Positions 1 through 64,000 of a stretch of 64,000 nucleotides of DNA are shown here, piece by piece. Positions within the stretch are counted from its first letter, which is position 1. Each line of letters begins with the position of its first letter. The stretch is from Heterostelium album PN500. Lineage: Eukaryota; Evosea; Eumycetozoa; Acytosteliales; Acytosteliaceae. The notes beneath the pieces are model-generated. The model searched no databases. It was not told the origin of the DNA and was given only the letters and a program-made list of their open reading frames with translations. The stretch covers positions 1,302,001 through 1,366,000 of the forward strand of contig NW_008805071.1 in NCBI RefSeq assembly GCF_000004825.1, written 5' to 3'. Made by a program: the position numbers and the translations under genes.

Positions 1-1
1 G

Positions 2-1867
2 ATTCACAACACCTATCCAGAGTCGCCACACGACCACAACACCTCTGTGCAGCTTCTGGCCAACTCGCTCTCGACAGTATCATCGCGTTTCATGGCGAAT
101 CTACTGTTCCTAAATCAATGTCTCGACGACAAACAAGATATATACCACTTTGTTTCGCAGGTTCTGGCGGCGAAGGATCCACAGCACATCGAGATGACCA
201 CACGCTATCTCATACAGATGTACCTGCACTTTGGCGCGTATCGTCCAGCACTCATGACATACCTTCAACTACGAGCAAACCACGGAAAAACACCGAATAT
301 GAGTATCGTCAGAGTGTTTTACAGGTACCATTTGAAGCAGCTACAGGAAGCGCTCCAACAGCAGCCAAGTCGGCCAAAAGTAATTCTGCGACAGCAAGTG
401 TGCACGTTGTTTTGGTTTGAACTGAGCAAGTCGTTCCTCTCCGAAGGCAAGGGAATCACTATCAACTCGCCAGTAGCCAATAAGGTTGAAGATATTCTCG
501 ATCCGTTGGTATCAGAGATTCTGTTGTCGTCGGGCAGCAGCATCGTTGCGGGAGAACCGACCAACGAAGACCAACAACTTCAACAACTGTTATCGCGTGG
601 AATGAAGACAAACCAAGAGGATCCAGACAGTATCATTCGACATTTACAACACTTTAACTTCTCACAGAATCACCTGCCCCACGACGACCTCATCGTGCAG
701 GCCGCTCAGACTCTCCAAACCGTCTTGACAACCGAACAATACTACTCGGAATTCCTCCCGAAAGTACCGCCAATGTTTAGAGATCTCTTTATGCAACCAT
801 TACAACTGCAAGACAAACTGAAAAACAACATTGAGCTCGCTGTACAAAACTATTTGATTCCGAACGAATCGAATCTCTCCATTCTCACAGAGTCGGTGGT
901 CACTTGGAATGGCATTATCATTGGACTGCTGAACGCGCGTGACATCCAACTAGCAATGAAAATGATGATTGCATTGATCTCAAAGAATCCAAAGATGCTG
1001 CGACACGAAACACTAAAGATCTACTCGGACTATGTCATTGAGAATCACCATGATCCGCGACAACTTGTCGATAACCTCGAGTGGGAAGAGTTGAGAATCG
1101 ACAATTTCCGACAGCGACTGTTCAACTGCAAGCTTAGCTCACTGGTGTACAACAACGAGTATCACTCTGCAATGGAGATGTTCAACAGCAATGCCTACCA
1201 AAAAGATGTAAATAGCTATATTGTCGCCACCGATCTCTATCTTGGAAAGCACCAGCTGCAACGACTTTCGTTCGAGCAATTCAAGAACGATATGCTGCCT
1301 GCACTCAACATACCGGAACTCTCACACTCCACCTACCAAGACTACTACGCTTCGATCTTTGGTGTGCTGCAACGCCGAGGCATGCTGACACCGGAATTCG
1401 TGCGACAATACATCGAGAGTGAGAACATCCACTTCATTGGCTATGCAATCAACCAGAAACTGCTGCTGCTCATTCTCCAGACGCTACCGACACCGATGGA
1501 GCGTATTGTCCTACTGCTCCGCTGTTCCTATCCCAACAACAACTTCTCAGAGGCGATACTCGATATCATCCAGCGCGATTGCCAGACCGTCAAAGACAAA
1601 CAGCTCGATGACACCATACAGCAACTCATCAAGAAACAAAGAGAAAGAGAACAGCTCGAACAACTCCAACACCAAACCACCAAAAGTATCCGTTCCAACA
1701 AACTCTCTGTGACCGACCTCGTCAACCTACCAGAGAGTCGCTACGACAAAGAATTTGACGTCTACCAACTAACACCTATCAAAGCTCAAACATGTAAAGT
1801 TTCTTCATCCACTACATCGTTTATCAAGAGAAATTTCATTGATAGAAATAAAAAACAAATAATTTAA
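2..1867 (+). CDS. PPR-like helical-repeat protein, 5' end outside window
   Basis: The reading frame is open from base 2, with no ATG before the left edge that must be the start, so the gene begins upstream; at least 620 residues are visible. The protein is almost wholly alpha-helical, with loosely spaced segments resembling degenerate pentatricopeptide or TPR-like repeats (for example the stretch around bases 890-1120, with the pattern WNGIIIGLLNARDIQLAMKM). A Gln/Glu/Arg-rich coiled segment follows near 1620-1690. No catalytic motif is seen. PPR proteins usually bind organellar RNA, but the signal peptide region is not in the window, so location is unknown. The last 20 residues after about base 1790 are low-complexity and might be intronic read-through, since a possible GTAAAG donor lies there. 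Its 3' end converges on the TPR gene (219 bp gap). The family call is tentative. Confidence 0.6.
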   Translation: MHNTYPESPHDHNTSVQLLANSLSTVSSRFMANLLFLNQCLDDKQDIYHFVSQVLAAKDPQHIEMTTRYLIQMYLHFGAYRPALMTYLQLRANHGKTPNMSIVRVFYRYHLKQLQEALQQQPSRPKVILRQQVCTLFWFELSKSFLSEGKGITINSPVANKVEDILDPLVSEILLSSGSSIVAGEPTNEDQQLQQLLSRGMKTNQEDPDSIIRHLQHFNFSQNHLPHDDLIVQAAQTLQTVLTTEQYYSEFLPKVPPMFRDLFMQPLQLQDKLKNNIELAVQNYLIPNESNLSILTESVVTWNGIIIGLLNARDIQLAMKMMIALISKNPKMLRHETLKIYSDYVIENHHDPRQLVDNLEWEELRIDNFRQRLFNCKLSSLVYNNEYHSAMEMFNSNAYQKDVNSYIVATDLYLGKHQLQRLSFEQFKNDMLPALNIPELSHSTYQDYYASIFGVLQRRGMLTPEFVRQYIESENIHFIGYAINQKLLLLILQTLPTPMERIVLLLRCSYPNNNFSEAILDIIQRDCQTVKDKQLDDTIQQLIKKQREREQLEQLQHQTTKSIRSNKLSVTDLVNLPESRYDKEFDVYQLTPIKAQTCKVSSSTTSFIKRNFIDRNKKQII

Positions 1868-2068
1868 ATTATTTGTCATACTAATATAATATAATATAAC
1901 GTAAATGGAATCTAAATTAATAACTAGTTTATTTTTAAAGATATGTTTTTTACTACTACTATTATTTCATTTGGTTGGTTGGTTGGTTGTTGGTGGTGAT
2001 GGTGGTATTTATGTATATATATTATTATTATTATAATCATGTCATTGCATTGGGTATTTTCTAAAATA

Positions 2069-2088
2069 AAACTATGGTACCATAGTTT
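2069..2088. repeat. 20-bp perfect palindrome over the TPR gene stop codon
   Basis: The half site AAACTATGGT is joined to its exact complement with no spacer. It covers the last bases of the TPR gene's stop codon and lies between two convergent genes. It could form an RNA hairpin in either 3' UTR. Confidence 0.6.
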
Positions 2089-3534
2089 AATCATCAAAGA
2101 CCTTTGCAAATGCTTTTCCTTCTCTTTGGTTTTGAGACTTTGCTCTTTGTTTCAAGAGTGCAATCTCTGCTACGATTTCTTTGTCACCCGGTGTGATGGC
2201 GTTGGCTGCTTGGAGATCGTTCTCTGCCTGTGTAAAGTTCTTGAGTGCAGAGTGTGATTTTCCACGACGGAACAAAGCCTTTACATTCTTTGGTTCCTCC
2301 ACCAACACTTCATCTAAAGATCTAATGGCATTTTCAAATTTATTTTGTTTCATCAAACAAACAGCCTAAATATAATGAAAAACAATGTTGATAAATATTA
2401 ACAACAGAAAAACATTTAACTTGCTATGGTTATTCAATTGAATTGAGTACTTACAATATTATTAAGCAAAATGATTCTCATGGCTTTGATTTCTTTTTCT
2501 TTTTCAGTGTTCAAGTCCATCAAACCTGTGATATAGTTTTTGGCATAGTGATAGTTGACCAATGCATCCTTGATGTTTCCAACCTTGAAAAATTCGGTAG
2601 CCTTTTCCTTGAGGGTCTTGGCAGTTTCAATCTTGATATAGGTGGATGGTGCCACCTTGAAATCCTCACCTTTGGTAACTGCTTCAATATATTTATTAAA
2701 CTCTCTGCTCTTGGTAGAATAAAACATCTTTTGATTATCACTTGTAATATTTGACTAAATATATAATAAAATTAACCAATTACAAAAGAAAAAAGAAAAG
2801 AAGTATTAATAATTGCCATTCATTGTCAAGCAATAACAAACATATGTTGTTGGAACATACCAAAATCAAATAGGTTTCTTTCAAAGCAGTCAATGTTCCC
2901 ATGTGTTGTGGGTTGATAGAGACTGTCTTTTGAAAGAATTCCGATGCATTCAATAAAAGTCCAATTTGAACTTGATCAGTGAAGAGTTGTGACTATAAAC
3001 AAAACAAATAAAGTGTTAGTAACTACTGAATGTTGATGTTTGCTTATAAGGTTTACAGTTGTAAACATCAGACCACTTACATATCCAAACAAAATAAGAC
3101 CAATACTGTATCCAACTTCAACTCTAAGTTCTGGTGGTGATGATTTTTCGATTTCAGTCAATGTTTTAATTGCTTCCTCTCTCGGGGCACTCTTATTGTT
3201 CTTACTGTTATTATCATTATCATTATTAATAATTTAATCAAAGAAAAATATTAGTTTAAATCATCATATTTTATTTTATTTTTCATTGCTTGTTTTTTTT
3301 TTTTGTTTTTAACTTTTAAAGTTTATATTATTTGTATATCAAAACAACAAACAATGAATTAATTACTATTATTACTACTTACTATGCTTCTAACAATAAG
3401 AAAGCAGCACTTGAGATGACCTCTTGGTAAGTCTCTGGTATATCGAGTTGCTTGATGACATCGTTCAACTTTACTTTCGACTCATCCAATGAAATTGACT
3501 CTACAGAACTAATGAATTGTTTCCAATTATCCAT
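2087..3534 (-). CDS. TPR protein of the TTC9 / immunophilin TPR-clamp type
   Basis: Five exons fit in phase: 3534-3383, 3204-3081, 2992-2861, 2754-2455 and 2365-2087, giving 328 residues. Every donor is GTAAGT or GTATGT and all phases close. The C-terminal half reads as three TPR units: LKEKATEFFKVGNIKDALVNY, then LLNNIAVCLMKQNKFENAI across the last splice, then VKALFRRGKSHSALKNFTQAE. The order and the N..N..K..R pattern resemble the Hsp90/Hsp70-binding carboxylate clamp of FKBP-type immunophilins and TTC9. No isomerase domain is present. The N-terminal 180 residues are helical and unrecognised. The likely role is a cytosolic co-chaperone or adaptor, inferred from the TPR type only. The stop codon sits inside a 20-bp palindrome (2069-2088). 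Confidence 0.8.
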
Positions 3535-4111
3535 TGCTAAATGTTTGTTTGTTGTTTATAACTATTGTGTATTTATTTGATCTATTAAAATCAAATGATT
3601 TTGTAAATTAAAGAAATGAGTTAGTGTGCCTCAAAAAAAAAAAAAATCAATTCTTTTCTTATTAATTACACACTTTTTTTTTTTTTTGATCATCAAATTT
3701 TATAATTATATTTTTGAAAATTCACTGAATTTGTTGACATCTGCTTTATAATATTATTTCTCTAAAATTAAACAACAAGTCATCAAGATTGATAATTTAA
3801 TATTTATTGATGGAATTTAAAAAACAAAGAATTCTAAACAATTGTTCTTTGTTTTTCATTGATAACAATTGAAGTACTTCAAAAAAATAAAATAAAAAAT
3901 AACAACAACAATTTAGAATTCTAAAAATGAAACATTAATCTTGAGGGTTATAGCCTTAGAAGGTAAAGTTAGTATTTAATAAGATTATATTATGTTTTTT
4001 TTTGTTTTTGTTTAATTTTTTTTTTAAAAAGGATTTTAATTATTATTAATGAGGTACAATGTCTTTAAAGAAAAATTAAGTTTTTTTTTGATTCGAAAAA
4101 TCTCCTATTGT
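3535..4111. other. Spacer: promoter of TPR gene and 3' flank of Rac1
   Basis: This is AT-rich DNA with poly-A and poly-T runs (3632-3645, 3665-3688). No coding-like stretch or RNA gene was recognised. It should hold the start region of the TPR gene and the 3' UTR of Rac1. Confidence 0.5.
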
Positions 4112-8449
<4,338 letters not shown>

Positions 8450-10669
8450 ATGTGTGGTATTTCATTTGTAATATCAGGTGTCACAGTTTTAGATCCAATT
8501 GGATCACCTGATTCTATCAATAATAATAGTAGTAGTAATAATGGGGATGTTATAGAGGAATCAACTGATAGGGTTTTGAGTGATTTACTCAATCGTTTGG
8601 TTAATAGAGGACCTGATTCACAGATTATGGAGACAATGACATTGGAGTGTGGCAACAACATCACCGTCAATATAAATATGATGGCATCGGTACTTGGAAT
8701 GAGAGGAGATCTTACGGTGCAACCACAACACGACATCAACGGAAATATACTCATGTGGAACGGTGAGTTGTTTGACGGTTACCACATTGGGGTACATCAG
8801 AATGATACCGAATTCTTATTACATCTACTCAATCAAGCGGATTCTTCTTCATCCTCGTCATCATCAGAGTCTGATGGAATTTCAAACGATACATTTGTAC
8901 AATTGTTTCTAAAAATTAAAGGACCTTTTGCATTTGTTTATTGGAATGTAAGTTAGCTAGGTTGTGTTAGTTAGTTTGTTTGTCAAAATATCAATTGTTA
9001 ACAATATTTATAACAATAGAAATCAGCAAGAAAATTATGGTTTGGCAGAGATGTATTGGGAAGACGTTCTTTACTTGTCAATAAGAGTAATGATAGATTT
9101 ATATTGGCATCGATTGGATCGTTTCCCAGTGGAATAGATGATACTAAACCACTTCCACAATGGAATGAAGTTAACACCTTTGGTTTGTATTCGATTCATT
9201 TCCCCGAGGATCTTGGTGAACAATCTTTCGTGCGACTAGAAAGTCATCCATGGGATAACAATTCATTGGTCAACAATATCGGTTTTACAACTTTAGATTA
9301 TGATAATGATAATGATGATGATAATGATCAACCAACAACAACGTCAACAACAGATGCATCAACTACAACAACATCAACAAACTTTTCAACTGATTCAGTT
9401 GTTCAAAAGAATGAAACTATAGATCAACTTCATTTCTATCCATTTGGTAGAAGAACTGTAATGACACCATTGGATGGTTCGGAATGGCAACAACCGGTTT
9501 TCGAAGGGTATAGAGACGGTTTGTTTGAGAAACTAAGTCGATCGATAGCGACTAGAGTAACAGGTTTGCCAGATTTGACACATGAATGTCCAGATTTAAT
9601 TAGACCTGATTTCTGTGCAGAGAAACCAGTTGCTCTTCCAGGTCGTGTCGGTGTTTTGTTTAGCGGTGGGCTGGATTCGATGGTACTCGCAGCAGTCTCT
9701 CATCAACACATTCCAGCGGGTGAACCGATTCACTTGATCAACGTTGCATTTGGCAATGACAACGCAACGAGTGACGAGTTTGACAAGGTTCCAGATCGAA
9801 AGACAGCGATTTCCGGTTTGTACGAGTTGCGCACAATGGCACCGGATCGCGAGTGGATACTGATTAAAGTGAATGTCACCGACCAATGGATGGATTGGGC
9901 GAAACCAATTGTCTACCAACTCTCTTATCCAGCCATCACTATTATGGATATGACAATATCGTTGGCACTTTGGTTTGCTGGTCGTGGTGAGGGTATTATT
10001 CATGTCGATGAAAAGCTACAACAACAACAACAGAGAGTAATGACAACCTGTAAGGTATTATTAATGGGATCGGGTGCAGATGAACAGCTGGCTGGCTACG
10101 GACGACATCGTAGTGCATTTGCGCGTGGATCATGGCAAGTCTTACAGTCAGAGTTGAACAAAGATTTCAATCGTATTTGGAAGAGAAATCTGGGGAGAGA
10201 CGATCGTGTCATAAGTAGCAACCGTCGTGAACCAAGATTCCCTTATCTCGATGAGAATGTTATCGAATATCTAAATAGTGTACCACTCTCTTATGTCTGT
10301 GATTTGAGCTTACCACAGGGAACTGGGGACAAGCGTATCCTCAGAGAGTTGGCCAAGTCGTTGGGACTGACCGAGTCAACCAAACTGATAAAGAAAGCCA
10401 TTCAGTTCGGATCGAGATCGAGCAAGCAACTCAACAGAAACGTACCGGCAAGAGTAACACAAAAGTGCGGAGTTCAAGTATTTTCATTTAGCAAACCACT
10501 GTACGATCCCTCTCAAGATGAAAACTTTGAAAAGAATCAACAAAACAAACAGAAAATGGAGAAAGCCATTACCAAAAAGAAAGAAAAACTAGCAAGAGAT
10601 CAACATAATCAACAACATCAATATCCAAAACGTAACAATAATATCAATAAGAAAAACAATAATAATTAA
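8450..10669 (+). CDS. asnsd1: Asparagine synthetase domain-containing protein 1 (ASNSD1)
   Basis: Two exons, 8450-8947 and 9020-10669 (72-nt intron, GTAAGT donor), encode 715 residues. The join restores the conserved glutamine-amidotransferase segment (YWNKSARKLWFGRDVLGRRS). Translation starts MCGI, so the catalytic Cys2 of the class-II GATase domain is kept. The second half is an asparagine-synthetase-like ATP-pyrophosphatase domain, with the P-loop SGGLDS at about 381-386 and GSGADEQLAGYGRH at about 515-528. The spacing and the long insertion match ASNSD1 rather than true AsnB. The substrate of this family is not settled. The C-terminal 40 residues are low-complexity Lys/Gln/Asn. It converges on the polymerase gene with a 148-bp gap. 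Confidence 0.93.
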
Positions 10670-10817
10670 TGATAAAAATTTGAAAAAAGATGATAGTAAT
10701 AATAATAATAATAACAATAACAATAATAGCTAATAGTTTAATAAATTAACTAATGTTGGAGTTTAACCAAAATTAGTTATGAATAGGTTGTTCAATTTAA
10801 TTAAATTAATTGATAAG

Positions 10818-13800
10818 TTAGTTGATAGTTATAGGGTTGGAAGTTGTAGGTGTAAAAGAAGTTAAGGTACCCCATGATTTACCCTTGGACATTGTCACTG
10901 CAATAGGTACGGTCAAGTCATCTTGGTATACCGATTCCATGATACGTTTGATGTTTATGCAGACCTCTGACTCCTTATCATTAAGCATTGCGTCGGGAAT
11001 CTCATATATGAGTTCATCGTGAATCTGAAGCAGTAGTCTTGGATCGTTGTGTGGATCAAGAGATTTGTATTCCTTTGACAACTGTGACAAATAAACGTGG
11101 ATATTGAACATTGCTTCCTTGATAATATCCGAAGCACTACCCTGAATGATTGAGTTGACAGTCTGTCTCAACGCTCTATGTGACTGGTTAGGATCCTGCG
11201 AGTTGACGTGTGGAAGCAATCTTCTTCTTCCAGCAATTGTCTTTATAAACTTTTTTAATCTGATTTTCTTCTTTTCCTCCTCAATATAGTTTCTTATCGA
11301 TTGGAACTATTTTCAAATGATAGAATTATAATTTAGTTGAGCTGAGATAATAGTTGGCAAAATTTAATTATATTTACCTTATTTAAGAAATCGTTAATAA
11401 ATTGACTGGCTCGCTCTTTGGATACCTTGAGAATCTGACTGAGTGAATGTGGACCAATACCATACATGATACCATAGATAATTCGCTTGGTTTGCTCTCT
11501 CTCTGTTGGTGTTACTTTATCAACTGGTTTGCCAAGATAGTGATGCGCCATATGCTTAAAAACATCCACTTCGTTTTTGAAGTATTCCTCCAGCTTTTGG
11601 TCTTTCGAGTAGTGAGTCATGATTCTTAATTCGATTTGACTATAGTCCAGACCAATAAGAGTGTAACCTTCTCTCGCTTCGAAACCATCTCTCACATTCA
11701 ACGAAATCGTTTGATTATTCGCACCCATATTATCATCTTCATCTTCGTCGATATTGAAATCAGCCAATTCGGAATCACCATCTTCATCGTTATAATTTAC
11801 ATTCAACGCATTTCTTGGAAGGTTTTGTAAATTCTGTAAATAATTAATTAGTTAATAGCCATCAAATTTGATAAAATTATAATAATAATAATAAAACATA
11901 CAGGTTGTTTACATGATAATCTACCGGTGGCAGTACCAGTGTGAATCCATTGACAGTGAATGGAAGGTGCTTGTTCATCTTTCACAATATCGAGGTATGG
12001 TTGAACATAGGTTGTCAGTATCTTATTGCAATGACGATATTCCAATATATCCTTGATATACTGGACATCTGGATATTTCTTTATCAGATCGACAAGAGTT
12101 TGCTTGCCGGTATTACTGACTGTAATCTTGTACTGTGTCAACAGGAATTCCTTGATTTGCACAGGACTCGACAACGACTTGGCACTGTCTTTCTTGAACT
12201 CGGTATTCCATTTACCCTGAAGATTCTGCACATATGTTTGCAAATTTGAAGAGCAAGTTCTAAATGTTTCTGGACTGAAAGTAATACCATGTAATTCCAT
12301 TTCTATATGGTTATCCAGAAATATAGATAAGTTAGTATTTTTCAAAGTAATGTAAGGTGTTTGGTTTGTTTTACATACTTGAAAGTATTGGAACAACTCT
12401 CATCTCTTGATAGAACGGCGCTTGGAGGTTGAGTTGAAGTAATAGCTGTTCAAGTGCAATCATGACGAGCGAAGAGTTTCTCAGATCGTTCGGGAACATC
12501 GAGAAGTTGTTGTCGTTGTTGATGATCACCAGATCTTTGTTGCTATCGAGTGATTGCAGTTCTTTAATCATTGGCAAATTGATCTGTTTCTCATAGTCTT
12601 TGTTCTCCACCAGATGATGATAGAGGAATGTCAGTTCGAATCCTTTCATCTCCTCCGCTTCGGTGTTGTGTACCCACGCAGCAATCTTTGGGTCGATCAA
12701 CCTCGATGGTTGCATCCACTGGTTCAGCCACAACATCGGTTTAATCGATTCCTTCGCATTGAACGACACCTTCTTGATGTTGTCATCTTCCAACAGCCGA
12801 ACCATAAACGCCAACTTATCGTTTGGCACACCACCCAAGTTGTTTACCAGTGACAAATGGTATTTGGCGATGGACATCGATCCGTTGGTCCAATCACGAT
12901 TATCAGCCATTGGAATCCAAAGTGATATTCCAATCGGTTCATTAAGAGTTGTTCTACTGGAAGAAGAGTCAGACTCACCGTCATTCGATGAATTACGTCT
13001 TGAGCTGGCAGCGCTACCTCTTCCTCTTGTACTGCCTCTCGAAGGAGTTGAGGTCGACGATTGATCATCGTCATCCTTTGACTTTTTCGATTTCTTCTTA
13101 TCGTGTGATCGAAAACTTGTATTATCATTGTCCATCAGTAAACCAAATGAAACAAATATGATTCTATCGATGTTATCAAATATGAATGATTGAAGTTGTT
13201 CGATGTTGAACGAATCTGAGAGCTCTTTGTAGCCATGAGGTGTATTTATCTTTGTGGTCTGTATCTTGTGATGATTGAACAGACCAAATGCTGGAGGTAA
13301 TGGTTTCTCCTCTTCATATGCCGGTGGAATGGGTACATTTTCAGTTGTTAACACAACTGTTTGATAGGTAATATTTGGCTTTGTTTTAGATGTTTTTGGT
13401 GTGAATGATTTCTGATTTGAAGCTGATTTTGCCTTTGGTGTTGAATTAGAAGTAGAAGTCGATGTTGAAGTAGTAGAGGTGGTTGAGGTTGTAGTAGAAA
13501 TAGGTGATTGATCAAAACTATTGTTATTATTTGTTAATGTTGGTACTGGTACTGTTGGTTTTGAAATAAATTGATTGTTATCATCATCATCACCATCAAG
13601 CGGTAAAGATGAAGATGGTGTGAATATTATTGATTCGAAATCCTCATCATCATTATCATAATCATTGATGTTGTTATTATTATTATTATTAGAATCTGAT
13701 GATTGATCCATACCATTTCCATTTCCAGCTGAATAATATGCACTTAATTTATTTGTTGTTTTAATATTACTGCCGTTGGTTGTTGTAACTGACTTTGATG

Positions 13801-14439
13801 GTGTAGTTGTTAAAATGATATTATCATTACCGCCATCGGTGATTAGAGAGTCAAAGTCGAATGATTGATCGATTGGACATCTCTGTTTCTTTATTGGATG
13901 ATCAGAGTTATCTGTGAATGTAGCAGAGTGTAATGATTTATTAGATCTCCAAACATCATTGTTATTGTTATTGTAATTGGTATTATAATAATGTTGATTA
14001 TTTTGGTGAGCCTTGTATAAATTACGCGATTTTTCTATTTCTGATTGATTCATACCGGCATGATAAAATGACACTGGCTTATAAGGGCTTGTAACATTGT
14101 TATTATTGTAATTACTACTATTACTATTATTATTTACAGAGTTTGGTGTATTTGAATGTTTACCATTAAACGATGGAGGTGGTTTAGGGTTTGTTTTTAA
14201 AATTAACGATGGAGGTGGTTTGAGCAGACGAGGAATTAATGGTTTGTTTGGTGAAGTATTGGTGTTTGGTGAACTACCACCTGTTTTATTGTTGATATTG
14301 TTATTGGGTGAATTGTTTGGTGTTTGGATTATTGAAGTTGTCGTAGTTGTCGGTGTTGTTGTCGGTGTTGTAGGTGTCGAACGATTTACATAGTTGATGT
14401 TTATTGTTATTATTGTTATTATTGTTATTATTGTTATTA

Positions 14440-14492
<53 letters not shown>

Positions 14493-15221
14493 GTTGTTGT
14501 TGTTGTTGGCAATTGGTTGACTTGTAGGTGCTGGTTTTAGTGGTAGCAGTGGTTTACTTATGGTATTGGATGGAGGTGGTGATAAATAATTACCAGTACT
14601 ACTAATACTATTGCTGCTACTACCATTACTATTACTTCTAGTAAACTGGTGATTACCTGGTGATAATGTTGTTGTCGTTGATGTCTGCCTGCTAATACTT
14701 TGAGCTTGACTATGACCAATTGTATTGTTGCCGCTGTTTGAACGTGAAAGTTGTGATTGTGATTGTGATGGTAATGATAACGACTGTGTCTGTGTCTGAC
14801 TATTAAAACTGTTATAATCTAAACTACTATTATAACTACTACCTAAACTACTACTACTATTAAAACTGTTATTAATAGTAGTATCACTATTACTTCTTGA
14901 CAATGATGATCTGTCATTATTAACTGATCCATTACTATTACTTTTCAAAAGTATCGTTGATGGTGGTGGTGGTGTAAGTTGTTTTGTCAATGGAAATAGC
15001 TTGGGTATTGAAGGTGATGGTAATGGTGATGGTGTTGATTTTGATTTTGATGGTGATGGTGAAGGTGTAGATGTTGGTATGATTACTGTTTTTGAAGGTG
15101 TATAAGTAGTCAAAGATGTAGACTGTTGTTGTTGTTGTTGTTGTGGCTGTTGTTGCTGTTGTTGTAATAAATCCAAGAAACCTGGATAAACAGGCAAGTC
15201 AAAATCATCGTCATCATCCAT
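10818..15221 (-). CDS. Family A DNA polymerase, POLN/POLQ type, with an apparent frame break in the Asn run
   Basis: Exons are 15221-12379 (one net frame change near 14400), 12302-11902, 11833-11378 and 11306-10818; all splice phases close. The C-terminal ~500 residues are a complete family A polymerase: NLQNLPR after the thumb, motif A DYSQIELRI, the fingers motif REQTKRIIYGIMYG, and motif C QIHDELIYE. The palm/fingers match human POLN and POLQ better than bacterial Pol I, and there is no helicase domain. The preceding exonuclease-like fold (about 13.0-12.4 kb) lacks a clear DxE motif and is probably inactive. The N-terminal ~700 residues are low-complexity Ser/Asn/Gln/Pro. POLN/POLQ enzymes act in translesion synthesis and end joining. 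The start MDDDDDFDLP and the domain half lie in different frames across an AAT/AAC tract: either a one-base sequence error or a real indel. Confidence 0.88.
14402..14507 (-). repeat. AAT/AAC tract coding an Asn run in the polymerase gene
   Basis: About 35 AAT or AAC codons on the minus strand. The same DNA reads as Ile/Thr in the frame that continues into the polymerase domain, so the frame change described for this gene falls at or just after the tract. Confidence 0.85.
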
Positions 15222-16700
15222 TGCTATCTATTATTATGTTTCTTAACTTTTAAAAAAAAAAAACAAGTATAGTTTATCAAATGAGCAGTTCTTATTTATG
15301 TATGATAATATTAAATTAAATTTTATTAAATTAAATAATAAGCAACAACACTAATGTAATGCTTACACCAATGTAAGTGCAATGTTTATTTGTATCAAAT
15401 CATTAAAAAAAAAAAAAAGATAATAGTCATTGCCAACAATAAAAACTTATAAGTGAATTTCTTGGAAATCGACTTGTTTGTTTTGACGTCTGTTATCTAT
15501 AGATAACAACTGTCTTTGTTAACATGTTTTTAAATCTAATTGTAAATAAATATTAACTTTTAAATGTTATAATGTTGGTTTCATTATTTTTAAAGATCAA
15601 TAATGAATAAAAAAACATAACATATGATATATAGATATTTCTAATTCTAAATTTATTCTCTTTATTTTGATCATGTAACTTGACTATTTAATTTCCTTAA
15701 AATGATGGAGAGTGAAAATATAAATATATTCTTATTACTATTCTATTTATAACCTTATTAAAAAAAAAAAAAAAAGTAAACAATAATTATCAAAAAACAA
15801 CAAAAATAAAAAGTTGACCTACTTTTCGTGTAAGCGATCTTTGAAATTCGAGTGATCCACAACCAACTTAAATGTTTAAACAGATGAAAAATGACCCGAT
15901 GATGATTTTGTTTTTTTATAAACATTCGTTCCTCATTATTATAATATATTGTTGTTTATTTTTTTTGTTTAATAAACAAAACAATACTTTAACTGTTCGA
16001 TATTATTATTTGTATATTGTGTGTTAAGTTTTTTGATTATTTGATCAGAAATCAGGATAGGAATTTTATCAATCAAATCAATCAAATCAATCATCAACTT
16101 CACACCAACCACTACTACTCTTTTTTCACATTGTTCAAACACTTGTTCAACAGTAACATTAAATATTTTTGATATCTATATATAGTTTATTTCGACACCA
16201 CCTCTCTGTTTTGTTTTGTTTTGTTTTTTTATGTGGTGGATGAAGAACATCAACACCAATCAATCACATCAAATTAAAATATAAAGTTTAACAAACAAAC
16301 AAACAAACTAGCTAAATAACTGGTTTTCAGTTGTTAGTACTCCCTTCAATTCCTCAATTCATAGGTGTGATTTATTTATACATCTTCAAAGCTTATTATT
16401 AGAGTAGTACAAATAATCATTTTGAACCATCTATTATTTATGGATAATTTCTTTTCTAATTCAATTTTACCAGTTAATAAATCTATATCAAGCTTTATCA
16501 CATGTACATTTTCTACTTTTTTTAATTAAATTAAATTATTTTATTCATTTATTTATTATTGTTAATTTGTAAATTCTTTTATTCTATATATCTATATATC
16601 TATATAAATATATCTATTTTTTATATTTTTAAATTAAACAAATATATATTTTAGAAATAATAATTATTTTTTTTTAACTATCATAATAAAAATAAAAACA
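15222..16700. other. 1.5 kb divergent spacer (polymerase / RasGAP-VPS9 genes)
   Basis: AT-rich promoter spacer with several poly-A/T runs. It holds an 18-bp perfect palindrome at 15491-15508 and direct repeats of AATCAATCAAATC near 16070-16095. No coding-like region or RNA gene was seen. Confidence 0.5.
15491..15508. promoter_or_regulatory. 18-bp perfect palindrome with two GATAAC half sites
   Basis: The core is GTTATCTATAGATAAC flanked by T and A. Each arm holds a GATA-factor-like GATAAC box. It lies 270 bp upstream of the polymerase start codon and 1.2 kb upstream of the RasGAP-VPS9 gene. The regulatory role is inferred from symmetry and position only. Confidence 0.35.
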
Positions 16701-19700
16701 ATGGAAGAAATAACATTGTCTTTTGTAAAATCCAGACCTGAAATACATAAATCAAATGATAAAGAATCGGAATCGATTCAAAAATCTGAACAAAACAATA
16801 ATGAAATATGGATTAATTTAATCAATACCATTCAAGATAATTCATTTACTCTGAAAGAATATAAAATGACAGGATTAATGTTTTTGAAGGATAAGAAACG
16901 GCAAGTTCTCTCTGAGATTGAAATGACAATAAATGATATAAAAGAGTTGGAAATTCAATCGAATGGAATGATAAACAATGGTGCCTATTACTCGCCTTGC
17001 AAGCAGAACTTCAATAGTAAACAATCGTCTTTAAAACTCTCACAATCATTCTGTCAGAATGTCTCACCCACCGTTGTATCGCTGGATATGTTTGAGATGC
17101 CATCTTGTGTAAAGGTTCTCTATTCACTACGAATGAATCCTAATATCCTGGCGGATTGTCTCGAGCATAACAACAGGCTTGGCCGCGGTCAAACCATTGA
17201 GCATACACAACTGGCCGACTTTATAACACGTGCCATTTTCAACGGCTGTTTGACCGAGCTGGAGGAGCGCATTCACCTCGAACTCGTAGAAACCGTACTA
17301 CTCCGCGAGTTCAACAACGACCCATCGCACTTTGACTTGGCCAACGAGTATTTCTCGTTGAACTTGCTCTCCTCCTACGTATCGAATACATTTGGCAAGC
17401 TGTTTATCAACGCTATCAAAGGACCGATCATCTCGATTGCTCAGTATCCGCTCTTCAACTTTGAAACGGACCAAGTCACCAATGAGATTCTCAACTTGGA
17501 GCACGACGATGAAATCAACTCGGACATCAACCAACACCGAACACACATCATCAACGAAGAGATTGCCAATTTCCTGTTGGAGATATTCAACAAATCCTAC
17601 TTGATTCCATTCGCACTGAAGTGGTTCACCAAACGATGCTTTGAACTTCTCAATCAAGCCAGTCCGTGCGCAACTCAAGAGGAACAACAGGCTCGTCTAC
17701 GATTGATAGTTGTTCATATCATCTTCTCCTCTTACATCATACCGGAACTCGTCAAGCCCAACAATCTCTACATGATAACCGGTCAAATCGTAACACAAAA
17801 CATCAAGCATAATCTACGTATATTCTCCGATCGCATTCGTACCTACGTGGAATCACCAGACTCCATTCCTAAACAACTGAACAACCAACACAATCTCAAA
17901 GATAAACTTGAATCTTTTTGTAACTCAATAATTTCTGTCCATGATTTGAAATCATATTTTAAAGGTAACTAGCATAACCAATATTCTACATATTATAAAT
18001 AGCTAATTCCATTTTATTTAGAAACATATCAAGTAAAGAATAATAGTATTAGCGATATCAAGTTGATGTTGTCCAATTATGATTTGAAGAAAATCATTGA
18101 GATTATAAGTTGGGATAATTCAATGGATTTCAAGAGATTGTCTTTGAAGAGTAGTGCAAGAATGGTCGGTGAAATACCAATGATCAATGAGAAGAGTATG
18201 GTTTTGTTCTGGATCAACTCAACACCCAATCCCAAAGCAAAACCAACGCTATCAAGACATAGAAGTAGTAATAATATTGATAGCAACAACAGTAGTAAGA
18301 GGGAGCTAAGATATTCGCAATCAGATGAGATTGAGAAGCGAAATATTGCTACGATTGCTAAAGGTTTGAAAACATTGTTTCTCCACTTTGATCGAGCACA
18401 GTGTGGATTCTCTTCGGACAGTCTCAGAGATTTGATTCTTCATAGACAATCGCGGTTGGCACCAACCGATAATACTACATACAATCAGTTTGAAGAGATA
18501 TTGAAATCGTTGGCAGTGTTACCCGATCACATCGTTGCGAATAACTATGAGAAGTTGGCAATGTTGATTTTGAAAGAAGAGGAAGAATCCAATAACAATG
18601 AGAAAGATGAATATATGCGACAGATAAGATCGATCGACCAGTTGGAACAATACAAAAAACGATTGCTCAATAAGAAACACAACATGTTTTGTAGTTTATT
18701 CTTCTTCAACACTTCGATCACCAATGAAATCGATGAGTACATTCAATTCATTAAATCATTCTGTGAAGGTCTTAGGTATTGTCAGTGTAAAGAGATCTAC
18801 TTCCAGTCTCATTGTGATGAATTGGATATGTGTGATTATTGTCTATCATTAAAAGCAACTATTCAGTAAGTTATTTTACAAATCATTTAACGTCAATAAA
18901 TAATAATCATACTAATTCACATTTTAATTTTAGGAAATTGTTTAATAAGATTTCAAAATCAATGTCAGAAATACAAGAACAACTTATGAATTCACCAACC
19001 TCTGAACAGATTGTTCCAATGGAGATGTTCATTTATTCAACCTACAAGAGAAAGTTAATGATTAACTTACATTCTTCGTATGTATTAATTATAATTATTT
19101 ATTATTACTAATGCTTAGCTAACAAATATTGATTTATTTTATATTTAAATAGATTGTTTCATTATTCTAAATTAAATATTAATTTCCAAATGGCTTTAAA
19201 CTTTAAGATTAATCTACCAAACTTTTTGGAGAATTTCATACAGGAAGAGATTCCGGAGAAGTATCTCGATGCCAGTAGATGGGCGCGATCAATCAATGAG
19301 TTGAAGAAGATCAACCATCTAAAGTCACCGGATGACATGCTGAACTGTATCAAAGAGACTTCATCTACATTGATCAGAGTATATTCAATTCCTCATGGTG
19401 GTTATGAACCAGATCAATTAATTTCAATTATTGTAAATATTTGATATTCCAAATATAAAAAAAACTATTTTATTAACAAATTGATTATAAAACATTTATA
19501 GGCATATATTATATTGGCATCAAGAGTGGAAAATATAGTTGCACATGTTCAATATATTAGACTTTATGCAGAGATTGGTGAAGATGAGAATGATCTACCA
19601 AGATTCATCGATGCCATTGTATATTTAATGAACAGATTATGTTCAAAATCAATTAAATCATGTACAAATTTAAGAAAGCATTTTATGGAAGTCGATTTCC

Positions 19701-19750
19701 AACAACCTGATAGTCTATCTGATAGAACTATTCAAATAGGTGAAATTTAA
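16701..19750 (+). CDS. gapvd1: RasGAP + VPS9 protein, GAPVD1 / RME-6 type
   Basis: Five exons, 16701-17964, 18022-18865, 18934-19077, 19153-19432 and 19502-19750, give 926 residues. The N-terminal half carries a RasGAP-like fold aligning with GAPVD1 (from about ITRAIFNGCLTELEERIHLE to IFSSYIIPELVKPNNLYMI). The C-terminal ~170 residues are a VPS9 domain: KSPDDMLNCIKETSSTLIRV, then after the last splice AYIILASRVENIVAHVQYIR. This domain order is specific to GAPVD1/RME-6, which activates Rab5 on endocytic vesicles while acting on Ras-family GTPases. The classic VPS9 Asp and Tyr positions look kept (GYEPDQL, AYI). The middle third is helical and unrecognised. The stop at 19750 is the simplest end; a 65-nt intron would instead extend the tail over the convergent RNF113 gene. 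Confidence 0.85.
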
Positions 19751-19842
19751 TTAAAATAAATAAAATAACAAAAATAAGTTAAATTCCCAATTAATTTTTA
19801 TAGAGTATTTCTTTGTGATTCCATATTATAATAATGTTGCTG

Positions 19843-21067
<1,225 letters not shown>

Positions 21068-21293
21068 AATTTGTATATATATATATAATATAACTAGTTT
21101 AAAAATAAAATTAAAAAATATTTTTTTGCATTTCAAAAATGTAATATATTTTTATAACTTGTAAAAAACTATTTTTTTTTTACAATCTTATTCTTGAAAT
21201 TTACACAATATCTATTAAAATAATTGTTATATATATAATCATTATATTGATATGTAGATTAGTTTATATTTATTTTAATTTATTTATTTTATA
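21068..21293. promoter_or_regulatory. Short divergent promoter, RNF113 / EAPP
   Basis: Only 226 bp separate the two start codons. The DNA is very AT-rich, with a poly-A/poly-T core near 21165-21180. It must hold both promoters, suggesting coupled expression. Confidence 0.5.
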
Positions 21294-22036
21294 ATGACAA
21301 ACAAAAATGATAATAATAATAATTCAAAGTTAAACGAGAATTTTAAAAAGATCAACTTTGTCGATGACGATGGTGACGATAATTCAAGCGCTGATGACAG
21401 TAGTGATCTAGAGTTGGATGTAAACAATGAACTGACTCAAGAAGAGAAAGATAATTTACTTTACAATGAAGATGAAGATGACGAAAATGAAGCATGGGTA
21501 GAAAAGAATTTAAAAAAGTCTGGTATGTAATGTGGTTTAATATTAAACAACAAAGCAAAACAAAACAAAATGAATGATCCATTCTAATCAATATCTTTTA
21601 TTATTTAGGTTCAAAATCAGATGCATATCTAAGTTGTCCATGTTGTTTCACATTGGTTTGTGTTGATTGTCAACGACATGATACTTTTAAGAATCAATAT
21701 AGAGCAATGTTTGTCAAGAACTGTAAAATAGACTTTTCAAATCGATTGCTATATCAAAACGATGATGGTGATGATACTCTAGATGAAAAGCAACAAGAAG
21801 ATGATGAAGAAGAGGTGGATGATGAACAAGAAGAAGATGATGATAACTACAATGAAGATGTTAATACACCCAAAGAAGATAATACAGCCAACAAAAAACA
21901 GGTGGATACCGGTACTACCAAACGAAATAAGGAATATTATCATGCAGTACATTGTCAAATATGTTCGACACAATTGGCAGTTTACGATCAAGATGAAATA
22001 TATCATTTCTTTAATGTATTTCCTTCGAATTCTTAA
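21294..22036 (+). CDS. eapp: EAPP family protein (E2F-associated phosphoprotein)
   Basis: Two exons, 21294-21522 and 21609-22036, give 218 residues. The conserved core reads SDAYLSCPCCFTLVCVDCQ, then RHDTFKNQYRAMFVKNC, an acidic spacer, HAVHCQICSTQLAVYDQDE and a final YHFFNVFPSNS. These match human EAPP closely, including the two CxxC pairs that likely form a zinc site, and the NEAWVEKNLKKS block before the intron. The acidic loops (runs of Asp/Glu) are longer than in animals. EAPP is a nuclear protein that modulates E2F-dependent transcription and has also been found with the spliceosome. It converges on the TrmH gene with a 63-bp gap. Confidence 0.92.
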
Positions 22037-22099
22037 AGAAAAATAGTGGTAATAATAATAATAATATTGTTGTTATTGTTTAACAATTATTTAAAATAT

Positions 22100-22933
22100 T
22101 TAATAAAGAGGTACTTTATTTGTGAATAGAGAAAGATAGTTATATTTAATTCCATGTCTTTCAAAGTATAGTTGATGATCTGGTATTGATTTGATGAGCC
22201 AGAGTGCTCGCAGTCTCTCTTTGTTGAAATCACTTAAACTTCCACCGAGCACACCTTGCATCTGAAGCATAGCAAGCGTCATACCGACACTAACACTGAC
22301 ATTGAATGATTGTACCATGCCATACATCGGTAAGAATATACGTTTATCACTTAAAATCTTCATATCTTCTGTTACACCTGATTTTTCATTACCAAATACA
22401 ATTGCTATTCTATTATTATTATCATCATTATCATTATCATTTTGTGAAATAATAGATGTTGTTGTCGTTGTCGTTGATGTTGTTGTTGTTGTTGCTGGTA
22501 ATGTTTTAACTAAATTGTCGAATCTAATTGCACCTTCACATAGATCGGATGACCAAATTTGATATCGTTGTTGTTTGAGATAGTCTACGCAATCGAGAGG
22601 TGTATGATGTCGGTGAACGGTGACCCATTTCTCTGTGCCTTTCGAGATGTCGTTGAATGGTGTGTATGGCTGATCGTCAATGACATGAATGTGTTGTATT
22701 CCCATTGCCTCACACGACCGAATGATAGCAGCTACATTTCCAGTGGTCTTTACATTGTCACAGACGATTGCAACACGATCGGTTCTCGACCGTAAAACAC
22801 TATCCAACTTGTCAAGTCTCTCGTCAGACAACACTGGTCTAGCGATTCTAGACAACTCTCTATATCTCTTTAAAAGTTCATTCCTACAAAATCTATTTAA
22901 TACATCAACCAACAACAATTTATTATTGAACAT
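22100..22933 (-). CDS. TrmH-type SPOUT 2'-O-ribose RNA methyltransferase
   Basis: A single exon of 277 residues. The trefoil-knot motifs are clear: motif 1 GNVAAIIRSCEAMGIQHIHV, motif 2 IAIVFGNEKSGVTEDM, motif 3 FLPMYGMVQSFNVSVSVGMT. It is closest in order and length to bacterial TrmH, which makes Gm18 in tRNA, including the GTEKWVTVHRH segment and the basic C-terminal helix after motif 3. In eukaryotes this fold is more often the C-terminal part of Trm3/TARBP1; here it stands alone. A Thr/Ser/Asn/Asp insert splits the domain before motif 2. No strong targeting peptide is seen, although the N-terminus (MFNNKLLLVDVLNRFCRNEL) could be weakly mitochondrial. Confidence 0.9.
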   Translation of the reverse strand: MFNNKLLLVDVLNRFCRNELLKRYRELSRIARPVLSDERLDKLDSVLRSRTDRVAIVCDNVKTTGNVAAIIRSCEAMGIQHIHVIDDQPYTPFNDISKGTEKWVTVHRHHTPLDCVDYLKQQRYQIWSSDLCEGAIRFDNLVKTLPATTTTTSTTTTTTSIISQNDNDNDDNNNRIAIVFGNEKSGVTEDMKILSDKRIFLPMYGMVQSFNVSVSVGMTLAMLQMQGVLGGSLSDFNKERLRALWLIKSIPDHQLYFERHGIKYNYLSLFTNKVPLY

Positions 22934-23053
22934 TTGTAAGATATAGATATATGTTTAATGTAAATTCTTAAAAAAAACAATAGTTTTTTAGATTTTTAGT
23001 TTTTAGTTTTTAGTTTTTTTTAATATTATTTATTTTATAAGTTTTATTTAAGG

Positions 23054-25984
23054 TTAAATAAGTACAGAAATATCTTGATTATCAATTTCATCTTCAAGAT
23101 AAAGTTTGTCGATGATGGAACGAATGTAATTTGAATTCTCAGGACCCATATCAAGTGCAATGGTAAGACTGTCGTGTGCTTTCTCCAGTTGACCTAGTCG
23201 TTTGTAGACCTTACCCATTAGAATGTAGATTGAAATCTCCTTGGGAGCGATCTCTTTGAATTCCTCGAGTTCGCTCAATGCAAGATGATATTGTTCGAGT
23301 GTGAAGAGTATCGATGCTTTTTTGTATTTGGCCAGTGTGTTCTTTGGCGAGATGTCCAGTGCATTCTGTAGCTCTACCAATGCCTCTTCGTAGCGTTTAT
23401 TGGATTGCAGTGTCATACCGATGTAGCAGTACAGTACGGAGCTAGTGCCGTTGATCGACAGTGCCTTCCGGAAGTGATACTCGGCGAGACTGTACTTCTC
23501 CTGGCGGAAATAGATCAGACCTAGACCGTACCACGAGTTGTAGTGGCGTGGATCGATCTTGATAGCGGAACGATAGTAGATCTGTGCATTCTCGAGATCG
23601 TCATTCGAGAAGTACTCGTGACCGCACAGTGTATAGGCGTAGGTGAGCTTCGAATCCAGTTGGATGGCACGCTTGAATGTCTTTAGCGCAGACTCATGGT
23701 CTTTTTGTAGAGAGAAGCAATTGCCTACTACACACCATGCATGTGCTGACAATCTATCGAATTCCGTCAATTGATTAGCTAGGTAACTTAATTCTACTTC
23801 TCTATAGATTATAATGATCATTATAGATATTAATTAACTAAATTACGATGATAGAAGATTATGGATGTATTGCAACTACATACTTTTTCAAATGCCACAA
23901 AACGGTTGAGTAGATTTCTGCACCTTCCAATCGGTAAGGTTCAATCGATCTTATTTGTTCGAAAACATTGTATGCTTGTTGGTAATCAACCAATTCAAAA
24001 TAGGCTTTACCAATCATCGTTAATATCCAACCAGTATTCTTTTGTGTACTTGATAGTCTATTAAATGTATCAATAGCTTCTTTACATTGATAACTTTAAT
24101 AAAAGTCAAAGTTAGTTAACAAATTCAATATATAGAGTGTTCATTTAGTTTATCTTTTTTACTTACTTGTATAAATATTTATATGCTGTTGCAATGATAA
24201 AGAAAAGTGATAACAATTCTTTGTGAGCTTCTTGTATTTGTTCAATTGGTAGAGAATAGTTTTGTTGTTGTTCGTAAGTGTTGTTGTAGTTGTAGTTGTT
24301 GTTATCGTTTCCAATCTCATCGAGTGTCATTGGTTTACCAACATTTATTCCTATTGAATGATTATCCGGCAGTATCTCTTGTATTCCACCTATATGTACA
24401 TGTCTCTCTGCTTTATCAATATTCTTTTTTACACCGCCGTTGCCACCACCACCACCAACAGTAGTATTATTAAATAATCTATGATTTTCATTTTGTTGTG
24501 ATTGTTGTAATTGTTGTTGTTGTTGCTGCTGTTGAGATTCAAATAATAATTGCTCTCCAATGAAAGGTATTCCAATTTCATTATCCTAAAAAGTAAAGTA
24601 AAAGAATAAAAGTTAACTTTTATGTTTTTTAATACTATTATTTCAAATAATGATTTGATTTGTTTATACAAACATTCTTCTTTGTGTTCTTCTTTTTAAT
24701 GACTTCTGGTAGTGCTTTGTAGTTATTCGTTATCATAGGTGAAGGTGTCATCATCGGTGTTGAAAATTGAATAGAGTTACTAGTTGGTGGAGCAGGTGTT
24801 GCAAATGACATTGGTATTGGTTGATTTTGACTTGAATTAGTATTATTTTGTTGTTGTTGGTAATGTTGTTGTTGTTGTTGTTGTTGATATTGTAAATTAA
24901 AGTTATTGATTTTATTTGGTAATCTTGGTGTTACATCTGATATATCATAAGTATTATTATTATTATTATTGTAGTTGTTGCTGTATTTATTATTGCTATT
25001 TAGATTACTCATTAAATTGAACTTTGGTGTCTTGTTTTGTTGTGGTGTCGAATCGATCATGTCAAAGTTTAGACCACCTACACCCACGCTACTGGAGAAC
25101 GACGTTGAATCGTTAAACTGAATGACTGATTGTGTCGATTTACGGGGTGCATGATGCAGACTTGCTTGTAGCTGATGTGGTGTCTTTATCTCACTGAGAT
25201 TACCGATTGACGATGCTATCATATCCATACTAACTGTACTCATATCATAACTTTTGTTGTTATTAATATTACTATTGATTAAATTATTATTATTATTGAT
25301 AATGTTATTGTTATTAGTTATAAAAGATATTTGTGAAAGTCCATTTAAACTATTATTGTTTTGTAGAATATGCTGATGTTGTTGTTGTTGTTGTAGTTGT
25401 TGAATGTTATTTATATTGTAAAATGTTGTTGGATCAACTTGAATGTCTAGTTGACAGAGTTGTTCAAATGCAACCCAGAGATATGGGTATTTTTGTAGTG
25501 CCAAGTGCTGTTGTTTTATGGCTTCGTTCTTCTTGTTGAGCTGACGATATGACAGTCCCAAGAGGTAGTGTATACTAGCTATTTGACATGTATCGATTAA
25601 GTCGTTTGTCGTATGATGACTCTGGTTTGATATTAGCTTGAGTGACTCCTCTAGAAGATATTCTGCTTCCATAGTTTCACCAATCTCCAGTGAGCACTGA
25701 GCGAGTAGTTGCATCGACTTGACCGTCGATAACAACGATGCTGAAGAACTACTACTACTATTATTTTCACCGTTCATCATCACTCCATTACTGAGATACT
25801 GTAGTTTCTTCAGTACTGAATGTGCTTGTGCTAATCTACCTTGTCGATAGTAGATGGTTGCCAACAGATAGTAGTTGTCATCACAATCGTAGTCTGCAAC
25901 GAGTCGTTCGGCCAAGAACAGCGCATTGCTAAGCATATTACAATTCAAACAATCATTGATCGATTGTTGAAGTATAACATCCAT
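23054..25984 (-). CDS. cdc27: APC3 / CDC27, TPR subunit of the anaphase-promoting complex
   Basis: Four exons, 25984-24674, 24585-24167, 24093-23884 and 23801-23054, give 895 residues. The N-terminal TPRs (LFLAERLVADY, then YYLLATIYYRQGRLAQAHSV) form the dimer interface typical of APC3. A long Asn/Gln/Ser loop follows. The C-terminal superhelix has at least seven TPRs. The diagnostic RLEGAEIYSTVLWHLKK block, completed across the last intron as KEVELSYLANQL, is the CDC27 signature. APC3 binds the Ile-Arg tails of Cdc20/Cdh1 and APC10 in the ubiquitin ligase that drives mitotic exit. The first donor is GTTTGT, weaker than the others. Phases close throughout. Confidence 0.96.
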
Positions 25985-26920
25985 TTTTTACACACACACC
26001 TAATGTTAATCTAATGCTACTAACAAATCTAACTAAATCTAACAAACTAAAGATATATATCTTAAAACAATGTTAATATTTATTGCAAATTTTGGCGGGT
26101 TCAAAGATCATCACCAAAATACTTTTTTTTTTTTTTTTTTTTGTTTTCTTTTTTATTTGATTTAATGTAAAGATTTAATTTTAATTGGCAAAAGAGCAAG
26201 TGTAGCTTCGATTTACAAAAAAAAATGAGACTTGTTTATTATTTCTTTTAAACTTATTTAGCTTCTTTTATGAAATTTAGAATGAATTGATTGTAACCCA
26301 ATGAAAGTTACTTCCTCCATACTAAACTATGGTATATCGAGTCGTAGGTACGATTCACAATTAAAGAATCACGGAATTGGTTTGTTATATATCATTTAAA
26401 TTAATGCTTTTGAAGTGTAACTAACATTCATTTTACAAAATAGCTAAAATACACAAACCATATTGAACAACATTTACAGTTGAAAGAAATACAAACTAAA
26501 ATCGTTGCACTGACCGAGGTTGTTGATGAATTAATTTCAAAACAATCCTCAACTAGTAATACGATCACCACAGCTGTCTCTTGAATCTTTAGAATCTCTG
26601 GTTTCATACTGCATTATTATAGAACTAATTCATATAGGGAGAGAGGGATCAATGAAAACATCACTGCTGATCAGTCTAACAATAACTTAGATCAAACTAA
26701 ACCGATATTCATGCTGAATTCCAACAGTGGCCAGAAATAGGTTAAAAGTGATATAATAACCGTCTAATTTCCTAAAAGAAGCTAACAAGTTAAAAGAAGA
26801 ACAAATAAAATACAAAGTTTTATTATTTAATTTAAATATATGTTTTCATTTTATTTAATTATATTTGATTTTTATATATATCTATCTATTTATAATAATT
26901 TTAAAACTCTTTGATGTTTT
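25985..26920. other. Spacer between CDC27 start and CBM49 gene end
   Basis: The left part is a normal AT-rich promoter with a 20-nt poly-T run near 26125. From about 26260 to 26820 base composition becomes more even and contains the coding-like remnant listed separately. Confidence 0.5.
26444..26766 (+). pseudogene. Degenerate coding-like remnant of unknown origin
   Basis: About 107 codons in one frame look protein-like, though interrupted about twice. The first part has a heptad pattern (KEIQTKIVALTEVVDELISK), i.e. a short coiled coil; the later part is Asn/Ser-rich with more even base composition than the flanking spacer. No family is recognised. It could be a decayed host gene or the remnant of a mobile element. 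It lies downstream of the CBM49 gene and on the opposite strand, with no clear terminal repeats. Confidence 0.35.
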
Positions 26921-29704
26921 CTAAACATCTGAATAATATTCTGGTACACAGTTGGTTGATAATAGGTTGATTTGTGCTTGGTCCAAACCATCTTTACTGT
27001 AGTACCATACATATGATTCGCCGGAACTCAAACCGAGCGATCTTATCTGTTGTGGGAAGTGGATGACTTCGTCTCTTGGTTTGCTTCCATATTCTATGCC
27101 TTGTGCGGAGTTGATACGGTCACCGATTGACATGGTGACATCGTAGAGTCTGGTGCCGCTTGGCGAGGTGTTGATTACCACCACTGCCCAACTGGTTATA
27201 CGACGACCGTTCACCACTCCGCTTGCTGTCTTTTGTTGAGTCAGTGTTGCCTTGCATTGCATTTGGGAGTTGGCGTTGTCCTTAGGTTGTGAACCATGAC
27301 AGCTGTCTGGGTAGTTGGAAAATCTGATCGGTGACATCTCTGTGCCCTGAGAGAAGTAGGTGAATGAGAAGAAACTACCCGGTCGGATGATAACACCTCT
27401 TGGTAGAGAGAATGTGAGTGGACTGTTCGGTGTTGGAACCAATCCATTGACATTGGTAACTGGATCTTCGAAGCTGATATCCAAACTGGTGATTGGTGTA
27501 CTTCCTTGGTTGATAATCTCAACCCACCAGATAATACTGACAGAGAATCCAGTACGAATGAATCCAATTCTCTTTTCATTGTAGAACAGGGAGCATTTGG
27601 TGTTTACATCGTTGGGTGGAGGAGCACGAGTGGGGATTGGAACGGGGTTGACCACTGGTGTTGGAACAACCGCTGGTGAATAGGTAGGTGGAACTGGACG
27701 GTGAATGATATCATCACATATAACATAGTAGTCATCGGGTTCACTGTTTCCAATGTAGACGATTCTCTCCAGTAGTCCTTCTGGTTGAGGAGTTCCAGTC
27801 TCCCAGACAGTCTCGATATTGATATTCAATGAATTTCCAGGTACACTATAGTATGTTCGCTTGAGAACTGTAATGGTTCTATGAGCGAACGGTTCAAAGT
27901 TTATAATTTCCAAACTCTTTAAGAAAAGAGCTGGCGTTGTGAGATTTTTCAGAATGGTTTGTCTTAATTCAATTCCACAACGGTATTGCTCTCCTGGCTT
28001 TGGAACATTTGGATTGGGTGACCTGGTTGGAATTTCTCTTGGAGGAGTATTGTCAAGTGTTGGTCTTGGAGTGAATGGTTGAGCTGATTGGGGTTGAGGA
28101 GAAGGACCAGTTGGAATAAAAGCTGTTATAGTTCCCGTAGCATCTGGTAACTGAGTGTGTGTTGGTGGACCAGATGGAATAAAACCTGTTATTGTTCCTT
28201 CAGGATTTGTAGTTGGGTTTGGTTTTGGTGAGTTTGATTGAGAAGGTGGTTCAAATGGTTTTGGAATTGGCTTTTCTGTTGGTTTGTCTGTTGGTTTCTC
28301 TGTTGGCTTTTCTGTTGGTTTATCAGTTGGCTTTTCAGTTGGTTTGTCGGTAGGCTTTTTATCTTTATTCTTTTTATCTTTTTTATGCTTATGTTCATGC
28401 GGTTTGTCTGTTGGCTTATCAGTTGGTTTATCTGTTGGGTTATTAGTTGGCTTCTCTGTTGGGTTATTTGGTTTATCTGTTGGGTTATTAGTTGGTTTGT
28501 CTTTTGGTTTATCAGTTTCTGTTGGCTTATTAGTTTCTGTTGGCTTATCAGTTTCTGTTGGCTTATCAGTTTCTGTTGGCTTATTAGTTTCTGTTGGCTT
28601 ATTAGTTTCTGTTGGCTTATCAGTTTCTGTTGGCTTGTCTTTTGGTTTATCAGTTTCAGTTGGTTTGTCTTTTGGTTTATCAGTATCAGTTGGCTTGTCT
28701 TTTGGCTTATCAGTTTCAGTTGGTTTGTCTTTTGATTTATCAGTTTCTGTTGGCTTGTCTTTTGGTTTATCAGTATCAGTTGGCTTGTCTTTTGGTTTAT
28801 CAGTTTCTGTTGGTTTATCAGTTTCTGTTGGCTTGTCTTTTGGTTTATCAGTTTCTGTTGGCTTGTCTGCGGGTTTATCGGTTGGTTTGTCTGTTTCAGT
28901 TGGTTTGTCTTTTGGTTTATCAGTTTCAGTTGGCTTGTCTTTTGGTTTATCAGTTTCTGTTGGTTTGTCTTTTGGTTTATCAGTATCAGTTGGCTTGTCT
29001 GCGGGTTTATCGGTTGGTTTGTCTTCTGGCTTACCAGTTGGCTTATCAGTTGGTTTATCAGCTGGCTGCTTATCTGTTGGGTTATTAGTTGGTTTATCTG
29101 TTGGGTTATTAGTTGGTTTATCTGTTGGGTTATTTGGCTTATCTGTTGGGTTATTAGTTGGTTTATCTGTTGGGTTATCAGTTGGCTTATCTGCTGGGTT
29201 ATTAGTTGGCTTATCTGTTGGGTTATCAGTTGGCTTATCTGTTGGTTTATCTATTGGCTTATCTGTAGTTGGACTTTCTGAGGGTTTTTCTTTCTCTGTT
29301 GTTGGTTCATTTGAAGTATTCTCACTTACTGGTTTTTCTGATGAGGAATCTGGTTTGTTATCACTGTTTGAGTTTAAGAAATTGCCCAATTTCTGAATTT
29401 GATTAAATATGTCACTCTCTTTGTCTTTGAGTTTTAATGAATTTTTTTGAGATTTCATAAAACTCAATTTGTTGTCTTGTGAGCTTGGTATTTTCTCAAT
29501 ATCGAAAAGAGGGTCCAATATTACTTCCAACACTACTTTTGTATCACCTTCACTCGCTGGAAGTGAATCTACCAATTCCAGTAAAGTTGCCATATTCTGG
29601 TCGGTAGCCATAATCTTTGGAGCATTTGGAAATTTATTGGTGTCCTCTGACACTACCAAATTGAAAAGAAATAAGGTATATAAAAAAAATAATAAAACTT
29701 TCAT
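26921..29704 (-). CDS. Secreted protein with CBM49-type modules and a KPT repeat stalk
   Basis: A single exon of 927 residues. It has a signal peptide (MKVLLFFLYTLFLFNLVVSE), a Ser/Glu-rich segment, a low-complexity stalk at about 147-480 built of DKPT, TETDKP and NNPTDKP units, a Pro-rich linker, then three Cys-containing beta-rich modules at about 570-660, 700-800 and 813-925. The last two match the CBM49 cellulose-binding fold (KCSLFYNEKR..SIIWWVEIINQGSTPITSLD; MQCKATL..ITSWAVVVINTSPSGTRLYD). CBM49 modules occur in dictyostelid stalk, spore-coat and sheath proteins. The Thr/Pro stalk is likely heavily O-glycosylated. A role in the cellulose matrix of fruiting-body cells is inferred. GTGGGTGTG boxes lie about 420-480 bp upstream, as in post-aggregative genes. 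Confidence 0.88.
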   Translation of the reverse strand: MKVLLFFLYTLFLFNLVVSEDTNKFPNAPKIMATDQNMATLLELVDSLPASEGDTKVVLEVILDPLFDIEKIPSSQDNKLSFMKSQKNSLKLKDKESDIFNQIQKLGNFLNSNSDNKPDSSSEKPVSENTSNEPTTEKEKPSESPTTDKPIDKPTDKPTDNPTDKPTNNPADKPTDNPTDKPTNNPTDKPNNPTDKPTNNPTDKPTNNPTDKQPADKPTDKPTGKPEDKPTDKPADKPTDTDKPKDKPTETDKPKDKPTETDKPKDKPTETDKPTDKPADKPTETDKPKDKPTETDKPTETDKPKDKPTDTDKPKDKPTETDKSKDKPTETDKPKDKPTDTDKPKDKPTETDKPKDKPTETDKPTETNKPTETNKPTETDKPTETDKPTETNKPTETDKPKDKPTNNPTDKPNNPTEKPTNNPTDKPTDKPTDKPHEHKHKKDKKNKDKKPTDKPTEKPTDKPTEKPTEKPTDKPTEKPIPKPFEPPSQSNSPKPNPTTNPEGTITGFIPSGPPTHTQLPDATGTITAFIPTGPSPQPQSAQPFTPRPTLDNTPPREIPTRSPNPNVPKPGEQYRCGIELRQTILKNLTTPALFLKSLEIINFEPFAHRTITVLKRTYYSVPGNSLNINIETVWETGTPQPEGLLERIVYIGNSEPDDYYVICDDIIHRPVPPTYSPAVVPTPVVNPVPIPTRAPPPNDVNTKCSLFYNEKRIGFIRTGFSVSIIWWVEIINQGSTPITSLDISFEDPVTNVNGLVPTPNSPLTFSLPRGVIIRPGSFFSFTYFSQGTEMSPIRFSNYPDSCHGSQPKDNANSQMQCKATLTQQKTASGVVNGRRITSWAVVVINTSPSGTRLYDVTMSIGDRINSAQGIEYGSKPRDEVIHFPQQIRSLGLSSGESYVWYYSKDGLDQAQINLLSTNCVPEYYSDV
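28262..29265 (-). repeat. Coding repeat array, KPTDKP / TETDKPKDKP units
   Basis: About 1 kb of imperfect 12- to 30-nt units inside the CBM49-protein gene, built from codons for Asp, Lys, Pro, Thr, Glu and Asn. Higher-order blocks (TETDKPKDKP and NNPTDKP) recur. The opposite strand is also open over most of this span as a consequence of the repeat. Confidence 0.95.
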
Positions 29705-30294
29705 TTTCTTTTAAAATAATAAAACAAAATAAATAAAAAATAAAGATTTATTTATTTATGATATATAAATATATTTATTTATTTTTTATATCTAAAAAGA
29801 AAAGAAAATCAATATTGGAAATAAATACAAGAAAGCTCTTCACTCAAATCAAAAATAATTCTTTTTTTAAAAATAAATTAATAAATAAATAAATAAATTA
29901 TTTCAAAATCCAATCAATTATACAATTATACTCCCTTAAATATATTATATATATTACATGTTTAGAAGCACAATGATAATCATCATATGTGAGTTGGGGT
30001 ATGAACATGTGTTTACAATTTACAATGTTTATATCTATCATCGTATAACTAACACTTTTAAATGTCATTGAAAAAAATTTAACATATAAAATGTTGGTTT
30101 TTATAATAATGAATGATCAAGTGTGGGTGTGATGACAACCCACTTCACTACACTTCGCTTCATTTCATTTCTTCACCCACTTTATTGATTGTTATTCAAT
30201 TCATTTGTTTTATTTATGCATGGTAGTAATAATAACTAAATATAAATTTATTGGTTTAATGTTATAATTATTGTTATTATAATTATTTTATTAC
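29705..30294. other. Spacer upstream of the CBM49 gene
   Basis: AT-rich for the first 230 bp, then a more complex segment (29960-30200) with G-rich and C-rich boxes, listed separately. No coding-like stretch was found. Confidence 0.5.
30119..30182. promoter_or_regulatory. G-box-like element cluster upstream of the CBM49 gene
   Basis: GTGTGGGTGTG at 30121-30131 contains TGGGTGTG, the classic dictyostelid GBF-type G-box. ACCCAC at 30138-30143 forms an inverted partner to GTGGGT, and CACCCAC follows at 30174-30180. The cluster is 420-480 bp upstream of the CBM49 start codon, the usual place for post-aggregative control. Function is inferred. Confidence 0.5.
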
Positions 30295-32608
30295 TTAACC
30301 TTGAGCATCATAGGAATTTGAGTTATGCTTTGGAATAAAGTCATAGTTTGATGGAACAGGTCCTAAAAACATCTCGGAAATCTTGATCCAATCCGATACT
30401 TGGTTACTGGCTAACAGTGTCTCCAAATCGGAACGACCAAAGTAACCTGGTGGTCTCTCATTGATCTTTGAGTAGGATGTTTCCAAAATACCAACTGGTA
30501 CATATCTATGAGAGAACGATAACCAATTCAACAAAAAGTGTCTTGTATTGTCAACTCCCTATTATGAATATTATAATGTGAATAATTATGTTTTTGTTTT
30601 TGATTTGTTTTTAACTTACAAGTTGATCAGATCCCCAATGATCAAGACCATAGTTAGCAAATTGCTTCACCAAATCCAATCTTTCGGATGCACTGATATC
30701 CCAATCTCTTTTCTCTTTGATCTCTGTGAAAATCCATGGTTTAATAAGAGCACCTCTTGCAACCATCAAAGCAGAGATTGAATCCGATGATTTTTCAATC
30801 TATAATTATTATAATAAAAAAGATTAATATTATGACATATATATTTATACTCTTTAGCCAAACAACATACATCTCTCCAATTATAGATATCACCATTTCC
30901 AATGACTGGAATCGGTGAGATTTCAGCACATTGCTTGATGTACTCCCAATTTGCAAGTCTGGTATAACGTTGTGTACGAGAACGACCGTGGACGGTCACC
31001 GCTTGTGCACCCCAGCTACCGAGATTCGGGATGATTTTGTGGGCGTTCGGATTCTCTTCGGTACGACCGACACGTAGTTTTATGGTGAGTGGGCATGTCA
31101 GAACACTGGACATTCCACGGAGGATCATTTCCATACGGTTCTGACGGTCCATCATAGCGGCACCCGCACCCATATTACAGATGAGATCGATCGGGCAACC
31201 CGAGTTGACATCGACGAAATCGACATTGAGGTTGTCTTCGATGAACTCGGCACTGGACATCATCGAGTCCAAGTGAGGGCCACACAGCTGTACACCGAAT
31301 TTGTCTTCAGATGGATGACGCTTCAACAGTGCCAACTCACCTTTGTGACCCTGCACGATATTCGATGCCAACGCCATCTCACCACAGGTAATATCGACAC
31401 CCAACGACTTACAGATACGTCTGAACGGTAAGTTACCAACGGTTGTCAACGGTGCCAAATACAATTGATTCTTCCAATCGAGCTTTTTCTTCTCCTGTGG
31501 TTTCAAAGGTACTTCAACATGATACTCTACACCTTCATGTGATTGTTTAATAAGAGAAACATTGCTATTATTATCTTCTGTTTGAGTTGTAGTAGCATCA
31601 GTTGTTGTTGTTGTTTCTTCTACTTTGACATCTACTTTAGCAGCATTAACATTACTATCCTCTTTTGACTCTTCTGATTTAGTTTCCTTTTTGTTGTTGT
31701 TGTTATTGTTTTTGTTACCCTTTTGATTTCTTCTAAGTTCTAGATTGTTTTTACTATTATTTTTATAAATATGTTTAGTTTGTTTGTTAAAATTGTATAA
31801 ATATTAATGATAATTGATGATGATAGTTACATGAAATACTCTTCAGTCTTTTTGAATGGATATTTTTTCTTTGTAAGCATTACTCTAATGTCGTTGGATA
31901 CATCGTTTTGTAGTTGGTGTTGTGATTGGTCACATTTATCACTAACCTCTTTGTTGACAATCGAGTTGATACCATCGATATGATCACCACCAAAGAGACA
32001 TTTGATTCCGTATTTACATTCTCCGTAGGTCTCGTAGAGATAGCATTTTCCTAAAGACGGTTGCTTTGTAGACAGATACTTTTGTAGATCATGACTATAC
32101 TTGCAACTATCACCATAAGGACATGATTTCTCTTTTAAGAAAACTTGACATAACTAAATATATATATGCATGTATATAAGATAATGTTCACAAACAAAAT
32201 AAAACAATTAGAATAAGATTTGTTTGCAAACAAAACTGACCAATAAACGACATCACTACTTACCCTATCGGATTCAGGAATGTATTCACTCTTTTGTTTC
32301 TTTACTTTCTTTGGCTTGCCAGTGGTTTGTGGAACTGTCGAAGTGGTGGATTGAGCTTTCTCATCAGCTTCCATCTCTTCATTGGTTCTCTTTCTGTTTG
32401 CCTTGAGAAACTCTGATTTGATTGGCGCTTCACCTGGTTTTCTCGATGTGGTTGCAGATGTATTTGTAGTTGTAGTTGTAGCTGTGGTTGTGGCTGTAGT
32501 TGTATCCACTGTCTCAACTACTACATCTCCATTACCACTACTAACACTAACACTAACACTGTCACTTCCACCATTACCACTATTGTTTTCACTGGTCAAA
32601 CTATCCAT
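30295..32608 (-). CDS. dus3l: tRNA-dihydrouridine(47) synthase DUS3
   Basis: Five exons, 32608-32264, 32153-31831, 31753-30871, 30799-30620 and 30558-30295, give 664 residues (human DUS3L is 650). After a Ser/Thr-rich N-terminus, exon 2 supplies two CCCH zinc fingers ([20 protein letters not shown] and [22 protein letters not shown]). The flavin TIM barrel begins at [20 protein letters not shown]. It keeps the active-site Cys ([10 protein letters not shown]), the IKLRVG strand, [11 protein letters not shown] and the phosphate-binding VIGNGDI and MVARGAL. DUS3 reduces U47 in the tRNA variable loop, and sites in mRNA, using FMN and NADPH. It diverges from FAN1 with 191 bp between start codons. 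Confidence 0.96.
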
Positions 32609-32799
32609 TTTTAGTAATGTAAACAAAACAACACAATGAATGACAATAACAACAAAACAAAAAAACAAACCGCCCAAAGAAAATTAAAAATAAAAAAAAA
32701 ACGAAAAAATATAAAAATAAAGTAATAATAATTATTTATTAGAAATTAGTAAATAAATAATTAATATAAATAATTAAAATATTAATTATTTTTTTAATT
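32609..32799. promoter_or_regulatory. Short divergent promoter, DUS3 / FAN1
   Basis: 191 bp between the two ATG codons, almost pure A/T with a poly-A tract near 32690-32705. It must serve both genes. Confidence 0.5.
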
Positions 32800-35798
32800 A
32801 TGGTATATAATAGTAATAAAAGAAAGACTACTAGTAGTAGTAGTGGAGGAGGTGGTGGGAGTGGAGGTAAAGCTAATAACAATAGTAGTAGTCAAAATAA
32901 TAAAAATAGTAATATATCACCTACACAATTGAGTATTTATAAATCTGTGAGTGATAAGGTATTCCCTTCGTTCAGTGGGCGACAAGCATCGATGCTTGAA
33001 TTCTTTCCAAAGAAAAAGGTTGAATCTAAATCATCACAGGAGGTAGAGGTTGTGGAAGATGACAACGGTGTCATAACAAAGACAACTACAACCACTACCA
33101 CTGTAACAACCGTTGTTACCAAAGTAATGTCAACACCAACAACATCACCATCACCATCACAACAACAACATCAACAACAATCACAAAAACTATTATTATC
33201 ACCTATTCCATTCGATATTTCCAATACCACAACAAGTCAATCAACAACAACAACACCATTACAATCACCTCAATCTCAACAAGCATCACAAATAATAGAT
33301 TTAGAAGATGAAGATGAAGATGATAAAGATGAACAACATCACTTTTTAAAGAAACAAAAAAGAACTTCAATAACAGACAACAATAACAATAATAGTATAG
33401 TTATAAAAGATGAAATAGTATTGATAAAAGATGAACCTAATAATATTAGTAGTACTCCACCGTCGTCGTTATCATTGTCAGATTCACCTACTCAAGCATC
33501 ATCATCATCACCATCATTGACTTCAGAAGAGAATGCAGATTACTCTAGATACTATTTGAATGATTTCATCACTGTTACAGACACTGTTATCAGTAGAGAT
33601 TCACATCTGTTTGAAGAGGAGGAGTTGTCAATGGTAGAGAGATTCCACTCGATGAACGACAGTGCGCGACATCTCTTTGTTCGGCTGTACAACCGAAAAG
33701 GTCCGTGGTTCCGGCGAGATTCAATATTCTACGATGAGATCAAAAATATCAAGAGCAGCTGCGATGAGTTGGTGACCTGTCAGTTTCTTCACTTGTACGA
33801 CACCAAACACGACGATTACAATGAACTGGCACCAATCCTAACGGTCTCAACCATCAAGAAGATCATCGGTAACGCTTCGCTACCGAAAGACTCTACGAAA
33901 CCGGCGCTGCTCGAGCTGCTGAAAGGCAATCCCAGTAGAGGACAATCGACACTGATGTTTAACATCAGTTCGCAATCTTCGCCGAAACAGCGATACAAGA
34001 AACTGGTGGAGGATAACATTGGCGTATGTTTCAAAGTCAACGATAGCGTTGTCAAACTCTGGAGAATGATTCATCATCTTTTCTTTTACAATTGGCAAAT
34101 ACATAACTCGACGTCGCTCATTGTTAACAATATTATGGGTATCGAATTTCCAGAGTATAAGATATGGGATGGTAATAGCAATAGCAATAGCAATAACAAT
34201 AATAATAGCAATAAGAGTAAGAGTAATAATCATGGAGAATCACGAAATATCTTTGAAACAAGAGCATCGCTTTTGGAGTTTGAAGATGTCAAGGCGATAG
34301 AGGAGAGATTCGACAGTACCAACATTAAGTCGACTGGAAACGATCAAGATGAGTTGAATACAGTGATATCAATGATAAATGATTGTGCAGAGAAGTTATC
34401 AAATATGACAAATAATAAATTGAGCAATAATAATAATAGCAACAACAATATTGGAAGTAGGAATAACATTACATTTGCACTAAGATTTACACCTGGTTGG
34501 GTTTATACACGTGTTTTAACAAGTGGAATTGCACTGCTCGAGAAACTTAAGGAGTATGATAAGGCTATATTCCATCTGATGGTACTGACAGAGGTGCCTT
34601 TCTGTCCTGGAAAACGTGGACATTGGTGGCAGCGAATGATCATCAATATGAAACATCTGAATCGAAGTGACGATGCTCTTGTAATTTGTGAACGTGCATT
34701 AAAAGATGAAAAAGTGACAAGTGGTGATAGATTAGCTTTGGAAAATCACTATTTACAATTGACAAGGTAAATAATAATAATGTTGATTTAATATCTATAA
34801 ATAGAGTTATAACTAACTGTTTTCATATATCTAGAAATAAAAATATTAATGTACCAGACGGTCTTATTAAAATGGCACATACAATAAGAAAAGCAAATCC
34901 AGTCACTGTTTATTGTGAAAAAGTGGAAACTGGACTGCCAGGCCGTAAAAGTAGATACTTTATAGAGAATCCAGAGGATAAAGAGAAATCACCAATTATT
35001 ACCAATGTTGAAGTATGTTCAAAGTTTATTGAACCTCAAAAATTATTATTTATGAAACTTTACTAATAATAATATTCCAATAATAATGTTTATTTTCTTT
35101 TTTTAATCTTTAGGGAGTTGCACTGAATTATTATGCAACGGAATGTAAAGAAAAGTGGAAAGGTATTCATTGTGAAACCTCTATATTTCTATCGATGTTT
35201 GTTTTGTTTTTCTGGGATATCATTTTCGACTCTGACATTCCTTTTGTATTTCAATCACCGTTCCAAGATGCACCTCTGGATTTCGGAACAAGCGAATTCT
35301 ATATATCAAGAGCGCACCTAATCAACAAAAGAGCGGAAGAACTCAAAAATAGTACACGTGATGAACGTAAAGCAATACTTGAATATATCTGGGAGAAATA
35401 TCATGGAAGAGTAGTTAGATGTATAAATTGGGATAAATATTCTTTAGAGTAAGTGTTGTTTTGTTGTTTATAAAAATATTTATATTTAATCTAAAACTAT
35501 ATTAACTAACTTTATTATTATTAGACAATTAATTGATATCTCAGATCATGTTGGAGGTGGATTGATTGGATATTGTTCAAAGCTGATAACTGAAGACTAT
35601 ACATGCTTTTCACATGGTATGCCCGATCTTCTTTTGTGGTCTCGTAATCCCGATGATCAGTTAGAAGAGTCCTACTTTATTAAATTTGTCGAAGTAAAAG
35701 GCGCAGGTGACACACTCAGCAATCAACAAAAAGTTTGGATCGATATGTTATTGAATTTTGGATGTGATGTTGATGTTTGTCACATTAAAAATAAATAA
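32800..35798 (+). CDS. fan1: FAN1 structure-specific nuclease
   Basis: Four exons, 32800-34766, 34835-35012, 35114-35448 and 35525-35798, give 917 residues. The N-terminal third is Ser/Thr/Asn-rich and holds QASMLEFF (62-69), a perfect PCNA-interaction motif. A SAP-like helix pair follows (KIIGNASLPKDSTKPALLEL), then TPR-like helices and the FAN1-specific ALNYYATECKEKWKGIHCET and FFWDIIFDSDIP blocks. The C-terminal VRR-NUC domain keeps the PD-(D/E)XK residues: Asp861 in GMPDLLLW, Glu883 and Lys885 in VEVKG, with a few extra residues between. No UBZ zinc finger is visible. FAN1 trims flaps and unhooks interstrand crosslinks in the nucleus. The spliced exons align end to end with human FAN1. 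Confidence 0.96.
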
Positions 35799-36312
35799 GT
35801 CAACGTTGTTTTTTAGTTGTTGGTTGATGTCTAAAGCTTTTCGAAAAAGAAATAAACCGTTAAACTTTGATCAAACAAATCCAAAAATATATTTTTGTAA
35901 AAAAAAAAATTAAATTTAAATCGAGATTTCTTTGTGGGTGAGTGTGTGTTTTTGAAAAAACAGTGTGATTGATTGGTTAACCAAAACCAATTTTTGACCA
36001 CACTTAAAACCTTCTTCGTCTGATAATTAAAATCTATTTTTTTTTTATTTTTTAACTTTGTTTTTTATTTTTTTTTGATCAAACAACCTTTTTCCTGTAC
36101 TTTCTTTACCAAAAAAAAATAAAAAATAGTGCAAAAGTGCAAGCAACTATATAATTTTCTCTAATTGTAATATTTTTAGTTTGTAGTATTATAGTAGTAG
36201 TAGCATAGTAGTCTCAAATCATATTCTTAATGAGACAAATTCACTCCATGTATTTTAGATAAAAACAGAAAGATTTTTTTTTTTGTTGGAAGAATAATAT
36301 ACCAAACATAAA
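35799..36312. other. Spacer upstream of the transmembrane RasGEF gene
   Basis: AT-rich with poly-A/T runs and a short GTGGGTGAGTGTGTG stretch near 35935-35950 that resembles a G-box. No coding-like region was found. Confidence 0.45.
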
Positions 36313-39300
36313 ATGAACAGATTAAAGAAAATCGAGGGAAACCGACAGAGAAGTCACAGTTTCGATATGATTGTGATGGACGAGGTTACCAAGATAATAT
36401 TGGATTTGGATCATCAAACAAATAATGCACAGAACAACAGTAGTTCAACACCGAATTTAACAGCTTTAGATAATTCATTACCACACCCACCTCATTCACC
36501 TCGTGGTGGACAATCACATCTATCACCTCTAAATATAGTTGGATCAGGAGGAGGATTAGGAGGAGGAGGATCTGCTCCATCATCTCCAATGCAATCAAGA
36601 CATCATAGTTTCAGTATTCATCCATCCACCTCAAACACATCAATTTCCTCAAGTATGCTTCCACCGTCTTCAGAGCAAACGTTAAATCCACCAACATTCT
36701 CACTCTCTGTAGATACCACACAAAAAACAATGACAACACAACAACAGCAACCAGGTGTAGCTATTCCATCTTCACCAAAACCACCAACAGCTCTTGAAAA
36801 TCTTCATCACATATATAAACCACAACCACACCATATTTCCATATCGATTCTCGATAAACCTGTACAAATGAATGAAAGATCACCCAGTTTCAGTAGTCTG
36901 CCTGGCGAGTTGACAGCCAGTGGACACCTGAAACGAAGTAGTTTCGCAACACCATCGCCACCACCATTCAATTTGGATGGCGCTTCCGTAAGCAACCCTC
37001 ACCACTCCAACGGCAGTGGAAATACACCGCCAGCCTCACCGTCGCGAAGAAAATCGCTGGCCGCCTCCGTAACAATTTTACCACCGACCAAGAAATCACA
37101 GAGTTTTCGACGTGGACTTCTCTCGGTCATTGAATCGCCATATTATATCACACTGATGGTGCTTGCCATCCTCTTTATTCTCTTCATAGACGACATCATT
37201 GGAATTTGCGGTTCGCCATACTCCACCATTCAAAACTATATAATCTTGGCGGTGCGTCTGCTTATCATATTGTTTTTCACACTGGACATTGTAATGAGTG
37301 TATTGGTATACGACCGTCACTACTACAATAACACGGTGGTCGTTTTCCTCGATGTAATATCGACGCTCTCCATCATCCCCGACGTAGTGTTTGGCTTGCG
37401 CAAAGAAGCGATTCCCTACGAGCTGCAAGTACTGGCGATCGGACAGGCCGGAAGGATCATCCGGTTCTGCGGCGCGTACATCCGGGTGTCGCTGGTTGCA
37501 ACGCTTCACCACCGTATATGGCGACCACGACAGAAAACACAAGACAATCTTCAGGTGGAAGCAAGCAAACTCGGCGACAAACTCATAAGAGAGGTCATCA
37601 ACAAAATAGTGTTTCTAGTGCTTCTCGTTTTCTTTGCAACACAGCTACTCTCACTGGACCGCACCGATCTCTATGGCTACACAGCATCACTATCGAACCT
37701 ACAGTACCAACTAGCCAGCAATCCAACAACATTCACAGACTCTGTCAACAACTACATCTCTAGCAACTCGCACAACAACATCGATATACTGTTCCTCTCC
37801 GTCGCCAACCAAGACTTTTACAACCATCAATCTAAAATCGTTAATCTACAATTCAACGCAATCTTAAAATATGATTATCAATCATCATCTATTTGGTTAG
37901 ATAATTCTGTAAGTTGTTGTAATAACAAAACAAACCACCTGAATATTTATCTATCTAACTAAATAACTAACTAACTTATTATTTCTAGTATAATGTTAGA
38001 ATATCTAGTATTATGCATTTATGTTTAACAATATTTGTTATATTGCTATTGATTATTGTTAATATTATGATTATTAGAGATGCACACAAGATTGTTATCA
38101 ATCCACTGGAGAATGTTTTAGCGATTGTAAAGACATTGTCGAAACAAAATGCAGCAATACAGAGAAAGAGTGAAATTTTGAATGATCTAAAGCTAGAGAG
38201 TGAATCAAACAACAACACCATCAATCAGATCGATGACGATGAATCTGACGAAGCAGACTATCTCCTTGGAATGTTGAGTGACATCGATGGTTCACTTCAA
38301 GCTGCAAAAGAAAAAGTAGAGGAAGAATCAATTCAAAACTCAAGACTCAAGAGTGAAATCGAAGATCTATTCGCTGAGAAGTTTATATTACAAATTCATT
38401 TAGATGTAAGTTACACCATTAATTAAAAAGGTTTTTTAAACACTTTACTAATTACTTATTACTTTCATCTTTATATTTATATAGTCTGTACTTAGAAACA
38501 TCGATTTCAATGATAATATTGGTGATATGTTGAAAAAGAATAGAGAACTGTTGAATATGAATGCAAAACAATTACCGGAAGGTGTTAATTCCGATTCAGT
38601 TAAATTCAAGGTCGATGAAAGCAATCCAGAGAAATTCATAATTCTCTGTGCAACATTGGATCGTTTGATCGAGCGACTCACCAAGATAGACAATCACGAT
38701 ATGAAGTTTGCAAATGTATTCCTCCTGACATTTAGAAGATTCGTTTCACCCATTGAATTGATGGAGTTGTTAATCATTAGATTCTGTAGCACACCAGCAA
38801 TGGAGTTAACCACAACACTACTTCAAATGGATGACTATGTTAGTGGTTGGAGAACATCGAAACAAGATCAATTAAGAATAAGGTAAAGTTAAATTAAACA
38901 TAACATATCAAGATATTACATTTATTAATACATTATACTTTAGTGTTTTCAATGTTATTAAATTGTGGATTGCTAAATTCTTTTGGGATTTCGAGAATGA
39001 GGAGCTATTGGAGTTACTTCAATATCTATTAAAGACAATTATGCCAAGATTCAATATGGATCGATATGCAGTACATCTAGAAGCACTATTGAGAAGAAAA
39101 CAAGAGAATTACGTTGCTTTGGTAGAGTATCAACCTTTGAAACCGCTGAGTCAAGAAGACATTGCAGAGATGATGGTCGTCGACGATCGTGTTCTCTTCA
39201 ACTACGAAGTCAACGACATTGCAACACAGATCACTCTCATTGAATTCGAGATGTTCAAATCGATCCGACCAGAGGAGTTGTTGGACTTGGCTTGGACAAA

Positions 39301-39913
39301 GAACAAGACAAAGTTCAGAACATCACCGAATATCGCGCGATTCACAGAGCATTTCAACAACGTTAGTTTCTGGATTCAAATGCAAATCGTCAAGTATGGC
39401 AAAGTGAAGGAGCGTGTCTCTGCGATGAAGCGTATCATTGCTCTCGGTGAATCGTTCCTTCAACTCAACAACTTCTACGGTGCAATGGAGGTATTGTCGT
39501 CGTTGGAGTCGGCGTCGGTGTCGCGTCTCTCCAAGACGTGGGAGCAGCTACCATCGGCGTCGCTCCAGTCGTTCCAGGCACTGCAGCGACTCCTCTCGCC
39601 AAACAGCAGCTACAAAGAGTATCGTGAACGTCTGAAACAAACGACATCCGCGTGCATTCCATACCTCGGAGTGTATCTGACGGACTTGACATTCATCTAC
39701 GAAGGCAATCCGGACTACCGTGAAGACAAACTGATAAACTTTACCAAACAGCGTGAGATTGCAGCGACCATTCTATCGATTCAGCAATTCCAAAACACTC
39801 TTGAATATTTCCATGAAGTCAACAACAAATTGAAATCTCAATTGGATTTGCGTGCACCCGATACAGAAACCATCTATAAGATGTCTTTGACTGCAGAACC
39901 CAGAAGAAATTAA
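36313..39913 (+). CDS. Transmembrane RasGEF with a voltage-sensor-like membrane domain
   Basis: Four exons, 36313-37908, 37989-38405, 38485-38882 and 38944-39913, give 1126 residues. Residues 1-265 are low-complexity Ser/Pro/His. Membrane helices follow at about 277-300, 309-333, 342-361, an amphipathic S4-like helix with spaced Arg (GRIIRFCGAYIRVSL) near 376-392, then 430-449 and 541-560. The order resembles an ion-channel S1-S6 layout without a recognised pore filter. A HAMP-like or coiled-coil linker (NPLENVLAIVKTLSKQ) leads to a RasGEF_N module (about 700-800) and a full CDC25-type catalytic domain (about 890-1110: LIEFEMFKSIRPEELL, FWIQMQIVKYGKVKERV, PYLGVYLTDLTFIYEGNPDY). It should load GTP onto Ras-family proteins at a membrane. 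Voltage or ligand control is inference. Confidence 0.85.
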
Positions 39914-40578
39914 AATCAAATAAAATAACACAACACACATATATAGTATTTGTAAATAATAACAAATGTTTTTGTTTAATTTTATTTATTGATGAATTAT
40001 GAAAATTGATATCAACATTTTGGTGTTTGGAAGATCTATAATCATTTTCAAAGAACAATATTTAGATATATAAGATAATTAAATTCCCATAGTTTAGAAT
40101 AAATAAGTGTACTAAAGAAATATTAAAGAATTTAATTTCTACCCTCAAAAATTAAGTTTAGAGATGAGGCTCAAAACACCAAATTGAAATAACACAATTC
40201 ACAATTTGTCAATCAAAAAAATTTTATTTATGATATTGTTGATGATGATGAACTCAACACACTTTACAATCAATAGAACAATAGCTACCACCTCCCCCTC
40301 CCCAAACTATAGTTTCCAAAACTAAACTAACAATGATTTATGCAAACTGAAGTGTATCAAATTTATTGTTGTCGTTGTTGATGTTGTTGTCGACTTCAAT
40401 GAAAAGTGGGCTTTATCAATTGATAAACAATGCAGTATTAAAAGTCTATCATTCATTATAAATGTCCCACAAAATCATTTCTACACTTATCTAACAAACA
40501 AACAACAAATACATTTGTGTAACAAACATTATAACCAAAACCATAAACTACTATCATTTTTATACATTTCAAACAACA
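39914..40578. other. Spacer between RasGEF and the small unknown gene
   Basis: AT-rich, with a C-rich tract (CCACCTCCCCCTCCCC, 40288-40303) directly followed by the palindrome AAACTATAGTTT (40304-40315). No coding-like stretch was found. It holds the RasGEF 3' flank and the promoter of the next gene. Confidence 0.45.
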
Positions 40579-41191
40579 ATGTCAGGAGTGTTACAGAAAC
40601 TATTATTTGTAAGAGTTAATTAATATAATAAACCAAGTGGTTTAATTTTATATAATAAACCAAGTGGTTTAATTTAATTTGATATCAATATCAAACAATA
40701 AATTAATATTTGTTTATTTATTCTTTTGTTTCTATATCTATTTCTATTGATTTTATTTAATTATTATAGTTGAGAGATTGTAAGCTGAGTACATCACTTG
40801 ACAAAGAGGAATCGGATGGCTTATTCAAACAGCTACAGAGCCGTGAAGAGTTTATCTCGGTGCTTGAAAATTCAGGTTTGAACATCGATTGTGTCTTAGC
40901 TACATTAACATCCTTCCCTGTTCTATACATCAGGCATATACTCATTCTCTGGGAAATATTTGAAACAACTATTAGATCAAATCAACCTGTAAGTGTTTTC
41001 AATTTGCAATCATATATCCAAAGATACTTTGAACTAATCAATATCTTTTTTTCTTCCTATACTATTGATATTTTTAGAATAAATTTCCACATCCAGAGGA
41101 TAGAGGACCAAAGAATAATGGTAATTGGAATGGCAGTGCCATTAGAAAGATTAAATCCTCCAAGCCAAGAAGAAGAAGTGTTAAAAAATAA
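40579..41191 (+). CDS. Small three-exon gene of unknown function
   Basis: Exons 40579-40608, 40770-40988 and 41078-41191 join in phase to 120 residues. Donors are GTAAGA and GTAAGT; acceptors are TTATAG and TTTTAG. The start has a good AAACAACAATG context. The protein begins MSGVLQKLLFLRDCKLSTSL, has an acidic helical middle (DKEESDGLFKQLQSREEF), a hydrophobic stretch (VLATLTSFPVLYIRHILILW) that could be a single membrane or buried helix, and a strongly basic tail (RKIKSSKPRRRSVKK) like a nuclear-localisation or membrane-proximal cluster. I recognise no family. Support is splice logic and coding-like composition only. Confidence 0.6.
40624..40676. repeat. Tandem 27-bp duplication carrying an inverted repeat
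   Basis: Two copies of a 27-bp unit lie in intron 1 of the small gene. Each contains AAACCA-AG-TGGTTT, a 6-bp inverted repeat with a 2-nt centre. Confidence 0.85.
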
Positions 41192-41318
41192 ATTAATAAC
41201 GGTTTTTTATTTATTTGTTGATATAAAAACAAAGTATACAATTGATATATTTAATGTCTTATCTAGCTTAATTTTTTTGTCTTGTGATCACTAGCTTTTT
41301 TCAATAATATTTTTTCGT

Positions 41319-42809
41319 CTATAAATAAACTCCTTCAATTTCAAAAGTTTGAACGGTTTGAGAGTTAAAAGTTACACTGAACATTTTGTCTTGAATATAG
41401 GTATCTTCATGATAACTGTATAAATCACCATTGCCATTGGTCTCTGTTGCCCAACGCGGAACTATACCACCATAGCCTCCATTGACGGTGGTAAACTTGG
41501 ATAGATTAAAAGTGATGGTCTGAGCAGAGGATGCAATGTTGGCAGAGACAATTACCAACTTGTTGTTCACAGAGTCAAAGGCAGCAACGGAATTACCGTC
41601 ACTCGATTGGATGATTGTCATACCATGACGAATGTGACGCGAGAATTGAGCTAGCACATAGTATTTGGTGGCAACGGCACCAATGCTTGGAGGATTGGCA
41701 TTCTCATCTGCTTCAATCATACCCCATCCACTAATATCCAGAACTTGCCAATATACCCAAGCGGTTGGATGCAGTTGTGCCAAATCAAGTAGTAAATTAG
41801 TAGCCAACGAAAGACCAGTGATATCACCTTCTCCATATTCAGAGTTCCACAATACTTTTCCTTGTGAGTTTACTGCTTCGTAGAGTTCTGATCTCGGTCC
41901 TTTGGTCAGCTCGTATCCATGAACATTGACCTTATCAACCGCTTGTTTAATTGATGAATCAAATGAGTTCCATGTATCTAGTGCACGTCTATAGTTATTC
42001 TCATCGCTGGCAGCCAACATTGCGGTAAGACGACGAGAGTCAATCTCTTTACGCATATATGGAATGACGTCCTTCTGCGCTTCAACATCGAAATGGCAAC
42101 CCTCTTGCGATCCAAATGCAATCCAGAAATCACCGGATGGTTCGTTGAATGGATCGATCGATGTGAAGCTGATATTCCAGTTTTCCGCTGCATACTGAGC
42201 GATTGTCGCCATGTAGACTGTGTGATTCTGGTAGTTCCAAGTCTCAAGATTATTCATTGCCGGCAGATCCGCTCCACTTGGATTCAAATTGTAGGTCATC
42301 CACCAAATAGGACTGTTACTAAACAGTTCAAAGTACTGTACACCTCTATCGCGTGCCATTGCCATCATATTTCTCTGGAGTGGATCGGCAGCCCAATTCC
42401 AACTGTCGGATTGCGGATCTTCCGATGCCCAATTCAACCAGTAGCCTTCGACTTGGCGAGATCTCTTGATCTCTGGTGACTGTACCATTTTGCGACCGAA
42501 CGACTCCACCCAAGTCGATGCACCGGCATTATATCTGACAATGTTTAAACCAAGACCTGGCAGCACTGTTGTACCATCGAAATAGGTAACATTCTGTGTA
42601 GTAAACATAATATCTGCTAGGACAGTGTTGTTTCCATAGGTTTGAGCCCACCAAGCAAGCGATGTTCCAAATCCTTCCCACACACCCCAATTTTGAGTTG
42701 GATTAAATGTAGCTGTATAGGATCCTGTGGCGGCGGTACCGCTAACAATAGTTGATATAGCACATAATAATACAATAATTGTAATAAAATTAATAATTAA
42801 CTTTATCAT
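41319..42809 (-). CDS. Secreted GH30-family glycoside hydrolase
   Basis: A single exon of 496 residues with a signal peptide (MIKLIINFITIIVLLCAIST, cleavage near Gly-Thr-Ala). The mature protein starts with the GH30 opening GVWEGFGTSLAWWAQTYGN. The catalytic pair is visible: acid/base Glu223 in DPFNEPSGDFW and nucleophile Glu324 in WNSEYGEGD, about 100 residues apart as in the family. A C-terminal beta-sandwich ends the protein. The N-terminal signature and SIDPFNEPSG pattern resemble endo-beta-1,6-galactanase-like members more than glucosylceramidase proper, but the substrate cannot be read from sequence. It is likely an extracellular or lysosomal enzyme acting on bacterial, fungal or own-matrix glycans. 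It converges on the small gene with a 127-bp gap. Confidence 0.9.
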   Translation of the reverse strand: MIKLIINFITIIVLLCAISTIVSGTAATGSYTATFNPTQNWGVWEGFGTSLAWWAQTYGNNTVLADIMFTTQNVTYFDGTTVLPGLGLNIVRYNAGASTWVESFGRKMVQSPEIKRSRQVEGYWLNWASEDPQSDSWNWAADPLQRNMMAMARDRGVQYFELFSNSPIWWMTYNLNPSGADLPAMNNLETWNYQNHTVYMATIAQYAAENWNISFTSIDPFNEPSGDFWIAFGSQEGCHFDVEAQKDVIPYMRKEIDSRRLTAMLAASDENNYRRALDTWNSFDSSIKQAVDKVNVHGYELTKGPRSELYEAVNSQGKVLWNSEYGEGDITGLSLATNLLLDLAQLHPTAWVYWQVLDISGWGMIEADENANPPSIGAVATKYYVLAQFSRHIRHGMTIIQSSDGNSVAAFDSVNNKLVIVSANIASSAQTITFNLSKFTTVNGGYGGIVPRWATETNGNGDLYSYHEDTYIQDKMFSVTFNSQTVQTFEIEGVYL

Positions 42810-43571
42810 TTCTTTACCCTTTTTTTTTTTTAAAAAAAAAGTAAGAGTATGGTTAAATAAATAATGTAGTTGTTACTGTTCTTTCCAATTGAGTCACTGA
42901 AATTGTAGTGCTTACATCGGATCACAACCAAGATAAGTGTTAAAAATAAAATACAAGAACAAAAAATCTTTGAGCTAAATTTCATCCTCTTAATGTCGCG
43001 TTCAATTGGAATTTTGTTTTGCAGTAAATCACCGAGAAATTTAGAGTTTTTTAAATTATTTTTGTTTGAAGGTACCAAAAATACAAATATCTTGCCCACA
43101 CAATTGTTATCAAGATATTGTTTAAATTTATTTTTTATTTTTAAATGTTTGTGAAGTTTATGCAAAAAATTTCAATATCATATCATATCACACCATCATG
43201 TTTTTTTCCCAACATTAATTCAGGAATAAGAATATTTATTCATAATTTTATTATTTTTGTCTATGTCTACATTAGATTATTGCGATGAGTATCGATTTTG
43301 TTAATGTCAATGTTGTTGTTTAGTATTGAGTGGTGTTGTTGTTATAAATTGGTTTTTATTTATTCTTAGATATGAAATCTAATAATCAGATATCATATCC
43401 ATTGATCTCAATACTTTGAGAAAAGACTTATTTAAAGTTGTCATTGGATCTAAAAACCGTTAAAAAAAATAAAATTTTTAAAAAATTCCTTTTTCCTTTT
43501 TCGTTTTTTCTTGATTTTTAATTAAGTGTAGTATTAATAAATTGAATGAAACCTATAAACATACAATCATC
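42810..43571. other. Divergent spacer between GH30 and NSE4
   Basis: AT-rich, with a more complex patch at 42890-43060 that is open on the minus strand for 111 codons but shows no family and no codon bias. It should hold both promoters. Confidence 0.45.
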
Positions 43572-44715
43572 ATGACAACTCCACAGAAACAATCACAAAA
43601 CGAGAGAAGAACTATCAGAAGAGAATACAGAACTCTTATTCAAGAGACACAAGGTATGTTGTAAACCATCATCATTTTGAACTTTTTTTTTTATTAATCC
43701 TATCATTCATTAACCTATTGCACAGCAAAGAAACAAGATCTTATTCAACCTGACAGTCAAGGTCTTTTAGATGTCTTAAAGAAAGTAGATGTATTATATT
43801 CAAAAGGTAAATAAATAAACTTTAAAGTTCATCCATCCCCGATACATCATATATTTTGGCGCCAAAATAATAATAGTTTAATAACATGATTTCTTTTCTA
43901 TTCTATCTATCTATTAATAATTTAAAGTACAACAACCTAGAGAAGCAGCTTTAGATTCAGAGTTACTCAGTTTAACATCACAACTTGGTTATGAACAAGC
44001 ACAGAGGTTCAAAGTCGCACCAAGTTCGTTTGACACTGTCAATTTCATTACTAGATTGAGAAACTCGTTGGTGCAACTCGGTGAAGATAATGAAGTTACG
44101 GAAGACGGTTGGAATAAGTTTGGTGAACAAGTCAGTTCAAAGTTTAATGATGTACCGGTGTTTGACTTTATGTACGGCCCGATGAATATAGAGATCGTCG
44201 AGAAGACAAGAAAGGCACCGGTTAGAAGACAAAAAGATGATGTTGGAAAGCTCGAAACCGCAGAGAAGATCGACGATTCCACAAAGATGGTAGCAGAATC
44301 GACCAGTGGTCGTGTACAGGCAATGAAATCCTACATAGAGAACAAAAAGAAGATCGATGAAATCGATACCCTCACCGATCAAAAGTCATTCTCGCGTACC
44401 GTCGAGAATATCTTTTACTTTTCGTTCCTCTTGAAAGACGGACAAGCCAAGTTGGCATCGGACGAAGATGGCATAATCAATATCCAGGTGTCACAGCCAC
44501 CCGACGAAGCGGACTATACCACTGGCAAAGCGAAACAACGACACTCCATCGTTAAGATGGACTACGAGACTTGGATGGAATGGAAGAAGATTTCAACTCA
44601 ACAACCGGATTTCGATTTAGAAGAACTGGCAAAAGAAGCGATGCGCAAACAAAAAGATGCTGAACCTCATGCCAACACTCAAGATGACAGACAAAAGAAA
44701 AAACAAAAAACATAA
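43572..44715 (+). CDS. nse4: NSE4, kleisin subunit of the SMC5/6 complex
   Basis: Three exons, 43572-43653, 43726-43806 and 43928-44715, give 316 residues. The first two exons supply the N-terminal helices (NERRTIRREYRTLIQETQAK and QGLLDVLKKVDVLYSK) that contact the SMC6 neck. The large exon carries the middle domain and the conserved C-terminal winged-helix block, with the signature VENIFYFSFLLKDGQAKL and METWMEW-like MDYETWMEWKKI. NSE4 bridges the SMC5/6 heads in the nucleus and is needed for recombination-fork processing. Length fits the family (300-400). It converges on the HROB-like gene with only 76 bp between stop codons. Confidence 0.93.
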
Positions 44716-44791
44716 AGATTTAATTAAATATTGTTATTTTGTACAGTACCAGTTCTCGGAACATCCAGATACCTATTAATAGTTTTATTAT

Positions 44792-47449
44792 TTATTTCGC
44801 ATTGCTCATTGTTGTATGAAGAGAATTTATAGGGGTCAGCTTTCTTTGAAAACTTGGTATACTAGATTTTGATGGTAATGTGAAATTAGAGTTGTTATTG
44901 TTATTGTGGAGATTATTTATGTTGTTTTGTTGTTGTTGTTGAGGTTGTTCATCTCCAGTATCACCAAAATCAAAGTCAAGATCATCTATTTCATTTCTGT
45001 TGGTGTTGGTACTGTTGTTGGTATTGTTGTTGTTGTCAGTTGCAAAATAACTGGATGGTGGGCGTAATGGTTGATGTGTTTTAATAGCAGGTGGTGTTGG
45101 AAGTGGTGGTGGTGTTGGTTTGACAGGTTCGACGATTGCTGGCTTTGGCAAGGTTTTGGCGATGATGGGCGTGGGTGTTTTTAATATTAATTTAGGTGTT
45201 ACTGATTGTTGACTTGATGATTGCGAGTGTTGTTGTTGAGAATTCGAAATTGGTATTGGTAACACTTTTGGTTGTAAAGGTATCAAAGGCTTAAGAGGTG
45301 TAATCGGATTTGATGGTTTACTGATACCTTGACTGCTTTGCAGAGATAAAATAGGTTGAACTTGTTGTTTAGGTTGAACGATCATCGTTGATTTAGTAGT
45401 AGAATCGTCTTTTTTTGTTGGAATGTCTATATCTCTTGGTGAATGTTGTGGAGGTGTTAAGTTTATCATTTCATATTCATCATTATCATTATGTTCATCT
45501 CTAATATTATTAGAGTTTTTAGATTTATCTTTTGTTGTTGTTGTTATTGTAGTTGTTGTTGTTACTTGTTTTGTTATTGCTGGTTTTTTAGTTGTCGTAT
45601 CTGCTGCTGCTGATGATGATGATGATGTTGTTGTTGGCTGCTTTCCTTTAGCTATACACATGAGATTATATTAGTATTCGTAATATTGATTCTATTAATC
45701 CTATTTCTTTTTTTACCTTTTGGTTTATTCTTTGCTGCTGCTGATTTCTTTGGAGGTGGTGGCGGTTGTATAGTGGGATTCAGTGATTCCGCATGTAATT
45801 TCTTGGCCAACTTCTTTTCCAACAGTTCTTTTTCAATTTGTTCGGGTGTTCTAATTGGTATCGCTTGATATATTGATTTAGGATCGTATGGTTCCAAACT
45901 GTTATTAGCCAATTGCTAATAATTAGATAGATAAAACAACAAGTTGTTATATATTAATAAAAAGAAGATGGAACAATATATGAAGTTAATAGCTACTTAC
46001 ATCGAATTCATCGTTTGCTTCTTGAATACCTAGATCGTTCGGTGAGAATACATATTCAATGTTTGGCAGTACAATGTTGACGTAGTGCGATGTCGGTGTC
46101 GGGTTGAATATCGATGTCTTTTTCAGTACGAGAATCCAACCGTTTGAGAGTTCCGGATAGTGCTCGAGTACTATCTTCTTCTGGATGGTGCCTTTCATCT
46201 CTCCGTAGGGATCGCTTATCACCGTTTCAAAGTTTGACTCTGTTGCAACGAGCGACTTTATCATGACCACCAGTAGAGGTACTTTCTTCTGATAGCCTTC
46301 GCGCAGCACATAATCAATGTTATATTTTAAGAGTAGAGGATTGTCGTTTGCACTGCCAAACGGGGGAAGTCCACGTTGTTTTAACATTAGAACCCACGGA
46401 CCTTGACAATAGTCCACCGGGAACAAATCGTAATTGAAAATATCCTGAAGATTAGCCTTGAGAAATACTGATACTGTTTTACTCTTTTGATTGCCATCCT
46501 CACTATTATTATTATTATTATTATCCTGTGGTTGTTGTTGTTGTGGTTTGATTGAATGATTCGGTATCTTTTGTCCTGGTAACAAAGGTGGTAATGATCC
46601 AGCTGGGCCAGGGAATTTCCTTGATGGTGTTATTGGTAATGATATATCTTGTTGTTGCTGTTGTTGTTGTTGTTGTTGAATATGTACTGGATTTTGTAAA
46701 TCATTCTTCATTCGCTTTACAGGTGTTTGGAGATGTGGTTGTGCTTGGTCATTATCATGATATAATGTTTGTGGTTGTTTAGGTGGTGTTATTGATTTTA
46801 CTGGTTGTTGCTGCTGTTGTTGTTTATTCTGTACATTATTATTACTACTACTAGTATTAGTAGTAGTAATTGGCTGATTATTAATATTCCTATGATTCAA
46901 TAATAAATCTTTTATATCTGTTTTCTTAATGAGATCACTTGTATATTGAGATGATTGTGTTTGTGAAGGAATTTCAAATAATGGCTTCTTTGGTTGTTGT
47001 GGTTGTTGTTGTTGGATTGGAAGTGGTTTAGCTACTGGCTTGTTTATGGTTAGTGGTTGTTGCAGTTGTTGACTATTACTAATACTATTATTGTTGTTGT
47101 TGTTATTGTTATTACTATTATTGATAATTGGTTTAATAATTGTTGCACTAGAAGCAATAGTACTGACTGGCTTTGTAAGTGTTGTTATTGGTTTGCTGTT
47201 GGGTGTGAGTTTAGACACTGAATTTGGTGGAGGTACCAAGTTCAAGTTTGAAGAACTCTTTACATTATTTATATTGCTACTATTACTATTGTTATTATTG
47301 TTGTTGTTAAGAGTAACTTGTGATTTCTGAATATAAATCTGTTGTTGGGGTTGTTGTTGTTGTTGAGATTGTTTTGTAGCGGTCGAATTGAAAACAGATT
47401 GAGAATCACCAAAATCTAAACCATCTAAATCCTCGTCATCATCAAACAT
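44792..47449 (-). CDS. hrob: HROB-like OB-fold protein (MCM8-MCM9 loader family)
   Basis: Three exons, 47449-46001, 45915-45717 and 45651-44792, give 835 residues. Most of the N-terminal 320 residues and the C-terminal 290 are Gln/Asn/Pro/Thr low complexity. The conserved region is at about 323-478: a helical lead (QDIFNYDLFPVDYCQGPWVL) followed by an OB fold with KVPLLVVMIKSLVATESNFE, SDPYGEMKGTIQKKIVLEHY, WILVLKKTSIFNPTPTSHYV and NIVLPNIEYVFSP. This pattern (DPTGEMQGT, SHYLNVT) is that of human HROB/MCM8IP, which recruits the MCM8-MCM9 helicase for homologous recombination and crosslink repair. The N-terminus begins with an acidic MFDDDEDLDGLDFGD, also found in that family. Confidence 0.85.
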
Positions 47450-47931
47450 TATATATCAAAGTACTTTGATCCACTACTACTACCAGAAGTTTTAAATATC
47501 TGATGCTTTCTTTAATAGAATAAAAATAAAAAAAGAGATATCATGTAAATCCTATAATTAATTAATGGCATACACAAATTTACAGGAAAAACATGTAACG
47601 TTAAAAATTTGTTTTTTGAAATTTTCGGTGCGTAATTACATCGCTATTCATGATTCGTGCATTATTCAATTAAACTTTAAATTACATATTGATTCATTGC
47701 CAATCATCTTTCACTTCACCATACAGATTTATCAACTTATTATTAAATTGATCAGATTTGTTTGTTTTTTCCCTTTTTTTTGTTAAATTTTTAAAATTAA
47801 AATGTAAAGTAATCAGTAGTTTACTTAAGAACTTTTAAACAAAAAGAATGTTTAAACATTCATTCAAGTATTAATATGCTTATTGTTGTTCAATACAATA
47901 TATATATAGATAAACACATATAGATAAAGAA
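47450..47931. other. Divergent spacer between HROB-like gene and TOM7
   Basis: AT-rich with moderately complex DNA at 47560-47720. No RNA gene or supported reading frame was found. It holds the promoters of both genes. Confidence 0.45.
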
Positions 47932-48096
47932 ATGAAAGAAAATTTTTGGGATAGATTGGTTGTTAAGACTGGTAGATTCGTAGAGACAGGAAAGAAAATA
48001 TTTTACTATGGTTGGGTCCCATTCATGTTGTTCCATGCTTACAAATCTATGAGACAACCAAGTGTAATTGCATTATTAGCTGGTGGTGCAAAATAA
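47932..48096 (+). CDS. tomm7: TOM7, small subunit of the mitochondrial import pore
   Basis: An intronless 54-residue frame. After a short basic helix (RLVVKTGRFVETGKKIFYYG) comes the TOM7 membrane core WVPFMLFHAYKSMRQPSVIA and a LLAGGAK tail. The Trp/Tyr-Gly-Trp-x-Pro pattern and the Pro-Ser near the end match human TOM7 (RWGFIPLVIYLG, PEPTVLSLLWG). TOM7 is a tail-anchored outer-membrane subunit that tunes TOM complex dynamics and PINK1 handling. The gene is small enough to be missed by ORF length cut-offs. Confidence 0.88.
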   Translation: MKENFWDRLVVKTGRFVETGKKIFYYGWVPFMLFHAYKSMRQPSVIALLAGGAK

Positions 48097-48317
48097 AGAA
48101 CAGAAATAATAGATAATAAAATAATAAAATAATAATAATAATAATATATTTAACTAAAAAAATGTGCAGTTTTGTTTGTTTGTTTAATTATTTATTATAA
48201 CAAGGAATTAGAATGTTTTTAGTGTTTATTATATGTATTATTATGATATTATTATTATTATTAATTGATAAAAACTATTTAATTTTTTAATGTAAGGTGT
48301 TTGTTTTTACTTTCTTT

Positions 48318-51079
48318 TTAAATATGTCTAGATATTGTTTCGTATGGTATTAATGGTGATGTCTTATCTAGTTCTATGGCAATTTTGAAACATTCCGATG
48401 CTCTTTCTATGTCACCTTTGGCTTTTAGGACGATACCGAGTTGGAACCAGGCGTAGTGCGATGTTGGGTCGTATGATCTCAAGATGGTGGTGAGATTGTT
48501 CTCGGCGAGCAAGAGGTCGTCGCCTGCCGAGAAGTGGTTGACAGCGATACGGATAGCGCTGTTGGTATGTGAGGGATCGATGGTAAGTGCTTTGTGATAG
48601 TTGGCGAGCGCATCGTTACGCAAGTCTTGCATCTCCAGGAGGTATCCCTGTTGGTAGTAGACGTCGGGGTTGGAGCCGCTAATGGTATCGGCCTGGGTAA
48701 GACACGCCGCTGCATCCTCAAACATCCGTTGTTGAATGAATGCCTCTGCTATTGCTAGCCAGAGTTGAACGCGACGGTTTGTTTCGCGATCGATCGAGTT
48801 TGATTGGTTGGAGGTGGTGGCGCGCACCTTGAGGATTTCGCGCGAACCCGGCGAGTTGAGAGGATCGTCGCCGACACCGTCCGACGACATAATCTCTGAG
48901 CGATGCGACGACTTTTGGTCGGCGGTTGTCGCCGAGCGAATATCGAACGACACGATGGAGGACGGTCCGCCCGACTGGTGACGGTTGCGCGGCACCGACT
49001 CTGTCTCGTCCCAGTCGTCGACCGATGTCAGTGTGTGGTTGGAGAGGTGTGACATCGCCGACTTGTAGGTTATCAGAGCTTGAGAACCGTCGTCCAACGC
49101 AATCTCTAGCTTCGCTTTGGTGAGGAGCAGCTCGATGTTGGTCGGCGACAGAGAGAGCGCGTGCTTGCAGACGCGGTACGCGAGCTCGTATGCCTTGTTC
49201 GAGGAGAGCAGCAGCGAGAGCAGATTCCAGCTGGACGGCTCGTCAGGGTTGATCGATAGCGACTCCTGTATGTACTTTAGACCGAGCGAAACCTCACGGA
49301 TATAAGCATAGACCAGTGCGAGATGATAGGAGATCTTGTAGTTGGACGCGTCGAAGCGGTATGCCAACAACAGGTTGTCCTTTGCGAGAATCTGGTTGCT
49401 CTGCTTCTCGTGTGACGACTTGCACTCGAGTGCTCTTCTCTCGTAGGCAACACCGATCAGCAGATATGCATTAGCCAGCTGCACACTATCGCCAACAGTC
49501 GAGTCGAGATGACCGATCGCCTGTTTCGCCAACATAATACCCTTAGAGAACTGGTTCAACTGATTAATACAAATCTTTGAACCCAACAATATCAAATCGA
49601 TATTGTTTGGTGTCAAAGCCAAACACTCTTCAATAATAAACAGCGATCTCTTATATTTACCGGCACAGTAGAGCGAGAGTGCCAATTGTGTCCATCTATG
49701 TACCTCTGTGAATTTAGATGTCAATGATCTTTCATAATTCTTAAAAACAATCGCGATTAACGTTAGTTAGTTAACATTATGTTTTAATCAAAAAAAAGTA
49801 TTTAGTTTGTAATCTACCTACTTCTACAATTGGATAATATTGTGCTTTTCTACAGTAACCCTGACAGAGATCGTCGTATATTAACATATCTTGATCGGTT
49901 ATAATAGATGATTGTGGATTCTGTTGTAATTGTGAATGTTGTAGTTGTTCAACGTGTAGAAGCGTTAGGAGTGACTCCTCAACCTGGTCAGCAGGAATGA
50001 AAAAGTGACCCGGTCTGATTTGTTGTTCACCGGCAGCATCCAGCACCGGTATATAAGATCTATCTGTTGTATTCCTCAGTAGCAACTCTCCCAATGTCAA
50101 CAATGCATATCTATAGCTCGATGCAGTCAATATAATTTGACTCGATAAACAATTTCTAAGTATTTTAACTGCTTCACCAATATTACTAAATTGATTATGA
50201 TATTTTAGTTTTGTTTAGTTAGTTAACTAGCTAGTTTGTTTGTATAGATGATTGATATCCAATCAAAGTGTGATAACACTTTACCCGAAATAACGATGTA
50301 TCATTGCAGAGTGAATGAATGCATCTATCACGAATGGTCTGGTGTAAACATCGATCGCTCGGAACGATTTGAAGTAACGAAAAGCAATATCGATGACATT
50401 CTCGTAGGATTGCAGTGCTTGTTCACTTTGTCCTTGACTCTCTTGACATTTACCCTTGATATTGAATGCCTGTAGCAATATATTAATCTTTCTGTAGTTC
50501 AATATCATCTCGTTGTTTGTATTCGTATATGGATTGACCAATCTCGATAGATCCTCCAATGCTTTCTTTGTATCATTTCTATTGTAATCAACATAACCTA
50601 GATATGCAATAACTTCCTACAAATAAAATAAACATACAAATTGTCAATATACTTGTACTTAAGTAAAAAACTCTAAATAACAACAACAACAACAGCAACA
50701 GTATTGCAATACATACTTGGTCATCTGGTTTAAGTAATGATGCTCTATCAAGCATTATTTGAGCGTCATGATAGTTCTCATCGGCTATATATCTCTCTGC
50801 ATTCACTAAACATTCTAGAATTTCATTATTTCTATTTGATCAAATGAATATATATAAAAGTATTAATTAATTAACATATGTAATAATAAGTATAAGAAAT
50901 GATATCAAGTCAAAGAAGATATGAAATGACATGATAAAAAACACATACGATGATGTAATCTTTGAGTACTTCTTTAACAATGATAATAAAGAAGCGAAAT
51001 CCTTATCGGATCTTGCTTTCTCGATATCAGCTTCAATAGCAATCAATTTCTTATTTCTAATTGATGCTGTTGTCGACAT
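48318..51079 (-). CDS. ttc7: TTC7, TPR scaffold of the PI4KIIIalpha complex
   Basis: Five exons, 51079-50949, 50831-50717, 50616-50285, 50185-49822 and 49739-48318, give 787 residues. The alpha-solenoid aligns end to end with human TTC7B: the N-terminal IEKARSDKDFASLLSLLKKY, an ALQSYENVIDIAFRYFKSF repeat, a VEESLLTLLHVEQL block equivalent to TEEALLLLLISE, FTEVHRWTQLALSLYCAGKY (human FEEFHLWYQFALSLMAAGKS), and final TPRs ending IELDKTSPLIPYETISRHI. TTC7/YPP1 binds EFR3 and hyccin and places PI 4-kinase alpha at the plasma membrane. The long Ser/Arg insert at about 48.8-49.0 kb lies where TTC7 has its variable loop. GC content there is the highest in the window. Confidence 0.95.
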
Positions 51080-51327
51080 CTTTTATCTTAATATTTTATT
51101 ACAAATATTTAATAATTAATAGTTTTTTAATTTTTAAGTTAAGAAAGTAATCATTCCAAAAGATGTCAGATTTTTTAATTTTTTTTTTGAACACACGCTC
51201 GTCAGATTTGTATAAAGCAAGGAAAACAACCAACCAATTAATTTAATTGTTAACCTTTTGTTTTTATGTTTTATTTATAATATAATGTTTATTCTTATAG
51301 CATAATATATGATCAATCAACTAGTTA

Positions 51328-52729
51328 TCATTGGTTGATTGTAGAATTCGATTGTTCATTCTCTGGCATTACAGATAAAACAAAAAGAGTATCAACCAAA
51401 ACATAGTTATCGTAATACTTATCACCCTCCGATATATATGGTGCCTTTGTGAACGATTCCGTTTTAAATCCTATTGGTTCAAATACATTGCTTATCATTG
51501 AGCTTATATATTCTTCAATTGAATTGTTATTTATCTATAGATAATTATTGTAATATAATAATTAAAAAGATGGTTAATATATTTTTGATCTAAACACACA
51601 ATAAGATTTAAGACTTAACTCTAAAGTTACTTTTCACTTACATTTAATTTCTCGAATGGTTTATTATTATTTCCACCAAATTCTACATAAGGCTTGAAAG
51701 GATAGACAACGGCCAACAAAAGTCTACCACCCGGTTTAATAAACTGTTTCATTTGTTGCAGCAGAGTGATCGGTCTCTCACATCTATCCAAAACATTCAA
51801 ACAAGACACAACATCGAAGCTGTTTCTTCTATCTTCTAATTCTTTACAACCTTCTAAATCTGTACAATAAATTGCTCTATCATTATTATAAATAACCACA
51901 TTAATAAACAAATCATAACAACAGATCTATATCTTATCGTTATCTTATCTTACGTTATTCCTTTTTTCTTTAAACTATATATCATTCCACTCGATGCTTC
52001 AGTAGCAACCACCTCTTTGAACATCGGTTGTAATTGCTGAGTGGTTGCACCACAACCCGATCCAACATCCAACAAACTTGAATATCTAACCAATGATTTT
52101 ATACTACTATCACCACCACCACCACCACCATCATTGTTATTATCATTGTTGTTATTCTCAGTGTTTGATGTCAACAATGGTGAAGATGTTGATGAAGGTT
52201 GTCTGAATAACAATCTATATTGATCGGTTGAAAGTATGAACATGTTACCCATTCCGATGTAACCCATTGAGTCTGTTTTCGTGTAGTACCACATCATCAG
52301 CCAGTTTAGACCGCTAGTCACTGCATTCCAACGAGGTGTCTTTATGATGAACTGGCAGGTCTCTTGGTCAAAGCTGGTCTGTACGAATCGTGATGCATGG
52401 TCATATTTAAAGTTCTCTGGGTGTTTTATATGATAGTATTTCGAGTACTCTCTCTTTAGCTTATTGAACAGTGCAGGTGAACTCGCTCGATTGTCCTCCT
52501 TCATCAACTCCATCGCCAAATTCCTTAGTGATCTCATTCTATCCAATAAATAAACTGTATTCTCTACAATGTATAATAATTTATTATCACTAAAACTAAT
52601 ACTACTACTATTATCGATTATTATGTTGTTATCACTGCTATTGTTATTGTTATTATTATAAAAACTCCACCATAAAAAGTTTGAAAAAATAATACAAAGA
52701 ATGATTGAAAACAAAAAAGATAATTTCAT
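51328..52729 (-). CDS. mettl9: METTL9 / DREV family protein-histidine methyltransferase
   Basis: Three exons, 52729-51954, 51876-51642 and 51534-51328, give 405 residues. The N-terminus (MKLSFLFSIILCIIFSNFLW) is a signal peptide or anchor. Then come an Asn/Ser insert and the family block FNKLKREYSKYYHIKHPENF. The SAM site SLLDVGSGCGATTQQL, FDVVSCLNVLDRCERPITLL and RLLLAVVYPFKPYVEFGGN are diagnostic for METTL9, which methylates the N-pi (pros) atom of His in HxH motifs of proteins in secretory compartments and mitochondria. The C-terminal FEPIGFKTESFTKAPYISEG and DTLFVL complete the fold. A second insert (Asn/Asp/Gly) precedes the SAM motif. Confidence 0.95.
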
Positions 52730-53594
52730 TTTTTTTTCTTTCTTGTTGAAAAACGACAAACAAAATTTTAGAAATTTCAAATCTCACTTTTATTTGTTTA
52801 GTCAGATCTCCCTATTTGGTCAGAACGAAGTGGTTGTCAGAGTGTCAAAAAGAGAGTGGAGTGGAGACTTGAGAGAAACTTCGTAAATAATAATCAATTG
52901 ATTTATTTATTAAATATGGAATTAAAAAGAAAAGAAATAAATTTAATAAATTTTAATTTGACTAAACCAATTTAATTTTTGTTAAAAGTATAATTTATTG
53001 AATATTGATATATATTAATATTATATAGTCAGAAAGATCATCATATGTTTCTTTACAATCTTTTTCCTATCAGTTTGTTAACTGATTGACAGGCGTCAAC
53101 TTTGGTTAGGAGTAAGACAAAACTGATTTGAAATTAACTCTAAAAGTAATCATTAAAGATTTATCTCTCTGACAAAAAAACTTATAAATAAAAATATTTC
53201 TTGAAATCAACAACAATAATACAATTTCCATACCTTTCTTAATGTATTATCGACTCAAGATCAATAAATTTCAAAATGGTGATATTAATATAGTTTAATT
53301 TCTGATACAATTGTATTTATTAACTGTCTCTATAGGAGTTTTATAAGCTTATAAAACTATCGTTGAAAATTTTATTTTATTGTTGATGAGATGATGATGA
53401 TGATCTTTCTGACTATATATATATTTATATTCAAATATTAATTAATAATTCAATATTCAATTAATTAATTATTAATATCATCGAGTGATCAGGTTTTTTC
53501 ATTTGACGTTTTTTTTTTTATTTTTAGTTTTTAGTAAATTTTGATAGATATCTATGATCATTTCATTTCATTTTCATAAATTAAAATTAAAAAG
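52730..53594. other. Divergent spacer between METTL9 and PPR genes
   Basis: AT-rich, with a more even patch at 52800-52880 and a 22-bp perfect palindrome at 53337-53358. No coding region or RNA gene was recognised. Confidence 0.5.
53337..53358. promoter_or_regulatory. 22-bp perfect palindrome upstream of the PPR gene
   Basis: The half site is AGTTTTATAAG with its exact complement and no spacer. It lies about 240 bp before the PPR start codon. It could bind a dimeric factor or extrude as a hairpin; function is unknown. Confidence 0.4.
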
Positions 53595-55663
53595 ATGTTG
53601 TTAAATTATATACATAGAAATGGTTTTAATAGATTTTTGTTGGTAAAACAACAACCTCAACTTACATCATCATCATATATAACACAACAACAAATTACTA
53701 GTAATAATAGATGTTTCAATACATCCACCACCACTTCAAATGTAAAACCAAAAATCAATAGTTTTAGTAATAGTAGTAATAATAAACTTCAAAGACCATC
53801 ATTCTCTGAGCAAAAGGGAATGACAATAGATTCCATCAAATTTTCATCGATCGACTTCAAATCGTTGATCAACAATAACAAACTAGTCGATTATATATTG
53901 GGATTCTACTTGAATTCACCAACAAAAGATAAAAAAGAATTGAATGAATTGTATGTTTTAGACAGAAACAAATTGTTTTGGAAATGAATCATAATTCTGA
54001 TTGAGAAAACTAACTAACTGTATTGTTTCCATTTCATTACACAAATAGGATCGATTTCTTTTTGAAATCAAATAATAAAGCATTGGTATCTATTGAGTTG
54101 TTTCATGCGTTGGAGAAAGTAGGATTTCTCAATGACAATATATTTGCGATCAACAGATTCATGGAGTTTTTCAAGAGTGTTGTGGCCGTTGGACGTCTGG
54201 CGAAAGGTGGCCAAGTCAACGAGTCCGGAGTAGCATCGGACATGCTGCTCACCATCTGGACAAAACTGGAGAGCGATCATTTCAAAGTGAAGCCAAACAT
54301 CAAGTCGTACAACATGATATTCGAATACTTTTTGGATGCAAAACAATTGGACAATGCCGACACTATTATTAGCTACTTGAAGAAGTCGCAGCTTGCATTC
54401 TCCAACCACACAGTCGATCTGTGTATTCGTTACTACTTGGATAAAGGCGTGGTAGAGAAAGCTGTCGATTTCATGAAGAAATTGAAACCAGAGGCACTCG
54501 ATCACTACGCCTGGGTGATGAAGCGTATCATCCCGATGTGTTTCAGTAAGAGTTCGAAAGAGTTGGCCGTCTCACTGGTCGACCAGTATCGTAGCACCAT
54601 TCCAAAGATGTTTGGATGCGATGAGATATCGCTGGTTTTCAACTATTTGATCGAGCGAGACGCACAGGATCTACTGGATTCCTGGGAGAGCTCGCTCGCC
54701 AATGTCCACGGATACAATAGGCTGATGAGCGCGTACATGGAGGCGGGAAAAGTTGAGAAAGTCACCACGCTGTTTGCCCGCATGCAAGAGAACAGTATTG
54801 CACCGAACGAGTACACCTATGCTATATTTATTCACCACTACTCAAAGGCTGGACATAAACCTCACACCCAGACTTGGATCGACAGTTACTTTGCAAACAT
54901 AACGGCACCCTCAAACACCATGCTCTTCATGATCATGGAGCACTACAGAAAGGTCAATTACTACAAGGGAATGGCGAAAGCAGCACGTATACTCTGTAAC
55001 TTACCAAATATCTATGACATCACCAACGTTATCATCTATCTAGCGAAAATCGATGGCTATGTAAATTGGTTCACCACCGACATGCAGCCGCTGATCGACG
55101 CGCACGAACAACAAAAAGAGAAGAAGGAAAACAACTACTATCAATTGCAGTGTCCACCCACTCGTGAAGTGATTTGGAATGTGCTGGACGATAAGCGCTT
55201 CGAGATTCAAAAGGGTAAGGTCATCGGCCAGTTGATACAACACTACCTCTATGACAACGACTACAAGAACGCGATCCAGTTGAACAAGCAGCGTTTCGAG
55301 CAGTGCGCTATGAAACCAAACACATTCATCGTGTCGGCGTTCTGGGCATATCACAAGATCTACGACCAACCGGAGCTCGAAGAGTACTGGAGGAATCAAG
55401 CGAATCTCTTGAAGATCAACTTGGACTCGGAACACTCGATGGCGGCCATCGATTACTTTAAGAAATACGACGTCGCCGAAAAGACTGCTGCCCTCGAGAA
55501 ATTCAGCCAGGCATTCGATATCAAGATTGATTACACCGACGATCAAATCAAATCTCGTGACTCATTACTCCTCAAAAAGTATTATGAACACGAACAATTA
55601 AAACACGAAAGAGAAGAGAGTAGAAAAGCTGCTGGACAAAATAAACAAAAAATAAATAGATAG
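53595..55663 (+). CDS. Mitochondrial pentatricopeptide-repeat protein
   Basis: Two exons, 53595-53950 and 54049-55663, give 656 residues. The N-terminus (MLLNYIHRNGFNRFLLVKQ) is basic, without acidic residues and amphipathic: a typical mitochondrial presequence. PPR units are visible: KPNIKSYNMIFEYFLDAKQL DN, then VHGYNRLMSAYMEAGKVEKV followed by TTLFARMQENSIAPNEYTYA and IFIHHYSKAGHK. The rest is more degenerate helical repeat. PPR proteins bind organellar RNA to control processing, stability or translation; the RNA target is unknown. A Lys/Glu-rich coil ends the protein. It converges on the ankyrin gene with a 59-bp gap. Confidence 0.88.
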
Positions 55664-55722
55664 ATAGATAGATAGATAAATAGTATTACTATTTTATTGT
55701 TTATAAAGTTATTACATTATTA

Positions 55723-57981
55723 CTATGGTTCTAAATCATTGGTTGGTAAATTCGATAGATAATCCCATATACTGAATCTACTTTTGCTTAGCGCAAGTGT
55801 CATTAGTTCAGAGTGTAACCGTTTAGTTAGTTTTATATATTTTAGTTGAATGAGTAGGACTTCAAGTGATTTCGATGCTAAAAGAGTATGTCCAGAGAAT
55901 ATGATTGGTGACTGCTCTTCACTGTTATTATAATTACTATTATTACTATTGTTGTATACATCCAAAAGAATCATTAATGAATCTACCAAATCTTCGAAAA
56001 TTATTTCATGGATTAGGCTTTCAGAAGGTTTGAATAGATGACAGTATCGTTTACTTAGTAGCAGTGTAAGTATACCTCTATTTCTTGCCATTGATATTTC
56101 CAAGTCGATTGGCTTTTCATTGGGTGGAATGTATCGCCCCAATAGATACTCTAGTATTTCCAGTCTTCCTTTTGCCGCATACAATGAAATGGTACATGGC
56201 AAAACAGACAAACCCGGGAATCGTTTGTCCAGATATACTATCATATCGATATCTTTCAAATCCACAATAACTTCAATGATGTAGAGCTCAGCTCGAATGT
56301 TTAACTCCTCCACCAAGTATTTGGCAGTCTCAAAGTTGGAGACTCTCAACACATATCGATGGACATCATAGCCTTTGCCAACCAAGTATTTCAATATATC
56401 CAAACGTCCTTTACTTGCAGCTCGTAAAGAATAGTTCTCACTGTTTGGCAACGGTTGATATTGTTGCTCGAAGAACTTGAAAATCTCCAGGGAATGCTCT
56501 GCCAACAAATCGTTGAAACCGCCCACATTAAACTTTATGTTGTGAGCTGTTAGCAACTTTACTTTCGCCAAGAGAATAGCAGGACTTAATTGCAGATTAT
56601 TTAATCGCTCCAACGTCTTTGGGAACATCCATTTATGTTCGTTAAGCAGATACTCCAATGTTTCTAAACCGCAACTATCCACAGCTGCACTAGCAAGAAT
56701 CTTACCACTTCCCTCACTCCGTATTTGTTTGGTCACCCAACGTATCGATAGCAAAAGTTGAACGATCGCGAGTTGTCCAGCGCTGATTGCACTCATCAGC
56801 ATGTAAGGCATAGTTGTCTCAACATGCACTTGAAATCGCTTTTTATTCTCAAGCATATATTGGAGCACATCGAGTCGACCATTCTTACAAACTTCACTAC
56901 TCATTGATTTTCCAGGTATATACTTTGCAGTATCGAAAAGGAAGCGTATCATCTCTAGACTCGCGTATCTAGCAGCGGTCGACGTCACAATATTGTTCTC
57001 CTCGCTGTTTGACGGTTTGTTTAGCAACTTTTGTGAGTGTAGATACTTCAAAACATCGAGACGTCCATGCTTAATAACTCCAGATACCGCACTTTCCGAG
57101 CAGTCAGCATGCAGCGTCTTTCTAGCAATCCGGATCGCCTCGAAATGACGATCGCTAAACAGCTCCGCTTGACAAGCACCGTCGATTGCCTGACGTGTAA
57201 ATCCATCGATTCGATTCTCCAGAATATACTGTACACACTCCACTGCACCGGCGCCAACCGCTCTATCCAACACAGCATATGTGAATATCACCTTATTATC
57301 AAACATAGATTTGACGCGGTTGTTCTTGTCGACATCACCGTTTAGCTCCACTTTAAAAGCATTGTCATAGTAGTGAACATCACTTTCATTTAGCAATCTC
57401 TGATGATAGCGATAAAAGAATATGAGAGTTTCCAGCTGATTGGCGGCTGCCGCTTCCACTGGTGGAAGTCGACCGATTCTAACATTCGGATAGTTTGAGA
57501 GCATATGCCAAATGATATCTAGACGTCCACGCGCAGCAGCACTACAGTAACAACTGGCAGACACTGAATATCTATAGTTATTCATCAGGTATTTAACCAA
57601 TGAGAAATCGACACCGACTGCAGACTCGATCGCTTTACAAATAACAGAACTTGTTATAGGCAATTGAAATCCACCACCACTGCTCTTCTTATCATTCTCC
57701 ACCAGTTGATATATTAATGTTTCGTAACGTAGTGGATTCGATACAATATATTCTAGAGATCTGACCGTCCAATACTCTATAGCATCGAATGACCAATGTC
57801 CATTGATACACTCTATTCTCTCAATGAGCTTACTCTCAACTAGACAATCTATATACTGAAGTTCTCTTGATTTCCAAATACATCTAAACTTTGAGTGTAC
57901 ACTATGAACATGTTTAACAATCAAACTTTTCAAATATTTATTTCTGATTAAACTGAAAAACAATCTATCTATATCATTCAT
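55723..57981 (-). CDS. Ankyrin-repeat protein of the large dictyostelid family
   Basis: A single exon of 752 residues. Following an N-terminal module (FFSLIRNKYLKSLIVKHVHS) there are at least eight degenerate ankyrin repeats recognised by the recurring GRLDILKYL / GRLEILEYLL cores (for example RLDIIWHMLSNY, GRLDVLKYLHSQK, GRLDVLQYMLENK, GRLDILKYLVGKGYDVHRYV). This architecture, without a catalytic domain, matches a family greatly expanded in dictyostelids. The N-terminal module resembles the F-box-like or helical lead of that family, but I cannot prove an F-box. Partners are unknown. Protein binding, perhaps as ubiquitin-ligase adaptor, is inference. Confidence 0.85.
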   Translation of the reverse strand: MNDIDRLFFSLIRNKYLKSLIVKHVHSVHSKFRCIWKSRELQYIDCLVESKLIERIECINGHWSFDAIEYWTVRSLEYIVSNPLRYETLIYQLVENDKKSSGGGFQLPITSSVICKAIESAVGVDFSLVKYLMNNYRYSVSASCYCSAAARGRLDIIWHMLSNYPNVRIGRLPPVEAAAANQLETLIFFYRYHQRLLNESDVHYYDNAFKVELNGDVDKNNRVKSMFDNKVIFTYAVLDRAVGAGAVECVQYILENRIDGFTRQAIDGACQAELFSDRHFEAIRIARKTLHADCSESAVSGVIKHGRLDVLKYLHSQKLLNKPSNSEENNIVTSTAARYASLEMIRFLFDTAKYIPGKSMSSEVCKNGRLDVLQYMLENKKRFQVHVETTMPYMLMSAISAGQLAIVQLLLSIRWVTKQIRSEGSGKILASAAVDSCGLETLEYLLNEHKWMFPKTLERLNNLQLSPAILLAKVKLLTAHNIKFNVGGFNDLLAEHSLEIFKFFEQQYQPLPNSENYSLRAASKGRLDILKYLVGKGYDVHRYVLRVSNFETAKYLVEELNIRAELYIIEVIVDLKDIDMIVYLDKRFPGLSVLPCTISLYAAKGRLEILEYLLGRYIPPNEKPIDLEISMARNRGILTLLLSKRYCHLFKPSESLIHEIIFEDLVDSLMILLDVYNNSNNSNYNNSEEQSPIIFSGHTLLASKSLEVLLIQLKYIKLTKRLHSELMTLALSKSRFSIWDYLSNLPTNDLEP

Positions 57982-58786
57982 TATTAATTTAACTATATAT
58001 AGATAACAAATAAACTTAAATATTACATTATACTAAATAAAAAAATAAAAAATAAAAAAAATAAAATAAAGATAAAGTTGTTTTTTTTGTTTTTTTTTTT
58101 TGTAACCTTTTTATAATACACTAATTGATTATTTCCAATGAAGTTCTGATATTTTTGAATTGTTTACAAATTTACAATTTAAAACAACTTTTTTTTTTTT
58201 TAGCAAAATAATTTGGGCAATTTGGTTGGTATCACGATGTTAAAAGGAACATCGGATTATTCCAAATGTTAACTTTTCGATTGCAATTAAAAATCAGTTA
58301 TAAAAATAAACAAAGCATCGGAATATCTGAATCAGTTTTTTTTGTGTGTGGAAAAATAAAAAAAATAAAACCCCTTCATGAATGTTTAATGCATTGTTGT
58401 TTTTTTAAACAAAGTGTAAAAGTTATATTTTTTTTCTTGCTATAGTCTTTTATTATTTATTTTATCAACAGACCACTACTTGTGTGTGCACCACCTCACT
58501 CTCTCTCTATATTATAAATAAAATCAGACTGAAGAACTGACAGGACTTTAGATCAAATGCCTTGAATATTTTATAAATAATATTATATATATATAGATAC
58601 TACCACCAACTACTACTTTTAAATATAATCTATCTATTTATTTAATTGATATGTTTCTCTAAATCTATCTAACTATTTCTTAAAAATAAATAAAAAAGAT
58701 AAGAATAGAAGAGTAGTTCTATAAATAGAATACATAATAATAATATTCACTTTAGTTTGGTTGAGCATCAACAAAATATTAAAACA
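57982..58786. other. Divergent spacer between ankyrin and CorA genes
   Basis: AT-rich with several poly-A/T runs. The motif CATCGGA recurs at about 58251 and 58317 in a more complex patch (58210-58340). No coding stretch was seen. Confidence 0.45.
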
Positions 58787-60318
58787 ATGGAATTACAACC
58801 TTTGAATCAATCGGGAACATCCATTTCAAACTCGACATCATCCGATAATCAAAATCAAAATCATAACAATGATATTAATAATAATAATAGTACAATTATT
58901 TTAGATAATAATAATAGTAAAAATAATAACTGTAGTAGTAGTAGTATAACTAATAGTTGTATGAATTCACCACCTGTTTCCTCTTCGCATGTGTGTACGA
59001 CTTCAACTTCAACTTCATCTCTATCTTCACCTTCACAACAAGCACAACAACCACAGCAGAATGTCAGTACACTTATAATGCCAACTGGTAGCGATACAAT
59101 ACAAAGAACCATTGAGAAAGATATAATGCTATCACTTGGTAAGCATGTTGTTGTGACCTCCACAGTTAGCAATCCAGCTCTAAAGTCATTCTCTGAAATC
59201 ATTGGTATATACATATAAAATGGAATTGGTTTAGAAAACAATAAATACTAACTTGATAATAATAGAATTTATAAAAGAGAAGAAAGATTGCCAAAACTCA
59301 AGCATTCACTATTGGATAGAGTTACAATCATTGAATGAAGATGAAATAACAGAGATATGTGAATTGCTTGGTGTTCATAGCTTGACAATCAGTGATATCA
59401 ATAAACGTGGTAAGTAAAACGTGTTAAGAATTTACACTTTGAACCATGAGAAAGTTCAATTACTAATTATTGTAAATTATTATTATTATCGTAATATTAG
59501 AAACAAGAGAGAAATGTGAATTCTTTTCAAATCATTTGTTTGTGGTTGTCAATGAGATTCACTATGAAGATGGATCCAATAATTTGGTGTCGGGATGTCT
59601 CAACCTGTTGTTGTTTAAGAATATGATATTTACGATCCACCAGAAACCACTGATCAGTACATCACAGGTGATGAGAATGATCAAGTATTCACCGTCTGGA
59701 ATGCTTCCTTCGGCCGCCTGGATCATCTATGCCTATCTCGATTGTATCGCAGATATCTACATTGACTTGGTCGACAAGCTGATGTTGGAGGTGCAGTCAC
59801 TCGATGAACTGCTACTGGTGCTCAGTGGACTGAAGCAAAACGAACTATTCACCCGTATCGGTATGGCGGGTCGTCGTGTGATCTCGCTGCACAGCGGTGT
59901 CTTTGGCAAGAGTGAAATCATCTCGGGTCTGCTACGGGACGAGAAACTGGTGCCGTCCAACATGTTCCGATACCTGAGAAACGTTCAGGATCACGTCTAT
60001 CGAATGCTCCAGAAACTGACACTCTCGCAGCGTCTGCTGGCCAACATCAACAACATCTACATGGCGAGAATGTCGCTCGAGGTATCGCAGTCGTCCAACC
60101 TGGTGAACCGAAGCATGCGTAAATTCACTGCGGTGAGCATCATCTTTATTCCACTTTCGTTGATCACCGGTGTCTTTGGTATGAATGTCCGACTACCCGC
60201 CATGGTTGGACATTACCCAGGTGGCGATGATTACTATTTCTTCATTGGACTCATGTTGGTTATGTTTTTCTTTGGTGTTGGTTCAGCCATCTTCTTTAGA
60301 AGGAGTGGATGGTTTTAA
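58787..60318 (+). CDS. CorA-family magnesium / divalent cation channel
   Basis: Three exons, 58787-59204, 59266-59409 and 59501-60318, give 459 residues. A low-complexity Asn/Ser/Gln N-terminus precedes the CorA domain (IHYWIELQSLNEDEITEICE, FFSNHLFVVVNEIHYEDGS, LNLLLFKNMIFTIHQKP). The long helix includes SLHSGVFGKSEIISGLLR. Two C-terminal membrane helices flank the selectivity motif Gly-Met-Asn at 414-416 (ITGVFGMNVRLP). The second helix is FFIGLMLVMFFFGVGSAIFF. It is a pentameric Mg channel by family; whether it sits in plasma membrane, vacuole or mitochondria is not evident, and there is no clear presequence. It is closer to fungal Alr-like and protist CorA than to Mrs2, judged from the loop and GMN context. 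Confidence 0.92.
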
Positions 60319-60598
60319 ATAGCTCGATAAAATATTATCAATAATAAAACAAAACAAAACCAAACAATTTCAAATTTATTTATATCAAATTAAAAATAAG
60401 TAAAGTATTCGAATCTCATTTAGTTTGGAACAATCGGAATCAATTGAATTGAGTCAAAGTCAAATAAATTCCCAATCAGACCAACCAATCGTTAATTGCA
60501 AAAAAAAAAATTTTTTTTTCTTTCCTTTTATATATTTATTGGTTATTAATTTATTTATAATTAAAAGATTAACAATCTAAATAAAGAGAATATATAGA

Positions 60599-61468
60599 AT
60601 GACAGATGTATCAGATCTTCACACTAGTTTAACATTTGTTGAACTTACCACTGTACACTATAGTGCAGAGGATCCATATGGTTTGTTGAATGCCTACATC
60701 ACATTGACACCATTGATTATTGCCGTCGGTGCGATCACTCTTTTTGTATTTAGACGTGATCTTAGAACTGCTGCTGTTTTTGGTGGTCTAGTACTAAGTG
60801 AATCATTAAACTATGTTTTAAAGAAATCAATCAAAGAACATAGACCTGCTTTTTTCAGTATGTATTACCCTTACACCTCTTTAAATCGATATTATGTCGA
60901 GATGCTATCTTATCTATTTTTACAATATAATATTAATATTAATGATGTATAAATAATTTAAAAGAGGAATTAAGAAAACAAAGTTATGGTATGCCATCTA
61001 GTCATTCACAGTTTATGTTCTTCTTTGCTACACTTATGACACTCTTTTTGATTAGAAGACGTATTAAGATTTGTCAATATCTTAGAAGTGTAATTATCAT
61101 ATTCCTCTATTTCTTGGCAATCATGGTTGCATATTCAAGGTAAATTAATATAATGAACTAGACATAATAAGAATATTATAAAAAACTGTACTAAACACTT
61201 CTTCATTAAACTCTTTATTAGATATCATCTTTACTATCATACAGCTAAACAAGTGATCTTTGGAAGTATTGTAGGAATGATTTTAGCACCAATCTACTTC
61301 TGTCTTGTAGAATTTATTTTTGTACCACATATCTTCCCATTACTCATCAATTCGAGTATTGGAAGATACTTTTATCTTAGAGATACCTCCTCCATTGAGA
61401 ATCTAATGGAGTTTGAATACAACAACGCCATGAGAGAGACTCAAAAGAAGACAAAGAAAACAAAATAA
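60599..61468 (+). CDS. dolpp1: Dolichyldiphosphatase (DOLPP1), PAP2 superfamily
   Basis: Three exons, 60599-60857, 60965-61139 and 61222-61468, give 226 residues (human 238). The three phosphatase motifs are complete only after splicing: KKSIKEHRP (motif 1), YGMPSSHSQFM (motif 2) and SRYHLYYHTAKQV (motif 3, with catalytic His). Four or more membrane helices surround them. DOLPP1 removes a phosphate from dolichyl diphosphate in the ER lumen to recycle dolichol for N-glycosylation. The basic C-terminus KKTKKTK is a plausible ER-retention signal. The intron-1 acceptor after AAAAG is atypical, but it is the only in-frame choice that keeps motif 2. Confidence 0.93.
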
Positions 61469-61616
61469 TTAATTAGGTCACGGTCCAAATAGAAATAAAT
61501 TAGATTATTATAATAACAATAATAGGTTGTTTTAAATTGTTTAGTAGTAACACCAAAAAAAAGGTTTGGAAAATATACAAAATGATTTATTTTATTTGTT
61601 GTTGATGATCTTTGTT

Positions 61617-64000
61617 TTATTGTCCAGTCCAATACTGTTGTTGAGCTTGTTGTGGTTGTTGTTGCTGTGGCTGTTGTTGTTGCTGTTGCTGCTGTTGTAA
61701 ATACTGTTGATACTGCATTTGTTGTTGAGTTTGTTGTGGTTGCTGTTGTTGCTGTGGCTGTTGCATTTGTTGGTATTGCATTGGGATCTGTTGACCTGGC
61801 TGTTGCTGTTGTTGAATGAATCTTTGTTGTGTTTGTTGTGGGATTTGATTCAATTGCTGTTGTACCGGTTGACCTGGTTGTTGAACTGCATTCGGACGAT
61901 ACTGAACTTGATATTGTTGTTGGTTTGCCATTTGTGCTTGCTGAGTTTGTTGTGGTTGTTGTTGTTGTTGAGTCTGTTGTTGTGGTTGCTGTTGAGCCTG
62001 TTGTTGTTGGTAGTAGTTCTGTTGTTGAGGTTGTTGTTGTTGGTTTGCCATTTGTGGTTGTTGTTGTTGGGTCTGTTGTTGTGGTTGTTGCACACCAACC
62101 TGATAGTAAGGTTGTTGTTGAGTTTGTTGTTGTTGAGTTTGTTGAGCTTGTTGATTTTGTTGAACTTGTTGTTGTTGGTACTGTTGTTGTTGTGGTTGTT
62201 GCAGTTGTTGCTGAGGAGATTGTTGAATATTTACAGTCTGTTGAACTTGACCTGGAATCTGTTGTTGAACTTGACCTGGAATCTGCTGTTGAATTTGGCC
62301 GGGAATCTGCTGGACTTGACCAGGTAACTGACCGGCTTGTTGTCTTGCCCGAAGAATATGCTGTTGTTGAGGAGTCAATGTTTGTTGTCCCATTTGTATT
62401 GGGTTGGCTTTTTGTTGCATCGCTGCAGCGTTAGCGGCAAATTGAGGATTTGGTCTTTGGAATTGTCCAGCCATTCCCATCTGTCCAGGAACTTGTTGAC
62501 CAATTTGCTGGCCTGGAATTTGTTGTTGTCCAGGAACCTGTTGTCCGACTTGCATCTGACCTGGTATTCCTTGCATCGGTGCAACTTTGTGAGTGGCTTG
62601 ATTGATTTGTTGGACACCGACTCCTTGTTGACCTGCTTGCTGGTATTGTACTTGCATTGGGTGTTGTTGCACACCAGTGTTCTGTTGTTGCTGTTGTACC
62701 TGCTGAACCTGTTGTGCTTGTTGTTGCTGTTGTTGTTGCTTCATCAATGCTTGCATTTGCTGAGCTTGTTGTGGGGTGAACTGATTCGGAATTTGAGCGC
62801 CAGCTTGCAATCCAGTGAAGTTTTGTTGAGTTGGCTGTTGTCCTTGTTGATTTTGTTGTTGTTGTTGAGTCTGTTGGTTCTGTTGTTGTTGAGCAGCGGC
62901 AGCGGCAGCGGCTTGCTGCTGTCGTTGAAGCATCAACTGGTACTGAGGATTCATCATACCGATATTGGCTTGTTGGTTTGGTTGCTGAACCATTCCTGCT
63001 TGCTGTGGAATAACTCCACCTGCTTGTTGGACGACACCGACCTGCTGGTTGGCTGCTTGTTGGGTCTGCTGCTGTACCATTCCGGCTTGTTGTGGAATGA
63101 CACCTCCGGTTTGTTGCGGCTGCTGCTGTGCGATACCTGCTTGTTGTTGAATACCTAGAGATTGCTGGTTGTTAGGTTGAGACTGTTGCTGTTGAAGAAT
63201 TCCAACTTGTTGTTGCGTTGGATTAGTAGAAGTAAAATCTTGATGTGTACCTGCCATTTTATGAATTGCCGGTGGTGGATTACCAACGGTTTGCTGAAGA
63301 AAACTTACAACGTTCTTGTTGATGGTTGGTGGTGTCGGTCGATTCTGTTGTTGCTGTTGTTGTTGCTGCTGTTGCTGCTGTTGTTGTTTAGCAGCTTGCT
63401 GTTGTTGAAATAGTTGCTGTTGCTGTAGTGCGTACAGCTGTTGTTGTGTATTCTGTTGCTGGACACCAACCTGTTGTCCAATGTTGGCAATGGGCTGGTG
63501 TGGCTGTTGGACCGCCATTCCGGTGACCTGACCAACTGCATGTTGTGCCTGCTGACCACCTACAATGCCACCCTGTTGTTGAAGTGCCATTGCTTGTTGT
63601 GCTGCCACGTTGCCAACCAGTTGTTGAGGATTTGTCGATGCCATGACTTGTTGTGGTGTGAATGCTTGTGAGGGTGATGGTGAAGGAATAGTCATCTGAG
63701 TTGGTGTATTGACCATTCTTGTTGGTTGAGTTGGTGTCAGTGGATTGATAGGTGTGTGAGGTGCCGGTTGTTGTGGAGTATGTTGCTGTTGAGCTGCCTG
63801 TTGTTGTTGCTGTTGCAATAGCATTTGATGTTGTTGTAAAATTTGTGCTTGGTGTTGATTAAATTGTGGTGGTTGTAACTGTTGTGTTGGTGTCTGCACT
63901 CCAACGGCGTGGAGGGGCGATGCAACGGATGGTTGGTTTTGTATTTGAACCTGTTGTTGATGCAATTGCTGAGGAGTATGGTGTTGTTGAACATGTTGAT
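61617..64000 (-). CDS. Gln-rich low-complexity protein, 5' end outside window
   Basis: One open frame of at least 790 residues from the right edge to the stop at 61617, with no in-frame ATG near the edge that must be the start; the gene begins beyond 64000. It is mostly Gln with interspersed Pro, Val, Gly, Met and Ala. There are repeats of IPGQVQQQ, QQAGMVQQ and VGVQQ, and one less simple segment (PPTINKNVVSFLQQTVGNPP) near 63.3 kb. Composition is prion-like, as in transcription cofactors such as Mediator Med15 or RNA-binding scaffolds, but no folded domain identifies it. The frame is free of stops over 2.3 kb, against chance. Confidence 0.75.
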   Translation of the reverse strand, partial: QHVQQHHTPQQLHQQQVQIQNQPSVASPLHAVGVQTPTQQLQPPQFNQHQAQILQQHQMLLQQQQQQAAQQQHTPQQPAPHTPINPLTPTQPTRMVNTPTQMTIPSPSPSQAFTPQQVMASTNPQQLVGNVAAQQAMALQQQGGIVGGQQAQHAVGQVTGMAVQQPHQPIANIGQQVGVQQQNTQQQLYALQQQQLFQQQQAAKQQQQQQQQQQQQQQNRPTPPTINKNVVSFLQQTVGNPPPAIHKMAGTHQDFTSTNPTQQQVGILQQQQSQPNNQQSLGIQQQAGIAQQQPQQTGGVIPQQAGMVQQQTQQAANQQVGVVQQAGGVIPQQAGMVQQPNQQANIGMMNPQYQLMLQRQQQAAAAAAAQQQQNQQTQQQQQNQQGQQPTQQNFTGLQAGAQIPNQFTPQQAQQMQALMKQQQQQQQAQQVQQVQQQQQNTGVQQHPMQVQYQQAGQQGVGVQQINQATHKVAPMQGIPGQMQVGQQVPGQQQIPGQQIGQQVPGQMGMAGQFQRPNPQFAANAAAMQQKANPIQMGQQTLTPQQQHILRARQQAGQLPGQVQQIPGQIQQQIPGQVQQQIPGQVQQTVNIQQSPQQQLQQPQQQQYQQQQVQQNQQAQQTQQQQTQQQPYYQVGVQQPQQQTQQQQPQMANQQQQPQQQNYYQQQQAQQQPQQQTQQQQQPQQTQQAQMANQQQYQVQYRPNAVQQPGQPVQQQLNQIPQQTQQRFIQQQQQPGQQIPMQYQQMQQPQQQQQPQQTQQQMQYQQYLQQQQQQQQQPQQQQPQQAQQQYWTGQ

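Follow-up and report, generated by a model that had tools for sequence, protein, structure and literature searches.

A six-segment membrane head, probably derived from a voltage sensor, on a Heterostelium album RasGEF and its RhoGEF paralogue

Introduction

The Ras exchange factors SOS1 and RasGRF1 are soluble proteins that are recruited to membranes, and neither carries a membrane head. A 2005 survey of Dictyostelium discoideum described 25 RasGEFs, with the RasGEF amino-terminal and RasGEF domains that are also present in the protein studied here (PMC1273635). Predicted transmembrane segments are marked as blue bars according to the legend of its Fig. 1, and this figure may include an orthologue so marked; the accessible text of the survey names no voltage sensor (PMC1273635). 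The GEFs of five dictyostelids have been catalogued with their common partner domains, among which the accessible text of the catalogue names no voltage sensor (PMC8923023). If H. album is among these five species, the catalogue probably includes the present gene among its RasGEFs. The accessible parts of PMC3188802 and PMC4758236 contain nothing on the fusion of such a head to a GEF.

Fig. 1 of a 2023 review covers, according to its legend, every reported voltage-sensor protein; those mentioned in the text are channels, the exchanger sNHE, a K+-pore cyclase, VSP and Hv1 (PMC10651576). The terms 'GEF' and 'exchange factor' are absent from the accessible text of this review, and a search of article texts in one open-access library found no voltage-sensor GEF. 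Ci-VSP resembles the plan proposed below, in that a voltage sensor is covalently attached to an enzyme whose activity depends on membrane potential (PMC10651576); it differs in being a lipid phosphatase with four segments only (PMC4322731), whereas the present protein has six and a GEF. Hv1/VSOP is a voltage sensor alone, without other functional domains (PMC10651576). A voltage sensor and a K+ pore occur together in adenylyl cyclases of protozoa (PMC10651576), and Ion_trans-cyclase proteins without a pore helix were described from Phytophthora in 2025 (PMC12223298). The original prediction for this locus had mentioned similar heads on some protist nucleotide cyclases, and the Phytophthora proteins are a printed counterpart, likened here by description alone. 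The output of these stramenopile/alveolate proteins, such as PPTG_13136 and PPTG_13761, is a cyclase and not a GEF (PMC12223298).

Results and discussion

Gene structure and RasGEF domains

The window analysed here, a stretch of 64,000 nucleotides of the H. album PN500 genome, contains a four-exon gene in which a membrane head is joined to a RasGEF (Table 1). Splicing and translation gave a frame of 1126 amino acids without a stop, with all three introns bounded by GT...AG, reproducing the length, the coordinates and the intron between TM5 and TM6 that had been predicted from the letters. An Rfam scan over the whole window gave 0 matches.

Table 1. Positions of the gene, its parts and its paralogue. 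Coordinates without a prefix are those of the window.
Feature	Position	Strand	Basis
Whole gene, membrane head joined to RasGEF; four exons, 1126 aa	36313..39913	+	splicing and translation, Pfam domains
N-terminal tail, residues 1-254, low-complexity, presumably cytosolic	36313..37074	+	translation
S1-S4 voltage-sensor-like bundle (putative), residues 279-395	37147..37497	+	homology through paralogue, conserved charges
TM5, residues 426-447	37588..37653	+	hydropathy, segment borders
TM5-TM6 loop, first part, residues 448-532 of 448-540, acidic	37654..37908	+	paralogue alignment, charge bias
Intron 1, 80 nt, GT...AG	37909..37988	+	splice model
Exon 2: loop end, TM6 (541-563), juxtamembrane V-I-x-P-[LI]-E motif, acidic linker	37989..38405	+	translation, paralogue alignment
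Intron 2, 79 nt, GT...AG	38406..38484	+	splice model
Exon 3: last part of linker, RasGEF_N except its end	38485..38882	+	translation, Pfam
Intron 3, 61 nt, GT...AG	38883..38943	+	splice model
Exon 4: RasGEF_N end and full RasGEF/CDC25 catalytic domain	38944..39913	+	Pfam, CDC25 alignment
Paralogue, RhoGEF-PH protein (G000:C3)	L023:4828-7548	-	genome search with window head
Paralogue intron, 81 nt, at end of S1, open in frame	L023:7332-7412	-	insertion relative to window

Pfam analysis located RasGEF_N at residues 724-829 (E 6.4e-22) and a complete RasGEF domain at residues 895-1074 (profile positions 1-181 of 181, E 5.5e-63), so that both output domains of the original prediction were recovered; no other Pfam domain was found above its cut-off in the whole protein. 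The catalytic half resembles those of SOS1 and RasGRF1: the catalytic exon aligns with the CDC25 domain of RasGRF1 at E 8e-44 and with that of SOS1 at E 4.5e-43, and RLSKTWEQLP of the window protein aligns without a gap to RLDHTFEQIP of SOS1. With RasGEF_N and a full catalytic domain the protein is a CDC25-family RasGEF, for which Ras exchange activity is predicted.

A RhoGEF-PH paralogue in the same genome

Searching the H. album genome (32.9 Mb in 39 contigs) with the window head returned the head itself and one other place (E 2.4e-13), a gene whose output domains are a RhoGEF (DH; E 1.5e-47) and a PH domain (E 1.7e-6). The reverse search with the head of this paralogue recovered the window (E 1.0e-15), and it also touched a BK-like gene (E 0.0128). 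The two heads are homologous, with 25% identity, and have in common the six segments, the loop between TM5 and TM6, the juxtamembrane motif and the acidic linker; they differ in the attached GEF and in the number of S4 arginines. The match runs from S1 through the loop. Exon 2 extends it weakly in the reverse search (E 0.158), and the sole TAG in this part of the match is the intron acceptor; pairwise alignments also carry the head match across intron 1 into exon 2.

The paralogue contains an intron of its own, which was recognised because it forms an insertion relative to the window head. Downstream of it, S2, S3, S4, TM5, loop, TM6, linker and RhoGEF-PH lie in one open exon, and the fusion of head and GEF in the paralogue is therefore independent of any predicted splice. 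The placement of its first exon is tentative, as the frame stays open with more than one acceptor. In the RasGEF gene, the join across intron 1 is backed in turn, because the paralogue has TM5, loop, TM6, linker and GEF in a single open exon, and the claim that membrane head and RasGEF share one spliced frame holds good as a gene model. The best reading is a two-gene family of receptor-like GEFs, each with a voltage-sensor-derived S1-S4 and a TM5-loop-TM6 unit.

Anatomy of the membrane head

The six-segment head of the RasGEF occupies about residues 256-563. Hydropathy gave strong segments at about 281-299, 310-328, 342-360, 428-446 and 543-561, whereas the S4-like stretch GRIIRFCGAYIRVSL at 380-394, the fourth of the six, is arginine-bearing and less hydrophobic, just as the prediction of five hydrophobic segments and an Arg-bearing helix had it. 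Two further weak hydrophobic segments fall inside RasGEF_N. Residues 255-278, directly ahead of S1, are basic (K+R 4, D+E 1), and TM5 and TM6 are separated by an acidic loop of some 93 residues; from this charge bias, the loop is predicted to be extracellular and both termini to lie inside.

The charged residues of S1-S4 are conserved well beyond the other residues of these segments. Eight of ten are invariant between the two heads (D293, D294, D325, D347, D357, R381, R384 and R391), compared with 13 of the 80 other residues (Fisher p 9e-5), the exceptions being R315, which is K in the paralogue, and E370. The invariant positions include D293/D294 in S1, F322-x-x-D325 in S2, D347 and P356-D357 in S3, and R381/R384/R391 in S4. 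An aromatic-x-x-acidic motif in S2 and an aspartate in S3 are features of the charge-transfer centre of voltage sensors. The F-x-x-D motif of S2 and the S3 aspartate are present in both heads, and the acidic counter-charges in S1-S3 are invariant. In S4, the paralogue has six arginines with 3/3/4/3/3 spacing (positions 130, 133, 136, 140, 143 and 146), whereas the window RasGEF has three with 3/7 spacing. Those retained align with positions 133, 136 and 143, and the first, fourth and sixth arginines of the paralogue are replaced by Q, A and L.

The loop shares patches with that of the paralogue (DILFL...Q..Y...ILK...W) and matches no Pfam family above cut-off; N-glycosylation sequons number none in the window loop and one in the paralogue loop. 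The linker behind TM6 had been described as HAMP-like. This description is not supported: with a limit of E 10, Pfam detected HAMP neither in exon 2 nor in the stretch from TM6 into the linker, whichever of the two genes was searched. The best matches below threshold, among them BAR in exon 2 (E 0.023) and Vpu in the TM6 stretch of the paralogue (E 0.0015, with 18.7 bits where the cut-off is 24), were set aside as chance matches of helices.

Relation to voltage sensors

The comparison of the window head with Ion_trans, proposed as a check by the original prediction, gave no match in Pfam searches up to E 1 and up to E 10, and the head, whole or in parts, matched no Pfam family above its cut-off. 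It is also absent from the 12 Ion_trans matches of a six-frame genome scan. The spliced head of the paralogue does reach Ion_trans: a stretch of 186 amino acids scored 34.3 bits (E 1.9e-8) along profile positions 7-122 of 241, and one of 355 scored 31.4 bits. The Pfam cut-off for Ion_trans is 25 bits, which the paralogue exceeds by 9.3 bits (6.4 for the longer stretch), and its S1-S4 are thus related to the voltage-sensor half of the family. The six-frame scan found the same place at 31.9 bits, while hmmscan of the paralogue head with the 81-nt intron unremoved gave no Ion_trans match.

Searches of PDB point in the same direction. The paralogue head selected only Hv1 in phmmer (E 0.0043 unspliced, 0.01 spliced), and a profile built from both heads found Hv1 (5oqk) among 177635 sequences at E 1.1e-4, the nearest solved sequence, with the other match at E 0.77. 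The window head alone gave a single phmmer match in PDB at E 1.3, which is meaningless. The voltage-sensor likeness claimed originally thus stands in part: the Ion_trans match of the paralogue, the choice of Hv1 by the two-head profile and the conserved membrane charges speak for it, and the lack of an Ion_trans match for the window head and its three S4 arginines out of six speak against it.

Proposed mechanism

As a whole, the explanation we favour, with a probability of roughly 0.6, is that the product of the window gene is a Ras activator that crosses the membrane six times, has a head derived from a voltage sensor and takes membrane potential and/or a ligand as its input, the gene being the RasGEF member of a pair whose other member is a RhoGEF. 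The architecture and the descent of the head are very probable parts of it. According to this model, S1-S4 would have descended from a voltage-sensor domain and would still fold as such a bundle, TM5, loop and TM6 would form a two-helix unit with the loop where a channel would have its pore, and the acidic linker would run from TM6 to the RasGEF_N and CDC25 domains. When the membrane potential changes, the S4 arginines would move past acidic positions in S1-S3; instead of this or in addition, a ligand would act on the TM5-TM6 loop. Either event would shift the arrangement of TM5 and TM6, the linker would relay this shift to the GEF, and the GEF would load GTP on Ras at the membrane.

Voltage sensing by the RhoGEF sister is plausible. 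For the RasGEF the case is weaker, and voltage sensing is less secure because half of its S4 charges are gone; real control of this protein by voltage is doubtful, and the original suggestion that membrane potential may drive Ras activation is to be read accordingly. Ligand sensing by the TM5-TM6 loop is as live an input as voltage. A pair of voltage-gated exchange factors, for Ras and for Rho/Rac, on which potential acts through an intrinsic voltage sensor, is a speculative and rather unlikely extension. If it were true, potential would act directly on the two GTPase switches that control how cells polarise and move. A voltage-sensor-derived head on a RasGEF and a RhoGEF would be a direct molecular candidate for the step from electrical cues to Ras/Rac activity in amoebae. 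Such a head would also join a voltage-sensor domain to a new kind of enzyme output, the known carriers being channels, a phosphatase, an exchanger and cyclases.

Alternative readings

The most serious competitor, a real possibility although short of even odds, is that the head is a degenerate voltage sensor that now serves as an anchor or dimeriser, while the TM5-TM6 loop, like that of two-helix receptors, senses the actual input, either a ligand or a mechanical cue. The loss of three of the six arginines seen in the paralogue would fit such decay, as would the conservation of loop patches between two genes with different GEFs and the presence in this genome of at least two other RasGEFs that resemble single-pass receptors. 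Yet those membrane charges that are left show conservation well above background, which would be unexpected for a mere anchor, and the loop carries no Pfam family above cut-off. This reading overlaps the ligand branch of the favoured explanation, and the odds of the two do not sum to one.

It is improbable that the membrane domain is unrelated to voltage sensors and that its likeness to them comes from the chance scoring of hydrophobic helices with a few charges. This concern was addressed with a profile of five voltage-sensor stretches from the same genome, which from their sequences we read as BK-like, Hv1-like (lacking S1), a pair of TPC-like repeats and L017, and with 1000 local shuffles in blocks of 10 residues as control. 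The window head scored 27.1 bits against the five-member profile (14.8 in reverse); none of the 1000 shuffles reached this, the highest at 26.9 leaving a margin of 0.2 bits. For the paralogue the score was 36.5 bits, again reached by 0 of 1000 (highest 29.9). Against single stretches the results were mixed. The window beat all shuffles only with the Hv1-like stretch, which is without S1 (23.9 bits), its score being reached 13 times per 1000 for BK, 85 for TPC1, 132 for TPC2 and 148 for L017; the paralogue did so only with BK (Hv1 146, TPC1 20, TPC2 33, L017 46), and the two-head profile with both BK and Hv1 (TPC1 24, TPC2 9, L017 50). Comparison of the two profiles in hhalign gave a probability of 52% over 48 columns. 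Such comparisons support voltage-sensor kinship, short of proof.

Structure models were uninformative on this point. AlphaFold run without relatives gave mean pLDDT values of 44.9 for residues 256-532 and 56.9 for S1-S4, and Foldseek of both low-confidence models found no match at E 0.001 or better. The first model had Hv1 (3wkv) as the top of three matches at E 8.1; the second had 49 matches at E 1.6 or worse, none of which is a voltage sensor by description. The helix pattern of the models is consistent with the hydropathy segments, no more. The failure of most single-protein comparisons, the narrow margin of the window head, its lack of an Ion_trans match and the uninformative Foldseek searches would all suit chance likeness; on the other side stand the curated Ion_trans cut-off, which the paralogue exceeds, and the selection of Hv1 by the two-head profile from the whole of PDB. 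We keep to descent from a voltage sensor as the more probable reading.

A further reading, in which the RasGEF is attached to a true ion channel with TM5-TM6 as S5-pore-S6, is very improbable. Six segments of which the first four are voltage-sensor-like would suit a channel, and the protozoan cyclases with a K+ pore offer a precedent (PMC10651576). The Ion_trans match of the paralogue, however, covers S1-S4 only, ending at position 122 of the 241 of the profile, and a channel with a pore was rejected on this ground. The loop, with its roughly 93 residues, acidic and without a pore family in Pfam, occupies the pore position, and by sequence the protein is therefore no channel. Least credible of all is an artefact in which a membrane gene adjoins a separate RasGEF gene: the fusion does depend on three predicted introns, but introns of 61-80 nt leave scant space for a gene boundary, the head alignment continues across intron 1, and the paralogue has head and GEF in one open exon.

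Other RasGEFs in the genome

Outside this genome, one scan each with two peptide patterns in the non-eukaryote collections viral_contigs (168 pattern matches) and genome_contigs (280) confirmed no homologue. The genome itself holds at least 39 RasGEF matches, which after merging of neighbouring rows correspond to 28 places including the window. At the other 27, the 5 kb leading up to the domain (2.2 kb where a contig end lay closer, in one case) were scanned for ORFs of at least 120 amino acids, with introns ignored and hydrophobic peaks separated by fewer than 19 residues merged. Hydrophobic stretches were seen in one or more ORFs at 11 of the 27 places, with a maximum of two separate hydrophobic places per ORF; exon 1 of the window gene has four. 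In this genome the searches found the six-segment head on two genes only. ORFs were read for five of the 11, and among these the RasGEFs of L046 and L057 each have a single strong hydrophobic segment N-terminal to the RasGEF domain and look, from their sequences, like single-pass receptors. A membrane-spanning RasGEF is therefore not unique here, and the generalisation that RasGEFs are soluble or peripheral, as stated in the original prediction for those known, does not hold in this genome.

Membrane RasGEFs and voltage-sensor-like genes elsewhere in the genome

Two further RasGEF loci carry a membrane segment. At L046, a RasGEF domain match (E 2.9e-36) is accompanied by one strong transmembrane segment, and the upstream ORFs, judged by eye, resemble ectodomain repeats of the IPT/TIG type, suggesting L046 as a possible candidate for a single-pass receptor RasGEF. 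These upstream ORFs contain many N-glycosylation sequons. L057 combines a single transmembrane segment with a RasGEF match (E 2.9e-21); the start of its upstream exon looks, by eye, like a signal peptide. The genome additionally carries Hv1-like (L019), BK-like (L013) and unplaced voltage-sensor-like (L017) genes, labels which were given by eye; all three gave Ion_trans matches in the genome scan, that of L019 falling below the cut-off.

Coordinates of the window features and of the two further RasGEF loci
Feature	Location	Strand	ORFs within stretch
KPTD/TDKP-repeat protein, long, secreted-looking	window 26921-29704	minus	
370-aa open frame, antisense to repeat gene	window 28284-29396	plus	
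Gene upstream of window RasGEF gene, several exons	window 32800-35797	plus	
496-aa secreted-looking protein	window 41319-42809	minus	
L046 RasGEF	G000:C7:1413427-1418427		RasGEF from 3673; upstream between 2355 and 3638
L057 RasGEF	G000:C6:1-2218		347-727 and 776-2218

Neighbouring genes in the window

Judged by eye, the upstream neighbour of the RasGEF gene looks like a FAN1-type repair nuclease and the 496-aa protein resembles a glycoside hydrolase of GH30 or endo-galactanase type. The 370-aa frame is probably a by-product of the KPTD/TDKP repeat, which keeps the opposite strand open.
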